From contig NZ_CP042239.1 in NCBI RefSeq assembly GCF_007833215.1, positions 1,302,001 to 1,366,000 on the forward strand: a stretch of DNA of 64,000 nt, in the 5' to 3' direction. Positions within the stretch are counted from its first letter, which is position 1. Each line of letters begins with the position of its first letter. Positions 1 through 64,000 of this stretch are shown one piece after another. The notes under the pieces are model-generated. The model did not search any database. It was not told the origin of the DNA and worked only from the letters and a program-made list of their open reading frames with translations. The stretch comes from Sphingomonas suaedae. Its GTDB lineage: Bacteria > Pseudomonadota > Alphaproteobacteria > Sphingomonadales > Sphingomonadaceae. The position numbers and the translations under genes were made by a program.

Positions 1-838
1 GGTCGAGCTGCGCGCGATAGTCGATGCCCGTGTTCCACGAAAACGCCCCGCCAGCACGCGCTTCCTGATCCGTGCGCGGCAGGAACACGCCCATGACGAA
101 GGAGCGCGCAATCTCCTCCGCCTGCGCCGCATAGTCGCTCGCGCCGGGCTGGGGTCGGTCGCGGCTCGTCCAGCCCGGAATCCCGGCCAGCACGCCCGCC
201 AGCGCGACCCGCGCGCGGCCCTGTGGCGTTTTGACCGCGTCCGCCAGCGCGTCGCCGACCCGCTTGCCATTGGCGCGATCGTCATCGATTCGGGTCACAC
301 GGACGCCCGCGTCGGGCGCAACCAGCGTGCGGAAGGCATAGGCGCCGTCGAGCGCCATGTTCATCATGCCCAGCGACCCGCCGATCGAAGCGCACATCGG
401 CGCCGCCCCGTCGATGCCGCTGCCCTTCATCTCGGCGAGCGCGGTGCTGACCAGTCCGCCCATCGAGCTGCCCCAGGCGATGACGCGCTTCGGCTTGCCA
501 TGCTTCGCGGCGAAGGCGGCGATGGTCGCGCGCTGCGCAGGGACCGCCTGTTCAAGCGCCCAGCCGCCGCTGCCGTAATTGGACCCGGCGATCGCATAGC
601 CCGCATCGAGCAGCGCTTGGCGATGCGGCTTTGGCGCTGCTGCGGGGTCGCCCGGAACCGGTGAATAACCGCGGCTGTACAGCAGCAGCGTCCCGTTCCA
701 GTTCGCCGGAACCTCGGCGTCCCAGCGCGCGCCACCGGGAAGCGTATCCGAGGCGATCGGCTGGGGTCGCACCGGCGACGCGCATCCCCACACCGCGACT
801 GCCATCGCCGTAACCGCCCAAATCGCGCCGCGCCGCAT
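1..838 (-). CDS. Exported alpha/beta-hydrolase lipoprotein (C-terminus cut off by window edge)
   Basis: The reading frame is open from the ATG at 838 to base 1, so only about 279 residues are visible. It starts with a short hydrophobic signal ending in a lipobox-like AVWGC (Cys about residue 19), suggesting a lipoprotein facing the periplasm. A nucleophile elbow GSSMGG near residue 124 marks the serine of an alpha/beta hydrolase; the segment NWNGTLLLYSRGY fits the first core strand. The substrate cannot be read from sequence. The gene is divergent from the MmgE/PrpD gene and lies beside the ferulate cluster, so an ester hydrolase releasing aromatic acids is possible, but this is inference from position only. 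A good ribosome site (AGGAGAGAGG) precedes the ATG. Confidence 0.75.
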   Translation of the reverse strand, partial: MRRGAIWAVTAMAVAVWGCASPVRPQPIASDTLPGGARWDAEVPANWNGTLLLYSRGYSPVPGDPAAAPKPHRQALLDAGYAIAGSNYGSGGWALEQAVPAQRATIAAFAAKHGKPKRVIAWGSSMGGLVSTALAEMKGSGIDGAAPMCASIGGSLGMMNMALDGAYAFRTLVAPDAGVRVTRIDDDRANGKRVGDALADAVKTPQGRARVALAGVLAGIPGWTSRDRPQPGASDYAAQAEEIARSFVMGVFLPRTDQEARAGGAFSWNTGIDYRAQLD

Positions 839-895
839 TGCCTCTCTCCTTTTTGCTTGCAATCGCGATAAAGCCGATGAAAGCGTTTGCAAAGA

Positions 896-2287
896 ATGTT
901 TTGTAATAAAGCAATCTCCCAGGCCGTCGCGGACCATTTCGCCGCCGCGAGCCTCGACGCGCTCCCGCCCGCGACGCTCCAGGCGACCCGCCGCGCACTG
1001 CTCGACGCGCTCGGCGTCACGCTCGGCGCTACCGGGCTGGGCGAAGATGCGGCGCCCTATCGCGCCCATGCCTTGGCCACTCCCGGCCCTTCGCGCCTGA
1101 TTGGCTTTGACGCGACGAGCACCCCCGCGCTCGCGGCGCTCGCCAATGGCGCGCTCGCCCATGCGCTCGATTTCGGCGACACATTCGATGCGGGACCCGC
1201 ACATCCCAACGCCGCTTTGGTCCCTGCCCTGCTCGCCCTGGCGGATGCCAACGCGGACGCGAAGTTCGGCAGCTTCCTGACCGCCATGGCGCTGGGCAGC
1301 GATTTCGCCTGCCGCCTGTCGCTCGCCCCGCCCCGCCCGTTCGAGGAGGGCGGCTGGTACCCGCCGCCACTGGTCAATCTGATCGCTACGGCCGCCGCCT
1401 GTGCGCGCTTCCTCGACCTCGACGCCGACAGGATCCGCCATGCCATGGGCCTCGCGCTGGTGCAGGGAAGTTTCCCGAGCGAGATCAAATATGACGCCAC
1501 ATCGCCGATGCGCGGCGTGCGCGAGGGGCTGGTGGCGCGCGCAGCGGTCGAGGCGGCATTGCTCACCAAGGCGGGCGCGCGCGCGTTTGCCGAACCGCTG
1601 GAGGGCCGCGCGGGCTTCTTCGCCATCTATGGCGGCGGCCCGCCCCGCGGCGCGCTGCTCGACGGGCTTGGCACGCAGTTTCTGGGCGATCGCGTCAGCT
1701 TCAAGCCCTGGCCCGCCTGTCGCGGCACGCATCCCTATATCGAGGCGGCATTGGCGCTGCGAGACCGGGTCGACCCGGCGCGCGTGGTGCGGATCGAGGC
1801 CGAGACCGGGCCGATTCAGGAGATGCTGATCCGCCCCCAGCCGGTAAAGGCCGCACCGGCACGCGCGATCGAGGCGAAATTCTCGATCCCCTATACCGTT
1901 GCGGCGGCGCTGATCGACGGCGCGGTGACGCTCGACAGTTTCGCGACGGGACGGATCGCCGATCCGGCGACGCGCACGCTGGCACACAAGGTGGTCGAGC
2001 GACGCAATCCCGACTGGGGCCGTGGCGAGGCGGCGAGCGGGTCGCTGACCGTCACGCTCGAGGACGGCGCAGTATTGACCCACCGGGTGATGCAGGCGGC
2101 AGGGCATCCAGATCGGCCAATGGACGATAGGTCGCTCATCGCCAAATTCGTCGATTGCGCCGCCCATGCGGCGCGCCCAATCGCATCCGCCTCGGCAGGA
2201 GAGTTGGCAGCCCGCGTCCTTGCATTCCCGGCCGATGCGTCCGCCCGCGATTTGATCGATCAACCCGCTTGCGCGGCCATAATTTAG
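896..2287 (+). CDS. MmgE/PrpD family protein (2-methylcitrate dehydratase-like fold)
   Basis: A protein of about 463 residues with the organisation of the MmgE/PrpD family, which includes 2-methylcitrate dehydratase and cis-aconitate decarboxylase. Visible family features are the N-terminal helical segment, ANGALAHALDFGDTF (about residues 90-104), the FKPWPACRGTHPYIEAAL stretch (the conserved K..P.C..H region) and a C-terminal small domain. Neighbouring genes do not include prpB or prpC, so propionate metabolism is not indicated; isomerising or hydrating an acid made by the adjacent aromatic pathway is an alternative. A TTG at 887 in the same frame is another possible start, and no strong ribosome site is visible for either. 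It ends only 33 bp before the aldehyde dehydrogenase and may be cotranscribed with it. Confidence 0.8.
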   Translation: MFCNKAISQAVADHFAAASLDALPPATLQATRRALLDALGVTLGATGLGEDAAPYRAHALATPGPSRLIGFDATSTPALAALANGALAHALDFGDTFDAGPAHPNAALVPALLALADANADAKFGSFLTAMALGSDFACRLSLAPPRPFEEGGWYPPPLVNLIATAAACARFLDLDADRIRHAMGLALVQGSFPSEIKYDATSPMRGVREGLVARAAVEAALLTKAGARAFAEPLEGRAGFFAIYGGGPPRGALLDGLGTQFLGDRVSFKPWPACRGTHPYIEAALALRDRVDPARVVRIEAETGPIQEMLIRPQPVKAAPARAIEAKFSIPYTVAAALIDGAVTLDSFATGRIADPATRTLAHKVVERRNPDWGRGEAASGSLTVTLEDGAVLTHRVMQAAGHPDRPMDDRSLIAKFVDCAAHAARPIASASAGELAARVLAFPADASARDLIDQPACAAII

Positions 2288-2297
2288 GTTATATAGC
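2269..2297 (+). promoter_or_regulatory. Candidate promoter for the aldehyde dehydrogenase/ferBA genes
   Basis: TTGCGC at 2269-2274 and TATAGC at 2292-2297 are separated by 17 bp, a sigma-70-like arrangement at the end of the preceding gene. The -10 sits inside the palindrome at 2288-2302, as expected where a repressor blocks polymerase. This is pattern matching only. Confidence 0.35.
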
Positions 2298-2302
2298 ATA
2301 AC
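2288..2302. promoter_or_regulatory. Palindromic operator candidate GTTAT-N5-ATAAC
   Basis: GTTATATAGCATAAC has perfect 5-bp arms around a 5-bp spacer. It lies directly between the MmgE/PrpD stop codon and the ribosome site (GAGGAGAG) of the aldehyde dehydrogenase, in an AT-rich patch within GC-rich DNA. The arm size and position fit a winged-helix MarR-type repressor; the regulator encoded at 7161-7613 is the obvious candidate. Confidence 0.4.
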
Positions 2303-2320
2303 AATATAGAGGAGAGGTTC

Positions 2321-3745
2321 ATGGCTACGATCGCACCGCCGGCTCCCGGCGCCACCTTTACCCGCATGAATCCGGTGACCGGAGCGGTCGCCACCGAGGC
2401 AAGGGCGTTCAATGTCGCCGATGCCGATGCCGCCGTCGAAGCCGCCGCCGCCGCCTTCCCGGCATGGTCGGCGCTCGGCCCCAATGCCCGCCGCGCGGCG
2501 CTGAACAAGGCTGCCGATGCGCTTGCGGCGAAGGCCGACCAGTTCGTCGATGCGATGATGGGCGAAATCGGCGCGACCGAGGGCTGGGCGCGGTTCAACC
2601 TGATGTTAGCTGTCGGCATGGTGCGCGAGGCCGCGGCGCTGACCACCCAGATCGGCGGCGAGGTGATCCCGTCGGACAAACCCGGCTGTATCGCGATGGC
2701 GCTGCGCGAACCGGTCGGCGTGATGCTGGGCATCGCGCCGTGGAACGCGCCGATCATTCTGGGCGTGCGCGCGGTCGCGGTGCCGCTGGCGTGCGGCAAT
2801 ACCGTGGTGCTCAAGGCGAGCGAGCAATGCCCGCGCACCCACAGCCTGATCGCCGAAGCGTTTGACGAAGCGCTGCCCAAGGGCGCGGTCAGCATCGTCA
2901 CCAATGCCCCGCAGGACGCCGCCGAGATCGTCGGCGCGCTGATCGACAACCCGCATGTGCGCCGCATCAACTTCACCGGATCGACCGCGGTTGGCCGGAT
3001 CATCGCCAAGCGCGCGGCGGAGCATCTGAAGCCCGTTCTGCTCGAACTGGGCGGCAAGGCGCCGCTGATCGTGCTGGAAGACGCGGACCTGGATGAGGCG
3101 GTCAAGGCCGCGGCGTTCGGCGCGTTCATGAATCAGGGCCAGATCTGCATGTCGACCGAGCGGATCATCGTCGTCGAGGCCGTCGCCGATGCGTTCGTCG
3201 AGAAGTTTGCGGCAAAGGTCGGAACGATGGCGGTCGGCGATCCCCGCGAGGGCAAGACCCCGCTGGGCGCGGTGGTGGATCAGAAGACCGTCGATCACTG
3301 CAAATCGCTCATCGCCGATGCGGTCTCGCACGGAGCGGTGCAGGTCAATGGCGGCGACGCCAATGGCGTGCTGATGCCCGCGCATGTCATCGATCACGTG
3401 ACCCCGGAGATGAAGCTGTTCCGCGACGAGAGCTTCGGTCCGGTCGTCGGCGTGATCCGGGCGCGCGACGAGGCTCATGCGGTCGAGCTGGCCAATGACA
3501 CCGAATATGGGCTGTCGGCATCGGTCTTTACCCGCGACACCGCGCGCGGCCTCAAGGTCGCGCGGCAGGTCAAGTCGGGCATCTGCCACGTCAACGGCCC
3601 GACCGTGCATGACGAGGCGCAGATGCCGTTCGGCGGGGTCAAGGCGTCGGGCTATGGCAAGTTCGGCGGCAAGGCCGGAATCGACAGCTTCACCGAACTG
3701 CGCTGGATCACGATCGAGACCGAGCCGGGCCATTATCCGATCTGA
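2321..3745 (+). CDS. NAD(P)-dependent aromatic aldehyde dehydrogenase (vanillin/salicylaldehyde dehydrogenase-like)
   Basis: A full-length 474-residue aldehyde dehydrogenase that would oxidise an aldehyde to the acid. Landmarks are GIAPWNAP (about 143-150), the cofactor-loop motif FTGSTAVGR (about 222-230), the glutamate motif LELGGKAP (about 244-251) and the catalytic cysteine in NQGQICMS (Cys about 280). The texture LEDADLDEAV...NQGQICMSTERIIV resembles vanillin and salicylaldehyde dehydrogenases. With a FerB-like lyase and FerA-like synthetase immediately downstream, vanillin from ferulate is the likeliest substrate. A strong GGAGAGG ribosome site precedes the ATG. Confidence 0.85.
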   Translation: MATIAPPAPGATFTRMNPVTGAVATEARAFNVADADAAVEAAAAAFPAWSALGPNARRAALNKAADALAAKADQFVDAMMGEIGATEGWARFNLMLAVGMVREAAALTTQIGGEVIPSDKPGCIAMALREPVGVMLGIAPWNAPIILGVRAVAVPLACGNTVVLKASEQCPRTHSLIAEAFDEALPKGAVSIVTNAPQDAAEIVGALIDNPHVRRINFTGSTAVGRIIAKRAAEHLKPVLLELGGKAPLIVLEDADLDEAVKAAAFGAFMNQGQICMSTERIIVVEAVADAFVEKFAAKVGTMAVGDPREGKTPLGAVVDQKTVDHCKSLIADAVSHGAVQVNGGDANGVLMPAHVIDHVTPEMKLFRDESFGPVVGVIRARDEAHAVELANDTEYGLSASVFTRDTARGLKVARQVKSGICHVNGPTVHDEAQMPFGGVKASGYGKFGGKAGIDSFTELRWITIETEPGHYPI

Positions 3746-3755
3746 GATCAAAGCC

Positions 3756-3835
3756 GTCGCCCCGGCGAAAGCTGGGGCCTCCAGCCGTGATCGTACGGCT
3801 TGCGGCATGAGATCCCAGCTTTCGCTGGGATGACG
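3756..3835 (+). repeat. Palindromic intergenic element, copy 1 (second copy lies inside uvrA)
   Basis: An 80-bp element of two hairpins: GCCCC-GGCGAAAGCT-GGGGC at the left and CCCAGCTTTCGCTGGG at the right, joined by a variable spacer. It begins 10 bp after the aldehyde dehydrogenase stop and ends just before the ferB ribosome site. A close copy in reverse orientation lies at 56532-56608 within uvrA; the outer about 28 bp on the left and about 24 bp on the right are nearly identical and the centre differs. It may stabilise the upstream mRNA or attenuate into ferB. Confidence 0.8.
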
Positions 3836-3856
3836 AACAGGGAAAGAGAGAAGTAG

Positions 3857-4693
3857 ATGACCGAACTGAGCACCAACGGCGTCGTCGCCTATACGATCGA
3901 AAACGGCATCGCCTGGGTCAAGTATAACCGCCCGGACAAGCGCAACGCGCAGAGCCCGACGCTGAACCGCGACATGATGGAGGTGCTCGACGCGCTCGAA
4001 TTCCGCGACGATGTCGGGGTGCTGGTGCTGACCGGCGAGGGTGAGGCGTTCTGCGCCGGCATGGACCTCAAGGAATATTTCCGCGAGACCGAGGCGCAGG
4101 GCCTGGGCGCGACGCGGCGGGTGCAGCGCGAAGCCTATGGTTGGTGGCGCCGCCTGCGCTGGTACCAGAAGCCGACGATCGCGATGGTCAATGGCTGGTG
4201 CTTTGGCGGGGCATACGGCCCGCTATTCGCCTGCGATCTCGCCTTTGCCGCCGATGAGGCGCAGTTCGGGCTGAGCGAGATCAACTGGGGCATCCTGCCC
4301 GGCGGCGGCGCGACCAAGGTGGCGACCGAGCTGCTCCCGTTCCGCAAGGCGATGTATCACGCGATGATGGGCGAGAATATCGACGGCAAGACTGCCGCCG
4401 ATTGGGGGCTGGTCAATGAATCGCTCCCGCTCGCCCAGCTCAAGGAGCGGGTGACCGAAGTCGCCAATGTGCTGCTGAAGAAGAACCCGGTGGCGCTCAA
4501 GGCGACCAAGGACGCGGTGCGCCGGGTCGGCATCATGAGCTATGACGATGCCGAGGATTATCTGATCCGCGCGCAGGAAGCGGCCAACAGCTATGACAAT
4601 GACGGCCGCAAGGAAGGCATCAAGCAGTTCATCGACGAGAAGAGCTACAAGCCGGGCCTGGGCGCGTATGACAAGGATCGCGTGAAGGTTTGA
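3857..4693 (+). CDS. ferB: Hydroxycinnamoyl-CoA hydratase/lyase (feruloyl-CoA to vanillin + acetyl-CoA)
   Basis: A 278-residue crotonase-family enzyme that closely follows the hydroxycinnamoyl-CoA hydratase-lyase (HCHL/Ech/FerB) pattern: NRPDKRNAQSPTLNR near the N-terminus, CAGMDLKEYFRET (about 63-75), MVNGWCFGG and GLSEINWGILPGG, whose glutamate corresponds to the catalytic acid of HCHL, and a C-terminal EGIKQFIDEKSYKPG. Generic enoyl-CoA hydratases lack the MDLKEYFRE and NGWCFGG wording. The enzyme hydrates feruloyl-CoA and splits it by a retro-aldol step to vanillin and acetyl-CoA. It sits between a matching dehydrogenase and CoA synthetase. The start has a GGAAAGAGAGAAG leader. Confidence 0.88.
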   Translation: MTELSTNGVVAYTIENGIAWVKYNRPDKRNAQSPTLNRDMMEVLDALEFRDDVGVLVLTGEGEAFCAGMDLKEYFRETEAQGLGATRRVQREAYGWWRRLRWYQKPTIAMVNGWCFGGAYGPLFACDLAFAADEAQFGLSEINWGILPGGGATKVATELLPFRKAMYHAMMGENIDGKTAADWGLVNESLPLAQLKERVTEVANVLLKKNPVALKATKDAVRRVGIMSYDDAEDYLIRAQEAANSYDNDGRKEGIKQFIDEKSYKPGLGAYDKDRVKV

Positions 4694-4697
4694 GCCT

Positions 4698-4868
4698 ATT
4701 CCTCCCCCAGCTTGCTGGGGGAGGTGGCATCGCGCAGCGATGACGGAGGGGCCGCCGACGCAGTCGGCGGGAAACCTCTCAAAGCGAACCCGCCGTCTGC
4801 GCGGCGGCCCCTCCACCCCCCGCTTCGCGGGCGGTCCCCCTCCCCTGAGACAAGCTCAGGGGAGGAAT
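4698..4868. repeat. 171-bp palindromic intergenic element with inverted ends, copy A1
   Basis: The element begins ATTCCTCCCC and ends GGGGAGGAAT, so its ends are inverted repeats. Inside are small hairpins (CCCCCAGCTTGCTGGGGG; a CGCCGACGC..GTCGGCG type; CCCGCTTCGCGGG; CCTGAGACAAGCTCAGG). A second copy with the same order of hairpins lies at 40770-40938. It fills nearly the whole ferB-ferA gap and reads through in frame with an upstream extension of ferA, which is why that extension is not taken as coding. It has no transposase and looks like a miniature non-autonomous element. Confidence 0.85.
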
Positions 4869-4883
4869 CAGGATAGCGTAACA

Positions 4884-6971
4884 ATGCCCGACCTTTCCCG
4901 CCTGCTCTCCCCGCGTTCGGTCGTGATCGTAGGTGCTTCCCCTACGCCCGGTGCGCTGGGCAATTCGGTGCTCAAGAACCTCGAGCGGCACGGCTATGCG
5001 GGCAACATCCACCTCATCAATCCCAAGCGCGACACGATCGACGGGCGGCCATGCCTGAAGTCGATCGACGAACTGCCGCAAGGGGTCGATGCGGCGGTGC
5101 TGGCCATCCCGGGTCCGGCGGTACTGCCCGCCGTTCAGGCGCTCGCCGCGCGCGGCGTCGGCGCAGCGATCATCTTCTCGGCCGGCTTTGCCGAGGGCGG
5201 CGAGGAAGGGCTGGCCGCGCAGGCCGAGGTCGCGCGGATCGCGCACGAGCACGGGATGGTGGTCGAGGGGCCGAACTGCCTGGGCATGGTCAACTATGCC
5301 GCGGGCGTGCCGCTGACGTTCGTCGAAACGCCGGTGCTGGACCTGACCGGCAAGCCTGCGGTCGGCATCGTCAGCCAGTCGGGCGCGATGGCGGTCGTGC
5401 TGGGCACGACGCTGATGGCCAAGGGGCTGGGTCTCACCGTGTCGGTGTCGACCGGCAACGAGGCCGCATCGGGCGTCGAGGATTATGTCGAGCATCTGCT
5501 GAACGACCCGGCCACTCCCGCGATCGCGATGATCGTGGAGCAATTCCGCAAGCCCGCCCGCTTCCTCGCGCTCGCCGAACAGGCACGCGCGGCAGGCAAG
5601 CATATCGTCCTGCTCCACCCCGGCACGTCGAGCGCGGCCCGCGAAAGCGCAGCGACGCATACCGGCGCGATGGCGGGCGACTGGCAGTTGATGAAGGCCA
5701 AGGTCGAGCGCGCCGGCGTGGTGCTGGTCGACAGCCTCGAAGCGCTGGGCGATGTGGTCGAGCTGGCGGTGCGCGCCAAGCCGGTGCGGCGCGGCGGCAC
5801 GGCGGTGCTGACGGAGAGCGGGGCGTTCAAGGCGCTGACACTGGATCTCGCCGAGACGATCGGCCTCGACCTGCCCGCGATGGACGGCGCGACAGCGGAG
5901 GCGATGCGCGCGTCGATCCCCGATTTCATCCCGGTGTCGAACCCGATGGATCTGACCGCGCAGGCGCTGGTCGATCCGGACCTGTACCGCCGCACGCTGA
6001 TCCCGTTGCTGGCGGATGACAACTATGCCGCGCTGGTGTTCGGCATTATCCAGACCGACCCAGCGACCTGCGCGCGCAAATTCCCCGCAATCATCGATGC
6101 GGTAAAGGCGCTCGACCCGCACAAGCCGGTGATCTTCGCTGGCATTGACGACGGAGCCGAGGTCCCTGCGGAGTATATCGAGGGTCTGCGCGCGATCGGC
6201 GTACCCTATTTCCCGTCGCCCGACCGCGCATTCCGCGCGTTACGGCACCTTGGCAAGCTGGCGGAGCGCGATTTTGCAACGGCGGATGCGGATCCGGTCG
6301 CGCTCGACCTGCCGTCGGGCGTGATCCCCGAATATCGCGCAAAGCAACTGCTCGCACCGGTAGGCATCCCCTTCCCCGCCGGCGGTTTCGCCACCACCGT
6401 CGCAGAAGCGAAGTCCATTGCCGCGCGCGTCGGCTATCCGGTCGCGATCAAGGCGCAGTCGGCGGATCTAAGCCACAAGAGTGACGCAGGCGGCGTCATC
6501 CTCAACATCGCCGACGATCCCGCACTCGATGCGGCATGGGATCGGCTGTTCGCCAATGTCGCCGCCTATGACGCCGCGATCGCGCTCGACGGCGCGCAGG
6601 TCGAGGCGATGGGAAAGCGCGGGGTCGAGCTGATTATCGGCGCGCGCAACGACCCCGAATGGGGGCCGGTAATCCTGGCAGGATTCGGCGGAGTGACGGC
6701 CGAATTGCTGCACGACGTCCGGCTGCTGCCGCATGACCTCACGCCTGGCGCCATCGTCGCCGAACTGCGCGCGCTCAAGCAGGGCGCGCTGCTCGACGGC
6801 TATCGCGGCTCGCCCGCGCTGGATGTCGATGCGGTGGCGGCGCTGATCGCTGGCCTCGGCCGCGTGCTGGCGGGCACCCCGTCGATCCGCGAAATCGATC
6901 TCAACCCGGTGGTGGTCTATCCAAGGGGCGAAGGCGTCGTCGCACTCGATGCGCTGATTCTGGCGCAGTGA
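4884..6971 (+). CDS. ferA: Feruloyl-CoA synthetase, ADP-forming acyl-CoA synthetase type
   Basis: A 695-residue fusion of the two subunits of NDP-forming acyl-CoA synthetases. An N-terminal CoA-binding Rossmann domain (SVVIVGASPTPGALGNS) is followed by succinyl-CoA-ligase-like domains, with the phospho-histidine region SAATHTGAMAGD (His about 258). A C-terminal ATP-grasp domain follows (GYPVAIKAQSADLSHKSDAGGV and EIDLNPVVV). FerA of Sphingobium SYK-6 is of this type rather than the AMP-forming Fcs of pseudomonads, and it is likewise adjacent to ferB. The frame is open upstream to 4740, but that part is translated repeat element; the ATG at 4884 starts the conserved MPDLSRLLSPRSVVIVGAS. Specificity for ferulate is inferred from the neighbours. 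Confidence 0.82.
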   Translation: MPDLSRLLSPRSVVIVGASPTPGALGNSVLKNLERHGYAGNIHLINPKRDTIDGRPCLKSIDELPQGVDAAVLAIPGPAVLPAVQALAARGVGAAIIFSAGFAEGGEEGLAAQAEVARIAHEHGMVVEGPNCLGMVNYAAGVPLTFVETPVLDLTGKPAVGIVSQSGAMAVVLGTTLMAKGLGLTVSVSTGNEAASGVEDYVEHLLNDPATPAIAMIVEQFRKPARFLALAEQARAAGKHIVLLHPGTSSAARESAATHTGAMAGDWQLMKAKVERAGVVLVDSLEALGDVVELAVRAKPVRRGGTAVLTESGAFKALTLDLAETIGLDLPAMDGATAEAMRASIPDFIPVSNPMDLTAQALVDPDLYRRTLIPLLADDNYAALVFGIIQTDPATCARKFPAIIDAVKALDPHKPVIFAGIDDGAEVPAEYIEGLRAIGVPYFPSPDRAFRALRHLGKLAERDFATADADPVALDLPSGVIPEYRAKQLLAPVGIPFPAGGFATTVAEAKSIAARVGYPVAIKAQSADLSHKSDAGGVILNIADDPALDAAWDRLFANVAAYDAAIALDGAQVEAMGKRGVELIIGARNDPEWGPVILAGFGGVTAELLHDVRLLPHDLTPGAIVAELRALKQGALLDGYRGSPALDVDAVAALIAGLGRVLAGTPSIREIDLNPVVVYPRGEGVVALDALILAQ

Positions 6972-6991
6972 TCTACCGACCCCCCGCGCGC

Positions 6992-7166
6992 CGATCCTAG
7001 AGTCGTTTCAGCAGAGCTGAATCGGCACCGGCCCGCTCCCCCACGGGGTCCCCGCAAAGTCGTACTTTGCGGGGCTAGCCCCACCCGGCCACCCACAAGG
7101 TACACTCAATGGGTGGCCGGGTGGGGGAGCGGGCCGGTGCCGCATAACTGAAAAACGATCCTAGGC
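6992..7166. repeat. Cloverleaf-like palindromic element
   Basis: A 22-bp perfect inverted repeat (7023-7044 with 7121-7142, CGGCACCGGCCCGCTCCCCC...) encloses two further hairpins: CCCCGCAAAG/CTTTGCGGGG (7050-7074) and a 16-bp stem (7080-7095 with 7110-7125). The inner 16-bp stem overlaps the outer arm by 5 bp, so the two folds partly compete. Imperfect inverted similarity extends outward (CTAGAGTCGTTTCAG on the left, CTAGGATCGTTTTTCAG on the complement of the right). The element occupies the gap between convergent ferA and the MarR gene, so it may also end transcription from both sides. Confidence 0.75.
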
Positions 7167-7613
7167 GATCGCCGGGTCGCGCCGCTCGATCCGGGACAAA
7201 AGGTCGAGCAGCATCGCCCGTTCCTCATCGCTGAACCCCGCGAGCATCTGCTGCTCATGCGCCTCGATCTTGGCGAGGCAATCGGTCAGCATCGCCCGCC
7301 CGCTATCGGTGATGGTCAGCGAAAAGGCGCGGCGATCGGCCGGATCGACCACGCGCGCGATCAGCTTCATATCGACCAGTTCGTTGATGAGCGACACCAT
7401 GTTCGCGCGCTTGATACCCAGCACCCGTCCGACCGCGCCCTGGTTGATGCCCGGACTGCCCGACACCACGGCCAAGATGCCGACCAGAACCTGACGCATC
7501 CCGGTTCCGTCCATGGCGTTGGCGAAATCGGCGGCGAACGCCCCGAAGGCACGCCTCAGATGATAACCGACCAGCGGGCCGAGCGGACCCACATTCTCCT
7601 GTTCCCCTGCCAT
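7161..7613 (-). CDS. MarR-family transcriptional regulator (candidate FerC-like repressor)
   Basis: A 150-residue winged-helix protein. Central sequence GINQGAVGRVLGIKRANMVSLINELVDMKLIARVVDPADRRAFSLTITDSG matches the MarR helix-turn-helix plus wing (DxxDRR motif). In Sphingobium SYK-6 the ferBA genes are repressed by the MarR protein FerC, relieved by hydroxycinnamoyl-CoA. This gene is convergent with ferA rather than directly upstream of ferB, so the same role is likely but unproved. Divergent from the aldo/keto reductase, whose start lies 100 bp away. Confidence 0.8.
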   Translation of the reverse strand: MAGEQENVGPLGPLVGYHLRRAFGAFAADFANAMDGTGMRQVLVGILAVVSGSPGINQGAVGRVLGIKRANMVSLINELVDMKLIARVVDPADRRAFSLTITDSGRAMLTDCLAKIEAHEQQMLAGFSDEERAMLLDLLSRIERRDPAIA

Positions 7614-7713
7614 GGTTCAGCGAGAGCACGATTTCAGCGACTTCGTCAATGCGGCAAGGGTTGAAGCGCCTGCATCAGCGCTTCAAGGAGAGGGCTCGAT
7701 ACATGGAGGCAAT

Positions 7714-8697
7714 ATGAAGCGTCGTCTGGGAAGTTCGAGTGTCAATCCCGTCGGGCTGGGTTGCATGTCGCTCAGCCACGCCTATGGCGCCCCGCCCGCG
7801 CGTGCGGACGCGGTGCGGCTGCTCAATCAGGCGCTCGATCTCGGCTATGACCATCTCGACACCGCGTCGCTCTATGGCGGCGGCGCCAACGAAACGTTGA
7901 TCGGCGAAGCCATCGCCCACCGCCGCAATGCCTTTTTCCTCGCATCCAAATGCGGCATGTCGATCGTCGATGGGAAGCGCGTGATCGACGGCCGCCCCGA
8001 AACGCTGCGCGCGCAGATCGACATCAGCCTGGAGCGCCTGCGCACCGACCGCGTCGATCTCTATTATCTCCACCGCTGGGACAAGTCGGTGCCGATCGAG
8101 GAGTCCGTCGGCGAGCTCGCGCGGATGGTCGAGGCGGGCAAGGTGCGGGCGATCGGCCTCAGCGAAGTCTCCGCCGCCACGCTGCGTCGCGCCCATGCCG
8201 TGCATCCGATCGCTGCGGTCCAGAATGAATATTCGCTCTGGTCGCGCAATGCCGAGCTCGGCATCCTCGACGCAACGCGCGAACTGGGCGCGACGCTGGT
8301 CGCTTTCTCCCCGGTTGGGCGCGGCTTTCTCGCCGGCGGCGTGGCTTCGCCCGACAGCCTGCTGGAGAAAGATATCCGCCGGTCGATGCCGCGCTTTCAG
8401 CCGAAGAATTTCGCCCGCAATCTCGAGTTGTTCGCACAGTTAAAGACCATAGCGGCGACACTCGAAGTCACCCCGGCCCAGCTTTGCCTGCAATGGCTGT
8501 TCGCGCGCGGCGAGCATGTCGTCGCGATCCCCGGAACCACCTCCCCGGAGCATCTGGCGGAAAATATCGGCACCCCGACGGCCCCGCTTTCCGATAGCGT
8601 GGTGGAACAGCTGGACCGCCTGTTCGATCCCGGCGCAATCGCCGGCCCCCGCTATCCCGCCGCGACGCAGGCCGAGATCGATACCGAGGAGTTTTGA
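7714..8697 (+). CDS. Aldo/keto reductase
   Basis: A 327-residue TIM-barrel oxidoreductase using NADPH. The family tetrad can be seen: Asp in DHLDTASLYGGG with the Tyr four residues later, Lys in FFLASKCGM, and His in YYLHRWD. The C-terminal cofactor segment VVAIPGTTSPEHLAENIG is typical of the YhdN/AKR11-13 group. The frame is open upstream to 7612, but the ATG at 7714 follows a GGAGGC ribosome site and begins MKRRLGSSSVNPVGLGCM, the usual start. It could reduce aromatic aldehydes, and its divergence from the MarR gene hints at shared control, but the substrate is unknown. Confidence 0.85.
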   Translation: MKRRLGSSSVNPVGLGCMSLSHAYGAPPARADAVRLLNQALDLGYDHLDTASLYGGGANETLIGEAIAHRRNAFFLASKCGMSIVDGKRVIDGRPETLRAQIDISLERLRTDRVDLYYLHRWDKSVPIEESVGELARMVEAGKVRAIGLSEVSAATLRRAHAVHPIAAVQNEYSLWSRNAELGILDATRELGATLVAFSPVGRGFLAGGVASPDSLLEKDIRRSMPRFQPKNFARNLELFAQLKTIAATLEVTPAQLCLQWLFARGEHVVAIPGTTSPEHLAENIGTPTAPLSDSVVEQLDRLFDPGAIAGPRYPAATQAEIDTEEF

Positions 8698-8716
8698 GGG
8701 TCGGCGATCATCGCGA

Positions 8717-8791
8717 TGGCTGGGGCGGCTGGATTCGAACCAGCGCATGGCGGTACCAAAAACCGCTGCCTTACCGCTTGGCTACGCCCCA
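8717..8791 (-). tRNA. tRNA-Gln (anticodon TTG)
   Basis: On the minus strand the sequence folds as a standard cloverleaf of 75 nt with an encoded 3' CCA. The acceptor stem is TGGGGCG/CGCCCCA with discriminator G. The anticodon stem is GCGGT/ACCGC with loop TTTTGGT (anticodon TTG), and the T-loop is GGTTCGAATCC. A leading T1 is characteristic of tRNA-Gln. It lies between the aldo/keto reductase and ilvE. Confidence 0.95.
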
Positions 8792-8884
8792 ACAGTCGCG
8801 GAAGCGACGCCCTTAGAGTGCCGCGCCGCATGTGAAAAGAGGGTTTAGTGGATCCCGCCGCTACGCGGGCCTGTGCCGCCGCAC

Positions 8885-9973
8885 TCAACCAAACCGATGC
8901 ACCCAGCCATGCGGATCGGGCGCCTCGCCGCGCTGGATCGCGGTCAGCCGTGCCTTCAGCGCTTCGGTGATCTGCCCCGGCCCGCCGCTGCCGATGGTGA
9001 ACGCGCCGTCGCGGCTCTTCACCGTGCCGACCGGCGTCACCACCGCCGCGGTACCGCAGGCGAAGGTCTCGACCAGTCTGCCGCTCTTGGCATCGGCCTC
9101 CCACTGGTCGATCGCATAGGCTTGCTCGCGCACGGTGATCCCCTGCTCCCGGGCGAGCGAGATGATCGACTCGCGCGTAATCCCGGGCAGGATCGTGCCG
9201 GTCAGCGGCGGGGTGACGATGCTGCCATCGTCGAACACGAAGAACAGGTTCATGCCGCCCAGTTCCTCGACCCAGCGGCGCTCGGCCGCGTCGAGGAACA
9301 CGACCTGGTCGCATCCTTCCCTGATCGCCTCCGCCTGTGCGACCAGGCTGGCGGCATAGTTTCCGCCGCACTTGGCGGCACCGGTGCCGCCCGGCGCGGC
9401 ACGCGTATAGTGATCGGACACCCAGATCGTCACCGCCTTTGCCCCGCCCTTGAAATAGGCGCCGGCGGGCGATGCGATGACGAGGTAGAGATATTCGCTG
9501 GCCGGCTTCACGCCCAGGAACACCTCGCTCGCGAACATGAACGGGCGCAGATACAGCGATCCGCCTTCCAGGTCGGGGATCCAGTTCGCATCGGCCTTTA
9601 CCAGCGCTTCGATCGATCCGATGAACAGGTCGTCGGGCAGTTCGGGCATCGCCATACGCTGTGCGGACTCGCGAAAGCGGCGGGCATTCTCTTCGGGCCG
9701 AAACAGCGCAATGCCGCCATCGGCGAGTCGATACGCCTTCAGCCCCTCGAAAATCTCTTGCGCATAATGCAGCACGGCGGTGGCGGGATCGAGCATCAGC
9801 GGCCCGCGCGCGGTGATCTTCGCGTCGTGCCAGCCTTTCGCATCAGACCAGCGGATCATCGCCATATGATCGGTGAACAGCTTGCCGAAACCGGGGTCGG
9901 CCAACAGACGTGTGCGCTCGTTCGCCGCGACAGGAGCCGGGTTGGCTTCAACGTAAAACGTCGGACTGCTCAC
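8885..9973 (-). CDS. ilvE: Branched-chain amino acid aminotransferase
   Basis: A 362-residue class-IV PLP aminotransferase of the larger eukaryote-like BCAT type. Visible are HYAQEIFEGLKAYR (about 68-81), LYLRPFMFASEVFLGVKP, the PLP lysine in GTGAAKCGGNYAASL (Lys about 201), and the C-terminal ETFACGTAAVVTPVG. It transfers the amino group between glutamate and the keto acids of leucine, isoleucine and valine in the cytoplasm. It is divergent from the MarR-type gene starting at 10014, about 40 bp away. Confidence 0.93.
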   Translation of the reverse strand: MSSPTFYVEANPAPVAANERTRLLADPGFGKLFTDHMAMIRWSDAKGWHDAKITARGPLMLDPATAVLHYAQEIFEGLKAYRLADGGIALFRPEENARRFRESAQRMAMPELPDDLFIGSIEALVKADANWIPDLEGGSLYLRPFMFASEVFLGVKPASEYLYLVIASPAGAYFKGGAKAVTIWVSDHYTRAAPGGTGAAKCGGNYAASLVAQAEAIREGCDQVVFLDAAERRWVEELGGMNLFFVFDDGSIVTPPLTGTILPGITRESIISLAREQGITVREQAYAIDQWEADAKSGRLVETFACGTAAVVTPVGTVKSRDGAFTIGSGGPGQITEALKARLTAIQRGEAPDPHGWVHRFG

Positions 9974-10013
9974 ATCAATCTCCTGAATCTATCGTTGCGC
10001 ACGCCTAAGGCCG

Positions 10014-10514
10014 ATGGCAAAACAGGTCAACATGGCTGTCCCAACTGCGTCCCCGCTGTTCCTGCGCGAAGCCGAAATCCGGCGCGGCGTGGAGCTGCTC
10101 TATTTCGGCTACAGCCATCTGACGCGCTCGATCGACGAGGGGCTGGCGGCGCAGGGTCTCGGCCGGGCGCATCACCGGTCGCTCTATTTCATCGCGCGTC
10201 AGCCCGACATTACGGTGGGCGAGCTGATCGCGCTGCTCGCGATCACCAAACAGTCGCTGGGCCGGGTGCTGGGCGATCTCGCCGAACGCGGGCTGATCGA
10301 GACACGCCCGGGCCGCGAGGATCGCCGCCAGCGCCTGTTGCGATTGACGCCGGAGGGCGCAAGGCTGGAGGCCGAACTGTTCGACGCGCTGCGCGACAAG
10401 ATGGCGGCGGCGTACAGCTCCGCCGGTCAGGGCGCGGTTGGTGGCTTCTGGGCCGTGCTCGAAGGGCTGGTTCCCGAGGCGGAACGCAAGCGCATCTCCG
10501 ATCTCGGTAAATGA
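10014..10514 (+). CDS. MarR-family regulator, PetP-like
   Basis: A 166-residue winged-helix regulator. HTH and wing appear in ITVGELIALLAITKQSLGRVLGDLAERGLIETRPGREDRRQRLLRLTPEG, containing the MarR DRR motif. The N-terminal FLREAEIRRGVELLYFGYSHLTRSID resembles PetP of purple bacteria, often next to ilvE in alphaproteobacteria. An in-frame ATG at 10032 (MAVPTAS) is an alternative start. Divergent from ilvE, so it may control that gene. Confidence 0.82.
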   Translation: MAKQVNMAVPTASPLFLREAEIRRGVELLYFGYSHLTRSIDEGLAAQGLGRAHHRSLYFIARQPDITVGELIALLAITKQSLGRVLGDLAERGLIETRPGREDRRQRLLRLTPEGARLEAELFDALRDKMAAAYSSAGQGAVGGFWAVLEGLVPEAERKRISDLGK

Positions 10515-10542
10515 AAAGGCCCTCTCCGCGCAGGAGAGGGCC
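10514..10542 (-). terminator. Rho-independent terminator of the hemerythrin gene
   Basis: On the minus strand GGCCCTCTCC and GGAGAGGGCC form a 10-bp GC-rich stem with loop TGCGC (10518-10542), followed by TTTT. It directly follows the hemerythrin stop; on the plus strand it also lies just after the MarR stop but without a T-tract. Confidence 0.75.
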
Positions 10543-10550
10543 GATCGGCT

Positions 10551-11180
10551 TCAGGCGACCTTGAACCCTTCCTTGTTCATCGCCTTGGTCAGCGTGGCGT
10601 TCTTCTCGTCGGACAGGCTGGCGCGCAGCTGCGGGAACAGCCGCTCCTCCTCGTCCGCCATATGCTCTTCCAGTTCAGCGCGCAGTTTCGCGATCGTCGC
10701 CAGGAATTGCGGGCTCGCGGCGGGCATGTTTTCCAGCTCGTAGAGATGCTGCTTCACATAGCCATGCTCCTTGTTGAGCTCATCGGCCGCCTCGACCTTC
10801 CCCGCTTCGCGCAGCGCTGGATAGATCACATTCTCTTCCTCGATCGCATGCTTGGCGAGCGCGTGCTTGAGCTGCATCAACAGCATCTTGCGCCGCGCCG
10901 TCGCGCTGTCGTCGGTCGCCTGGATCGTGTCGAGCAGCTTGAGCGTCGCCTGATGCTCGGCGATCAGACCGTCCATCCAGTCGCCGGCGAGCACGGTCGG
11001 CGACTGGACCGCCGCCTTGCGCCCCAGCATCGCCAATACGCCCAGTGCCGCCCCGGCTGCCGTGGCGCCCGCAATCTTGCCGAAGCTGCCGCCCCAGCCA
11101 CCTTCTTCCTTGAACCGGCCCTTGCTATCGCGGGGCTGATTGTCTGCTTGCGTCGCTCTGCTCTGTGCCTTGGTCGCCAT
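10551..11180 (-). CDS. Hemerythrin HHE-domain protein
   Basis: A 209-residue protein. The N-terminus is polar (RDSKGRFKEEGG), followed by a Gly/Ala-rich hydrophobic stretch GKIAGATAAGAALGVLAML (about 30-48). The rest is a four-helix hemerythrin-like domain with the expected iron-ligand pattern: LIAEHQATL, KHALAKHAIEEENVIYP, NKEHGYVKQHLYE and LEEHMADEEERLFP. Such proteins bind a di-iron centre and act in oxygen, nitric-oxide or redox sensing. The start at MATKAQ is chosen because GGAGG lies 5 nt upstream; two ATGs a few codons earlier are in frame. Confidence 0.85.
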   Translation of the reverse strand: MATKAQSRATQADNQPRDSKGRFKEEGGWGGSFGKIAGATAAGAALGVLAMLGRKAAVQSPTVLAGDWMDGLIAEHQATLKLLDTIQATDDSATARRKMLLMQLKHALAKHAIEEENVIYPALREAGKVEAADELNKEHGYVKQHLYELENMPAASPQFLATIAKLRAELEEHMADEEERLFPQLRASLSDEKNATLTKAMNKEGFKVA

Positions 11181-11242
11181 CATCGCCTCCATGAAAGGAA
11201 TATCTGGCGCGACAACGTTCGGGCGAGGCAGGGCGTTCCCGC

Positions 11243-12049
11243 TCAGCGACGCGCGGCGGCTGCCGCCATTTCGATGTTGTGGCGCGCAGACGCGGCAAGC
11301 GTTTCGGTCAGCAGCCGCACAAGTGCATCCCCATCATCCAGAACATCCAGTCCCTTGCGCGTCGATCCGCCGGGGCTGGCCACCTGATTGGCCAACGCTG
11401 CGGGCGAGTCCCCTGCCCCGGCTGCGAGAAGCGCTCCACCCTCGACCGTCGCGCGCGCCAGCCGCAACGCCTGGTCCGCCGGAATGCCGATCGCCGCGCC
11501 CGCCGCCGCCAGCGCATCAATGAAGCGATAGACGAAGGCAGGCCCGCTCCCCGCCAGCGCGGTCACCGCGTCGAAGCGATCGGCATCGACCCATTCGACA
11601 AGGCCGAGCGGCGCCATCAGCGTCTGCGCGGCGGCGCGGGCGGCGGCATCCGCGCTGTCGGACTGCAGCGCCACAACGCCCTTGCCGATTTCCACCGGCA
11701 GGTTGGGCATCGCCCGCACGATCGCCCGCGCATCGAACCGTGCGGCCAGCGCCGCCTCCTCGACGCCCGCCAGAATCGAGACGAGCAACGGTACGCCTGC
11801 AATCCGCGTCGCGACCTGTCCGGCAATCCCGTCCAGTTGCTGTGGCTTCACCCCCAGCATCACTGCGTCGGGCAAAGCCCCCTCGGGCAGCGCCCGCCCC
11901 TGCGTCGCACCCTCGGGCAGGTCCTGCTCCCGGCGATTGAGCACGAACACATCCGCCCCGCGCACCGCCCCCGCCGCGATCCACCGCCGCAGCATTGCGC
12001 CGGCCATAGTGCCGCAGCCGATCAGCCAGAGGGTTTTCGGGGCCGTCAT
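11243..12049 (-). CDS. proC: Pyrroline-5-carboxylate reductase
   Basis: A 268-residue enzyme catalysing the last step of proline synthesis (P5C + NADPH to proline). An N-terminal Rossmann motif LIGCGTMAGAML is followed by GVKPQQLD and the family signature near AGSGPAFVYRFIDALAAAGAAIGI, with PGGSTRKGLDVL towards the end. The frame extends upstream, but MTAPKTLWLIGCG is the natural start. Downstream of the GST gene on the same strand. Confidence 0.9.
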   Translation of the reverse strand: MTAPKTLWLIGCGTMAGAMLRRWIAAGAVRGADVFVLNRREQDLPEGATQGRALPEGALPDAVMLGVKPQQLDGIAGQVATRIAGVPLLVSILAGVEEAALAARFDARAIVRAMPNLPVEIGKGVVALQSDSADAAARAAAQTLMAPLGLVEWVDADRFDAVTALAGSGPAFVYRFIDALAAAGAAIGIPADQALRLARATVEGGALLAAGAGDSPAALANQVASPGGSTRKGLDVLDDGDALVRLLTETLAASARHNIEMAAAAARR

Positions 12050-12163
12050 CACGCTTACGCTCCGTTCGTCATCGCTCGACGGGTTTCGACCCGCATGTCG
12101 TCCCACGAAGAAGAAGCCGGGCCGACGGTCAAGTCCGAAACACTCCGCTCGGTTGCGCGCAGG

Positions 12164-12811
12164 TCAGGCTCCGCGTGCCTCGAACACCGCCCGCTGGGCC
12201 TCGAAGGCACGCTGGAACGCCGGCCGGGCCTCGGCCCTGGCAATATAGGCCGCCACGCTGGGATGCGCCTCGAGCAGTCCCGATCCGCTTAACCGACGCA
12301 TGACATCCACGACCATCAGATCGCCTGCGCTGAACGCTCCATCCAGCCACTCCGAACCGCCCAGATGTGCCGCCAGTTCGTCCAGCCGCCGGTGGATCCG
12401 CTCGTCGAGCATCGGCATACGCTCGGCGAACCAGGGCTTGTCCCGCTCCAACATCGCCGCCATCGATCGCTCGACGATTGGCGGCTCGATCGTACTCACC
12501 GCCGCGAACATCCAGCTCAGCGCGCGGGCGCGCGCCGCCGTGCCGACAGGTAACAGGCCGGGGTGCCGCTGGGCGAGATGCAGGATGATCGCCCCGGTCT
12601 CGAACACCGCCACGTCATCGACTTCGAGCGTCGGAATCTGGCCGAAGGGCTGCAATTCGCGATGCCCAGGTTCCTTCAGTGCCGCAAAGGAAAGCAGCCG
12701 CACTTGATAGGCCTGCCCCAGCTCTTCGAGCGCCCAGCGAACGCGAAAATCGCGTGCCAACCCTCTACCGCGGTCGGGAGCGCTCGCGAATGCGGTGATG
12801 ATCGGATCCAT
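12164..12811 (-). CDS. Glutathione S-transferase family protein
   Basis: A 215-residue GST. The N-terminal thioredoxin-like half holds VRWALEELGQAYQVRLLSF and the cis-proline glutathione-binding motif FGQIPTLEVDD, then FETGAIILHLAQRH. The C-terminal half is all-helical and includes EWLDGAFSAGDLMVVDVM, the conserved N-capping/hydrophobic staple region. The substrate is unknown. Cytoplasmic, monocistronic or loosely linked with proC. Confidence 0.88.
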   Translation of the reverse strand: MDPIITAFASAPDRGRGLARDFRVRWALEELGQAYQVRLLSFAALKEPGHRELQPFGQIPTLEVDDVAVFETGAIILHLAQRHPGLLPVGTAARARALSWMFAAVSTIEPPIVERSMAAMLERDKPWFAERMPMLDERIHRRLDELAAHLGGSEWLDGAFSAGDLMVVDVMRRLSGSGLLEAHPSVAAYIARAEARPAFQRAFEAQRAVFEARGA

Positions 12812-12845
12812 TGTCGTGCAGTCACTATGGCCTTCGGCCGGAGGA

Positions 12846-13757
12846 TCAGTACAGGAAATCGGTATAGACCCCCGTCACGCCCCAGTCAGCCAAGATTCTC
12901 GCGCGCTCCGGATCGTTGACGGTATGCACGTAAAGCGGCACCTGACGCCGCCGGAATAATGCGATGGCCGCCGGGGACGCGCGCGCATCGTGAATCGTCA
13001 CCGCAACGCCATTTGCGCGCGCGAATTCGGCGACCTCCTGTAGCGGAATTCCGATGTCGCGATACAAGGTATAGATGACCCGCCCAAAGCCCAGGCGACG
13101 CACTGCGGCGAGTTCGCCCCGGGAATAGATTTGCGGAATGATCTGTTCCTGGCGAATGCCCAGCGCAAGGAGCGTCCGCAGCGTCGTCAGATTGTCTCCC
13201 TTCGCATCGGTCACGATCGACACCGCCGGATGCGCCTTTAGCCATGCCGCCAGATGGGCCGCATCCAGCGGGGTCAGCCCGCCTCGCATCCGCTCCGCTA
13301 TGAACTCGGAATGGCTTGGCGCGGCGACCCCTATGAGCGGGCGCAGGAACAACCCCGGCAACGATGCCGGATGGAGTTCGCGATAGGTCTCGTCCCAGTC
13401 ATGGGCGGCAATCAGGTGGCCGTCACGCGTCTCGTGAAGATCGATCTCGATCGCGCGATGCCCGCGTGCGACCGCGAGATCGAGCGCCTCAACTGAATTG
13501 CTGTAGGTTGCGACCGGGAGCCCGGCGCCGGCATGGCTGATCAGATCGATTGGCAGGTTCAGATCGACAGCCTGTCCACCCAGAGTGAGCGAAGGGCGTT
13601 CGATCCACCATTGAAACAGCGCGAGAAGGCCGAACAGGAGCAGCAACGAAAATGCAAGCCACTGCTTCCGCCAGCGGCGGCGAGTGACCTCTCCGTGAAC
13701 CGTTTCGCCTCCCGGTCCCGGTGCTTCGTCGTGACGATCCTGAGCGGCGCTGGTCAT
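12846..13757 (-). CDS. Membrane-anchored glycerophosphodiester phosphodiesterase-like protein
   Basis: A 303-residue protein with an N-terminal transmembrane anchor (LAFSLLLLFGLLALFQWW, about 34-51) and an extracytoplasmic GDPD TIM barrel. Metal/catalytic motifs are LISHAGAG, the metal-binding AIEIDLHETRDGHLIAAHDW, and VSIVTDAKG; the barrel ends with VPLYVHTVNDPERARILADWGVTGVYTDF. It would cleave glycerophosphodiesters to glycerol-3-phosphate and an alcohol. The first histidine is followed by AGAG rather than the usual RG, a mild deviation. Confidence 0.85.
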   Translation of the reverse strand: MTSAAQDRHDEAPGPGGETVHGEVTRRRWRKQWLAFSLLLLFGLLALFQWWIERPSLTLGGQAVDLNLPIDLISHAGAGLPVATYSNSVEALDLAVARGHRAIEIDLHETRDGHLIAAHDWDETYRELHPASLPGLFLRPLIGVAAPSHSEFIAERMRGGLTPLDAAHLAAWLKAHPAVSIVTDAKGDNLTTLRTLLALGIRQEQIIPQIYSRGELAAVRRLGFGRVIYTLYRDIGIPLQEVAEFARANGVAVTIHDARASPAAIALFRRRQVPLYVHTVNDPERARILADWGVTGVYTDFLY

Positions 13758-13800
13758 GGGACCCCAGCTAACCGCTCGCTTTTAAGAACGCGTTAGAGTC

Positions 13801-14307
13801 CTAAGCCTCGCCCTGCGTCTCGATCAGCGCTGCGGCGATCGCCTCGCGCGGAGTCTTGCCGCCCCACAGCACGAACTGGAACACCGGGTAGAAGCGCTCG
13901 CATTCGTCGATCGCGCTTTCGACCAGCAATTCGGTATGCTGCAGCGTGATCGATCCGCCATCCTCGCCCGGGATCATCGCCGCGTGGCGATAGAGCAGGA
14001 TTCCGCTCGACGACCAGAGCTCGAAATGGCCGACCCACAACTGTTCGTTGACCAGCGCGATCGTCTCGTAAATGTCGCTGCGCCGCTCGTCCGCGACGCG
14101 CACGTCGGGGAAGGCGAGGAACTGGAGCACGCCATCATCCTCGCGCCAGATCGCGCGCAACTCATATTCGGTCCAGCTGCCCTTGACGCGCGCGACGACC
14201 TCATCGTCCTCGCGCGTATGGCTCCAGCCATGCGCCGCGTAATAGCTTTCCAGCATGTCGATCGGCGCGGCATCGTCGTCGCGCTCATATTCGCTCTCGT
14301 CGAGCAT
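13801..14307 (-). CDS. YbjN-domain protein
   Basis: A 168-residue acidic protein beginning MLDESEYERDDDAAPIDMLESYY. Alternating strands and helices, with ESYYAAHGWSHTREDDEVVARVKGSWTEYELRAIWREDDGVLQF and VNEQLWVGHFELWSSSGILLYRHA, match the YbjN/type-III-chaperone-like family found throughout alphaproteobacteria. Function is not established. The frame is open upstream to 14352 but lacks conserved sequence there. Confidence 0.75.
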   Translation of the reverse strand: MLDESEYERDDDAAPIDMLESYYAAHGWSHTREDDEVVARVKGSWTEYELRAIWREDDGVLQFLAFPDVRVADERRSDIYETIALVNEQLWVGHFELWSSSGILLYRHAAMIPGEDGGSITLQHTELLVESAIDECERFYPVFQFVLWGGKTPREAIAAALIETQGEA

Positions 14308-14418
14308 TCCGGTCGTCCTCCGCCCGGCCCTTGCCTGGCGCATGGGTGCCAAGCGACGCCGCAGCGCACAAGCCGCTTAACGTTAATGCGGTCGAAATAG
14401 ATGTGGAAAAAGCGCGAT

Positions 14419-14730
14419 TCAGGTGCCCGGAGCACTCTTTTTCGGCTTTGTCGCCTTCGCAGCTGCGGGCTGAGCGGGGACCGCCCCGGCGAGCTTCGCC
14501 TCCAGCGCCTCGATCCGCGTGCGCAGCGCGTCATTCTCGTCGCGCGCCGCAGCAGCCATCGCCTTCACCGCCTCGAACTCGTCCCGCGCGACGAAATCCA
14601 TCCCGCCGACAAAGGTCTTGAACCGCTCGCGCGCCGCCGCCTCGCCCTCACGGGCCATGCCCGCCATGGTGCCGGCCGCGCCGTTCAGAACCTTTACGAA
14701 ATCGTCGAAAATGCGGTTGTCGCTCTGCAT
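14419..14730 (-). CDS. ubiK: Accessory factor UbiK-family protein
   Basis: A 103-residue protein with a helical N-terminus (IFDDFVKVLNGAAGTMAGM) and a coiled coil ARDEFEAVKAMAAAARDENDALRTRIEALEAKL, then a Lys/Ala/Pro tail. This is the BMFP/UbiK layout: a small oligomeric, membrane-associated protein that helps aerobic ubiquinone synthesis. Downstream of tspO on the same strand with a 10-bp gap. Confidence 0.8.
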   Translation of the reverse strand: MQSDNRIFDDFVKVLNGAAGTMAGMAREGEAAARERFKTFVGGMDFVARDEFEAVKAMAAAARDENDALRTRIEALEAKLAGAVPAQPAAAKATKPKKSAPGT

Positions 14731-14740
14731 GTTGTGCTCC

Positions 14741-15292
14741 TCAGATACTCATCTGGGGCGCCGACTGCGCCGGGACAAGGGTCTCCGCATTGGGATTGAG
14801 CTGGTCGATCTGATAGCAGAGATATCCCGCGAAGCAGAGCCAGGCGAGATAAGGCAGCATCAGGATCGCCGCGCCGGTGCGGATCCGCCCGAACGCAATG
14901 GTCGTCGCGAGAGCCAGCACCAGGATCACGCCGATCAGCACGAACGCCCAGAACACCTGATGCGCGCCGAAGAACAGCGGCGACCAGACGAGGTTCGCGG
15001 CCATCTGCACCGCGAACAGCACCAGCGCCGGGCCGCGCAGCTTCGATCCGCGCGCGTTGATGATCATCGCCAGCGCCAGGCCCATCAGGACATAGATCGT
15101 CGTCCACGCCACCGGAAACGCCCAGTCGGGCGGGGTCAGCTCGGGCTTCTCCAGCATCTGGTACCAGACATTCTCGGACCCGGTCGGCGCAATGCGTGCC
15201 GAGGTGAAGCCAAGCAACAGGATGAACGGAACGGTCACCACCGCCCATCTCAGGAACGCCAACCGCAACTGCCCCTTGGACGCAATTTCCAT
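14741..15292 (-). CDS. tspO: TspO/MBR family tryptophan-rich sensory protein
   Basis: A 183-residue membrane protein with five hydrophobic segments. Signature features are WYQMLEKPELTPPDWAFPVAWTTIYVLMGLAL, NLVWSPLFFGAHQVFWAFVLI and PYLAWLCFAGYLCYQIDQLNP, which match the TspO fold. TspO proteins bind porphyrins and modulate tetrapyrrole or stress responses. Operon with ubiK. Confidence 0.93.
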   Translation of the reverse strand: MEIASKGQLRLAFLRWAVVTVPFILLLGFTSARIAPTGSENVWYQMLEKPELTPPDWAFPVAWTTIYVLMGLALAMIINARGSKLRGPALVLFAVQMAANLVWSPLFFGAHQVFWAFVLIGVILVLALATTIAFGRIRTGAAILMLPYLAWLCFAGYLCYQIDQLNPNAETLVPAQSAPQMSI

Positions 15293-15330
15293 CGCCGCTC
15301 CTCAATCCGTTTCCGGCCCGTTTCCGGCGG

Positions 15331-18300
15331 TCACTCCGCCGGTTGCGGCGCCCCCATGGCCGCTTCGAGTTCGCGGCTCACCGCTTGGGGCGAACCGGTC
15401 CACTTGGCAAGCCTACTATACAGGATCGGGATCAGGAACAATGTGATGAACGTCGCCAGCATCACCCCGAACACGATCACCACGCCGATCGCCGAGCGCG
15501 CGCCCGCCCCCGCCCCGCTCGCCAGCATCAGCGGCACCGCGCCCGCCGCCGTCGCGATCGACGTCATCAGGATCGCGCGCAGGCGGCGGGCGGAGGCGAT
15601 GCGGATCGCCTCGGCAATGCTCTTCCCCTCGTCGCGCAGCTGATTGGCGAATTCGACGATCAGGATGCCGTTCTTCGCCGCGAGCCCGACGAGCATGACG
15701 ATACCGATCTGACTGTAGAGGTTGAGCGTCTTGCCGAAAAAGAACAGGCCGAGCAGCCCGCCCGCCACCGCCAGCGGCACGGTCATGATGATTACGCCGG
15801 GATGGACGAAGCTCTCGAACTGCGCCGCCAGGATCAGATACACGACCAGGATCGTCAGGCCGAAGACCAGCAGGATCGACCCGCCGGTTTCCTTGAACGC
15901 CTGGCTCTCGCCGCGATAGCCCACCGCCACGACTTCGGGCGCCTGCGCCGCCTGTTCCTCGAGGAAGGTCAGCGCCTCGCCCAGCGAATAGCCCGGCGCG
16001 ATCCCGCCAGACAGCGTGATCGCGCGCAGCTTGTTGTAGCGGCCGAGGTCGCGCGGGCCGGACGCCTCGCGCGTCGTCACCAGGTTCGACAGCGGGATCA
16101 GCGATCCGTCGCGCGCGCGGACATGGATCTGGGCGAGGTTCGCGAGCGTCGAGCGCCCGTCATCGTCCGCCTGCACGATCACGCGATATTCCTCGCCCCG
16201 ATCGACATAGGTGGAGACGCGGCGTGAGCCCAACAGCGTCTGCAACGCCTGACTCACATCATCCACCGACACGCCCAGATCGCCCGCGCGCGTCGTATCG
16301 ACATCGATGCGAAGCTGCGGCTTGGTTTCCTTGTAATCGGAATCGAGGTTGATGATCCCCGGATTATCCGCCGCCGCCGCGAGGATACGGTCACGCGCGG
16401 CGACCAGCCCCTCATAGGTCGGCCCCGCCAGCACGAAATTGATCGGCTGTCCGCGTCCGCGCGACAGTGCTGACCGCACCTGCGCATTGCCGCGCACCGC
16501 AGGTTCGTCGGCAAGGATGCGGTTGACCTGCGCGGCGATGTCCTGCGTCGTCGCCTCGCGCTCCTCCCATGGCTTGAGAAAGAAGATGAACAATCCGCTG
16601 TTGAAATCGTCGCCGCCGCCGAAATTGCCCGGCGCGCGGGTGATGATCGTCCGCACCACGCCCTCGTCCAGCAGCGGGAGCAGCTTGCTCTCGGTCGACG
16701 CGATATAGCGTTCCATCTGTTCGTAGCTGGTGCCTTCGGGCGCGCTGATCGTGACCTGCGCGATGCCCTGATCCTCGGCGGGAACGAGTTCGGCCTGAAG
16801 CGTCGCAAAACTCGCGCCCGCAGCAGTCAGGAATGCGAGCACGCCGATCAGCGGGATCAGCGGCTTGTCGATCGCCTTGCTCAGCCAGCGCGCGTAAAAA
16901 TTTTCGAGCCGCTGGAACCTGTCGTCGATCCATCCGGTGAAGCGCCCGCGCTCCTGCTTGCGCAGCATCTTCGAGCACAGCATCGGCGTCAGGCTGAGCG
17001 CGAGGAAGCCGGAAAAGGCGATCGCACCGATCATCGCGACGGCGAGTTCGCGGAACAGCAGCCCCGTCTGTCCGGCAAGGAAGCAGATCGGCACGAACAC
17101 CGCGCACACCACCATCGTGGTCGACATGACCGCAAATCCAACCTGCCGCGTCCCCTGGAACGCGGCAACAAGCGGGGTCTCGCCTTCCTCGATCCGGTGA
17201 TAGACATTTTCGAGCACCACGATCGCGTCGTCGACGACGAGGCCGATCGCCAGCACCAGCGCGAGCAGCGTCAGCAGGTTGATCGAAAAGCCGGCAAGCC
17301 ACAGCACGGCGAACGCGCCGAGCAGACAGATCGGCACCGTCACCGCGGGAATCAGCGTCGCGCGCCACGAGCCGAGGAACAGGAAGATCACCAGCACCAC
17401 CAGTACCGCCGCCTCGGCCAGCGTCTGCCACACCTTCTCGATTGCCCGGTCGATGAACAGCGAATCATCCGATCCGACCTCGATCGTCATGCCATCGGGC
17501 AACTGATCGGCCATTTCGGCAGCGACCTGCTTGGCGCGCGCAGCGACCTCCAGAGTGTTGGCGCCCGATTGCCGCACGATGCCCAGCGCGACGCCGGACT
17601 CACCATTGGTACGGAAGGAATTATAGGGGTTTTCCGCGCCGGTCTCGACCCGCGCCACATCGCCCAGCCGCACCAGATAGCCGTCGGACCCGCGCCCCAC
17701 CACCAGATTGCGGAAGCTCTCGGGGCTCGCAAAGGGGCGATCGACGCGCAACGTGCGGTTCTGCTGCTGTGATTCAAGCCGCCCGGCGGGCAGTTCGACA
17801 TTCTGCGAGCGCAGCGCGGTTTCGACATCCGCCGGAGTAAGCTGCAACGCCGCCAGCTTGGTCGCATCCAGCCACACCCGCATCGACGGTCGCGAATCGC
17901 CGCCGATGAACACGCGCGCCACACCGTCCAATGTGCTGAACCGGTCGACCAGATTGCGGTCGACATAATCGGACAGCTGCAGGTTGGACCAGCCGGGGCG
18001 GGAGATCACAAGGAACAGGATCGGCGACGCATCGGCGTCGACCTTGCGCACTTCGGGCGCGATCGCTTCCTCGGGCAGATCCTCGACCACGCTGCCCACC
18101 CGGTCGCGTACATCGTTCGCCGCCGCGTCGATGTCGCGTCCGGGGCGGAATTCGATCGAGATATCCGAGACGCCGTCGCGCGAGCGCGAGGTGATCGTCT
18201 GGATGCCCTCGATGCCCGACAGCGCCTCCTCGATCGGCTGGGTGATCCGCGCCTCGATCACTGTCGCTGCGGCGCCGGTATAGGCGGTCTCGACCGAGAC

Positions 18301-18432
18301 GATTGGGGGATCGGTGTCCGGATATTCGCGTACCGACAGGCTCAGAAACCCGACCACGCCAACGATCGTCAGCAGGATCGCCATCACCGCCGCAAAGACG
18401 GGCCGGCGGACGGAAACATCCGAAAGCAGCAT
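15331..18432 (-). CDS. RND efflux pump inner-membrane transporter (HAE-1 type)
   Basis: A 1033-residue proton-driven exporter of the AcrB/MdtC class. The N-terminal SDVSVRRPVFAAVMAI helix, large periplasmic loops after TM1 and TM7, and LVVDDAIVVLENVYHRI (TM4 with the proton-relay Asp pair) are present. The second half has VYLILAAQFESFVHPGVIIM and GLAAKNGILIVEFANQLRD. Probably exports hydrophobic drugs or toxic aromatics. Its ATG overlaps the adaptor stop by one base (TGATG), so the two are translationally coupled. No outer-membrane channel gene is in the window. Confidence 0.95.
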   Translation of the reverse strand: MLLSDVSVRRPVFAAVMAILLTIVGVVGFLSLSVREYPDTDPPIVSVETAYTGAAATVIEARITQPIEEALSGIEGIQTITSRSRDGVSDISIEFRPGRDIDAAANDVRDRVGSVVEDLPEEAIAPEVRKVDADASPILFLVISRPGWSNLQLSDYVDRNLVDRFSTLDGVARVFIGGDSRPSMRVWLDATKLAALQLTPADVETALRSQNVELPAGRLESQQQNRTLRVDRPFASPESFRNLVVGRGSDGYLVRLGDVARVETGAENPYNSFRTNGESGVALGIVRQSGANTLEVAARAKQVAAEMADQLPDGMTIEVGSDDSLFIDRAIEKVWQTLAEAAVLVVLVIFLFLGSWRATLIPAVTVPICLLGAFAVLWLAGFSINLLTLLALVLAIGLVVDDAIVVLENVYHRIEEGETPLVAAFQGTRQVGFAVMSTTMVVCAVFVPICFLAGQTGLLFRELAVAMIGAIAFSGFLALSLTPMLCSKMLRKQERGRFTGWIDDRFQRLENFYARWLSKAIDKPLIPLIGVLAFLTAAGASFATLQAELVPAEDQGIAQVTISAPEGTSYEQMERYIASTESKLLPLLDEGVVRTIITRAPGNFGGGDDFNSGLFIFFLKPWEEREATTQDIAAQVNRILADEPAVRGNAQVRSALSRGRGQPINFVLAGPTYEGLVAARDRILAAAADNPGIINLDSDYKETKPQLRIDVDTTRAGDLGVSVDDVSQALQTLLGSRRVSTYVDRGEEYRVIVQADDDGRSTLANLAQIHVRARDGSLIPLSNLVTTREASGPRDLGRYNKLRAITLSGGIAPGYSLGEALTFLEEQAAQAPEVVAVGYRGESQAFKETGGSILLVFGLTILVVYLILAAQFESFVHPGVIIMTVPLAVAGGLLGLFFFGKTLNLYSQIGIVMLVGLAAKNGILIVEFANQLRDEGKSIAEAIRIASARRLRAILMTSIATAAGAVPLMLASGAGAGARSAIGVVIVFGVMLATFITLFLIPILYSRLAKWTGSPQAVSRELEAAMGAPQPAE

Positions 18433-19502
18433 CAGCCCGCCTTGCCGCCGGTCTTGGCCGCGGCCTTGGGCGTCGCGTTGCCGGAGCCGCCGGTGCGGAT
18501 CTCCTGACCATCGGCGATCTTGACCACGCCCTCGGTCACCACCCGCGTCCCCGGGGCCAGCCCATCGACGATCTCGACCATGCCGTTCTGGCGCAGTCCG
18601 GTGCGGACCTGCACGCGCTTCGCCTTGCCGTCCTGCGCGGTGAAGACAAAGCTGCGCTCGCCCTCACCCACGACCGCCAGTTCGGGAACGGCGAGCGAGG
18701 TGCGCGCCTCCGCTTCGATCGCGACCGTCAGCAACATGCCGGGTTTCAGCTTGCGGTCGCCATTGGCGAGTATCGCCCGCACCGTTGCTGCGCGCGTTTG
18801 TGGGTTCAGCACCGGATCGATCGTCGCGATGGTGCCGCGGAACGGCTGATCGGGATAAGCGGCGGCGGTGGCGACGATTGCCTGCCCCGGCTTGATCTGA
18901 CCGAGCAGCGTCTCCGGCACCGCAAAGTCGAGCTTGATCCGGCTGACATCGCTGACCGTCGCGATCTCGGTTCCGGCGCTCACCACCGCGCCTGCGGAAA
19001 TATTGCGCAGCGATACCCAGCCGCCGAACGGGGCGCGGATCACCCGGTCGCCGATCGACGCGCGCGCCTCGGCCGCCTGGCCGGTTGCCTGGCTCGCGAG
19101 CGCCTGTTGCGCATCGACAGCACTGCGGGTGGCAAAGCCCCGCTCGCGCAGCTGCTCCAGCCGATCGAGCTGTTGCTGCGCCTCGCGCGCGCGGGCATTG
19201 GCCTGGGCGAGCTGCGCGCTCTCCTGCCCCTGCGCGAGCACCGCGATCACCTGCCCCTTGCTGACATAGGCGCCATCCTCGAAATTGAGGCGCAGAATGC
19301 GCTCGGTGACGGGCGCGGTCAGAGTCACCTGCTCGTTCGCCCGCGCGGTGCCCACCGCGTCGATCCGTTCGACGAAACGGGTCGGCTGCACCGCCGCCAG
19401 CGTGACGAGCGGCGCCTCGCGGCCCTTTTTCTGCGCGGCATCGCCGCCGCCGCACGCCGCAAGCATCACGGCCGAAACCGCCAAAGTGAAAATCATTCGC
19501 AT
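18432..19502 (-). CDS. RND efflux periplasmic adaptor lipoprotein
   Basis: A 356-residue membrane-fusion protein. The N-terminus MRMIFTLAVSAVMLAACGG carries a lipobox (LAAC). The body has the barrel-sandwich and hairpin layout: LRLNFEDGAYVSKGQVIAVLAQ, a helical hairpin rich in Gln/Ala/Arg, APFGGWVSLRNISAGAVVSAGTEI and a beta-barrel VRAILANGDRKLKPGMLLTV. It links the inner-membrane pump at 15331-18432 to an outer-membrane channel encoded elsewhere. The frame is open for 16 codons upstream, but the signal peptide sets the start. Confidence 0.92.
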   Translation of the reverse strand: MRMIFTLAVSAVMLAACGGGDAAQKKGREAPLVTLAAVQPTRFVERIDAVGTARANEQVTLTAPVTERILRLNFEDGAYVSKGQVIAVLAQGQESAQLAQANARAREAQQQLDRLEQLRERGFATRSAVDAQQALASQATGQAAEARASIGDRVIRAPFGGWVSLRNISAGAVVSAGTEIATVSDVSRIKLDFAVPETLLGQIKPGQAIVATAAAYPDQPFRGTIATIDPVLNPQTRAATVRAILANGDRKLKPGMLLTVAIEAEARTSLAVPELAVVGEGERSFVFTAQDGKAKRVQVRTGLRQNGMVEIVDGLAPGTRVVTEGVVKIADGQEIRTGGSGNATPKAAAKTGGKAG

Positions 19503-19627
19503 GTGGATCAACGCGCTACGGATACCCGGGGGAAAGGACAAGCATTCCAACCAATTTGTCGCAAAAGTGTGTCAAACGATGTTGCAAGCGCGAAGAAACC
19601 CTTGGTTTCCGAAAACATGCTTGCGCT

Positions 19628-21010
19628 TCAGTCTCCTGCAAAACCGAAAGGCGAAACCCCCGCCTCGCGCTCGTTGATCAGCATCGCGCGACCGGTCGGC
19701 GGCGCGCTGCGCTGCGGGCATTCGCGGGTGCAGGCGCGGCAGCCCAGACCCACCGGAATCGCCTCCCCCCCGAAATCGAGGCCGCGCGCCGCTGCCAGCC
19801 CGGTCGCGGCCTGCGCCGCCAGCCCCAGCGTGACGACAAAGCGCGCCCGCACTGCGCCCGCCCAGCCACCCGGCGGCGCGACGCAGCGCGAACTGGTGAA
19901 CCAGCGTGACCCGTCCTCCAGTTCGACCAGCTGCACGATCCGCTCGTCGGGCCGCGCGAACGCCGCATAGGCATCGAGCAACGGACAGGGCACTGCGGAT
20001 TCGACCAATGGCGACCCGCTCGCCCCGGCAAAGCGCTTCGATACCTGCCCCGCTCGATCGACCCGCAGCATGAAGAACGGCAGCCCCCGCGCGCCCACCC
20101 GCTGGAGCGTCGTCAGGCGATGCGCCACCTGTTCCGCGCTCGCGCCAAAGCGGCGGCGCAGCAGTTCCAGGTCATAGCCCGTCGCCTCGCACGCGCGCAG
20201 GAAGCGGGCATAGGGCATCATCACCGCCGCAGCGAAATAGCCTGACAGGTGACGGCGATAGAGCCGCTCCGCCACGCGGTCGGCAAAACCCGCCCCGCGC
20301 ACCAGCGCCTCGATCTCGCCGCGCGCCTCGCTAGCAAGCTGGCGGGCGAGCGCGAATACGCGGCTCGGCGGATCGAGTGCCTCGGACAGCTGCAATTGCC
20401 GGGCATGGAGGTCCAGCCGCACGCGAAGCCCCGACAGCACCTCGATCGGCAGCACCCGGATCGCCAGCTGATGTTTGACGCGCAGCCGCTCGGCCATCGC
20501 ACCGAACGGGTCGCTCGATGCGATGCGCAGTTCGTCCGCGAGCGTCTCGGCCGCCGCGTCCAGATCGGCGAAATGGTTGCGCCACCGCTCCACTTCGCGC
20601 CGCACGGCCGTGCCGGGGTCCTCGCCCTCCCCCGCCGCCGCGACGCCACCGGTCCCGATCCGGTCATAGGCGCGCGCGAACGCCTCCGCCCCGCCGGGCG
20701 CGCCCGCCAGCCATTCGGTCAGTTCGGTCCGGTCGATCTCGATATCGGCGAACAGCGGATCAGCCAGCCGTCGCCGCATCGCCTCCTCGCCTCCGCCCGG
20801 CTCTCCGGCGGACAGGCTGCGCGGGTCGAAGTCGAACGTTTCGGCCAGCGCCAGCATCAACGTCGCCGACAAGGGCCGCTGGTTGCGCTCGACCAGGTTG
20901 AGATAGCTCGCCGAAATGCCCAGCATCTCGGCCATCGCCGCCTGGGTCAGCCCCTGCCCGCGCCGCAACCGCCGCACAGCATGTCCCGCGAACAATTTGC
21001 GCTCCGCCAT
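19628..21010 (-). CDS. XRE-family regulator of the ScfR/RamB type (short-chain fatty acid regulation)
   Basis: A 460-residue regulator. An N-terminal XRE helix-turn-helix (GLTQAAMAEMLGISASYLNLVERNQRPLS) is followed by an IrrE/ImmA-like domain that lacks the HExxH zinc motif. The C-terminal domain holds clustered cysteines (VGLGCRACTRECPQRSAPP). This is the architecture of ScfR/RamB proteins, which respond to acyl-CoA and control propionate or acetate metabolism. Acyl-CoA dehydrogenase and SDR genes begin about 460 bp away on the other strand and are possible targets. Confidence 0.85.
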   Translation of the reverse strand: MAERKLFAGHAVRRLRRGQGLTQAAMAEMLGISASYLNLVERNQRPLSATLMLALAETFDFDPRSLSAGEPGGGEEAMRRRLADPLFADIEIDRTELTEWLAGAPGGAEAFARAYDRIGTGGVAAAGEGEDPGTAVRREVERWRNHFADLDAAAETLADELRIASSDPFGAMAERLRVKHQLAIRVLPIEVLSGLRVRLDLHARQLQLSEALDPPSRVFALARQLASEARGEIEALVRGAGFADRVAERLYRRHLSGYFAAAVMMPYARFLRACEATGYDLELLRRRFGASAEQVAHRLTTLQRVGARGLPFFMLRVDRAGQVSKRFAGASGSPLVESAVPCPLLDAYAAFARPDERIVQLVELEDGSRWFTSSRCVAPPGGWAGAVRARFVVTLGLAAQAATGLAAARGLDFGGEAIPVGLGCRACTRECPQRSAPPTGRAMLINEREAGVSPFGFAGD

Positions 21011-21128
21011 GTCCTACAGCCCTCGTTCCCGATATGTGCGAACTATTCGTTGTGTCAATTATTTACATACCATCCAACGCGCTGTCACCCGTGATCTACA
21101 CCATGACCAGGCTGACAACGGATCAAAA

Positions 21129-21157
21129 TTGTCAGGATCGCTATTCGAGAGTCATAC
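21129..21157 (+). promoter_or_regulatory. Candidate promoter of the 52-residue protein
   Basis: TTGTCA at 21129-21134 and TCATAC at 21152-21157 are separated by 17 bp, about 32 bp upstream of the start codon at 21189. A locally AT-richer region between divergent genes supports it. Unverified. Confidence 0.35.
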
Positions 21158-21188
21158 AGAATGCACGATGATTTACAGGAGCAAGCCC

Positions 21189-21347
21189 ATGAAGACCCCC
21201 GAACCCGCGACCGCCCGCCCGGTCTTCTCGACCGCCGACTTCGCCCTGCTCAAGGAGGCGGTTGCCGATTACACCCGCAAGATCGCCGACGATCCCCGGT
21301 CGGTTCAGTTCGCCAACCTCTATCACCGCCTCGGCCGCCTCGGCTGA
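21189..21347 (+). CDS. Small conserved-looking protein of unknown function (52 aa)
   Basis: MKTPEPATARPVFSTADFA... runs 52 residues to a stop at 21347. It has a clean AGGAG ribosome site 8 nt upstream and its own candidate promoter. The product is soluble, with one amphipathic helix (TADFALLKEAVADYTRKIA). No known family is recognised. It lies between the divergent ScfR-type regulator and the acyl-CoA dehydrogenase. Confidence 0.65.
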   Translation: MKTPEPATARPVFSTADFALLKEAVADYTRKIADDPRSVQFANLYHRLGRLG

Positions 21348-21373
21348 CGCGGTCCCGCCTTCCTGGGGAGGAA

Positions 21374-21406
21374 CGATGCCCGCCGGACCGGTTCCGGCGG
21401 GCATTT
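21374..21406 (+). terminator. Hairpin after the 52-aa gene
   Basis: ATGCCCGCCGGACC and GGTTCCGGCGGGCAT form a strong stem just after the small gene, followed only by TTTGCG, so the T-tract is weak. It may end the small transcript or protect its 3' end. Confidence 0.45.
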
Positions 21407-21472
21407 GCGTCCGTCATTTCACGCTGCTAATCCCTCGATTCGAAAACAGGGTATGGAGCAGGATCGCCAGAT

Positions 21473-22618
21473 ATGAGCATCGACGCCGAGACGTTCGACG
21501 CATTGATCGACATGGTACGCCGCTTCGTCGCCGAACGGCTGCGCCCGCTCGAGGCGGAGGTCGAGGAGGCCGACGCGATCCCGCAGCATATCGTCGACGA
21601 AATGAAGGCAATGGGCTTGTTCGGTCTGTCGATCGCCGAGGACTATGGCGGGCTTGGCCTGACGATGGTTGAGGAATGTCGCGTCGCGCTCGAACTCGGG
21701 CGCACCACCCCGGCCTTCCGCTCGACCTTCGGCACTAATGTCGGAATCGGCAGCCAGGGCCTGGTCATGGCCGGGACCCCCGAGCAAAAGGCAGAGTGGC
21801 TGCCGAAAATCGCGAGCGGCGAGATCGTCACCAGCTTTGCGCTGACCGAACCCGATGTTGGCAGCGACAGCGGCGCGGTAAAGACCCGCGCAGTGCGTGA
21901 TGGCGACGTCTATCGCCTCTCCGGTACCAAACGCTACATCACCAACGCCGACAAGGCGTCACTGTTCACCGTTATGGCCCGCACCGGCGACGAACCCGGC
22001 GCGCGCGGCGTCTCCGCCTTCCTCGTCCCCCGCGGCCTGCCCGGCGTCACCATCGGGGAACCCGAGAAGAAAATGGGGCAAAAGGGCGCGAAGGTCGCCG
22101 ACGTCAACTTCGACGATGTCCCCGTCCCCGCCGCCAATCGGCTGGGCGCAGAGGGCGAAGGCTTCAAGATCGCGATGCGCGTCCTCGACCGCGGCCGCCT
22201 ACACATCAGCGCGGTCAGCGTAGGTGTCGCCGAACGCCTCATCGCCGACTGCGTCGCCTATGCCAGCGAGCGCAAGCAATTCGGCAAACCGATCGCCGAG
22301 CATCAACTGATCCAGGCGATGATCGCCGACAGCAAGACCGAGGCGCTGGCCGCCCGCGCGCTGGTACTCGAAACCGCCGCCGCGAAAGATGCCGGCAAGG
22401 ATGTCGTGATGGAAAGCGCTGCGGCGAAGTTGTTCGCCACCGAAATGGTCGGCCGCGTCGCCGACCGCGCGGTGCAGATTTTCGGCGGCGCAGGCTATAT
22501 CGCCGATTACGGGATCGAGCGGCTCTACCGCGACGTCCGCCTGTTCCGCATCTACGAAGGCACCAGCGAGATCCAGAAGCTGATTATCGCGAGAGAAACG
22601 TTGAAGCGCGGCGGCTGA
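21473..22618 (+). CDS. Acyl-CoA dehydrogenase
   Basis: A 381-residue FAD-dependent enzyme that introduces the alpha-beta double bond into acyl-CoA. Family motifs are FALTEPDVGSDSGAVKTRA, YRLSGTKRYITNADKA, QIFGGAGYIADYGIERLYRDVR and the catalytic-base region RIYEGTSEIQKLIIARE (Glu in YEGT). It is followed 16 bp later by an SDR dehydrogenase on the same strand, which suggests a joint role in acyl-CoA degradation. The chain-length preference cannot be told. Confidence 0.93.
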   Translation: MSIDAETFDALIDMVRRFVAERLRPLEAEVEEADAIPQHIVDEMKAMGLFGLSIAEDYGGLGLTMVEECRVALELGRTTPAFRSTFGTNVGIGSQGLVMAGTPEQKAEWLPKIASGEIVTSFALTEPDVGSDSGAVKTRAVRDGDVYRLSGTKRYITNADKASLFTVMARTGDEPGARGVSAFLVPRGLPGVTIGEPEKKMGQKGAKVADVNFDDVPVPAANRLGAEGEGFKIAMRVLDRGRLHISAVSVGVAERLIADCVAYASERKQFGKPIAEHQLIQAMIADSKTEALAARALVLETAAAKDAGKDVVMESAAAKLFATEMVGRVADRAVQIFGGAGYIADYGIERLYRDVRLFRIYEGTSEIQKLIIARETLKRGG

Positions 22619-22634
22619 GCAAAGGGAGATTGAG

Positions 22635-23423
22635 ATGGACACCAGCAAATTCTTCGACCTCACCGGCAAGACCGCCCTCGTCACCGGCGGCAGCCGCGGC
22701 ATCGGCAAGATGATCGCCGAAGGCTTCATCGCCCAGGGCGCCAAGGTCTATATCTCCTCGCGCAAGGCTCCGGCCTGTGAGGAGACCGCAGCCGAACTCG
22801 GCCCGAACTGCATCCCCCTCCCGATGGACGTGTCGACCGTCGAGGGGTGCAAGGCACTCGCCGCCGCCATGGCCGAGCGGGAGGACCATCTCGACATCCT
22901 CGTCAACAATGCCGGTGCGGCCTGGGGCGTCGAGTTCACCGAATTCCCCGAGAGCGGCTGGGACAAGGTCATGGACCTCAACGTCAAATCGCCCTTCTTC
23001 CTGACGCAGGCGCTGCACGATTTGCTCAAGGCGCGGGCGAGCCATGAAGCGCCGTCAAAAGTGATCAACATCACCTCGATCGACGGGCTGCGGCTCAATC
23101 CCTGGGAAACCTACAGCTATCACGCATCGAAAGCGGCGCTGATCTACCTCACCAAGCGGATGGCCGCGCGGCTGATCCGCGACGGGATCATCGTCACCAG
23201 CCTTGCCCCCGGCGCCTTTGCCAGCGAGATGAACCGCGCCGCCCGCGACCACGGGGACGAAGTGGCCAAGCGCATCCCCATGCGCCGCATCGGCACGCCG
23301 GAGGACATGGCCGGTGCCGCGATCTTCCTCGCCAGCCGCGCGAGCGACTATGTCGTTGGCGACACGCTGGTGGTCGATGGCGGGCTGGTCAACGCGTCGC
23401 TTGGGATCAGCATCGACGCTTAG
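22635..23423 (+). CDS. Short-chain dehydrogenase/reductase
   Basis: A 262-residue classical SDR. It has the cofactor motif VTGGSRGIGKM (about 17-27), NNAGAAWG, catalytic Ser in ITSIDG, YxxxK in YSYHASKAAL, and VVDGGLVNASLG at the C-terminus. Likely a 3-hydroxyacyl or ketoacyl reductase given the preceding acyl-CoA dehydrogenase. Its stop overlaps that of the convergent permease gene by 4 bp. Confidence 0.9.
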   Translation: MDTSKFFDLTGKTALVTGGSRGIGKMIAEGFIAQGAKVYISSRKAPACEETAAELGPNCIPLPMDVSTVEGCKALAAAMAEREDHLDILVNNAGAAWGVEFTEFPESGWDKVMDLNVKSPFFLTQALHDLLKARASHEAPSKVINITSIDGLRLNPWETYSYHASKAALIYLTKRMAARLIRDGIIVTSLAPGAFASEMNRAARDHGDEVAKRIPMRRIGTPEDMAGAAIFLASRASDYVVGDTLVVDGGLVNASLGISIDA

Positions 23424-24493
23424 CTGGCGTCCTCGACCTGGCCAGCGATCTGGATGTCCTTGCCCAGCAGGGTGCGGACATAGATGCGCTGCACCAGAAC
23501 GTAGATCACGACGGTCAGCGGGGCGGCAAGAAGAACGCCGAGAAAGCCGAACAGCAGCCCCGCCGCGACCACCGCGAACAGCAGGATCGCAGGAGGTACG
23601 TCGACCGCCTGCTTCTGGATCATCGGCTGCAGGAAATTGCCCTGAATCTGCTGAATGACCAGGAACAGCACGACAGTCCACAACGCGGTGATCGGAGATA
23701 CTGTGAAGGCGAGCAGGACCGCAGGTACCCCGGCGATGATCGGGCCGATCATCGGAATCACATCGAGCAGCCCCGCGATCAGGCCCAGCCCGCCTGACGC
23801 CGGCACGCCGAGCAACGCAAGCCCCGCCCAGGTAAAGGCCGCGACCACCAGCGACGAGACCGCCTGTCCGACCATCCAGCCGCGCAGGCCCCGCGACGCA
23901 TCGTCCAGCGCCGCCGCGATGGTCGGCTCGGCACGGCGGGGCATCAGCAGCAACAGCCCGCGGCGATACACCGCCGGATCGCTGGCAAGGAAGATCGCGG
24001 CCACGAACACCAGGACGAGGTTGGCGATTCCGTTGGTCGCCGTCAGGACATAGCCGCCGGCCTGGCTGGCGAGGCGCGACACGTCGCTGCTCCCCTGCTC
24101 GACCATGTCGCGTACCGACTCGCTCAATCCCGCGCGTTCCAGAAAGGCCCGGACCTGATCGATCGCCGGCGGAATGCTCTCCCGGATCGTGTCGAACTCC
24201 CCGGCAAGTTGCGAGCCGAACAACGTGAACGCACCGCCGAACACCCCGAGGATCAGGAGGACGGAGATTCCCAGCGCCGGGCCGCGTCCGATACCGGTCC
24301 ACCGGCCGACCGCCTGAGTGATCACACCGAAAATCGCCGCCAATACCAGCGATGCGAAGACCAGCATGAGAAAGCCAGACAGTTCGAGCAGCATCCAGGC
24401 AAAGCCGATGATCGCGAGGATCGTGACGGTGATCGTGGCAACCCGCCCGACGGTCGGAAAGGCGCTGCTAGTCGGGTCGGAGGGGGTCGTCAT
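23420..24493 (-). CDS. AI-2E family (PerM/YdiK-like) membrane protein
   Basis: A 357-residue protein with about seven to eight hydrophobic segments and the family core: VLLILGVFGGAFTLFGSQL, the soluble middle RESIPPAIDQVRAFLERAGL, and DVIPMIGPIIAGVPAVLLAF...QQIQGNFLQPMIQKQAVDVPPAILLFAV. Members export small signals or couple to sodium/proton flux; the substrate here is unknown. MTTPSDP at 24493 is taken as the start rather than the longer frame. Confidence 0.88.
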   Translation of the reverse strand: MTTPSDPTSSAFPTVGRVATITVTILAIIGFAWMLLELSGFLMLVFASLVLAAIFGVITQAVGRWTGIGRGPALGISVLLILGVFGGAFTLFGSQLAGEFDTIRESIPPAIDQVRAFLERAGLSESVRDMVEQGSSDVSRLASQAGGYVLTATNGIANLVLVFVAAIFLASDPAVYRRGLLLLMPRRAEPTIAAALDDASRGLRGWMVGQAVSSLVVAAFTWAGLALLGVPASGGLGLIAGLLDVIPMIGPIIAGVPAVLLAFTVSPITALWTVVLFLVIQQIQGNFLQPMIQKQAVDVPPAILLFAVVAAGLLFGFLGVLLAAPLTVVIYVLVQRIYVRTLLGKDIQIAGQVEDAS

Positions 24494-24678
24494 GCGGTGA
24501 GGTCTCCAGGCACTGCGCGCGGGTCGTGGCAACGGGCGTACGCCCTGCTTCCGTGACCCTACCGCGCAACGCGTCGCGTCGCCAGCGGGTCCGTGAGCAG
24601 CCCGCCATGCGTTGCCGAGGGTCGATATGCGCCATCAGCGCCGTTGACGGGGCGCTCGCGGACCGCTTTCAAGCGGCT

Positions 24679-25785
24679 ATGACTTTTCCCCCGCTCGCCC
24701 CGTCCCGCCGTAGCTTTCTCGCTGGCACGCTCGCCCTCGCCAGCAGCCCGGCGATGGCCGTGACCCGCGAGACCGATCGCCTGATTGCCGGCACCTATGC
24801 CAGCGGCAAGGGACCGGGACTGGTTCCAATGATCGCCACTTCCGATGGTTGGGCGGCAGGAACTCCAATAGGCGCGATCCGCAACACTTCGTTCGGCGTG
24901 GCATCGCAAGACGGGCGGGTGCGCTATCTGCTCGACGAGCAAAAGGAAGGCGCGCTCGGCATCTATGATCGGGAGATGAAGGCGCTCGGCACTTTTCCGA
25001 CGCTCGGCGCGGACCCATGCCATGCCGCGCTCAGCCCCGACGGCGACGCACTCGCCGTGGCCAATTATTCAAGTGGCAGCATCACCCTGTGGCGCCTTGA
25101 TCGCAGGACTGGGCTGCCGATCGGCGAAGCGCAGACGATCCTCCACTCGGGCAGCGGTCCCAACCAGCCCCGGCAAGGCGAGCCGCACGCCCATTGGGTT
25201 GGGTTCGCTCAGGGTGGGCGATTGCTGCACGCGGTCGATCTCGGCGCGGATGCGGTGTTCGCCCATCGCGTCGATCTTGCATCGCGGCGCGTCACGGCGA
25301 GCATGGTCGCCTATCGCGCCACGCCCGGGTCGGGGCCGCGCCACCTCGCCTGGCACCCGCGCCTCCCGGTCGCCTATCTGCTGGCCGAACTGGCGAATAC
25401 GGTCACCGTCCTGAGCGCAAATCCAGACGGCGGCTTTATGGCGGGCGAGACCCTCTCAACCCTGCCCGCCGGGTTCGACGATGCCTCGTCCGGCGCCCAT
25501 ATCGCGGTCAACCGCGCAGGAACGCGACTCTATCTGTCCAACCGCGGACATGACAGCATCGCGGTGTTCGCGATTGCGCGCGACGGCGACCTGACACTGC
25601 TCCAGCATGTCCATTGCGGCGGGCACTGGCCGCGCCTGTTCTTGCTGCGCGAAGATCGCCGGGAAATACTCGTCGCCAACGAGCGATCGGGGAATGTCGC
25701 GGTCCTGCGCATCCTGTCCGACGGCCGGCTCGGCGATCCGGCGCGCGGGGTCGCGATACCGGGCGTCGTCTTCCTGTCCGAGTGA
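24679..25785 (+). CDS. Exported lactonase-like beta-propeller protein (Tat signal)
   Basis: A 368-residue protein. The N-terminus PSRRSFLAGTLALASS is a twin-arginine signal, so export is folded. The mature part has repeated beta-propeller blades (HAALSPDGDALAVANYSSGSITLWRLD, PHAHWVGF, RHLAWHPRLPVAYLLAEL, AHIAVNRAGTRLYLSNRGHDSIAVF) as in the 6-phosphogluconolactonase/YbhE family. Exported members hydrolyse sugar or other lactones. Divergent from the AI-2E gene. Confidence 0.85.
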   Translation: MTFPPLAPSRRSFLAGTLALASSPAMAVTRETDRLIAGTYASGKGPGLVPMIATSDGWAAGTPIGAIRNTSFGVASQDGRVRYLLDEQKEGALGIYDREMKALGTFPTLGADPCHAALSPDGDALAVANYSSGSITLWRLDRRTGLPIGEAQTILHSGSGPNQPRQGEPHAHWVGFAQGGRLLHAVDLGADAVFAHRVDLASRRVTASMVAYRATPGSGPRHLAWHPRLPVAYLLAELANTVTVLSANPDGGFMAGETLSTLPAGFDDASSGAHIAVNRAGTRLYLSNRGHDSIAVFAIARDGDLTLLQHVHCGGHWPRLFLLREDRREILVANERSGNVAVLRILSDGRLGDPARGVAIPGVVFLSE

Positions 25786-25832
25786 GAGGCGCGCGCCGCG
25801 CGACCGATCGCGTTGCCGGCGCCAAACAGTCG

Positions 25833-27743
25833 CTACTGGACGACCGCCACCGCGATCGCCGATGCCTGACCCGGCCGGTGATAGATGCGGTGGGTCTGCT
25901 TGCGGAAATCCGTCGCCTTGGCGCGCAGGATGTTCGGCACATAGGTTTGCGGGTTGCGGCCGATCAGCGGGAACCAGCTGCTCTGCACCTGCACCCCGAT
26001 CCGATGCCCCTTCGCAAAACGATGCGATGCGGAATGCAGGTCGATGCGATAGTCCAGCACCGCGTTCGGCCTGATCGCCTCAGGGCGTTCGTAGCTCTTG
26101 CGAAACCGCCCGCGGAACACGTCGTTGGCGATCATCCGCTGCCGCCCGCGCAATTCCGCCGGCACGCGCTCCCCGGTCGGATAGATATCGACCAGTTTCA
26201 CCACCCAGTCGGCATCCGATCCGGTGGTGCTGGCGAACAACGTCGCCGCGACATCGCCCGATATGGTGACGTCCTGCGTCAGCGGATCGCTTTGCCAGAA
26301 CAGCACGTCCTTGCGCCGGGTAAAGGGTGCCTGGTCGTCGGCCAGCCAGGTCGACCAGGTCGATCCCTCCGCCATGAACGGTTTGATCGACGCGCGATCG
26401 CGATACGGCACGGGGTCGGCCGGATCGGAGACGAAGCTGTCGGCCGCCGCCTCGCCCCCTCGCGGCGGCTCAAACGACAGCTTTCCGCCGGCGCGCAGAT
26501 AGAGGTTGCGCACAGTCGTGCTGCGCCGCGTCGGCCAGCTGTCGAGCCGCTGCCAGCGATTGCTGCCGGTCTGGAAGATCAGCGCTTCGGGCTGGTTCAG
26601 CGTCCCCTGCCCCTTGAGCCAGTAGCGGAACCAGGGAAGCTCGACTTCCTTGCGGAACCAGTTGCCCGTCGCATCGCCCAGGTCGAACGGTCCATAGGAC
26701 TTGCCCGCGCTGCGCCAGCCGCCATGATTCCACGGTCCGACGACGAGATAGTTCAGCCCCTTGGCGTCGCCCTTTTCCTGCTCCTTATAGATCGACAGCG
26801 GCCCGTAGAAATCCTCCTGATCATACCATCCGGCGACGATCAGGTTGGGCGTGGCCACGGTGGCGGGCATGTTATTCGTGGTCCGCTGCGCCTTCCAATA
26901 GGCGTCATAGCTCGGGTGCTTCACGAAATTCTGCCAGCTTGGCATGGTGGACCCGAGATGCTGCTGGTCCAGCGTGGCCAGATCCTGCTGCTTCAGATAC
27001 CAGGCAAAGGCATCCTTCTCGCCGCCGAAATCGAACCGCTTCATCGTCCGACCGTCGGTTTCCAGCGCGCTGACCCAGCTCCACGCATAGTCCAGCCGGA
27101 ACGCGCCATTGTGGAGGAAGTCGTCGCCGATGAACATGTCGTTGGGCGACGCCTGCGACGACACCGCCTTCAGCGCGGGGTGCGGCCCGATCGTCGCCTG
27201 CGCCGCGGTCCAGCCGCCATAGGATACGCCGATCACCCCGGCCTTGCCGTTGTTGGCGGGCAGGTTCTTCACCAGCCAGTCGATCGTATCATAGGTGTCG
27301 GTGGACTCGTCCACGCCACGCTTGTCCGGATTGCTGGGGCGCAGATTGACGAACGTCCCCTCCGATCCCAGACGCCCGCGAATGTCCTGAAGGACGAAGA
27401 TGAACCGATCGTCCGCCAGCTCCTTGTAGGATGCGGTCAGCATGTTGGTGACCTGCGCCTTGCCGAACCCATAGGGCGAGCGGCTCAGCAGGATCGGCAG
27501 CGGCGTATCGATCGTCTTCGGCCGCCACACCTGCACGTGCAGCTTCATGCCGTCGCGCATCGGGATCATCACGTCCTCGCCGACATAATCGCCGATCGTG
27601 GCACCGGCCGGAACCTGATCGGTCAGATCGACGGCCTGTGTCACCGGCGGCGTGCTGCGCGCGACGACCGACCCGCCCATCGTGACCGCCAGCGCGATCG
27701 CCGCGAGGATGTTCAAATTGTCGCGCGCCAGTCGCTTCAGCAT
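25833..27743 (-). CDS. Exported CocE/NonD-type hydrolase (S15 family acyl/ester hydrolase)
   Basis: A 636-residue protein with an N-terminal signal (LNILAAIALAVTMGGSVVARS). The alpha/beta-hydrolase domain includes MRDGMKLHVQVWRP, LSRSPYG, the nucleophile GVSYGGWTAA (G-x-S-Y-G-G as in alpha-amino-acid ester hydrolases), and a C-terminal jelly-roll domain (VTISGDVAATLFASTTGSDADWVVKLVD...HRIGVQVQSSWFPLIGRNP). Likely periplasmic and able to cleave esters or amides of amino acids; the exact substrate is unknown. Confidence 0.9.
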   Translation of the reverse strand: MLKRLARDNLNILAAIALAVTMGGSVVARSTPPVTQAVDLTDQVPAGATIGDYVGEDVMIPMRDGMKLHVQVWRPKTIDTPLPILLSRSPYGFGKAQVTNMLTASYKELADDRFIFVLQDIRGRLGSEGTFVNLRPSNPDKRGVDESTDTYDTIDWLVKNLPANNGKAGVIGVSYGGWTAAQATIGPHPALKAVSSQASPNDMFIGDDFLHNGAFRLDYAWSWVSALETDGRTMKRFDFGGEKDAFAWYLKQQDLATLDQQHLGSTMPSWQNFVKHPSYDAYWKAQRTTNNMPATVATPNLIVAGWYDQEDFYGPLSIYKEQEKGDAKGLNYLVVGPWNHGGWRSAGKSYGPFDLGDATGNWFRKEVELPWFRYWLKGQGTLNQPEALIFQTGSNRWQRLDSWPTRRSTTVRNLYLRAGGKLSFEPPRGGEAAADSFVSDPADPVPYRDRASIKPFMAEGSTWSTWLADDQAPFTRRKDVLFWQSDPLTQDVTISGDVAATLFASTTGSDADWVVKLVDIYPTGERVPAELRGRQRMIANDVFRGRFRKSYERPEAIRPNAVLDYRIDLHSASHRFAKGHRIGVQVQSSWFPLIGRNPQTYVPNILRAKATDFRKQTHRIYHRPGQASAIAVAVVQ

Positions 27744-27790
27744 CTGAACATCCCCATTTTCATTGGCTTGCTGCCGGATCGTTTAAATCG

Positions 27791-30049
27791 TTATCGCGCA
27801 ATCCCCCCGGCAGCCAGCACCGCCAGCGTCACCAGGTCGCCGGCACTACTGGTCATCGGCGCAACCTGCACCGGCTTTTCCATGCCGACCAGCATCGGAC
27901 CGATCATGCTGTCGCCACCCAGTTCGCGCAGCAGCTTTGCCGAGATATGCGCGGACTGGAGGCCCGGCATGATCAGGATGTTGGCGGGACCGGAGAGGCG
28001 GGCAAAGGGATAGTTGGCAAGCTGGCGCGGATTGAGCGCGACATCGGGTGCCATTTCGCCTTCATACTCGAAGCCCACGCCGCGTGCGTCGAGCACCTTC
28101 ACCGCATCCCGGATATTCTCGAGGAACGCGCCCTTGGGATTGCCGAAGGTCGAGTAGCTCAGGAACGCGACGCGCGGCTCATGGCCCATGCGCCGGGCTA
28201 CCTGCGCGGTCTGCTCGGCAATGTCGGCCAGTTCCTCGGCGCTGGGCCGTTCGTTCACCGTGGTGTCCGCGATGAACACCGTGTGCGACTGGCCGACCAT
28301 GATGTGCACGCCGAACGCGGTACGCCCCTCGCTGACGTCGATCACGCGGCGCACCTCGCGCATCGTTTGCGAATAGGTGCGCGTGACGCCGGTGATCATC
28401 GCATCGCCCTCGCCCAGCTGCAGCAACAGCGAGCCGAAGATGTTGCGATCCTGATTGACCATTCGCTCGCAATCGCGGCGCAGATAGCCGCGGCGCTGGA
28501 GCCGCTGGTATAGGAAATCGACCATCGCCGGGACCAGCGGCGAGTTGCGGCTATTGTGCAGTTCGAAACTGTCGGGATCGCTGACGCCCAGCGCACGCAG
28601 CCGCTCCGGCACGTCGTCGCGACCGACCAGCACCGGCGTGCCGTATCCACCGTCGCGGAATGCGATGGCGGCGCGCAGCACGACTTCCTCTTCGCCCTCG
28701 GCGAAAATCACCCGCTTCGGATGCGCGCGGGCGCCTTCATAGGCGAGGGTCAGCACCGACGTGGTCGGGTTGAGGCGACCGCGCAGCTGGTGGCGATATG
28801 CCGCCATGTCGAGGATCGGCTTGGTCGCGACTCCCGAATCCATCGCCGCCTTGGCGACGGCCATCGACACGACTTCCATCAGGCGCGGGTCGAACGGCGC
28901 GGGAATGATATATTCGGGACCGAAACTGTGCGCCTTGCCATAGGCGAGCGCTACTTCCTCGGGCACCTGCTCGCGCGCCAGTTCGGCGATCGCCTGGGCT
29001 GCGGCGATCTTCATCTCTTCGTTCACCGCGGTCGCGCGCACGTCGAGCGCGCCGCGGAATATGAACGGGAAGCCGAGCACGTTGTTTACCTGATTGGGAT
29101 AGTCCGACCGGCCGGTCGCAACGATCGCGTCGGGACGCACGCCCTTTGCAAGTTCGGGCCGGATCTCGGGCTCGGGATTGGCCATCGCGAAGATGATCGG
29201 TGCGGGGGCCATGTCCTTGACCATCTCGGGCTTGAGCGCGCCGGCGGCGGAGAGGCCCAGGAAGATGTCGGCGCCGACCAGCGCTTCGGTCAGCGTCGTA
29301 CGGTCGGTGGCAACCGCGTGCGCCGACTGCCATTGGTTCACGCCCTCGCGATCCGGGGTGATCACGCCCTTGCGGTCGCACATCAAGACATTGTCGTGCC
29401 GCACGCCCATGGCCTTGATCAGCTCGGTGCAGGCGATCGCCGCCGCGCCCGCGCCATTCACCACCACCTTGATGTCGGCAAGGCTGCGGCCGGTCAGCAG
29501 ACAGGCGTTGATAAGGCCGGCGGCGGTGATGATTGCGGTGCCGTGCTGGTCGTCATGGAAGACGGGAATGTTCATCCGCTCGCGCAGCGTCTGCTCGATG
29601 ATGAAGCATTCCGGCGCCTTGATATCCTCAAGGTTGATGCCGCCGAAGCTGGGCTCCATCAGCTCGACCGCATCGATGAAGCGATCGACATCCTCGGTCT
29701 TCAGCTCGAGATCGATCGAATCGACGTCGGCAAACCGCTTGAAGAGCACCGCCTTGCCCTCCATCACCGGCTTGGACGCCAACGCACCCAGATTGCCCAT
29801 CCCCAGAATGGCAGTCCCGTTCGAGATGACCGCCACAAGATTGCCCTTGGCGGTATAATCATAGGCAGTGGCGGGATCGTCGGCGATCGCCTGCACCGGC
29901 ACCGCGACCCCGGGCGAATAGGCAAGCGCCAGGTCGCGCTGCGTCGTCAGCGGTTTGGACGCGATGATCTCGATTTTGCCGGGGCGCCCCTCCGAGTGGA
30001 ATAGCAATGCCTCGCGCTCGGAAAACTGGACGTTGGACTCTTCGCTCAT
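27791..30049 (-). CDS. maeB: NADP-dependent malic enzyme with phosphotransacetylase-like C-terminal domain
   Basis: A 752-residue MaeB-type enzyme (malate + NADP to pyruvate + CO2 + NADPH). The N-terminal two-thirds hold the malic-enzyme motifs LALAYSPGVAVPVQAIA, FGGINLEDIKAPECF, PVFHDDQHGTAIITAAGLINA and VNGAGAAAIAC. The C-terminal third is the regulatory PTA/PTB domain (HPKRVIFAEGEEEVVLRAA, LSYSTFGNPKGAF, ANILIMPGLQSAHISAKLL). MSEESNVQF at 30049 follows a GGGAGAGAAG ribosome site and is chosen over a longer frame. Divergent from mutS. Confidence 0.93.
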   Translation of the reverse strand: MSEESNVQFSEREALLFHSEGRPGKIEIIASKPLTTQRDLALAYSPGVAVPVQAIADDPATAYDYTAKGNLVAVISNGTAILGMGNLGALASKPVMEGKAVLFKRFADVDSIDLELKTEDVDRFIDAVELMEPSFGGINLEDIKAPECFIIEQTLRERMNIPVFHDDQHGTAIITAAGLINACLLTGRSLADIKVVVNGAGAAAIACTELIKAMGVRHDNVLMCDRKGVITPDREGVNQWQSAHAVATDRTTLTEALVGADIFLGLSAAGALKPEMVKDMAPAPIIFAMANPEPEIRPELAKGVRPDAIVATGRSDYPNQVNNVLGFPFIFRGALDVRATAVNEEMKIAAAQAIAELAREQVPEEVALAYGKAHSFGPEYIIPAPFDPRLMEVVSMAVAKAAMDSGVATKPILDMAAYRHQLRGRLNPTTSVLTLAYEGARAHPKRVIFAEGEEEVVLRAAIAFRDGGYGTPVLVGRDDVPERLRALGVSDPDSFELHNSRNSPLVPAMVDFLYQRLQRRGYLRRDCERMVNQDRNIFGSLLLQLGEGDAMITGVTRTYSQTMREVRRVIDVSEGRTAFGVHIMVGQSHTVFIADTTVNERPSAEELADIAEQTAQVARRMGHEPRVAFLSYSTFGNPKGAFLENIRDAVKVLDARGVGFEYEGEMAPDVALNPRQLANYPFARLSGPANILIMPGLQSAHISAKLLRELGGDSMIGPMLVGMEKPVQVAPMTSSAGDLVTLAVLAAGGIAR

Positions 30050-30259
30050 TCTTCTCTCCCGGTCGCCCCCTTTAGGGTCGAGCGCGCGCATTTTGCAACG
30101 CGCGTCGACGGTGACGCCCACGATCGCGTTTCGACCATTGCCCGCCGGCTCGCGCATGGATTGTGCGAAGTCTCACACAGTCCGTTCATCCACACGAATC
30201 ATTTGGGCGACGACGCTCCGCCCATTGTCGCATGTCGGATGGTGAGCTACCCGGCGGCA

Positions 30260-32859
<2,600 letters not shown>

Positions 32860-32860
<1 letters not shown>

Positions 32861-33018
32861 TGCGGGAATCAGGGTTCGTAGGGCTGATCCAGGTCGTCTT
32901 TCGCTGCGCCCAGGCCGGGTTCGGCTCAACCCGGGCATGGGCGGTGGTGGCGACCATGCTGCTGCTCGTCGCGCTTCCCGTCGCATTGGTCGCAGGGTTG
33001 ATCTGGCTGCTCGTCTGA
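32860..33018 (+). CDS. 52-residue single-pass membrane protein coupled to mutS
   Basis: The ATG shares its A with the last base of the mutS TGA (TGATG overlap), so it is probably translated by re-initiation after mutS. The product has a polar N-terminal part and one long hydrophobic segment (WAVVATMLLLVALPVALVAG and onward, about residues 27-52) ending LIWLLV. It resembles no family that I recognise. Codon use is like that of mutS. Because it is short it is easily missed by gene finders. Confidence 0.6.
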
Positions 33019-33025
33019 ACCTGGC

Positions 33026-33616
33026 TCAATAGGGCGGATCGCGGCGTGCGCGTTGCGCCTTTGCCGCCTCGACCCACCACAGCAAATCATCGGCGAAGCG
33101 CGGGAATGCGCGCTCAAGCGCGGCGCCGCCCTCCCCCTGCGGCTGATCGTCCGCATCGAGCGTCTTGCCGATCTGCCCAACCGTGAGCGTCGAGGAGGTG
33201 ACAACCATTCCCATTTCGGTGAGCGTCGGGTGCCACATCGAATTGCTGCGCGCGCCCGCCAACCGCCCCGCCGAATAGCTGGCGATCGCCGCGGGCCGCC
33301 AGAACCATTCCTCCAGGAAATGGTCGGTCAGATTCTTGAGGCCGGGCTGCATCCCCCAATTATATTCGCCGGTAACGAACAGGAATCCGTCGGCCGCGAC
33401 GATCTTGCGCGCCAGAGTCTCCATCGCTTCGGGCGCCTCGCCTTTGGGATATTCCTTGTACATCCGGTCGAGCATGGGGAGGCCGACCGCCTTGGCGTCG
33501 ATCAGTTCGGTGTCGCAGCCGCGCTCGTTCAGCCGCGCGGTCACCCAGCGGGCGAGGCGGATGCCCATCCGGTCCCGGCGATAGGAGCCATAGAAAACGA
33601 GAATCGTGTCGGACAT
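33026..33616 (-). CDS. NAD(P)H-dependent FMN reductase family protein
   Basis: A 196-residue flavodoxin-like reductase. The FMN phosphate loop is in FYGSYRRDRMGIRLARWV; TGEYNWGMQPGLKNLTDHF is the second flavin-binding stretch, then ASYSAGRLAGARS. Members reduce flavins, quinones or azo dyes. MSDTILVFYGSYR at 33616 is the natural start. Convergent with the mutS-coupled membrane gene. Confidence 0.87.
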   Translation of the reverse strand: MSDTILVFYGSYRRDRMGIRLARWVTARLNERGCDTELIDAKAVGLPMLDRMYKEYPKGEAPEAMETLARKIVAADGFLFVTGEYNWGMQPGLKNLTDHFLEEWFWRPAAIASYSAGRLAGARSNSMWHPTLTEMGMVVTSSTLTVGQIGKTLDADDQPQGEGGAALERAFPRFADDLLWWVEAAKAQRARRDPPY

Positions 33617-33681
33617 CGGCGGCACCCCTTTTGCTCGACTTGGCGTTGCACTCATGGATAATCGGCGCGGGGGGAAATTGC

Positions 33682-34245
33682 ATGAGCGAATTCGAGTTCA
33701 TCTTTGCACTGTTCGGGCTGCTGCTCGGCCTCTCGATCGTCGAGGTGCTGGGCGGCCTCGCCCGCGCGATCGAGGCGCGGCTGCGGCCCAGCTCATCCGT
33801 GCGGATCGGGTGGCTCACGCCATTGCTGGGCATTTTCGTTCTGCTCGATCTCCTGTCCTTCTGGCAGGCGGCCTGGGTTACGCGGGATGCGGTCGGGGTT
33901 TCGGGCCATTCGCTGATGGCGGTTACGATTTTCGCGAGCGCCTATTATCTGGCGGCGCATCTCGTCTTTCCCCGCGAACCCGCCGAACATACCGATCTGG
34001 ACAACCACTATTTTCGTGTGCGGCGGATCGTACTGGGCGCGATGCTGGCGCTGCTGATCTGCCAACTCGGCTATTACGCCACCCTTCCTGAGCTCGCTAT
34101 CGTAATTAGCCGACCATTGTCGGTAACGCTGACCGCAATTCTCGCCGGGCTAATGATCGCGGCGATGCTGGTGCGCGGGCGGCGAGCGAATATGGTGGTG
34201 ATGGCGGCGCTCGTGGCGCGCTATCTCATCGTCTATCTGCTCTGA
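33682..34245 (+). CDS. Multi-pass membrane protein, paralogue of the gene at 48537
   Basis: A 187-residue protein with about six hydrophobic segments and no recognised domain name. Its first half (MSEFEFIFALFGLLLGLSIV, then VRIGWLTPLLGIFVLLDLLSFW, and YYLAAHLVFPREP) clearly parallels the protein at 48537-49148 (MSPFELVFAVFGLLLGLAIA, VGWLTPLLGVLVVLDLTSFW, YYLAATLIFPDEP). The second halves diverge. Preceded by a GGGGGAAA ribosome site; monocistronic. Confidence 0.75.
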   Translation: MSEFEFIFALFGLLLGLSIVEVLGGLARAIEARLRPSSSVRIGWLTPLLGIFVLLDLLSFWQAAWVTRDAVGVSGHSLMAVTIFASAYYLAAHLVFPREPAEHTDLDNHYFRVRRIVLGAMLALLICQLGYYATLPELAIVISRPLSVTLTAILAGLMIAAMLVRGRRANMVVMAALVARYLIVYLL

Positions 34246-34252
34246 AATGAAA

Positions 34253-34289
34253 GAGGCCACCGGGGCCATCCCTGGCACCCGGTGACCTC
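34253..34289 (-). terminator. Rho-independent terminator on the minus strand
   Basis: On the minus strand GAGGTCACCGGG pairs with CCCGGTGGCCTC (12 bp, one G-T) around a 13-nt loop and is followed by TTTCATTTCAGA. It closes the small structured gene that starts near 34560. For the plus-strand gene ending at 34245 there is no T-tract after the hairpin. Confidence 0.65.
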
Positions 34290-34424
34290 CGACATGGTCA
34301 GCGGCCGGAGAGCTCCAGCCCGGGAGACCATGCGGACCACGTGTCGCATCTGCGGTGCCGTTGATTGGAGGAGGATACCTCCCGAGCACCATTCGGATGG
34401 AGGGCTTCCATCCGACGCAGACGC

Positions 34425-34481
34425 TTAGCGGCGCGTCTCCCGAACGAACTGAACCGACCTCACTGCTGAACCATGAGACAT
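34425..34481 (-). CDS. 18-residue ORF with a perfect Shine-Dalgarno
   Basis: ATG at 34481 to TAA at 34425 encodes MSHGSAVRSVQFVRETRR. The basic, Arg/Val/Ser-rich peptide has no recognised relatives. The argument for translation is the extended ribosome site 7 nt upstream. The stop codon sits within a hairpin, which suggests that ribosome position could change the downstream fold, as in leader-peptide control. Confidence 0.45.
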   Translation of the reverse strand: MSHGSAVRSVQFVRETRR

Positions 34482-34482
34482 C

Positions 34483-34496
34483 GGATCACCTCCTTT
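34483..34496 (-). promoter_or_regulatory. Fourteen-base perfect Shine-Dalgarno (AAAGGAGGTGATCC)
   Basis: On the minus strand AAAGGAGGTGATCC is exactly complementary to the conserved 3' end of 16S rRNA (GGATCACCTCCTTT). GGAGG stands 7 nt before the ATG at 34481, the ideal spacing. Ordinary genes in the window have 4-6 matching bases. The plus strand therefore looks like a 16S tail, but no 16S sequence precedes it. Confidence 0.7.
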
Positions 34497-34629
34497 CGCT
34501 TTGTTGAAACACCGTACCTCAGCCTGGGTACGAGGGCGAATGTGAATCAATGTGGGAAGCAGAACAAGGCTTGTAATGTAATTAAATTTGCGCGATTCTT
34601 GTCTTTCCGGCGTGATGAATCCGAAGGGT

Positions 34630-35175
34630 TCAGCGGCGGCAATCCTCAGTCACCCGCTGCACCTCTGCCCAGGTCGGAACGACCAGGGGCGCGAGCGGCG
34701 GCATCTCCACCACGAACCGGCCACGGCTGTAGCCGATCGCATCCAGTATCGGATCGTTCACCGCCAGCGCGACCGCCATATAGGGCTGGGCGCCACCGGC
34801 AGGACGCGCGGTGTGCGCGCGGGCGGTGGTCGAGGTGCGGATCGTCATCGGCCCCGGCGTGGCGCCGCGGCGGGAAAGATAGACCTGGCGGGTGAGCCGG
34901 TCGCAGCGCAGCGTCAGTTCCGCATCGCTTTCGCGCGCCCCGAACAAGGCGATCGTCCCCTGCCCGTCCTGACGATACACCCAGGTTCCGCGCGCCACCG
35001 GCCAGTCCCGCCAGTCGCCGCCGAATGCGGGCGGAGGCGGTGTCGCCGGAGCCGGAGCCGGCGTCGGCGCGGGCACCGTAGCCGGGGGCGCTGGAGCAGG
35101 CCCCGGGGCGGGCGGGATGACGGAGGCGCAGGCAGCGAGAACCGCGAGCGAAGCGAGGGCAAGAAAAGAACGCAT
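34630..35175 (-). CDS. Proline-rich lipoprotein of unknown function
   Basis: A 181-residue protein with a lipoprotein signal (MRSFLALASLAVLAACAS, lipobox LAAC) and a Pro/Ala linker about residues 20-50. A compact domain follows (WRDWPVARGTWVYRQDGQGTIALFG...LTLRCDRLTRQVYLSRRG). The domain text resembles small beta-rich sphingomonad lipoproteins without assigned function. The peptide probably spans from membrane anchor to periplasm. Start taken at the signal peptide; the frame is open 12 codons upstream. Confidence 0.75.
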   Translation of the reverse strand: MRSFLALASLAVLAACASVIPPAPGPAPAPPATVPAPTPAPAPATPPPPAFGGDWRDWPVARGTWVYRQDGQGTIALFGARESDAELTLRCDRLTRQVYLSRRGATPGPMTIRTSTTARAHTARPAGGAQPYMAVALAVNDPILDAIGYSRGRFVVEMPPLAPLVVPTWAEVQRVTEDCRR

Positions 35176-35226
35176 GTCGCGCCTTATGGGCGAAGCGAGA
35201 GAACGGCTCAACCGCCCGTCGCCGGT

Positions 35227-35544
35227 TCAGGCTGCACGCGGGACGATGCGATCGAGTTCACCGTTCAAGGCGCGCTTGGCTTCAAGGAGTTCGTACCGGT
35301 CCTGGAGGCGCAGAAAAAAACCTTCGGACATGCCGAAATAGCGCCCGAGCCGAAGATCTAATTCGGCATCGACAGGACGTTGGCCGTCGATCACCGCCTG
35401 CACACGGCCCGCGTCGATCGCGATCGCCTCCGCCAGCGCCTCGACAGTCAAGTTCATCGGTTCCAAGAACTCGGATGCTAGCAGGTATCCGGCATGGTCG
35501 TTCTCCAGCCAGTCGCCGTCAGTGATAGTCGACGATTTCGACAT
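35227..35544 (-). CDS. higA: HigA-type antitoxin (XRE helix-turn-helix)
   Basis: A 105-residue protein with a VapI/HigA-like HTH: FLEPMNLTVEALAEAIAIDAGRVQAVIDGQRPVDAELDLRLGRYFGMSEGFFLRLQDRYELLEAKR. It overlaps the toxin gene upstream by 26 bp and follows it, the order (toxin first) typical of higBA. The antitoxin binds the toxin and probably the operon promoter. The long upstream extension of the frame belongs to the toxin region. Confidence 0.88.
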   Translation of the reverse strand: MSKSSTITDGDWLENDHAGYLLASEFLEPMNLTVEALAEAIAIDAGRVQAVIDGQRPVDAELDLRLGRYFGMSEGFFLRLQDRYELLEAKRALNGELDRIVPRAA

Positions 35545-35800
35545 CGTACGCGTCTCCGTCCTTCCAGACGAAGCATATACGCCATTGTGCGTTAATTGAA
35601 ATGCTGTGCTGCCCCGCGCGGTCCCGATCGAGCGCGTGCAGGCGATTGCTGGGTGGGTTCCGCAGATCATCGAGGTTGGTGGCCGCATCAAGGAACCTCA
35701 TCCGATTCAACGCCCTGCGCTGGATGTCCGATGGCAGCCTGCGACTGCGTTCGCCGAGCCAGATGCGTTCGGTTTCCGGTTCTGTGAACGAGCGGATCAT
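35519..35800 (-). CDS. higB: HigB/RelE-family mRNA interferase toxin
   Basis: A 93-residue protein with the HigB layout: MIRSFTEPETERIWLGERSRRLPSDI, LRNPPSNRLHALDRDRAGQHSISINAQWRICFVWKDGDAYDVEIVDYH. The NPPSNRLHALDRDRAGQHSIRIN-type core and terminal DYH are characteristic. Such toxins cut ribosome-bound mRNA. It starts 4 bp inside the end of the RAMA gene (ATGA) and overlaps higA, so the three are one operon. Confidence 0.9.
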   Translation of the reverse strand: MIRSFTEPETERIWLGERSRRLPSDIQRRALNRMRFLDAATNLDDLRNPPSNRLHALDRDRAGQHSISINAQWRICFVWKDGDAYDVEIVDYH

Positions 35801-36213
35801 TTCGTTGTAGCCAGCAAAATATCAAGGCGCGTGAAATCTCGATCGTTCGGACGTTTCGCGTGCCAGAAACGCAGGCCATTAACGTTAGTGCCGCTGATAG
35901 CGCTAGCTGCCGCAGACGGGCTGGAGTGCTCGCGCCCATCCTCGTCTATCCAACGCCCCTCTCGGATATAGGCGCGGTGTTCTTCGCCCTTGTAGACAGC
36001 GCGCAGTTGCGTGCCCTCGACAAGTTCTCCGTCCCGCAGGGCGAATCCCTTATGCTTTCCTGATAGAGGCACGGGCGCATCGGCGTGTTGTTGGTGGGTG
36101 GCGGGCTTGAGATTTAAGAGGTCGCGCAAAACATCGTTATAGCTATGCCCCTCGTGCGCTCGCCTGATGGTGAGCTCCTTCCAAACCTCGAAGTCTATCT
36201 CAATCTGCTGCAT
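35797..36213 (-). CDS. SeqA-N-like plus RAMA-domain protein heading the higBA operon
   Basis: A 138-residue two-part protein. Residues 1-34 (MQQIEIDFEVWKELTIRRA, then HSYNDVLRDLLNL) resemble the ribbon-helix-helix oligomerisation domain at the N-terminus of SeqA. Residues about 70-130 (GTQLRAVYKGEEHRAYIREG, HSSPSAAASAISG, NVNGLRFWHAKRP) match the RAMA domain seen in restriction-associated adenine methylases. The pairing suggests a DNA-binding protein that senses modified or specific DNA. It is the first gene of an overlapping operon with higB and higA and has GGAG 8 nt before the ATG. Domain calls are by eye. Confidence 0.65.
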   Translation of the reverse strand: MQQIEIDFEVWKELTIRRAHEGHSYNDVLRDLLNLKPATHQQHADAPVPLSGKHKGFALRDGELVEGTQLRAVYKGEEHRAYIREGRWIDEDGREHSSPSAAASAISGTNVNGLRFWHAKRPNDRDFTRLDILLATTK

Positions 36214-36228
36214 CGATCGGTCTCCGCA

Positions 36229-36256
36229 ATTGCGCGCAATAGTGCTAATAGCACTA
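36229..36256. promoter_or_regulatory. Two adjacent perfect palindromes upstream of the RAMA-higBA operon
   Basis: ATTGCGCGCAAT (36229-36240) is a perfect 12-bp palindrome. TAGTGCTAATAGCACTA (36240-36256) is a 17-bp palindrome with perfect 8-bp arms around one base. They lie 16-43 bp upstream of the ATG at 36213 in the only space available for the operon promoter. They are the likely operators for HigA and/or the SeqA/RAMA protein. Confidence 0.6.
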
Positions 36257-36280
36257 ATCGTCAATAGAGACCGTAGATAG

Positions 36281-38470
36281 CTACAGCTTCCCCCCGCCCC
36301 ACTTGCGCTGCACCTTGCCGAAGCGGCCCTTGCGCGTCCCCGGTTTGCCTTCGTTGCTGCGGCCCATCACCGGCGCCTTGTGCTCGCCGGCGGGGAGGCC
36401 CAGTTCTTCGGCTTCCAGCGCGCGGATCTCGTCGCGCAGGCGGCCGGCTTCCTCGAACTCCAGGTTCGCGGCGGCATTGCGCATCTTCTTTTCGAGTTCT
36501 TCGATGTACGCGCGCAGGTTGTGGCCGACCATGTGCGCCGGGCCATCCTCGATCTCGACAGTCACCTGATCCTTCGACGCGACATGGGCGATGATGTCGC
36601 CGATATTGCGCTTGATCGTGGTCGGGGTGATGCCGTGTTCGCGGTTATACGCCTCCTGCTTCTCGCGGCGCCGACTGGTTTCGTTGAGCGCGCGCTCCAT
36701 GCTGCCGGTGATGCGGTCGGCATAGAGGATGACGCGCCCATCGACGTTGCGCGCGGCGCGGCCGATCGTCTGGATCAGCGAGGTTTCCGAACGCAGGAAG
36801 CCTTCCTTGTCCGCGTCGAGGATCGCGACCAGGCCGCATTCAGGAATATCAAGGCCTTCGCGCAGCAGGTTGATACCGATCAGCACGTCGTACACGCCCA
36901 TGCGCAGGTCTCGAATCAGCTCGATCCGCTCCAGTGTCTCGACGTCCGAGTGCATGTAGCGGACCTTGATCCCCGCTTCGTGCATATATTCGGTGAGGTC
37001 TTCGGCCATCCGCTTGGTGAGGGTCGTCACCAGCGTGCGGTAGCCCAGCTCGGCGGTCTTGCGGCACTCAACGATCAGGTCCTGGACCTGCTCCTCGACC
37101 GGCTTGATCTCGACCGGCGGGTCGATCAGGCCGGTGGGGCGGATCACCTGTTCGCTGAACACGCCGCCGGTCTGCTCCATCTCCCACCCGCCCGGCGTCG
37201 CCGAAACGCTGACGGTCTGTGGGCGCATCGCATCCCATTCGTTGAAGCGCAGCGGCCGGTTGTCGATGCAGCTCGGCAGGCGGAAGCCATATTCGGCTAG
37301 CGTGATCTTGCGGCGATGATCGCCGCGCGCCATCGCGCCGATCTGCGGCACGGTCTGATGGCTTTCGTCGACGAACAGCAGCGCGTTTTCGGGGAGATAT
37401 TCAAACAAAGTCGGCGGCGGCTCGCCGGGCAGGCGCCCGGTGAGGAAGCGACTGTAATTCTCGATTCCCGCGCAGCTGCCGGTGGCGGCGATCATCTCGA
37501 GGTCGAAATTGGTGCGCTGCTCCAGCCGCTGCGCCTCGAGCAGCTTGCCCTCGGCGTGCAGTTCCTTCAGCCGCTCGGCGAGCTCGTGCTTGATCGCCTC
37601 CATCGCCTGTTTGAGCGTCGGCCCCGGAGTGACGTGGTGCGAGTTGGCGTAGACGCGGATGCTGTCGAGACTCGCGACCTTTGAGCCGGTCAGCGGATCG
37701 AATTCGGTAATCTCCTCGATATCGTCGCCGAAGAAGCTGATCCGCCAGGCGGTGTCTTCATAGTGCGACGGGAAGATTTCGAGGCTGTCCCCGCGCACCC
37801 GGAAATTGCCGCGGGCGAAGGCGGCGTCGTTGCGCTTGTACTGCAGCGCGACGAGCTTGCGGATGATCTCACGCTGATCGGCGACCTGGCACTTTTTGAG
37901 GTCGAAGATCATCGCCGAATAGGTTTCGACCGAGCCGATGCCGTAAAGGCAGGACACCGAGGCGACGATGATGACATCGTCGCGTTCGAGCAGCGACCGG
38001 GTGGCCGAGTGGCGCATCCGGTCGATCGCCTCGTTCACCGAGCTTTCCTTCTCGATATAGGTGTCGGACCGCGGGACATACGCCTCGGGCTGGTAATAGT
38101 CGTAATAGCTGACGAAATATTCGACCGCATTCTCGGGGAAGAAGCTCTTGAACTCGCCATAGAGCTGCGCGGCGAGGATCTTGTTGGGGGCGAGGATCAG
38201 CGCCGGGCGCTGAAGATTGTTGATGACGCTCGCCATCGTGAAGGTCTTGCCCGAGCCGGTGACGCCGAGCAGCACCTGATCGCGCTCCCCCGCCAAGGCC
38301 GCTTCGGTGAGTTCGGCGATCGCCGTCGGCTGGTCGCCGGCGGGGGAATAGTCACTGACCAGCTTGAACGGCCGCCCCCCCTCGCTCTTTTCGGGGCGGT
38401 TCGGGCGGTGGGGAACGAAGCCGGGGCCGGTTTCGGGCTCGGCAAGGCTGGTGCGGATCTGGATCGCCAT
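36281..38470 (-). CDS. uvrB: UvrABC excinuclease subunit B
   Basis: A 729-residue helicase-like repair protein that verifies damage and loads UvrC. It has Walker [13 protein letters not shown], the beta-hairpin region [23 protein letters not shown], a DESH box ([13 protein letters not shown]), helicase motifs [23 protein letters not shown] and QTIGRAARN, and a C-terminal UvrC-binding UVR helix ([24 protein letters not shown]). Slightly long N-terminus. No perfect GTTC-N7-GTTC box is upstream; a one-mismatch match sits at 38553-38567. Confidence 0.97.
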
Positions 38471-38519
38471 TGGGGGAATATGGGGCCTTCAAATAGGGGT
38501 GCAAATGGGGGAAGCTGTC

Positions 38520-38765
38520 AGTCGTTCCGACGAACCTGACAAAAACGAGGGGGTTCCACGATGGTCCCCCAGAGGACAGCGGTAGGGACGCGTCGGGAAC
38601 GTGACAGCAACGCGCCGGTGACACGACAGTAGAGCGCCGGGTACGCGACACCGATGCGACCGTTGCGCGACATGATTTGGCTGGAACGCGACGCGGGTGC
38701 GACACTGAGGCGTCGGATACGCGCCGCTGACAAGTGACTGACGTTGGAAGCGTAATGCATGGGTG
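38520..38765 (-). repeat. TGTCGC-rich repeat element, copy 1
   Basis: Read on the minus strand this region has irregularly spaced TGTCGC/TGTCGTGTC/TGTCAC words (about 20-30 nt apart) and ends in CCTCGTTTTTGTCAG followed by TTCGTCGGA. A second copy with the same end motif and word content is at 51465-51705. The conserved tail (38526-38550 with 51471-51496) agrees at about 24 of 26 positions; the TGTCGC-rich part is conserved in vocabulary but not in alignment. Origin and role unknown. Confidence 0.6.
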
Positions 38766-38866
38766 GACCTCCGTAGCGCGAAGATAGCATAATGGGGTGA
38801 ACAAAAAAAGAACGTACTGGCGCGCTTTGGAGCCTACCGGCTCCGAAGGATCCGGATTTGAAGACG

Positions 38867-38878
38867 ATGTAATTACAT
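38867..38878. promoter_or_regulatory. Palindrome ATGTAATTACAT upstream of the coiled-coil gene
   Basis: A perfect 12-bp AT-rich palindrome 43 bp before the start codon at 38921. It could be an operator or a promoter element. A related ATGTAATTA string occurs at 34577-34585, upstream of the structured minus-strand small gene. Confidence 0.3.
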
Positions 38879-38920
38879 TAGGGCGCTGGAATCTCGGGGC
38901 CTCGGAGTTATAAACGATGG

Positions 38921-40132
38921 ATGGCTGATGATCCCTTCGATCCGTTCAAAGAACAGAAAAGACTGAAACGTCTCATCGACGATGCGATGGGCGGTTCCGC
39001 TCGACGATTTATCGAGGAGGAGCAAAAGCGCCGAAGGCTCTTAGATCAAGCGATGGGAGGATCGATTCAGAGAATTCTAGAGGAAGAGCAGAAGCGATTG
39101 AAGCTCTTGGACCAGTCGACGATTAGCAAGGCCGCGCAGGAGGCGATGACCGCCCAAGAGAATTTCAAACGGGCCTTCATGCCTTATAATATCGGTGCAA
39201 TTCAGCAATATATCCAAGCTGAAGATATACGCCGGAAATCATTCGACGTAGGAAGTTTGGCTTCGGCAAAGGCGTTCCAGGACAATATTTCTTCGGCTAT
39301 GGCCACATTGGATGAGCCATACAGCGAGTTTTCGAAGCATATGCGAGAACTGGGCGTTTTCGACCGGATCGCGGAGCAGCAATCCGCCCTCTTGAGGGCC
39401 AGCGCAGGCATCAATTCTCACATTGAAGCAGCCAGCAAAGCGATGCGCGGCGCCATCCCCAGTATCCGCGAAATTTCCGCTTCACTGGGCGTCCAATCTA
39501 CCCTCGCTCAGCAAATGCGCCGAATGTCCGAGCAATTCTCGCAACTTGACGAAGTAATGCTGACAAGTGGCATCCGAGAAAGTGCTGTTTGGGAGGCGAT
39601 GCGCGACACCTATGGTTTCGGTAACCAGACGTCGGTGTCCCAAGCATTTTTGGAAATCAGCACGAAGCTCGATCAACCAAGCGGCGACGGCAAATCGTTT
39701 GGGATATATGATGCATGGCAACTCGTACAATTCCTCTGGTTTGTGTTTAGTGCTTACGCAATGATCGCCGGGTGGGGCGACTATACCGAACAGGATCGCG
39801 CTGGGGACGAAGCGACGGCGAATGCGGTCGAACGCATCGAAATTCGTCAGCGCATGAGTGATGTTGAGACCGCCATTGCGAAAGCGTCAGCGCTCGCCGA
39901 GATGACCCGTATCAATGCGTTGCCCAGAGCCTTCGTCCCAGAAGCCGCTAACGTTCGCGCAGCACCTGAGCAGAAAGCCAAGCGTATTGCGCGTTTAAGT
40001 GCCAACACAATGTTAGCCATCGAGGAGAAGAACGGGCGCTGGCTGCGTGTCATTTATGCCGACACATTCACCGAAGAACTCGCAGAGGGATGGGTTTGGG
40101 GAGGCTCGGTCGAGCTTCTAGCGGACGACTGA
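38921..40132 (+). CDS. Coiled-coil, membrane-segment, SH3-like protein of unknown function
   Basis: A 403-residue protein unlike its neighbours in composition (lower GC and many AAA/ATT codons), suggesting recent transfer. The N-terminus has a 22-residue repeat in two full copies and a partial one: DDAMGGSARRFIEEEQKR and DQAMGGSIQRILEEEQKR. A long helical, Gln/Ala/Ser-rich middle follows, then a hydrophobic segment LVQFLWFVFSAYAMIAG (about 269-285). After another helix the C-terminal 60 residues resemble an SH3-type domain (NTMLAIEEKNGRWLRVIYAD, EGWVWGGSVELL). No known family is recognised. A single gene with its own promoter region. Confidence 0.7.
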   Translation: MADDPFDPFKEQKRLKRLIDDAMGGSARRFIEEEQKRRRLLDQAMGGSIQRILEEEQKRLKLLDQSTISKAAQEAMTAQENFKRAFMPYNIGAIQQYIQAEDIRRKSFDVGSLASAKAFQDNISSAMATLDEPYSEFSKHMRELGVFDRIAEQQSALLRASAGINSHIEAASKAMRGAIPSIREISASLGVQSTLAQQMRRMSEQFSQLDEVMLTSGIRESAVWEAMRDTYGFGNQTSVSQAFLEISTKLDQPSGDGKSFGIYDAWQLVQFLWFVFSAYAMIAGWGDYTEQDRAGDEATANAVERIEIRQRMSDVETAIAKASALAEMTRINALPRAFVPEAANVRAAPEQKAKRIARLSANTMLAIEEKNGRWLRVIYADTFTEELAEGWVWGGSVELLADD

Positions 40133-40210
40133 GGCGCCCCCTGCACCTCGTCTGTTGCGGTTTGCCGCGCGCCGGTTCAGCCTTGGCCGGAAACTGAGAG
40201 GAGACCTTTC

Positions 40211-40753
40211 ATGCGCATCCCCGCCATCGCCCCTTTCGCCGCCCTCGCCCTCGCCGCCTGTGGCGGGGACGATGTGTCCGTCACAAATGCCTCGCCCGAG
40301 GAGGTCGCCAAGAAGGTCGATGAGGCGGGTGGCGCGCGGTTCAATCCGGGGGAGTGGGAGACGACCGTGGAGACGGTGTCGGTGGATATTCCGGGCCTGG
40401 CCCCGCAGATGAAGGAGCAGATGATTCAGCTGATGCTCAACAAGAAGCAGGTCGGGAGGAACTGCGTCGCGCCAGAACAGGCCAAGTCGCCACCCGCCGA
40501 GGTGCTGGCGAACAGCCAAGGCCGCTGTACCTATGAAAAGTTCACCATGGCCGGCGGCAAGATCGACGGGACGCTGCTGTGCGATGCCGAGGGCGGCAAG
40601 ATGACGATGCGGATGACCGGCAGCTTCACCCGCGACAGCTTCGAAATCGAGAACGACATGGAGACGACCATGCCGGGCGGCGCGCAGGTGATGAAGATCA
40701 AGGCGAAGACGAGCGGCAAAAGGCTGGGCGACTGCCCGGCGGGGAAAGCGTAG
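40211..40753 (+). CDS. DUF3617-family lipoprotein
   Basis: A 180-residue lipoprotein (MRIPAIAPFAALALAACGG). The mature domain FNPGEWETTVETVSVDIPGLAPQMKEQM...NCVAPEQA...CTYEKFTMAGGKIDGTLLCDAEGGKMTMRMTGSFTRDSFEIEND matches DUF3617, a common sphingomonad/proteobacterial periplasmic family with conserved cysteines and unknown function. A GAGAGGAG ribosome site is present. Followed by the A2 repeat element. Confidence 0.88.
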   Translation: MRIPAIAPFAALALAACGGDDVSVTNASPEEVAKKVDEAGGARFNPGEWETTVETVSVDIPGLAPQMKEQMIQLMLNKKQVGRNCVAPEQAKSPPAEVLANSQGRCTYEKFTMAGGKIDGTLLCDAEGGKMTMRMTGSFTRDSFEIENDMETTMPGGAQVMKIKAKTSGKRLGDCPAGKA

Positions 40754-40769
40754 GGGGTTTACCCGTTAG

Positions 40770-40938
40770 ATCCTCCCCTGCCCCGCAGGGGAGGTGGCAG
40801 CGCGTAGCGCTGGCGGAGGGGCCGCCGTCGCAGACGGCGGTATTTTGTCGAGCTGGGTTCGGCCGTCTGCGCGGCCGCCCCTCCACCACCCGCTTCGCGG
40901 GCGGTCCCCCTCCCCTGAGCAAAGCTCAGGGGAGGAAT
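40770..40938. repeat. 169-bp palindromic intergenic element, copy A2
   Basis: The sister of the element at 4698-4868. Ends are ATCCTCCCC and GGGGAGGAAT, and the internal order of hairpins is the same (CCCCTGCCCCGCAGGGG; CGCCGTCGCAGACGGCG; CGGCCGTCTGCGCGGCC; CCCGCTTCGCGGG; CCTGAGCAAAGCTCAGG). The central linker differs (TATTTTGTCGAGC versus AAACCTCTCAAAGC). It lies between the convergent lipoprotein and membrane-protein genes. Confidence 0.85.
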
Positions 40939-40946
40939 TAAGCGCC

Positions 40947-41411
40947 CTAAACTACCCGGCGATAGGCGACGCGCCACATGGCGTAGGCGATGCCCGCGGA
41001 TACCCCGGCCAGCAGGCCGCTGGTCGCAAGCGCGCTCGCCCAGCGGAACAGCCAGGTGCGCGTGTCGCTGATCGGCGCATCGATTAGCCCGAAGCCATAG
41101 GTCTGGCCCGCAACGAATACCACCAGCGCCACCAGCGCCCCGAGCGCAGCCGCGTGCCAGGCGCGGCGATAGCCAGCGAGATGCAGGATCAGCCAGAGCG
41201 GCGCGCCGACCGCAGTGATGCCGAGCGTCGTAAAGACGGTGCCGAGCACCCATGAGGCGAATAGCGACAGCGGCTCGCGCTGCCCCGCCGCGACGACGAG
41301 AAGCAGGACGACAACGCCGCCCAGTGCGCCGCCCAGCGCAAGCGCGAGGCCCGCACGATCGAGCGTCGTATCATAATGCGGCGCGGATGCGCGCATCGCG
41401 TGATCAGTCAC
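40947..41411 (-). CDS. Four-helix membrane protein of unknown function
   Basis: A 154-residue protein with four hydrophobic segments (LALALGGALGGVVVLLLVVAA; LSLFASWVLGTVFTTLGITAV; HAAALGALVALVVFVAG; ALATSGLLAGVSAGIAYAMW). No domain name is recognised. Divergent from the S9 peptidase gene. A start at MRASAPH five codons later is also possible. Confidence 0.65.
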   Translation of the reverse strand: MTDHAMRASAPHYDTTLDRAGLALALGGALGGVVVLLLVVAAGQREPLSLFASWVLGTVFTTLGITAVGAPLWLILHLAGYRRAWHAAALGALVALVVFVAGQTYGFGLIDAPISDTRTWLFRWASALATSGLLAGVSAGIAYAMWRVAYRRVV

Positions 41412-41560
41412 CAGAAACCCCTCCCCGGTGCGCAGGGCTTACCATCGTCGGGCTGTGCGGCTCAAGCGCTCAACTTGCGGAAACTACCTAAACAGGGACA
41501 GCTTGCCGTGTGTGCGCCTTTCCAGCACGCTCGCGCACCACATCGACCAAGGGGATTCGC

Positions 41561-43690
41561 ATGTATCGTCCGCTTCTTTTCGCCGCGACCGCCGCTCTGA
41601 CGATCACCGCGCCGCTCGCCGCACAGCAGACTCCCCAAACTCCCCCCGCCCCGCCCGTCGCCGCCAAGAAGCCGCATCAGGTGAAGGCGCCGTTCGGCGC
41701 GGTGCGCGAGGACGACTATTACTGGCTTCGCGACGATACGCGGAAGAACCCCGAGATGCTCGCCTATCTCAAGGCCGAGAATGCCTATGCCGATGCGGTG
41801 ATGGCACCGACCAAGCCGATGCAGGAAGCGCTGTTCAAGGAGATCACCGGTCGGATCAAGCAGGACGACAGCAGCGTCCCCTATCTCGACAATGGCTATT
41901 ATTATTACACCCGCTACGAGGTTGGCGGCAGCTATCCGATCGTCGCGCGACGCAAGGGCAGCATGGATGCGCCCGAAGAGATCCTCCTCAACCAGCCCGA
42001 AATGGCCAAGGGCGCCAATTTCTTCCAGATCGGCGGTAGCGGGGTGAGCCCCGACAACCGCCTGCTCGCCTATGCAGAGGACAAGGTGGGTCGGCGGCAG
42101 TTCGTGCTGAAGGTCAAGGACCTGACCACCGGCAAGACGCTGGAGGACGCGATCCCCAATGTCCAGGCGGGTTTTGCCTGGGCGGGCGATAACAAGACGA
42201 TCTTCTATATCGAAAAGGACCCGGTCACCTTGCTGGGCAAGCGGGTCAAGGCGCATGTGCTGGGCACCCCGGCGACCGCCGACCGGCTGGTCTATGAGGA
42301 AAAGGACGACACCTACTCGCTCGGCATCGGGACGACGAGCTCGGAGAAGTTCATCTGTATCTATTCCGGCAAGACGGTCAGCGACGAACAGCGCTGTGCG
42401 CCAGTCGCCAACCCGACCAGCTTTGCCGTAATCGCGCCGCGCGAGCGCGACTTCCTGTATGGCGCGGACCATGTCGGTGACCGCTGGATCATCCGCACCA
42501 ACTGGAATGCGCCCAATTATCGGCTGATGACCGTCGCCGACAGCGCGACGGGTGCGGGCAAGGCGGCGTGGAAGGATGTCGTGCCGCACAGCGCGCAGGT
42601 GTTCATCGCGGGCGTGCAGCCGTTCGATAACTATCTCGCGATCGAGGAGCGGTCGGGCGGCAACAAGCGGCTGCGGCTGCTGGACAATGACGGCTCGTCG
42701 CGCTTTGTCGAGGCGGATGAGCCGGCCTACTCCATGGGGCTGAGCATCAATGCCGAGACCGCGACCGACTGGGTCCGCTATACCTATAATTCGCTGACCA
42801 CGCCCGCGACGGTGATCGAGGCGAACATGAAGACCGGGGAGCGACGGACGCTTAAGGTCACGCCGGTGCCGGGCTATGACGCGAGCAAATATGTGACCGA
42901 GCGCCTGTGGGCGACCGCGCGCGACGGGACGAAGGTGCCGGTGAGCCTGGTCTATGCCAAGGGGTTCAAGAAGGACGGCACCGCGCCGCTGTTTCAATAT
43001 GCCTATGGTAGCTATGGCTATTCGACCGATCCAGGCTTTTCGCCGATGCTGCCGAGCCTGCTCGACCGGGGCATGGTCTATGCCATCGCGCATATCCGTG
43101 GCGGGCAGGAACTGGGCCGCGCCTGGTATGATCAGGGGCGGATGTTCAACAAGAAGAACAGCTTCACCGACTTCATCGATGTGACGCGCTATCTGGTCGA
43201 TCAGGGCTATGCGAAGAAGGGCCGCGTCGCGGCGATGGGTGGCAGCGCGGGTGGACTGTTGATGGGCGCGGTCACCAATATGGCGCCGCAGGATTATGCC
43301 GCGATCGTCAGCCTGGTGCCGTTCGTCGATGTCGTGACGACGATGCTCGACCCCACCATCCCGCTGACCACCGGCGAATATGACGAATGGGGCAATCCGG
43401 AGACCAAGGCGAGCTATGACTATATGCTCAGCTACTCGCCCTATGACCAGTTGAAGCGCGGGGCCTATCCGGCAATCTTCGTCGGCACCGGGCTGTGGGA
43501 CAGCCAGGTGCAATATTATGAGCCGGCCAAATATGTGGCAAAACTGCGCACGTTGAAGACCGATTCCAACCCGCTGATCTTCCGCATCAATATGGAGGCC
43601 GGGCATGGCGGCAAGTCGGGCCGGTTCGAGCGGTTCAAGGAGCAGTCGGAATATCTGGCGTTCGCGCTCGACCAGTTGAAGGTGAAGTGA
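41561..43690 (+). CDS. Exported S9 family prolyl oligopeptidase (oligopeptidase B-like)
   Basis: A 709-residue serine peptidase with a signal peptide (YRPLLFAATAALTITAPLAAQ). The beta-propeller gate starts DDYYWLRDDTRKNPEMLAYL. The catalytic domain holds AYGSYGYSTDPGF, IRGGQELGRAWYDQG, the nucleophile GGSAGGLLMGA, Asp in GLWDSQVQY and His in EAGHGGKSGR. Oligopeptidase B enzymes cleave short peptides after basic residues, and most are cytoplasmic, so the signal peptide suggests peptide degradation in the periplasm. It ends 20 bp before ligA. Confidence 0.92.
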   Translation: MYRPLLFAATAALTITAPLAAQQTPQTPPAPPVAAKKPHQVKAPFGAVREDDYYWLRDDTRKNPEMLAYLKAENAYADAVMAPTKPMQEALFKEITGRIKQDDSSVPYLDNGYYYYTRYEVGGSYPIVARRKGSMDAPEEILLNQPEMAKGANFFQIGGSGVSPDNRLLAYAEDKVGRRQFVLKVKDLTTGKTLEDAIPNVQAGFAWAGDNKTIFYIEKDPVTLLGKRVKAHVLGTPATADRLVYEEKDDTYSLGIGTTSSEKFICIYSGKTVSDEQRCAPVANPTSFAVIAPRERDFLYGADHVGDRWIIRTNWNAPNYRLMTVADSATGAGKAAWKDVVPHSAQVFIAGVQPFDNYLAIEERSGGNKRLRLLDNDGSSRFVEADEPAYSMGLSINAETATDWVRYTYNSLTTPATVIEANMKTGERRTLKVTPVPGYDASKYVTERLWATARDGTKVPVSLVYAKGFKKDGTAPLFQYAYGSYGYSTDPGFSPMLPSLLDRGMVYAIAHIRGGQELGRAWYDQGRMFNKKNSFTDFIDVTRYLVDQGYAKKGRVAAMGGSAGGLLMGAVTNMAPQDYAAIVSLVPFVDVVTTMLDPTIPLTTGEYDEWGNPETKASYDYMLSYSPYDQLKRGAYPAIFVGTGLWDSQVQYYEPAKYVAKLRTLKTDSNPLIFRINMEAGHGGKSGRFERFKEQSEYLAFALDQLKVK

Positions 43691-43701
43691 TCGGGCGGTA
43701 G

Positions 43702-45843
<2,142 letters not shown>

Positions 45844-45906
45844 TGCTTTTTTGCAACGCACAATGGACTTGATACGATTGTAACAATACCGCAAAGAACT
45901 CTCCCC

Positions 45907-45960
45907 ATGGGCAGCCGAGACGGTGAAACACACCGCTTGCGCAGGCTTTGAAAAGCCCAT
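45907..45960 (+). promoter_or_regulatory. Foldable 5' leader of the TonB receptor gene
   Basis: Three nested stems can pair: ATGGGC/GCCCAT (45907-45912 with 45955-45960), AGCC/GGCT (45913-45916 with 45944-45947) and CGGTG/CACCG (45921-45925 with 45931-45935). The structure ends 17 bp before the start codon, just 5' of the ribosome site. It matches no riboswitch family known to me; a possible regulatory leader or a coincidental fold. Confidence 0.3.
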
Positions 45961-45977
45961 CCTATCAGGGGACCAAA

Positions 45978-48422
45978 ATGCGAAACCATCTGCTTATCGG
46001 CGCGGCTGTTGCTGCGCTCTCGTTTCCGGCTGCGGCATTCGCCCAGTCCACCGGCTCGGTCGATTTCGACGAGGGCGAAATCGTCATCACCGGCTCGGCC
46101 GAAACCGGCGTCGGCGGCGTCAACATTCCGGACTCGCCCAAGGCGAAGGTCGAGATCAGCCGTGAACTGATGCTGCGCCAGACCCCCGGCCAGACCGTCA
46201 ACGAGATGATCAACCTGGTCCCGGGCGTCAGCTTCACCAACAACGACCCGTTCGGCTCGCTGGGTGGCTCGTTCACGATCCGCGGCTTCTCTTCGGATCG
46301 CATCTCGCAGACCGTTGACGGCATTCCGCTCAACGATTCGGGCAACTATGCGCTGTACACCAACCAGCAGCAGGACCCGGAAACGCTGGAATCGGTCAAC
46401 GTCAACCTGGGTTCGACCGATGTCGACAGCCCGACCGCTTCGGCCGTCGGCGGCACCATCAACATCCGCACCCGGATGCCCAGCGACGATCTCGGCGCGA
46501 TGGCCGTCGTGAGCTATGGCAACATCATCGCACGCGGCAACCCGGGCGACCGCCCCTATCATCGCGGCTTCGTGATGCTCGACACCGGCACGTTCACCAG
46601 CTTTGGCACGAAGGCCTGGTTCTCGGCGTCGCGCGCGACGAATGAGAGCACCTATTCCAACTATGGTGGCGTCGACAAGCAGCAGTATAACGGCAAAATC
46701 TATCAGCCGATCGGCACCAATGGCGACTTCATCGCCATCTCGGGCCACTATAACGAGAACCGCAACAACTTTAACGGTTCGCCTTACAACAACGTCACGA
46801 TCGGAAATAATGGCGGCCTTGCTCCGGAAGACCGCTTCTACGAGATCGCCTATCCGTGCAACACGGACACGCCCGAGGCTGGCGTCGCCGACACGCCGAA
46901 TGGCTGCGGCAACGAGTTCGAGCGCCGGTTCAACCCGTCGAACACGGGCAACATCCGCATCAACTCGCGCTTCACCCTGTCGGACGGCCTGATCCTGACC
47001 GTCGATCCGAGCTTCCAATATGTGAAGGCGAATGGCGGCGGTCTGACCGTCGGCTATGAAAGCCCGACGGCCCGCACCCTCGGCGGCACGCCGCTCTATG
47101 GCTATATCGGCAACCGCTATGCGTTCGGTCGCGACCTCAACGGCGACGGCGATCTGCTTGATCAGGTTCGCGTCTCCTCGCCCAGCCAGACCCAGACGCG
47201 CCGTTATGGCGTGATCGCCAACCTCTCCTACGAGCTGGACGAGAGCAACCGCATCCGCCTGTCGTACACGTTCGACCGCGCGCGTCATCGCCAGACCGGC
47301 CAGTCGGGCTTCGTCCTGTCGAACGGCGAAGTCGATGATGTCTTCCCGGTCAACAATCCGATCACGACCGCCGACGGCGTGGAACTGAACGATCGTAACC
47401 GCCTGTCTTATGCGACGCTGCACCAGATCGCCGGTGAGTATCGCGGCAGCTTCATGGAAGAGGCGCTTTCGGTCCAGATCGGCGGTCGCCTGCCGTTCTT
47501 TACCCGCGATCTCAACCAGTATTGCTTCACGACCTCGGCCGGTGGTTTCGTCGACTGCCTCACCGACCCGAGCCGCGAAGCCGCCTATGCGACGGCCAAC
47601 CCGACCTTCGCTCCGCCGCAGTCGCGCAAGCTGGACTATAACAAGTTCCTGCCGAACCTCGGCTTCACCTATCGCATCGTCGAGCCGGTGAGCGTGTTCG
47701 CCAGCTACGCCAAGAACCTTTCGGTTCCGGGCACGGACGTCCTGTACGGCGCGCTCTACTTCGACGAGGGCGATCCCCAGGCGAAGCCGGCCGCCGAGAC
47801 CTCGGACAGCTTCGACGCGGGCGTCCGCTATCAGTCGGGCATCGTCCAGGCGCAGCTGACCGGTTGGTACACCAAGTACACCAACCGCCTTGCCAGCGCC
47901 TATGACCCCGATTGCGATTGCTCGGTCACCCGCAACCTGGGCGAAGTCACCAAGTGGGGCATCGACGGCAGCATCTCCGCACGGCCGATCCCGGAAGTAC
48001 TGGTCTATCTCTTCGGTTCGGTCCTGAATTCGGAGATCAAGGACGATGTCCAGACCGGCGCCACCAGCTTCGCCGCGACTGCAGGCAAGCGTGAGGGGGG
48101 TGCGCCGAAGCACAGCTTCGGTGCGCGCGTTCAGGGTTCGCTGGGCGATTTCGACATCGGAATGCAGGTCAAGCGCACCGGTTCGCGTTTCCTGAACGAC
48201 ATCAACACCGTGACCCTGCCGGGCTACACGGTGGCCGATCTCGATATCCGCTACTCGCTCGCCAGCGCGGGCCTGGAGCGCAGCTACTTCCAGCTGAACA
48301 TCACCAACCTGTTCGACGAATCCTATATCGGTTCGGCATCGTCGGGCCTGACCACGACCTCGACCTTCGTGAACATCGGTTCGCCGCGCGCGATCGTCGG
48401 TTCGCTGGTCGTCGGTTTCTGA
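45978..48422 (+). CDS. TonB-dependent outer-membrane receptor
   Basis: An 814-residue receptor with a signal peptide (MRNHLLIGAAVAALSFPAAAFA) and a TonB-box-like EIVITGSAE, followed by the plug domain (RQTPGQTVNEMINLVPGVSF, GSFTIRGFSSDRISQTVDGIPLNDSG, GSTDVDSPTASAVGGTINI). The C-terminus is the barrel, ending LQLNITNLFDESYIGS-like strands and a final aromatic VVGF. It imports an unknown siderophore or carbohydrate with energy from TonB. MRNHLL at 45978 follows a CAGGGGA ribosome site; the frame is open ten codons upstream. A terminator follows. Confidence 0.93.
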   Translation: MRNHLLIGAAVAALSFPAAAFAQSTGSVDFDEGEIVITGSAETGVGGVNIPDSPKAKVEISRELMLRQTPGQTVNEMINLVPGVSFTNNDPFGSLGGSFTIRGFSSDRISQTVDGIPLNDSGNYALYTNQQQDPETLESVNVNLGSTDVDSPTASAVGGTINIRTRMPSDDLGAMAVVSYGNIIARGNPGDRPYHRGFVMLDTGTFTSFGTKAWFSASRATNESTYSNYGGVDKQQYNGKIYQPIGTNGDFIAISGHYNENRNNFNGSPYNNVTIGNNGGLAPEDRFYEIAYPCNTDTPEAGVADTPNGCGNEFERRFNPSNTGNIRINSRFTLSDGLILTVDPSFQYVKANGGGLTVGYESPTARTLGGTPLYGYIGNRYAFGRDLNGDGDLLDQVRVSSPSQTQTRRYGVIANLSYELDESNRIRLSYTFDRARHRQTGQSGFVLSNGEVDDVFPVNNPITTADGVELNDRNRLSYATLHQIAGEYRGSFMEEALSVQIGGRLPFFTRDLNQYCFTTSAGGFVDCLTDPSREAAYATANPTFAPPQSRKLDYNKFLPNLGFTYRIVEPVSVFASYAKNLSVPGTDVLYGALYFDEGDPQAKPAAETSDSFDAGVRYQSGIVQAQLTGWYTKYTNRLASAYDPDCDCSVTRNLGEVTKWGIDGSISARPIPEVLVYLFGSVLNSEIKDDVQTGATSFAATAGKREGGAPKHSFGARVQGSLGDFDIGMQVKRTGSRFLNDINTVTLPGYTVADLDIRYSLASAGLERSYFQLNITNLFDESYIGSASSGLTTTSTFVNIGSPRAIVGSLVVGF

Positions 48423-48460
48423 TCGACCTCGACACCCCCGTAAGGGGGTAAGGAAAGGCC

Positions 48461-48495
48461 GCCGTCCCAGGCAACCGGGGCGGCGGTTTTCTTTT
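48461..48495 (+). terminator. Rho-independent terminator of the TonB receptor gene
   Basis: CCGCCGTCCC and GGGGCGGCGG form a 10-bp stem around an 8-nt loop, followed by TTTTCTTTT. It lies about 40 bp after the receptor stop codon and before the next gene on the same strand. Confidence 0.9.
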
Positions 48496-48536
48496 GGGCG
48501 GAGCAGGTTAAGCTGGCCGGCAAATGGGGGAAGCGC

Positions 48537-49148
48537 ATGTCGCCATTCGAGCTGGTCTTTGCGGTGTTCGGCCTACTGCTCGGCCTTGCCATTGCGGAGG
48601 TACTGGGCGGCTTTTCACGGACGCTCAAGCTCAAGCGCGGCAGCCGGGCGATCAAGGTGGGGTGGCTGACGCCGTTGCTGGGCGTGCTGGTCGTGCTCGA
48701 CCTCACCTCATTCTGGTTGATGGCATGGGAGGCGCGCGACCAGATCGCGGCCAACTACATCACATTGGTCTATGTGCTGGCGCTGGTCGGCGTCTATTAT
48801 CTGGCCGCGACGCTGATCTTTCCGGACGAACCGGAGGAATGGCCCGATTTCAACCATTGGTACGACAAGCAGAACCATCTTGTGATCGGCGGGCTGCTGA
48901 CCGCCAATATCGGCGCATGGATCGGCCAGATCGCGCTGGAGTTTGCCGCCCCGGTTGAGGCGGCGGCCGAGAGCGAGGCGACGCTGACCACGACCGATCT
49001 GGCCTATATGGGCAGCGCGCTGGCGCTCATCATTCTGTTGATCGCACTGCTGCGGGTGAAATCGCGGGGGTGGAATATCGCGATGCTGAGCGCGGCGATC
49101 GTGATGCTGCTGGCCACCGGCATCCTGGACGCCTGGGTCGTGGCGTAG
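48537..49148 (+). CDS. Multi-pass membrane protein, paralogue of the gene at 33682
   Basis: A 203-residue protein with about six hydrophobic segments. The N-terminal half repeats the pattern of 33682-34245 (FELVFAVFGLLLGLAIAEVLGG, GWLTPLLGVLVVLDLTSFW, VGVYYLAATLIFPDEPEEWPDF). The C-terminal half carries a longer Ala/Glu loop. The conserved RxxK/R-xxWLTPLLG loop and FP-(D/R)-EP motif could mark a shared function, but none is known. Start preceded by GGGGGAAGCGC. Confidence 0.75.
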   Translation: MSPFELVFAVFGLLLGLAIAEVLGGFSRTLKLKRGSRAIKVGWLTPLLGVLVVLDLTSFWLMAWEARDQIAANYITLVYVLALVGVYYLAATLIFPDEPEEWPDFNHWYDKQNHLVIGGLLTANIGAWIGQIALEFAAPVEAAAESEATLTTTDLAYMGSALALIILLIALLRVKSRGWNIAMLSAAIVMLLATGILDAWVVA

Positions 49149-49303
49149 CCGACCGGATCAGCCGATCACTTCGGCAACGGCGGCACGGGCGATCGCGGCG
49201 GCGCGGAGATCGTCCGCAGTGCGGCGGGCGAGAAAGGTAAGCGGCGGACGCATCGTCGCGCGGCCATGGGGTACAGTTTGTAACGTCTTGTTGAAAATGG
49301 ACT

Positions 49304-49504
49304 TCACTGGGTTTCCTGTCTGGGGATTACGGCAGCCTCGCGCTGGGCGCGGGCGGTTTCGGTGCGTTCCTGTCGGTCCGCCATGGCAAGCCAGGCGGCC
49401 TCGGCACGCAGATTGCGGTCGCGGACATTTTCAAGCGTCGCCGAGTCCGCATCGGCACGGCATTTCGCCGCATGTTGACGATAGGTGAGCGTCTGGGTGG
49501 CCAT
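49304..49504 (-). CDS. Small helical protein of unknown function (66 aa)
   Basis: MATQTLTYRQHAAKCRADAD and following residues form a highly charged, largely helical protein (NVRDRNLRAEAAWLAMADRQERTETARAQREAA). The ATG at 49504 is chosen because AGGGG lies 7-8 nt upstream; an ATG two codons earlier is too close to it. No family name is recognised. It lies just upstream of, and on the same strand as, the region following cspA. Confidence 0.65.
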   Translation of the reverse strand: MATQTLTYRQHAAKCRADADSATLENVRDRNLRAEAAWLAMADRQERTETARAQREAAVIPRQETQ

Positions 49505-49579
49505 GGGCATTCCCCTTTTGCTGCAAATGGGTGGACGGCGCGCCGAAACGCGCCGCCCCAAACAATCGACCTAAATCGA

Positions 49580-49792
49580 TCAGTCAGCCGACTGGAGGTT
49601 CACCGCGGCCATCTTGCCGCGCTTGTCCTGCTCCAGCTCGTAGCTGACGCGCTGGTCCTGGTTCAACGTCGCCATGCCGGCGCGCTCGACCGCAGTGATG
49701 TGGACGAAGGCATCGTTGCCGCCATTGTCCGGTGCGATGAAGCCATAGCCCTTGTCGGCATTGAAGAATTTTACGGTGCCGGTGATGCTCAT
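49580..49792 (-). CDS. cspA: Cold-shock domain protein
   Basis: A 70-residue CspA-type RNA chaperone. It has the RNP motifs KGYGFIAP and DAFVHIT in a five-stranded OB fold (MSITGTVKFFNADKGYGFIAPDNGGNDAFVHITAVERAG...QRVSYELEQDKRGKMAAVNL). MSITG at 49792 follows an AAGGAAATGATC leader. The upstream 200 bp contains no other gene and could hold a cold-shock 5' UTR. Confidence 0.95.
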   Translation of the reverse strand: MSITGTVKFFNADKGYGFIAPDNGGNDAFVHITAVERAGMATLNQDQRVSYELEQDKRGKMAAVNLQSAD

Positions 49793-50035
49793 GATCATTT
49801 CCTTCTATTGTCGGCGCGCCCCGTGTGGGCGGACCTCGCGCTGCGGAGGCAGGGAAAGAAGGAAGAAGGGGCCGCAAAGCACCGAAGACCGTCGATTTGC
49901 GACTGTAGCAGCCCCTATATGCGTGCATTCCCCCGAATTTACAAGAGCGCGCCCAGGAAGAGGGAGAGGCCAGCCCCTGCCCCGCCCCGATCGCGACGCC
50001 GGATCTTCAGGATCGGCCCAGCCCGCGCCGCCGGG

Positions 50036-50470
50036 TCAAGGACGTGTGACGGGCGCCGCCGTGTCGGTTTCGCTGCCGGCGACCAGCGTCGGTCGTTCCA
50101 GCGCAGGGGCGAGCGCCGCGCGGTCCGCCGCGGTCATCTCCGCATCCATATCCGGTCGGAAATGGGGCGCGGCGCGGTCGTCGGGGCCGGGATGGTCGTC
50201 GCGCTCGAGGTCGGGCGCGGGGTGGCCCGACGCGGGGGCATCGGCATCGCGGCGGGTGAAGAAGATCGCAGCCGCAGCGGCGGCTCCGGCGGCGAGCGCC
50301 CCGGCCAGAGGCCATGCATTGCGGCGAAGCGCCCCGGCGACGGCGGTGGTCGCTCCGCCCTTCCCGACCGTTTCCTGCGTCTTCGCCGAAGCCTTGCGCG
50401 CGCGGGATTTGCGCGGGGCGGATGGCCGGGTGCCGGATCTGGACTTGGGCGATGCGGTGCGGGTGGCCAT
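50036..50470 (-). CDS. Single-pass membrane protein with basic N-terminus
   Basis: A 144-residue protein. Residues 1-45 are rich in Lys, Arg, Ser and Ala (TASPKSRSGTRPSAPRKSRA). A hydrophobic segment WPLAGALAAGAAAAAAIFF (about 54-72) follows, then an acidic, Pro/Asp-rich tail (DLERDDHPGPDDRAAPHFRPDMDAEM). The orientation rule suggests a cytoplasmic basic end and an outer acidic tail. Function unknown. Divergent from the DUF421 gene. Confidence 0.6.
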   Translation of the reverse strand: MATRTASPKSRSGTRPSAPRKSRARKASAKTQETVGKGGATTAVAGALRRNAWPLAGALAAGAAAAAAIFFTRRDADAPASGHPAPDLERDDHPGPDDRAAPHFRPDMDAEMTAADRAALAPALERPTLVAGSETDTAAPVTRP

Positions 50471-50588
50471 GGTCGATCTCGCTGAACTGACGGGGGAATG
50501 ATGCAAGAACAGCGCGGAGACCGTTCGGGTTCCGGATGCGGCGCGGGTGCGGCAGGGAACAAGCCGGGACGCGGGGACTTGATGGGGC

Positions 50589-51101
50589 ATGTTCTTCGAT
50601 ACCGGATATGAGCTGCTGCGGGTCATCGTCATCACGCTGTCCGCCTATGCGATCCTGATCGTCGTGCTGCGCGCGGCGGGCAAGCGTGCGCTGGCGAAGC
50701 TCAATGCGTTCGACCTGGTGGTGACGGTGGCGCTGGGGTCGACGCTGGCGACGGTGTTGCTGAGCAAGGACGTCGCGCTGGCCGAGGGGGCGCTGGCCTT
50801 TGCGATGCTGGCGGGGCTGCAATATGCGGTGGCGCGGGCGTCGATCCGCTGGCGGTGGTTTCGCAATGCGGTGCGGGCCGAGCCGCGACTGTTGCTGAAG
50901 GATGGCGTGTTGCGACCCGAGGCGATGGCGGCGGAACGGGTGACCGCGGACGAGGTCGCCGCCGCGCTGCGCCAGCAAGGCATCGGACGGATCGCGGACG
51001 CGGCCGCGGTGGTGCTGGAGACCGACGGGAGCCTGAGCGTGATCGCCGCGAGCGCCGGTCGCGTGGCGGAGCTGGATGTGCTGGAGGGTGTGGCGCGATG
51101 A
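50589..51101 (+). CDS. DUF421 (YetF-like) membrane protein
   Basis: A 170-residue protein with three N-terminal membrane segments (LLRVIVITLSAYAILIVVLRAA; LVVTVALGSTLATVLLS; LAFAMLAGLQYAVA) and a soluble C-terminal domain (LLLKDGVLRPEAMAAERVTADEVAAALRQQGIGRIADAAAVVLETDGSLSVI) as in DUF421/YetF. The KRALAKLNAFDLVVTVALGS wording is the family signature. Its stop overlaps the next start (ATGA). Confidence 0.9.
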   Translation: MFFDTGYELLRVIVITLSAYAILIVVLRAAGKRALAKLNAFDLVVTVALGSTLATVLLSKDVALAEGALAFAMLAGLQYAVARASIRWRWFRNAVRAEPRLLLKDGVLRPEAMAAERVTADEVAAALRQQGIGRIADAAAVVLETDGSLSVIAASAGRVAELDVLEGVAR

Positions 51102-51457
51102 TCGACGATGCGGGGCTGTTGCAGCTCGTCCACTGGATCACCCGCTGGGTCGAGCTGGCGGGGATCGCGGTGATCCTGGCCGGCGCGATCTGGGCCGCGC
51201 TGCGCTTTGCCCGCGATGTCGCCCGACACGGCCAGACCGACAGCTATCGCGCGCTGCGCTCCAATCTGGGCCGGTCGATCCTGCTGGGGCTGGAACTGCT
51301 GGTCGCGGCGGACATCATCAACACGGTCGCGGTCGAACCAAGCCTGGAGAGCGTCGCGGTGCTGGCGGGGATCGTCGCGATCCGCACCTTCCTGAGCTTT
51401 TCGCTCGAACTGGAGATCGAGGGGAAATGGCCGTGGCAGCGGGCGGAGGGCGGCTGA
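51098..51457 (+). CDS. DUF1622 membrane protein
   Basis: A 119-residue protein with three hydrophobic segments: WVELAGIAVILAGAIWAALRF, RSILLGLELLVAADIINTVAV and VAVLAGIVAIRTFLSFSLELEIEGKWPW. LGLELLVAADIINTV and the RTFLSFSLELEIEG motif are diagnostic for DUF1622. Overlaps the DUF421 gene by 4 bp, so they are translationally coupled and probably form one membrane complex. Confidence 0.9.
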   Translation: MIDDAGLLQLVHWITRWVELAGIAVILAGAIWAALRFARDVARHGQTDSYRALRSNLGRSILLGLELLVAADIINTVAVEPSLESVAVLAGIVAIRTFLSFSLELEIEGKWPWQRAEGG

Positions 51458-51947
51458 ACGCCGACAGGCGTCCGACGAAACTGACGAAAAACGAGGCTGT
51501 GGCGGCGATGCGGACGCCAACGCGACCGCAATGCGCCGGGCACGCGACGGGAAGACGACGCCGACGCGCCACCCGAGCGCCAGTGTCGCGACCCCTGCGC
51601 GACGCGGGCGCGGCGGCGACGCGACAGCTTCGCGACACCCATACGCCATTGATGCGACACCGACAGGACGCCATCGCGACACCCTGACACCATCGCGTCG
51701 CCCGCGACGCGGCATGGATGTGGCTGCGCATGTGCCGGGCGGGACGCGCGTCGAGGCGGCGGGGGCAGAGACGATGTACGGGAGCACTGGGTGCGGGGGC
51801 ACTGGGGGTCCTTTCGCGACGGAGAGGACCATCCAGATATGCCGGGAGGGGGATTGTAGGAAAGCGAATTTTCCAGCGCCCCTTGCCGGACGATCACGCT
51901 TCGGGGCGGGTGCGGCGATCGGGACAGGGTTGGCACGAACCGGAAGG
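51458..51947. other. 490-bp gap: repeat element copy 2 and sequence with no clear gene
   Basis: The first 245 bp is the second TGTCGC-rich element. From about 51710 to 51947 the DNA is GC-rich, with a short GGGAGCACTGGGTGCGGGGGCACTGGGGG near-repeat, and no ORF with plausible codon use. It lies between the DUF1622 gene and the convergent cupin gene, so no promoter is expected. Confidence 0.55.
51465..51705 (-). repeat. TGTCGC-rich repeat element, copy 2
   Basis: On the minus strand GTGTCGC/CTGTCGC words recur about every 20-30 nt (near 51678, 51651, 51632, 51622, 51590), followed by CCTCGTTTTTCGTCAG and TTTCGTCGGACGCCTGTCGG. The end motif matches copy 1 at 38526-38550. Both copies are in the same orientation, though their neighbouring genes differ. 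Not a simple tandem array. Confidence 0.6.
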
Positions 51948-52346
51948 TCAGCGCGGGCGGTGCTCGGTCCCCTCCCCCGCCGTGATGAAGATCGCGGTGG
52001 CGGTGGTGCCGGGGGGCACGTCGGCGGTGTGCCAGACGCCGGGCGGGTTGATGGCATAGTCGCCGGGGGTGAGGGTTGCGCGGGTGGTGGTGGTGCCGTC
52101 GGGCAGTTCCTGAACCAGCGTCATTTCCCCCGCGGTGCAGATGACCAGCTCCGCGCCGTGCGGATGGACTTCCCAGGAGGCCCAGCTTTCGGTGAAGCTG
52201 TATTGCGAGACGAGGCGCCCCTCGATCCCGTCGGCGGCGTGGCGCTGGCCGTATCCCTCGTACCATTCCATGCCGTCGAAGGGCGGTTCGACGGTGGCGG
52301 TGGCGTTGAGGCCGAGATGGGCGAATTGGGTGTCGAGGCGGGGCAT
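51948..52346 (-). CDS. Cupin-domain protein
   Basis: A 132-residue single cupin. Metal-binding motifs are WEVHPHGAELVICTAGEMTLV (H-x-H-x4-E-x6-G pattern) and PGDYAINPPGVWHTADV (second motif histidine). Probably a small metal-dependent enzyme or a binding protein; the substrate is unknown. Convergent with DUF1622 and the repeat element. Confidence 0.82.
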   Translation of the reverse strand: MPRLDTQFAHLGLNATATVEPPFDGMEWYEGYGQRHAADGIEGRLVSQYSFTESWASWEVHPHGAELVICTAGEMTLVQELPDGTTTTRATLTPGDYAINPPGVWHTADVPPGTTATAIFITAGEGTEHRPR

Positions 52347-52406
52347 GGGGGGCGCTCTAGCGAACTTTGGTATGAATGTTTCAAGCTACACAGCCACAAT
52401 CAAAGC

Positions 52407-53960
52407 TCATTCCCGTGGCTCATCGAACAAGGCCGCCTCCGGATTTTTAGGCAAATCTCGCGCCATCGTATCAATATCGCCTGGCGACAGAATAGGCGCA
52501 GATCTCATTCGATCTTTTGCATTACTCGCCTTAAAATCGATTTCAGTGAACTTATCCTGAAGCTTTCTCATGAAAGCATATGACCCAATGTCTATCGAAT
52601 ACGCACTGTAGCTACCCGGATTCCCGGACTTGTGAGTAAGAGCCGTTGCGCAATTATGTATGATCCTATAATCTAGCAACCTATGAATTACAGCCCTCCA
52701 GACATCGTTCTCCTGCATTTCCTTTTCACTAACGAGGAATACGTTAACCTTCTTGGAGAGACAAAACGTTCTGATCAAATATATCGCACGAAGTAAGGCG
52801 CCTTGCTCATCATCTTGAGCGTCGTGCTTTAACTCTTCAATGCGGCGTTCCCAATTTTTCTTACTGAGCGCCCTGACCTCATCTTTCCCAATCTGGCTAC
52901 CGGCTTCAATGTCGGTCTCGGACAGAATTTCTAGAAACAGAGACAGGACGTCACGAGGAACACCGCCGCCGGCCATCACCAACCGGCTGAAGCCCTCACC
53001 TTTAAAAAGCGACCAAAGCTGATCCTCGGACAAATCAGCCCGCTGTCCGAAATTTTTTAAAATCTTCCAATTCTGATTCTCGGTCCGGTCGAAATCGCTG
53101 AATGTATAATCGATATTTATTGCCTGATAGTCGTGTCGCTCTTGAGCTCCGATAGGCTGACCCTGCCGATCAACGAATAGCACCGAAGCATGCCTCAACG
53201 TCGCTATTTTAAAGTATATAGGAGAATCTTTGCACAACCTATGCAGATAATCTACAACGAAGGCTTGGTCTGTCCTTCTAAGATGATAAAGATCATCAAC
53301 TTGAATGAAGATTATTTTAGCTCTAGAGGAGCTTGATAAAAATTCCGCTATATCTCGCTTTAGCTTTGGAAGCCACAGCTCAAGCTTCTGCAACTTATCA
53401 CGATATAACTTATAGGTTTTTTCAATCTCATCGCGGCGAACTTGCGACGATTGCGCTCCTGCAGAGATTTTCACCTGATCGCCGCCAATGGCCGCATTGA
53501 GGTTTACACCATCAGTGGCCGACGTTGATTCTAGCTGGCGAATGTCCTCTTCGACCTGATCCTGCTCAGCTTGTATGGCGTCCAATTTACTGAGTATATC
53601 GTCTACAGAATCTCGAATCTTCTTGCTACGCCCGAACCAACCAGTAGCGTGAGACCGTATTTCCGAAAAAAGTGACCGCAAAATCTCGATGAGAACGTTA
53701 GGGAAAGAGTGCTGCTTAAAAACTTCGCAATTTAAATATACAACTGCCACGCCCTCGGCGGTCTCTTTCCTTGATGAATGGAGCAGCAATGTCTTTCCGC
53801 ATCCGCGACGCGCAAAAATTGCGTGATTCTGCTTAGCAGCAGCGTCGATAACGTTATGGGCAACGTCAACGTATTCTATGCTCTCAGTATCAAGCTGCAC
53901 GCGGACGTTTTCTTGGATAGCTCTCCGTAGCTTTCTAACCTGATCTTTCGACAGACTCAT
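52407..53960 (-). CDS. AT-rich P-loop ATPase of unknown function (candidate defence or island gene)
   Basis: A 517-residue protein with GC content well below its neighbours. Walker A is AIFARRGCGKTLLLH (about 47-61) and Walker B-like IIFIQVDDLYHL (about 232-243); the pattern suits an AAA/STAND-type NTPase acting on nucleic acid or protein. A long coiled coil (SKLDAIQAEQDQVEEDIRQLES) lies between them. The C-terminal half (RTFCLSKKVNVFLVSEKEMQ...WRAVIHRLLDYRIIH) resembles a winged-helix-type recognition region. No partner nuclease or helicase is adjacent; only a 51-residue ORF lies upstream. MSLSKDQV at 53960 follows a GGGG ribosome site. Confidence 0.65.
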   Translation of the reverse strand: MSLSKDQVRKLRRAIQENVRVQLDTESIEYVDVAHNVIDAAAKQNHAIFARRGCGKTLLLHSSRKETAEGVAVVYLNCEVFKQHSFPNVLIEILRSLFSEIRSHATGWFGRSKKIRDSVDDILSKLDAIQAEQDQVEEDIRQLESTSATDGVNLNAAIGGDQVKISAGAQSSQVRRDEIEKTYKLYRDKLQKLELWLPKLKRDIAEFLSSSSRAKIIFIQVDDLYHLRRTDQAFVVDYLHRLCKDSPIYFKIATLRHASVLFVDRQGQPIGAQERHDYQAINIDYTFSDFDRTENQNWKILKNFGQRADLSEDQLWSLFKGEGFSRLVMAGGGVPRDVLSLFLEILSETDIEAGSQIGKDEVRALSKKNWERRIEELKHDAQDDEQGALLRAIYLIRTFCLSKKVNVFLVSEKEMQENDVWRAVIHRLLDYRIIHNCATALTHKSGNPGSYSAYSIDIGSYAFMRKLQDKFTEIDFKASNAKDRMRSAPILSPGDIDTMARDLPKNPEAALFDEPRE

Positions 53961-54171
53961 CGCGATGCCCCAATTTTTCAATCTTCACTGTGTGATTGGG
54001 CCTGAGGGTTGTCAACTCACGGTTACATCATTTCGGATTTAGACACCGTTCTGAATGGACGTGACTCAAACTTCCTTAGATTGACCGCGCATCCAGCAAC
54101 CGTCCAGTCGGTTGCGCGCCGCTGGAACCTTCATTGACCAAAGCTCGACAGCTACACTTTTAGCCTAGCGC

Positions 54172-54327
54172 CTAGCTAATATTATCGCCTATTCGATCAA
54201 GCCGCTCAATCAGGCCTAGCAGAGAGTCGGCAATGTCTTCGAGAGCTTCTACTTGCCTCTCCTCCAGCGACAAACTGGGTCGCCGTTTGTGCCTCGCTTG
54301 AATCTCTTTGACTTCATGTTCGTCCAT
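54172..54327 (-). CDS. Small acidic helical protein (51 aa)
   Basis: ATG at 54327 to TAG at 54172 encodes MDEHEVKEIQARHKRRPSLS and about 30 more mainly helical, charged residues (LEERQVEALEDIADSLLGLIERLDRIGDNIS). A GGGAGGGC ribosome site stands at the right distance. Its AT-rich codons match the ATPase downstream (about 210 bp away on the same strand), so they may have arrived together. No homologue is recognised. Confidence 0.55.
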   Translation of the reverse strand: MDEHEVKEIQARHKRRPSLSLEERQVEALEDIADSLLGLIERLDRIGDNIS

Positions 54328-54353
54328 ATTCGTGCCCTCCCGATTACGTCGCC

Positions 54354-57300
54354 CTACTCCGCCGCCACCTCAACCCGCGCCTTCACCCCGCCCCGCTCCA
54401 GCAACGGCGCAAGATACTTCCCAGTGTAGCTGCGCGGTTCCTTCGCCACCTTTTCCGGCGTGCCTTCGGCGACGATCTCGCCGCCCTTGACGCCGCCTTC
54501 GGGGCCGAGGTCGAGAATCCAGTCGGCGGTCTTGATCACGTCGAGATTATGCTCGATCACCACCACGGTGTTGCCCTGTTCGACCAGCGCGTGGAGGACC
54601 TCCAGCAGCTTGCGGACGTCCTCGAAATGCAGGCCCGTCGTGGGTTCGTCGAGGATGTAGAGCGTCTGGCCGGTGGCGCGGCGGGAGAGTTCCTTGGCGA
54701 GCTTGACGCGCTGCGCCTCGCCGCCGGACAGGGTCGTGGCCTGTTGCCCGACCTTGATATAGCCGAGGCCCACCTCCGCGAGCATCGCCATCTTGTCGCG
54801 GATCGGGGGGACGGCCTTGAAGAACTCCACCGCATCCTCGACCGTCATGTCGAGCACGTCGGCGATGCTGCGCCCCTTGAACTTCACCTCCAGCGTCTCG
54901 CGGTTGTAGCGCTGGCCGTGGCATACGTCGCAGGTGACGTAGACGTCGGGGAGGAAGTGCATCTCGATCTTGAGCACGCCGTCGCCCTGGCACGCCTCGC
55001 ACCGGCCGCCCTTGACGTTGAAGCTGAACCGGCCGGGCTTGTAGCCGCGCGCCTGCGCCTCCGGTAGCCCGGCGAACCAGTCGCGGATGTTGGTGAAGGC
55101 GCCCGTGTAAGTGGCCGGGTTCGAGCGCGGGGTGCGGCCGATCGGCGACTGATCGATGTCGATCACCTTGTCGAGATGGTCGAGGCCGGTGATCTTCTCA
55201 TGCTTGCCGGCGAGGACGCGGGCGCCGTTGAGCGCGCGCGCGGCGGCGGCGTAGAGCGTGTCGATGGTGAAGCTCGACTTGCCCGATCCGGACACGCCGG
55301 TGATGCAGGTGAAGGTGCCGAGCGGGATGCTCGCGGTAACGCCGGTGAGGTTGTTGGCGGTGGCGTTGTGGACGGTGAGCTTCTTCCCATTGCCCTTGCG
55401 CCGCTTGTTCGGGACCGCGACTTCGCGGCGGCCGGAGAGATAGTCGGCGGTGACGCTGTCGGTGCTGGCGAGCACCTGTTCGAGCGTGCCCTGCGCCACG
55501 ACCTCGCCGCCATGCACGCCGGCGCCCGGCCCCATGTCGATGACATAGTCGGCGCTGCGGATCGCATCCTCGTCATGCTCGACCACCAGCACGGTGTTGC
55601 CGAGATCGCGCAGGCGACGCAGCGTGACGAGCAGCATGTCGTTGTCGCGCTGGTGCAGGCCGATGCTGGGCTCGTCGAGGACGTAGAGGACGCCGGAGAG
55701 GCCCGAGCCGATCTGCGACGCGAGGCGGATGCGCTGGCTCTCGCCGCCCGACAGCGTGCCGCTGGTGCGATCGAGGTTGAGATAATCGAGCCCGACATTG
55801 TTGAGGAAGCCGAGGCGTTCGTCGATTTCCTTGAGGATCGCGCGGGCGATTTCCTGCTGCTGCGGGGTGAGCGCGTCGGGCAGCGTCTTGAAGAAGGGGA
55901 CCGCGTCGGCGACCGACAGGCGGGTGACGCTGGAGATGTCGCGCATCGCCACCTTGACCGCCAGCGCCTCGGGCTTGAGGCGGGCGCCGTGGCAGGTTTC
56001 GCACGGGTGCGCGGCCTGGTACTTGCTCAGCTCTTCGCGCATCCACGCGCTTTCGGTCTGGAGCATCCGGCGGTTGAGGTTGCCGATGACGCCCTCGAAC
56101 GGCTTCTTCACGTCGTAGCTTTTGCGACCGTCGACGAAGGTGAGCGTGACCGGCTTGCCGCGGCTGCCGTGGAGGATGAGATAGTGGACCTCCTCGGGCA
56201 GGTCCTTCCACGGGGTGTCGAGGCTGAAGCCGAACTCGCGCGCGAGGCTGCCGAGGACTTGCATGTAATAGGGGCTGGGCGGGTTGGACTTGGCCCAGGG
56301 GACGACCGCGCCCTTCTTGATGCTGAGATCGTGGTTGGGGACGACGAGGTCTTCGTCGAAGATCTGCTTTTCGCCGAGGCCGTCGCATGCCGGGCAGGCG
56401 CCCTGCGGGGCGTTGAAGGAGAACAGGCGCGGCTCGATCTCGGCGATGGTGAAGCCGCTGACCGGACAGGCGAAGCGTTCGGAGAAGACGATGCGGTTGT
56501 CGGGGATGCCGGTGTTTTTCATGCCGCCCTTCGTCACCCCAGCGGAAGCTGGGGTCTCTGGCGGCATCGCGCCTTCGCTGGAGGCCCCAGCTTTCGCTGG
56601 GGCGACGTCGTGGGTGAACGCCTGTGGGGCTTCGCGAACCGCACTGCCCCTCTCCCCGACCCTCTCCCCTGAAGGGGAGAGGGAGCTTACCGTGGTATCC
56701 ACCAGGTCGACGTACGCCAGGCCATCCGCCAGTTTCAGCGCGGTTTCGAAGCTCTCCGCGAGCCGCGTGGCGATGTCGTCGCGGACGACGAGGCGGTCGA
56801 TCACCACCTCGATGTCGTGCTTGTACTTCTTGTCGAGCGCGGGGGCGTCCTCGATCAGCCAGGTTTCGCCATCGATGCGGACGCGCTGGAAGCCGGCCTT
56901 CTGCCATTCGGCCAGCTCCTTGCGATACTCGCCCTTGCGGCCGCGCACGACCGGGGCGAGCAGCAGCAGGCGCGTCCCCTCGGGCAGCGCGAGGACGCGG
57001 TCGACCATCTGGCTGACGGTCTGCGCGGCGATCGGCAGGCCGGTCGCGGGGCTGTAGGGGATGCCGATGCGCGCCCAGAGCAGGCGCATGTAATCATAGA
57101 TCTCGGTCACCGTCGCGACGGTCGAGCGCGGGTTGCGGCTGGTGGTCTTCTGCTCGATGCTGATCGCGGGCGAGAGGCCGTCGATATGCTCGACATCGGG
57201 CTTCTGCATCATCTCGAGGAACTGGCGCGCATAGGCGCTCAAGGACTCGACATAGCGGCGCTGCCCCTCGGCATAGATGGTGTCGAAGGCGAGGCTCGAC

Positions 57301-57416
57301 TTCCCCGAGCCTGACAGGCCGGTGATGACGGTCAGCGTATCGCGCGGAATGTCGATGTCCACGCCCTTGAGATTATGCTCGCGCGCGCCACGTACGGAAA
57401 TGTGAGTCAAAGCCAT
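54354..57416 (-). CDS. uvrA: UvrABC excinuclease subunit A with in-frame repeat insertion
   Basis: A 1020-residue UvrA, longer than the usual roughly 940-970. It has Walker [21 protein letters not shown] and [20 protein letters not shown], signature [21 protein letters not shown] and [18 protein letters not shown], and the zinc-binding cysteines ([39 protein letters not shown]). Residues about 244-296 ([15 protein letters not shown]... [11 protein letters not shown]...[11 protein letters not shown]) are encoded by two repeat elements and are absent from normal UvrA. The start [10 protein letters not shown] at 57416 has an SOS box 12 bp upstream. Confidence 0.96.
56532..56608 (-). repeat. Palindromic element copy 2, inside the uvrA coding frame
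   Basis: This is the reverse-orientation sister of the element at 3756-3835. On the minus strand it starts GTCGCCCCAGCGAAAGCTGG and ends CCCAGCTTCCGCTGGG plus GTGACG, with a spacer that differs from copy 1. It is read in frame in uvrA as about 26 residues rich in Ala, Pro and Ser. Its length does not shift the frame. Confidence 0.88.
56645..56687 (-). repeat. Second palindromic element inside uvrA
   Basis: On the minus strand CTCCCTCTCCCCTTCAGGGG and AGAGGGTCGGGGAGAGGGG make a hairpin of CCCTCTCCCC with GGGGAGAGGG. This GC-rich intergenic hairpin family is common in proteobacteria. Here it is read through as [13 protein letters not shown], about 13 residues before the first element's product. 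Confidence 0.75.
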
Positions 57417-57427
57417 GGGGCTGGTTT

Positions 57428-57442
57428 GTTCCAGATTTGTTC
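57428..57442 (-). promoter_or_regulatory. LexA SOS box of uvrA
   Basis: GTTCCAGATTTGTTC, that is GTTC-N7-GTTC (GAAC-N7-GAAC on the uvrA strand), the alphaproteobacterial LexA operator. It lies 12 bp from the uvrA ATG, so LexA would block the promoter until DNA damage. It also overlaps the 5' end of a plus-strand frame, which argues that the neighbour's true start is further in. Confidence 0.85.
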
Positions 57443-57502
57443 GATAGGTGCAAGGTGACAGCTCGCTTAGATGGCGGCTGCAAAACAAGGGACAAGGGCC
57501 GA

Positions 57503-58039
57503 GTGGGTACGGATACGCCGGAAAGCATCGACGCGGCGGTGCTCGCCTTTTGCGCGACGATCGCGCCGGGGATGCCCGAATATGTCGATGTCGTCCCCGG
57601 CGAGGGCGCGCAGATCGCCTATTGTTTCGACAATGCCGCGGCGGCGGTGAAGCGGCATGGCGGGTCGGTCGCCTATGGCTGGATCATCTGGCGCTGGCCG
57701 GGCCGCTATCTGGAGGCGGAGCACCACGCCGTGTGTCGCCGCGCCGACGGGACGCTGCACGATGTGACGCCGATGCTGTACGGGCAGACGCGCATCCTGT
57801 TCCTGAGCGATCCGGGCGCGGTGTTCGATCCGACGCGCTTTCGCCCCAACCGACTGATGGCCGAACCGGGCAACGCGGTCGCGGAAGACTATGTCGCGCT
57901 GTCGATCCAGCGGGCCGATATCCTCAACGCCTATGGCGAACCGGGGATGGACCATGCGCTGACGCCGCAGGACCAGGCGCGGCTGGACGCGATCAACCCG
58001 CGCTGGATGGCGCTGTATCGCGAGCTGGAGCGGGGGTGA
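57503..58039 (+). CDS. Cytoplasmic protein of unknown function (178 aa)
   Basis: A 178-residue soluble protein. Distinctive text is [20 protein letters not shown] and [13 protein letters not shown], with paired histidines ([10 protein letters not shown]), and a Trp-rich stretch that may bind metal or aromatic ligand. No family is assigned here. The frame is open from 57437, but the upstream part overlaps the uvrA SOS box; a GTG at 57503 with AAGGG nearby is the preferred start. Divergent from uvrA. Confidence 0.6.
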
Positions 58040-58096
58040 GGGTGAAAGCGCTTTGCGGGGAAGGGGTTGGGGATTAGCGTAGCAGGAGGGGGAACG

Positions 58097-61000
58097 ATGC
58101 CAGTTACACAAGCACTTCAAGCCTTCGCACAGCGGATTCGCGACGTTCGGCGCGCAAATGCCGAGGTGCCGGAGACCGGGCTCGCGCCGGCATTTCAGGC
58201 ACTGATCGAGACGCTGTTGCCGTTGCTGCCTGCCGCACCCGCGCTGACCGTCGTGCCGGAGTTTCGCAATCCCGGCGTCGGACGTCCTGACATCGCGCTG
58301 GTTCGGCCGGGTGCCCCTGCCCGTGCATTCATCGAGCTGAAGGCCCCCGATCAGCCGGGCGACCCCACTCGCTGGAGAGGGCATAACAAGGCACAGTTTC
58401 AGCGGTTCGGCGAACTGCCGAGCTGGGGCATCAGCAATTTCAGCGAGTTCCGACTGTTCGAACGGGACGCGGAGGTCGGCTTCGCAATCGTCGTTCCCGC
58501 CCGTGCGCTGCGCCCCGATACGGCGGACGCGGAGGCGAACCGGCTGATCGCGAACGAAAATCCCGATGCGTTTCTGAACCTGCTGACCCGAGTCTGCGCA
58601 GCCGATGCGCCTGCCGCGCGCGATGCGGAGCATCTGGCGCAGTTGCTGGCCCATTCAGCGCGGCTGGTGCGCGGGATCGTGCAGGACCGGCTGGCCGAAC
58701 TCCACGCCGAGCAGAACGACCGGGCCGCGCTGATGCAGGTGCGGAAAGAATTTCGGGACGTGCTCTATGCCCACCCGGAGGCGGGCGGTTATTCCGCGAA
58801 TGATTTCGACACGCTGTTTTCCGCTGCGTTTGCCCAGACGCTGGCGTTCGGATTGCTGCTGGTGCGCGAAGGAACGGACGGGCCGGTCGATCACCGCGCG
58901 TGGGAACGGATGCCGGAGGAACATCCGCTGATGCGCACCGCGCTGCGCGTCCTTTCGATGGAAGAAGTGGTTCAGGACGTCGGCATCGGCTTCGATGTCA
59001 TGCTGGACACGGTGAACAGCTTCGCCGCGGAAATTCTGGCGATCCGGCCCGACGGGCGTGACCCGATCCTGTATTTCTACGAAGACTTTCTGGAGACGTT
59101 CGATCCGGCGGCGCGCGAGCGTTATGGCGTCTATTACACCCCGATCGAGGTGGTGCGGTACATGGCCGGGGCGCTCGACCGGGCGCTGCGCGAGAATCTG
59201 AACACGCAGGGGTTGCAAGACCCGAATGTCACGATCCTGGACCCGGCGACGGGGACCGGCACCTTCCTGTTGGGCATTGCCGAGCGGGTGCGCAACCAGG
59301 TGGAAGCCGCCAACGGGCCGGTCGAGGCGCGGATGGCGCTGCGCGATCTGGCGCGGCGGATGTTTGGGTTCGAGTTGCTGGTCGGCCCGTATGCGGTGGC
59401 GCATTACCGGTTGCACCATGCATTGCGGGCGCGGCGCGAGGGCGATGAGGGGGAACCGCTGGAGCTACCGCGGCTGGGCGTTTACCTGACCGATACGCTG
59501 GCGCAGCCGGGTGCGGCGGCACCGGCCGGTCCGCTGGGGTTCGTGTCGGACGGCATTGCGGATGAGCGGCACGCCGCCGACGAGGTGAAGGCGCGTGAGC
59601 CGATCCTGGCGATCATCGGCAATCCGCCGTACAAGCGGCTGGAGGAAGGCGAGAACGAAACGCTGGTCGGCCGCTGGATGGACGATCTGTGGGACGATTT
59701 GAAGCGGCCGGTGCGCGACGCGGGACAGGGCAACCAGCTCAATACCTTCCCCGAATTCTCGGTCGCCTTCTGGCGTTGGGCGATCTGGAAATTGTTCGAG
59801 GCCGAGAATGCGCCGCAGCGCGGGGTGATCGCGTTCATCACCAATCGCAAATTCCTGACCGGGTGGCCCTATGCTGGCCTGCGCAAGATGATGCGCGAGA
59901 AGTTCGACCGGATCGAGGTGATCGACCTGCGCGGCGATGTGCGCGCCGGGCCACGCGGCGACGTGGCGAGCGATCAGGGCGTATTCAATATCATGGTCGG
60001 CACCGCGATCACGCTGGCGATTGCGGATGGCAGCAAGGCCGAAGGCGAACTGGCGGAGGTCCGGTATTTCGATAGTTGGTCGGATGACCTTTTCTCGCGG
60101 CGAGCGAAGTTAGTGCGCCTCGCTGTCCATTCGGAAGCGGGGACTTTCGAAGCGGCCGAAGGCGTAGAAAACGATCTTCTGGAATCGTTTCGACCCTTAC
60201 CGTTTACTGATTTCAACGGCGTGCATCTCAAACAAGTATTTGCCTACACCCGAGGGGGCATTCAAACCAAACGTGACTCATTCATTTATGCTACATCCGC
60301 TCATGCGCTCACCGCACAGATTCGCCGGTTTTTAGCTGCTCCTCACGGCGAGGCACGCGCGATGTTTCACGATAGTCGCGATAAGAAGTCTGCCCAAGCC
60401 CGGCTCATCCCGTTCAATGAAACGAACATTCGGAGCGTCTCTTATCGGCCCTTGGATCACCGCGTGCTCTACAATCACTCCGCCTATGGCGATTTTCTGA
60501 GACCTGAACTTCAGCAAGTTTGGGGGCACAACAACGTCTGCCTTTACTCGCTAAAATCGAATACCGGTGCCGGCCCTGCCGTGTGGTGTCACGGCCTACT
60601 GCCTGATTACCACTCCATCAAAGGCAGCAATGGCGGCTACGCCTTCCCGCTCTACGACCGGCGCTCTGGCCCCGATGCCACCAACCTCAACCCGGCACTG
60701 ATCGAGGGACTTTCGCTCGCCTATGGTCGACCGGTCACTGCACCGGATGTGTTCGACGCGATCCTGTGCCTGTTGTCCGCCACCAGCTACACTCACCGCT
60801 TCGCCGAAGACCTGGAGGACACCTTCCCGCATGTCGCCTTTCCGGCGGACCATGAAGTGTTCACCCGCGCAGTGGCGATCGGCTGCGACATTCGCGAGAT
60901 CGAGACCTTTGCGCGTCTTCCTGAAATCCCGCAGGGGCTGTGCGCCATCGCGAGCGAGCCGACCGGCGCGGTCGCCAGCGGCGTGGCCGCCGGCTATGCC

Positions 61001-61300
61001 GATGGCGCGATCACGCTGTGCGAGAATGGCAGCGGCAGGATCACCGGCATCCCCGAACCCGTTTGGCGTTTTGCCGTGAGCGGTTATCGCGTGCTGCCGC
61101 GCTGGATCGAAGGGCGCGAAGGCGTTGCCGCCGATCTGGCGTTCGTCCGGGAGCTGCGCGATGTGGCGGCACGGATCGCCGCACTTCTCCACAGTTTCGA
61201 CGCAGCCGACCTTGTGCTGGCCGACACGCTGGCGGATAGTCTGACGCGTGAGGAACTGGGGCTGGACGATGCCGCCCCGGACCAAGATGAGGACGCATGA
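58097..61300 (+). CDS. Single-chain restriction-modification enzyme (PD-(D/E)XK nuclease + N6-adenine methylase + recognition domain)
   Basis: A 1067-residue protein. The N-terminus holds a PD-(D/E)XK-type nuclease (GRPDIALVRPGAPARAFIELKAP). The middle is a gamma-class N6-adenine methylase with motif I DPATGTGTFLLG and motif IV IIGNPPYKRL. After it the C-terminal part, about residues 660-840, should read the target. There is no helicase domain, unlike classical type ISP enzymes, so it resembles type IIG/ISP hybrids. The recognition segment (about 60070-60620) has lower GC than either side. MPVTQALQAF at 58097 follows AGGAGGGGG. The last 4 bp overlap a small partner gene. Confidence 0.88.
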   Translation: MPVTQALQAFAQRIRDVRRANAEVPETGLAPAFQALIETLLPLLPAAPALTVVPEFRNPGVGRPDIALVRPGAPARAFIELKAPDQPGDPTRWRGHNKAQFQRFGELPSWGISNFSEFRLFERDAEVGFAIVVPARALRPDTADAEANRLIANENPDAFLNLLTRVCAADAPAARDAEHLAQLLAHSARLVRGIVQDRLAELHAEQNDRAALMQVRKEFRDVLYAHPEAGGYSANDFDTLFSAAFAQTLAFGLLLVREGTDGPVDHRAWERMPEEHPLMRTALRVLSMEEVVQDVGIGFDVMLDTVNSFAAEILAIRPDGRDPILYFYEDFLETFDPAARERYGVYYTPIEVVRYMAGALDRALRENLNTQGLQDPNVTILDPATGTGTFLLGIAERVRNQVEAANGPVEARMALRDLARRMFGFELLVGPYAVAHYRLHHALRARREGDEGEPLELPRLGVYLTDTLAQPGAAAPAGPLGFVSDGIADERHAADEVKAREPILAIIGNPPYKRLEEGENETLVGRWMDDLWDDLKRPVRDAGQGNQLNTFPEFSVAFWRWAIWKLFEAENAPQRGVIAFITNRKFLTGWPYAGLRKMMREKFDRIEVIDLRGDVRAGPRGDVASDQGVFNIMVGTAITLAIADGSKAEGELAEVRYFDSWSDDLFSRRAKLVRLAVHSEAGTFEAAEGVENDLLESFRPLPFTDFNGVHLKQVFAYTRGGIQTKRDSFIYATSAHALTAQIRRFLAAPHGEARAMFHDSRDKKSAQARLIPFNETNIRSVSYRPLDHRVLYNHSAYGDFLRPELQQVWGHNNVCLYSLKSNTGAGPAVWCHGLLPDYHSIKGSNGGYAFPLYDRRSGPDATNLNPALIEGLSLAYGRPVTAPDVFDAILCLLSATSYTHRFAEDLEDTFPHVAFPADHEVFTRAVAIGCDIREIETFARLPEIPQGLCAIASEPTGAVASGVAAGYADGAITLCENGSGRITGIPEPVWRFAVSGYRVLPRWIEGREGVAADLAFVRELRDVAARIAALLHSFDAADLVLADTLADSLTREELGLDDAAPDQDEDA

Positions 61301-61599
61301 CCGACACGCCCGATCTGTTTGGCCATACGCCCGCCCAGGGAAGCCTGTTCGGCGAGGGCGATGGCAAGATGACGGCATCCGCCCGGGAGCCGCAGATGCC
61401 GACCCCGGAACTGGCACGGGCGCGGCTGCATCGCTTTCTGGAAACCGCGCGGGCGGCTGAAACGATGCCGTGGGATGCGCGGCGTGCGCGGGTGGTCCAG
61501 ATCATCTTTCCGCAGATGGCGCGCTGGCTGCCCGAGGATGAAGCCGATCAGCTTTGCATGGAGTTCATGCGCGAGGTTGAGCGATTGAAGGCCGCCTGA
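61297..61599 (+). CDS. Small partner protein coupled to the restriction-modification gene
   Basis: A 100-residue protein whose ATG overlaps the stop of the restriction gene (ATGA), so it is translationally coupled. It is acidic and helical: LARARLHRFLETARAAETMPWDARRARVVQIIFPQMARWLPEDEADQLCMEFMREVERLK. The N-terminus contains LFGHTPAQGSLFGEG, a phenylalanine/glycine pattern like a short peptide ligand. No family is recognised; it may regulate or assemble the enzyme, or be an anti-restriction/immunity component. Confidence 0.65.
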   Translation: MTDTPDLFGHTPAQGSLFGEGDGKMTASAREPQMPTPELARARLHRFLETARAAETMPWDARRARVVQIIFPQMARWLPEDEADQLCMEFMREVERLKAA

Positions 61600-61636
61600 C
61601 CGCCCCACCCTTTCCGACGCTTTCAGACACACGCTT

Positions 61637-61703
61637 CTCCCCCGAAAATCATGCAGTTGCCGTTCATACGGAATCCGCGATGATGCGAGCATGATTTCGG
61701 GAG
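61637..61703 (+). promoter_or_regulatory. Inverted repeat that can cover the ribosome site of the lipoprotein gene
   Basis: CTCCCCCGAAAATCATGC (61637-61654) can pair with GCATGATTTCGGGAG (61689-61703) with three extra bases bulged. The right arm contains the GGGAG ribosome site of the GTG start at 61711, so pairing would hide it. Possibly a translational on/off switch. Confidence 0.3.
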
Positions 61704-61710
61704 AGGGCAT

Positions 61711-63510
61711 GTGAGCGACACGCGGCGGATAATGGGGGCGAGCCTGGCGGCGTTGGGGCTGGCGCTGGTGGGGGGATGTACCGCCGAGGGGCCGAGCGCG
61801 GGCTATGGGCCCCCGCCCGTCGATCCGGCGCCGGTCTATGACGCGCGCCCCGCCGCAGCTCCGCCGGTGGCGAGCGGGGCGTATCGGGCGCCCTCCCCCG
61901 CCCCTGCTCCCGCTGCCCCCGCTTCCTATGCCGCGCCGGTGCCCGCACAGTCCGGCTGGCAGGCGCAGGCGGCGGATTATTACTGGATCGACACCGCCGA
62001 TGGGCTGCTGGAGGCGATCGGGGATGCGCCGCCGGACTTCGTGTTCGACTTCGATCGCGACGAAGCCTGGGGATGGTCGACCGAGACCGGCCATCTGGTG
62101 CTGGCCGAAGCGCTGGGCGACGGATCGATCCGCTATTTCTATTATGAGCCCGATGCGGACGCGCCGTTCCTGGTGCAGGAGGCGCGGCTGTCCTTCGCCT
62201 ATGCGCGTCAGCGGCTGGCAGCGGTGTATGACAGTGGCGGCGCGGTGCTATCCCCGGCCGAAGCCGATCTGCACGACGATCTGGCGGGCGACCTCTATGC
62301 GCGCGGCGTCGCGATGCGCGAGGCGGCGGACGGCGAGGATCAATGGGATGCGGTCGATGCCGGATGGTGGGCCGGGCAGATCGCGACGGTGGTCGACCTG
62401 CGGCTGCGCTGGGAAAGCGGGCGATCGCGGCACCCGGGCTGGCAGCGGTGGCGCAGCGGCGCCGAAGCGGCGCGTTGGCGCAACCGGCTGGGCAATGAGC
62501 GGATACGGCGACGGATGGACGGCGACCGGTTCCGCGACTGGCAGCGCGGCGGGTTCCGCGGACCGCCGCCCGCGATCGGGGTGCAGCGGCCGGGCAGGCC
62601 TGCGCTGGGTGTGCGCCCGCCGCGCCGCGATGGCGCGGGCGGTCGGCCTGGAGCAGGACGTCCGGGAGCCGGGCGTCCGGGAGCAGAACGGCCCGAGGGT
62701 GGACGGCCGGGAGCCGGGCGCCCGGGGGCCGGACGGCCCGAGGGTGGTCGTCCGGGCCCGGGGCGGCCAGATACCGGAAGGCCGGATGGCGATCGACCGG
62801 GAACTGGGCAACCCGGTGCCGGAAGGCCCGGTTCCGGACGCCCGCCGGTGACGCGACCGGGCGAAGGTCCTGGCGCGGGAAGGCCCGGGGGCGCACGGCC
62901 CGACGCGCCGGTCGGCACTCCGCCCACGCGACCGCGTCCGCCGGTCACGACCCCGACCCCGCCGCCGGTTCAGGCACAGCCGCGCCCCACGCCACGACCC
63001 GACCGGCCGGGCGTTCCGGGGGGACCGGGACAGGTCGATCCTGACCGTCGTCCCCCCGGAAACGGACTGATCCGCGAGCGCGAGCCGCAGCGCCCGGTGG
63101 TGGTGCGGCCGCGCCCGCCAGTGACCCGGCCGACTCCGCAGCCGCCGATTGCCCAGCCGCAACCGCGTCCCCCTGTCGCGCAGCCGCGCCCTCAACCGCG
63201 TCCGCCCGTGGCGCAACCTCAGCCGCCAGTGGCGCAGCCCCAGCCTCAGCCCCAGCCACCTGTGGCGCAGCCTCGGCCCCAGCCGCGCCCTCCAGTAATG
63301 CAGCCGCGTCCGGCGCCAAGGCCGCCGGTTGTCCAGCAGCCCCGACCGCCGATCGCACAGCCGCGCCCGCAACCACGGCCCCAACCCCAGGTCCAACCCC
63401 CGCCGCGCCCCCAACCGCAGCCTCAGGCGGCGCCCCCGCCCCGTCCAGCCCCCTCTCCGAGCACATCAACGCAACGCCCGGTTCAACGGGAGTTGGAACG
63501 CCCCGATTGA
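61711..63510 (+). CDS. Proline/glycine-rich repetitive lipoprotein
   Basis: A 599-residue protein with a GTG start (GGGAGAGGGCAT ribosome site). The N-terminus MSDTRRIMGASLAALGLALV ends in a lipobox (GGC). Residues about 85-280 are a folded Trp/Asp-rich domain (DYYWIDTADGLLEAIGDAPPDFVFDFDRD...). Then come (GRPGA)-type repeats, about 300-390, and (PRPPVAQPQP)-type repeats, about 440-580, with Arg-Pro and Gln-Pro periodicity. The repeats suggest a stiff arm crossing the periplasm or peptidoglycan, or an adhesin stalk. Repeat number may vary between strains. Confidence 0.7.
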   Translation: MSDTRRIMGASLAALGLALVGGCTAEGPSAGYGPPPVDPAPVYDARPAAAPPVASGAYRAPSPAPAPAAPASYAAPVPAQSGWQAQAADYYWIDTADGLLEAIGDAPPDFVFDFDRDEAWGWSTETGHLVLAEALGDGSIRYFYYEPDADAPFLVQEARLSFAYARQRLAAVYDSGGAVLSPAEADLHDDLAGDLYARGVAMREAADGEDQWDAVDAGWWAGQIATVVDLRLRWESGRSRHPGWQRWRSGAEAARWRNRLGNERIRRRMDGDRFRDWQRGGFRGPPPAIGVQRPGRPALGVRPPRRDGAGGRPGAGRPGAGRPGAERPEGGRPGAGRPGAGRPEGGRPGPGRPDTGRPDGDRPGTGQPGAGRPGSGRPPVTRPGEGPGAGRPGGARPDAPVGTPPTRPRPPVTTPTPPPVQAQPRPTPRPDRPGVPGGPGQVDPDRRPPGNGLIREREPQRPVVVRPRPPVTRPTPQPPIAQPQPRPPVAQPRPQPRPPVAQPQPPVAQPQPQPQPPVAQPRPQPRPPVMQPRPAPRPPVVQQPRPPIAQPRPQPRPQPQVQPPPRPQPQPQAAPPPRPAPSPSTSTQRPVQRELERPD

Positions 63511-63516
63511 AGCCGT

Positions 63517-63978
63517 TCAACCCGGCGTAAAGGGCAGGATACTGCGATAGTGCGCGATCGGCGGGGCGCCGGGAATGACGGCGCCCCGGCCGAGCAGAAA
63601 GATATGGCGGACGATCTCCGCCTGTTGCTCGATCCCGTAGCGGTCGAGGGTCCAGCCGGGCTTCAGCGCATAATCGTAGCGGCAAAAGGGGTGGCGGCGG
63701 AGCGGGAGGAAGATGCCCCGCTGATGCTGCCAGATATGGGTCATTTCGTGGATGAAATGCCCTTGCAGGCCGAGATGGGCATCGGCGAAGTCGTCGCGGT
63801 AATTGCCGCCAGCGGGGTGGAAATGGATGCAGCCGAGCGGTGCCATCGTCACGCGTTTCGGCTGGAAAAAGATCCATTTGCGGTTGGCGACGCGCGCGCT
63901 GGCGTAATCGATCGCATCGCCGAAGACGCTACGCGAAAGGGCGATCTCGCCGGGGGTAAGCGGGCGGCGGTGAGTCAT
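63517..63978 (-). CDS. HExxH metallopeptidase-like protein
   Basis: A 153-residue protein with GHFIHEMTHIWQHQRG (zinc motif HEMTH at about 77-81) and a downstream EQQAEIVRH that could supply a third ligand. Similar sphingomonad proteins are labelled vgr-related without evidence of function. No signal peptide is visible. Minus-strand gene convergent with the repetitive lipoprotein. Its ATG at 63978 lies near the right edge. Confidence 0.75.
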   Translation of the reverse strand: MTHRRPLTPGEIALSRSVFGDAIDYASARVANRKWIFFQPKRVTMAPLGCIHFHPAGGNYRDDFADAHLGLQGHFIHEMTHIWQHQRGIFLPLRRHPFCRYDYALKPGWTLDRYGIEQQAEIVRHIFLLGRGAVIPGAPPIAHYRSILPFTPG

Positions 63979-64000
63979 GCGGCAGAGGTGGATGCGTACG

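Follow-up and report, generated by a model that had tools for sequence, protein, structure and literature searches.

The uvrA gene of Sphingomonas suaedae carries, in frame and within one variable loop of its product, two palindromic repeats of different families, and most probably these are REP-like elements that spread in trans and are kept in coding DNA where they lie in frame within loops or linkers, with fast turnover. The case is clearly of a known kind, REPs in frame having been described in 2013, also from uvrA of other species, but its extent is unusual, with different families at the same sites of several core enzymes. The window, a stretch of 64,000 nucleotides of the chromosome, contains the following features:

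54354..57416, minus strand: uvrA, 1020 codons plus stop, frame complete
56499..56699, minus strand: variable UvrA loop, residues 240-305, placed by the solved UvrA 2r6f and domain comparison
56642..56689: element B, about 48 nt, residues 243-258, a single palindrome from another family, made up of the hairpin at 56660-56683 and its flank
56608..56641, minus strand: host core of the loop, residues 259-269, similar to the core in relatives without repeats
56532..56607: element A, 76 nt, residues 270-295, CGTC-tagged head-to-head palindrome pair, read in frame in uvrA
3755..3837: 80%-identical sister of element A in an intergenic region, arms 3755-3835

The product of uvrA matches model NF001503 over residues 4-1007 with 1572 bits (cut-off 1147), and at E <= 1e-100, where 43%-identical paralogues did come up in three relatives, the gene has no other match in the 4.15-Mb genome. 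The variable loop begins directly after the UvrB-interaction domain UvrA_inter (residues 132-239); its 66 residues (240-305) face a single residue of 2r6f, between chain residues 257 and 259, and the loop is probably flexible or disordered. The original prediction of two repeat elements in frame inside UvrA was borne out, since both are multi-copy and the frame is intact, and the intergenic sister that it placed at 3756-3835 is real. It had regarded residues about 244-296 as repeat-derived, which is true of 243-258 (B) and 270-295 (A) but not of residues 259-269. The latter resemble NRVKEAPQAF in a relative without repeat (L081) and, judged by this likeness, are host sequence. The repeat DNA on either side is apparently translated into UvrA and tolerated there. 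Beside uvrA, on the plus strand at 58067-61300 of the window, lies a frame of 1077 codons with an NPPY motif, whose putative product is a DNA methylase or restriction protein of the single-chain kind.

Element A consists of two units (56532-56558 and 56581-56607), each with an 8-bp stem and a 4-nt loop, GCCCCAGC-GAAA-GCTGGGGC and ACCCCAGC-TTCC-GCTGGGGT. Its inverted arms (56532-56563 and 56576-56607) are 84% complementary, the fold scores z -6.9 against shuffled sequences (0 of 200 as good), and each unit bears the tag CGTC at its outer end, reading inward. At stem position 1 the pair is A-T in one arm and G-C in the other, at position 2 it is C-G in both, and the tails, compared with the short unpaired tail near CCA of CGTC-1 REPs, read mostly CTC and in some cases CTCCA. 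The element is multi-copy in its own genome, mostly as head-to-head dimers. Its core occurs at 24 exact places, while at up to two mismatches the count (145) is hardly above that of the control (127). For element B the fold is less distinct (z -2.3, 2 of 200 shuffles as good), and neither a GTAG nor a CGTC tag is found beside the hairpin within 56642-56689. The hairpin nevertheless occurs at 131 places with up to two mismatches, versus 9 for the reversed control. Among 77 exact places listed, 60 make up 30 close pairs 73-146 nt apart, 20 of them spaced by 84 or 85 nt, so that uvrA carries half of the usual B unit. The 221-nt uvrA stretch as a whole gave at least 96 aligned pieces in the genome (itself and both strands counted), corresponding to at least about 40 places, with 40 of 98 first-look candidates scored. 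All 13 Rfam matches to the stretch fell under the gathering scores, eight of them being miRNA models.

In REPIN/RAYT systems, the unit is an inverted pair of REPs, and the genome has a RAYT (Y1_Tnp) gene with the repeat at its flanks; RAYTs also feature in the 2013 survey (PMC3733652). Element A resembles them in being such a pair and differs in that Y1_Tnp is missing here, with no such gene in the S. suaedae genome. Sixteen of the 151 genomes of the genus do contain Y1_Tnp, and at all eight loci fetched from relatives none of the repeat families A-E described below lies within about 1.5 kb of it. A REPIN mobilised by a RAYT was rejected on both counts. Four of these genomes (G006, G118, G063 and G138; L249-L252) have Y1_Tnp matches of 142-144 bits in short frames without A-E nearby, which by their size are IS200-like.

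Closest to element A are the CGTC REPs of alphaproteobacteria defined by Di Nocera et al. in 2013 and described in that survey as lacking a dedicated transposase (PMC3733652). Element A shares with them the tag, the 8-bp stem, the 4-nt loop and the head-to-head pairing. It lacks, however, the A-T pair at stem position 2, whereas in CGTC-1 stems the first two positions are 'almost invariably' A and T, complementary to each other across the stem (PMC3733652), and we therefore call it CGTC-tagged and REP-like rather than a settled CGTC-1 member; the main reading is independent of this membership. Element B lacks even the tag. The same survey reported REPs within genes, many of them in repair genes including uvrA of O. 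terrae and Thioalkalivibrio, as well as in E. litoralis and S. alaskensis genes for tRNA ligases, and proposed that they may be tolerated in linkers or loops (PMC3733652). REPs in genes of one functional class were said to occupy different sites there, with the exception of recB of Xanthomonas (PMC3733652), whereas here one loop houses several families across a genus. The palindromic elements of Rickettsia (RPEs), originally put forward as the known precedent, are one precedent beside others such as the REPs in coding genes (PMC3733652). Like the present repeats, RPEs lie in frame within genes for conserved proteins and comprise several families (PMC2229807, PMC10969869), yet they measure 105-146 bp and are specific to Rickettsia (PMC2229807), whereas the two repeats here are 76 and about 48 nt long and belong to a Sphingomonas genome of 4.15 Mb. 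RPE-6 and RPE-4 have been equated with CGTC repeats (PMC3733652), and element A may thus be akin to RPEs. In the texts retrieved by our literature search, among them RepRanger 2025 (PMC12306157), neither the occupation of a single loop by several families throughout a genus nor a REP in uvrA of Sphingomonas is described, with the qualification that figures and supplement of the 2013 survey (PMC3733652) may list single cases.

A uvrA gene is present in 143 of the 151 genomes of the genus, S. suaedae included. We read 130 uvrA loci (30 in a first set and 100 of 111 further places), and 127 yielded a readable loop with both anchors in one frame. The remaining three are L156, which has a plain short loop, L133 (G146), where the frame breaks after an element A pair in the loop, and L165 (G083) with a frame break at or near the loop; either break may be a sequencing error or a real loss. 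All six named relatives at 85-89% identity belong to Sphingomonas, and one of them (L169) has a loop identical to that of L011.

Repeats of at least four families reside in 33 of the 127 loops: A in five, B in 11, C in ten, and D together with E in eight, the S. suaedae loop appearing under both A and B. The family labels were assigned in the present analysis; 36 loops contained a family motif or an 8-bp hairpin, three were dropped (L011 and L012 with half a motif of C, L029 with an imperfect B), and E was merged into D. The original prediction had named as evidence against itself a loop of unrelated DNA shared by the relatives. The loop is indeed variable, and 94 of the 127 are without repeat, yet the repeats are real, multi-copy and different among relatives. 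None of the 71 loops of up to 39 residues contains a repeat, the shortest repeat-bearing loop has 60 residues, and the repeats lie upstream or downstream of the loop core, flank it or replace it. In 29 complete uvrA genes (that of S. suaedae and 28 relatives, L002-L030 without L016, which the start-codon rule missed), all 42 family motifs fall inside the loop, which makes up 7% of the length, and none in the other 81 kb; hairpins of at least 9 bp number 26 in the loop and two outside, both in GC-rich stretches. Multiple copies of their repeats were found in the host genomes G132 (B with nested F), G054 (C) and G047 (D). For E in G079 at least one further copy was found among the matches listed, and for the B variant of L016 in G011 none beyond itself among the matches listed. 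Element F comprises two hairpins within an outer stem and sits in B arms of uvrA, RNase R and MutL genes (L005, L024, L304, L422); the composite of F in B occurs at no fewer than two further places in G132 among the matches listed.

Among 67 readable UvrA loops from named organisms (80 loci, 13 without anchor), motifs of A, B or C are found in Blastomonas, Erythrobacter, Sphingorhabdus and Sphingobium, and similar hairpins in Sphingomonas Root720, Devosia and Rhodoplanes. Eight of the 67 passed the automatic test, and L212 was set aside as an effect of composition. With Rhodoplanes (L218) and Devosia (L199), palindromes in the UvrA loop extend outside Sphingomonadales.

On a tree built from the flanks of the loop, the presence of repeats requires 22 changes compared with a mean of 29.1 after shuffling (0 of 500 shuffles as low) and is thus clustered. 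The starred branches (40 of 124 inner branches) force 12 of these presence changes, and for the individual families, leaving out the S. suaedae row with A and B, they force four (A), six (B), nine (C) and six (D) changes. Families B, C and A are scattered on the tree like shuffled labels. In the starred trio that includes S. suaedae, L002 has A alone and L003 has nothing. Some of the changes may be losses rather than insertions. Within UvrA, A is read in one frame in five of five cases, the plus arm of B in six of six and that of C in eight of eight. For C, whose frames are all open, the four genes counted agree in the frame of the plus arm; outside UvrA, A and B are read in frames other than those used there, with a mixture in GlyS. 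True insertions must therefore be fewer than the changes on the tree, and the constant frames argue that part of the spread is due to inheritance, to the exchange of alleles or to entry at a fixed point.

A genome-wide check for other in-frame copies, proposed along with the original prediction, covered 70 repeat loci of S. suaedae (38 plus 31 plus uvrA) and revealed such copies in nine genes for conserved proteins: UvrA, GlyS, IleRS, ValRS, MutL, RNase R, CarA, MurD and a lipoyl-bearing acyltransferase. Two of these are DNA repair proteins and three tRNA ligases. Four loci stood out by the coding-score rule alone (L048, L053, L067, L405), and L056, L063, L377 and L379 were added by protein-family matches. 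Copies in upstream extensions of frames were counted as intergenic, the count of nine excludes L391, L399 and other open frames, and in one fetched locus (L064) the script found no motif. The copies in CarA, the acyltransferase and MutL fall between Pfam domains. When 30 relatives each were inspected, a family motif was present at the same site in 17 of 26 readable GlyS, 11 of 26 RNase R, 7 of 27 CarA and 17 of 25 MutL loci (five of the 30 MutL loci had no anchor). These are automatic motif counts for genes picked because S. suaedae has a copy there and do not represent a share of the whole proteome. In all four genes, different families occupy the same site among relatives, as exemplified by GlyS with B in S. 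suaedae, A in G026 and nothing in G110. A special status of uvrA is not supported, and selection on UvrA alone was dropped as the main reading, because the pattern recurs in GlyS, RNase R, CarA and MutL. In the GlyS genes of G054, G043 and G090 and in MutL of G090, the matches run out where a contig ends close to the repeat site, which would be expected of repeats that break assemblies.

The repeated use of the same sites could also mean that the repeat-encoded loop, or the hairpin in DNA or RNA, is useful, for instance by tuning UvrA or its mRNA, and that repair and tRNA-ligase genes are preferred for this reason. With two of nine genes in repair and three encoding tRNA ligases, our set agrees with the bias towards repair genes in the 2013 survey (PMC3733652), but large multidomain enzymes also have more linkers to offer. 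The right arm of element A differs between the uvrA genes of S. suaedae and L002 by a paired change that preserves the stem, which counts in favour of a function, but such a change can arise via conversion by another copy and fits that origin. A useful repeat is moreover difficult to reconcile with 94 of 127 loops of the genus being repeat-free by the assigned labels and with families of different peptides and frames sharing one loop. We regard a selected function as unlikely.

Slightly less probable again is a bias of insertion, in which the sites are preferred targets, marked by a short word such as CGTC or by an existing repeat, and tolerance plays the lesser part. Several families keep to one frame within a given gene, which speaks for such a bias, as does the nesting of element F in B arms. 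In GlyS (L264, L267, L272) and UvrA (L023), element A starts at a CGTC that the comparable empty alleles also have (L273 and L274 for GlyS, L095 for UvrA). Fifteen intergenic A sites were compared with two near relatives; most had diverged or been refilled, the alignment of L033 was unusable, and at the four clean empty sites (L031, L036, L039, L041) no CGTC was seen. The coding sites hint at CGTC as a possible entry target of A, but the four clean intergenic sites speak against it, and a target word alone fails to explain the absence of motifs outside the loop (0 of 42 in the rest of uvrA). At one of the intergenic copies of A (L031, at about 4129.4 kb of the S. suaedae genome), CTGTGATC is present on both sides of the element and once in two relatives; extra bases surround the pair, and the arrangement may be a target duplication of 8 bp. 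That the loop simply varies in length and forms local palindromes by chance or slippage, without repeats, would suit its variable length and the many repeat-free relatives but is highly improbable, given that the same palindromes recur at tens of places in S. suaedae and in the three relatives tested.

We thus return to tolerated REP-like elements. Elements A, the head-to-head CGTC-tagged pair, and B, a single arm of a second family, would both be REP-like palindromic insertions, and such palindromic elements would move through sphingomonad genomes in trans. This route of spread is inferred here, as is the purging of most insertions elsewhere in genes, while in-frame copies in a flexible surface loop or an interdomain linker would be tolerated and translated. 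Different families would accordingly have entered the UvrA loop after the UvrB-interaction domain, been lost from it and entered it anew, and GlyS, RNase R, CarA and MutL appear to have sites that behave in the same way. A repeat already in place may offer other copies a spot to land or a partner for conversion. A more far-reaching proposal, which we advance only tentatively and consider rather doubtful, is that a small number of loops and linkers in sphingomonad core enzymes (UvrA, MutL, tRNA ligases, RNase R and CarA) are standing docks. Repeats of unrelated families would arrive there, displace each other and pass from strain to strain because the resident repeat attracts or templates the next. 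If this were true, proteins would gain fast-changing, repeat-encoded linkers.

The 2013 survey doubted an accidental entry of REPs into repair genes (PMC3733652). In a genus that offers many species, repeat-bearing as well as empty alleles and several families at one site, this doubt becomes testable, as tolerance, target bias and selection give different predictions. In practical terms, alignments and assemblies can break at repeat-bearing sites. For the biology of these organisms, the repeats point to a steady route from non-coding DNA of the mobile type to protein sequence, in bacteria other than Rickettsia.
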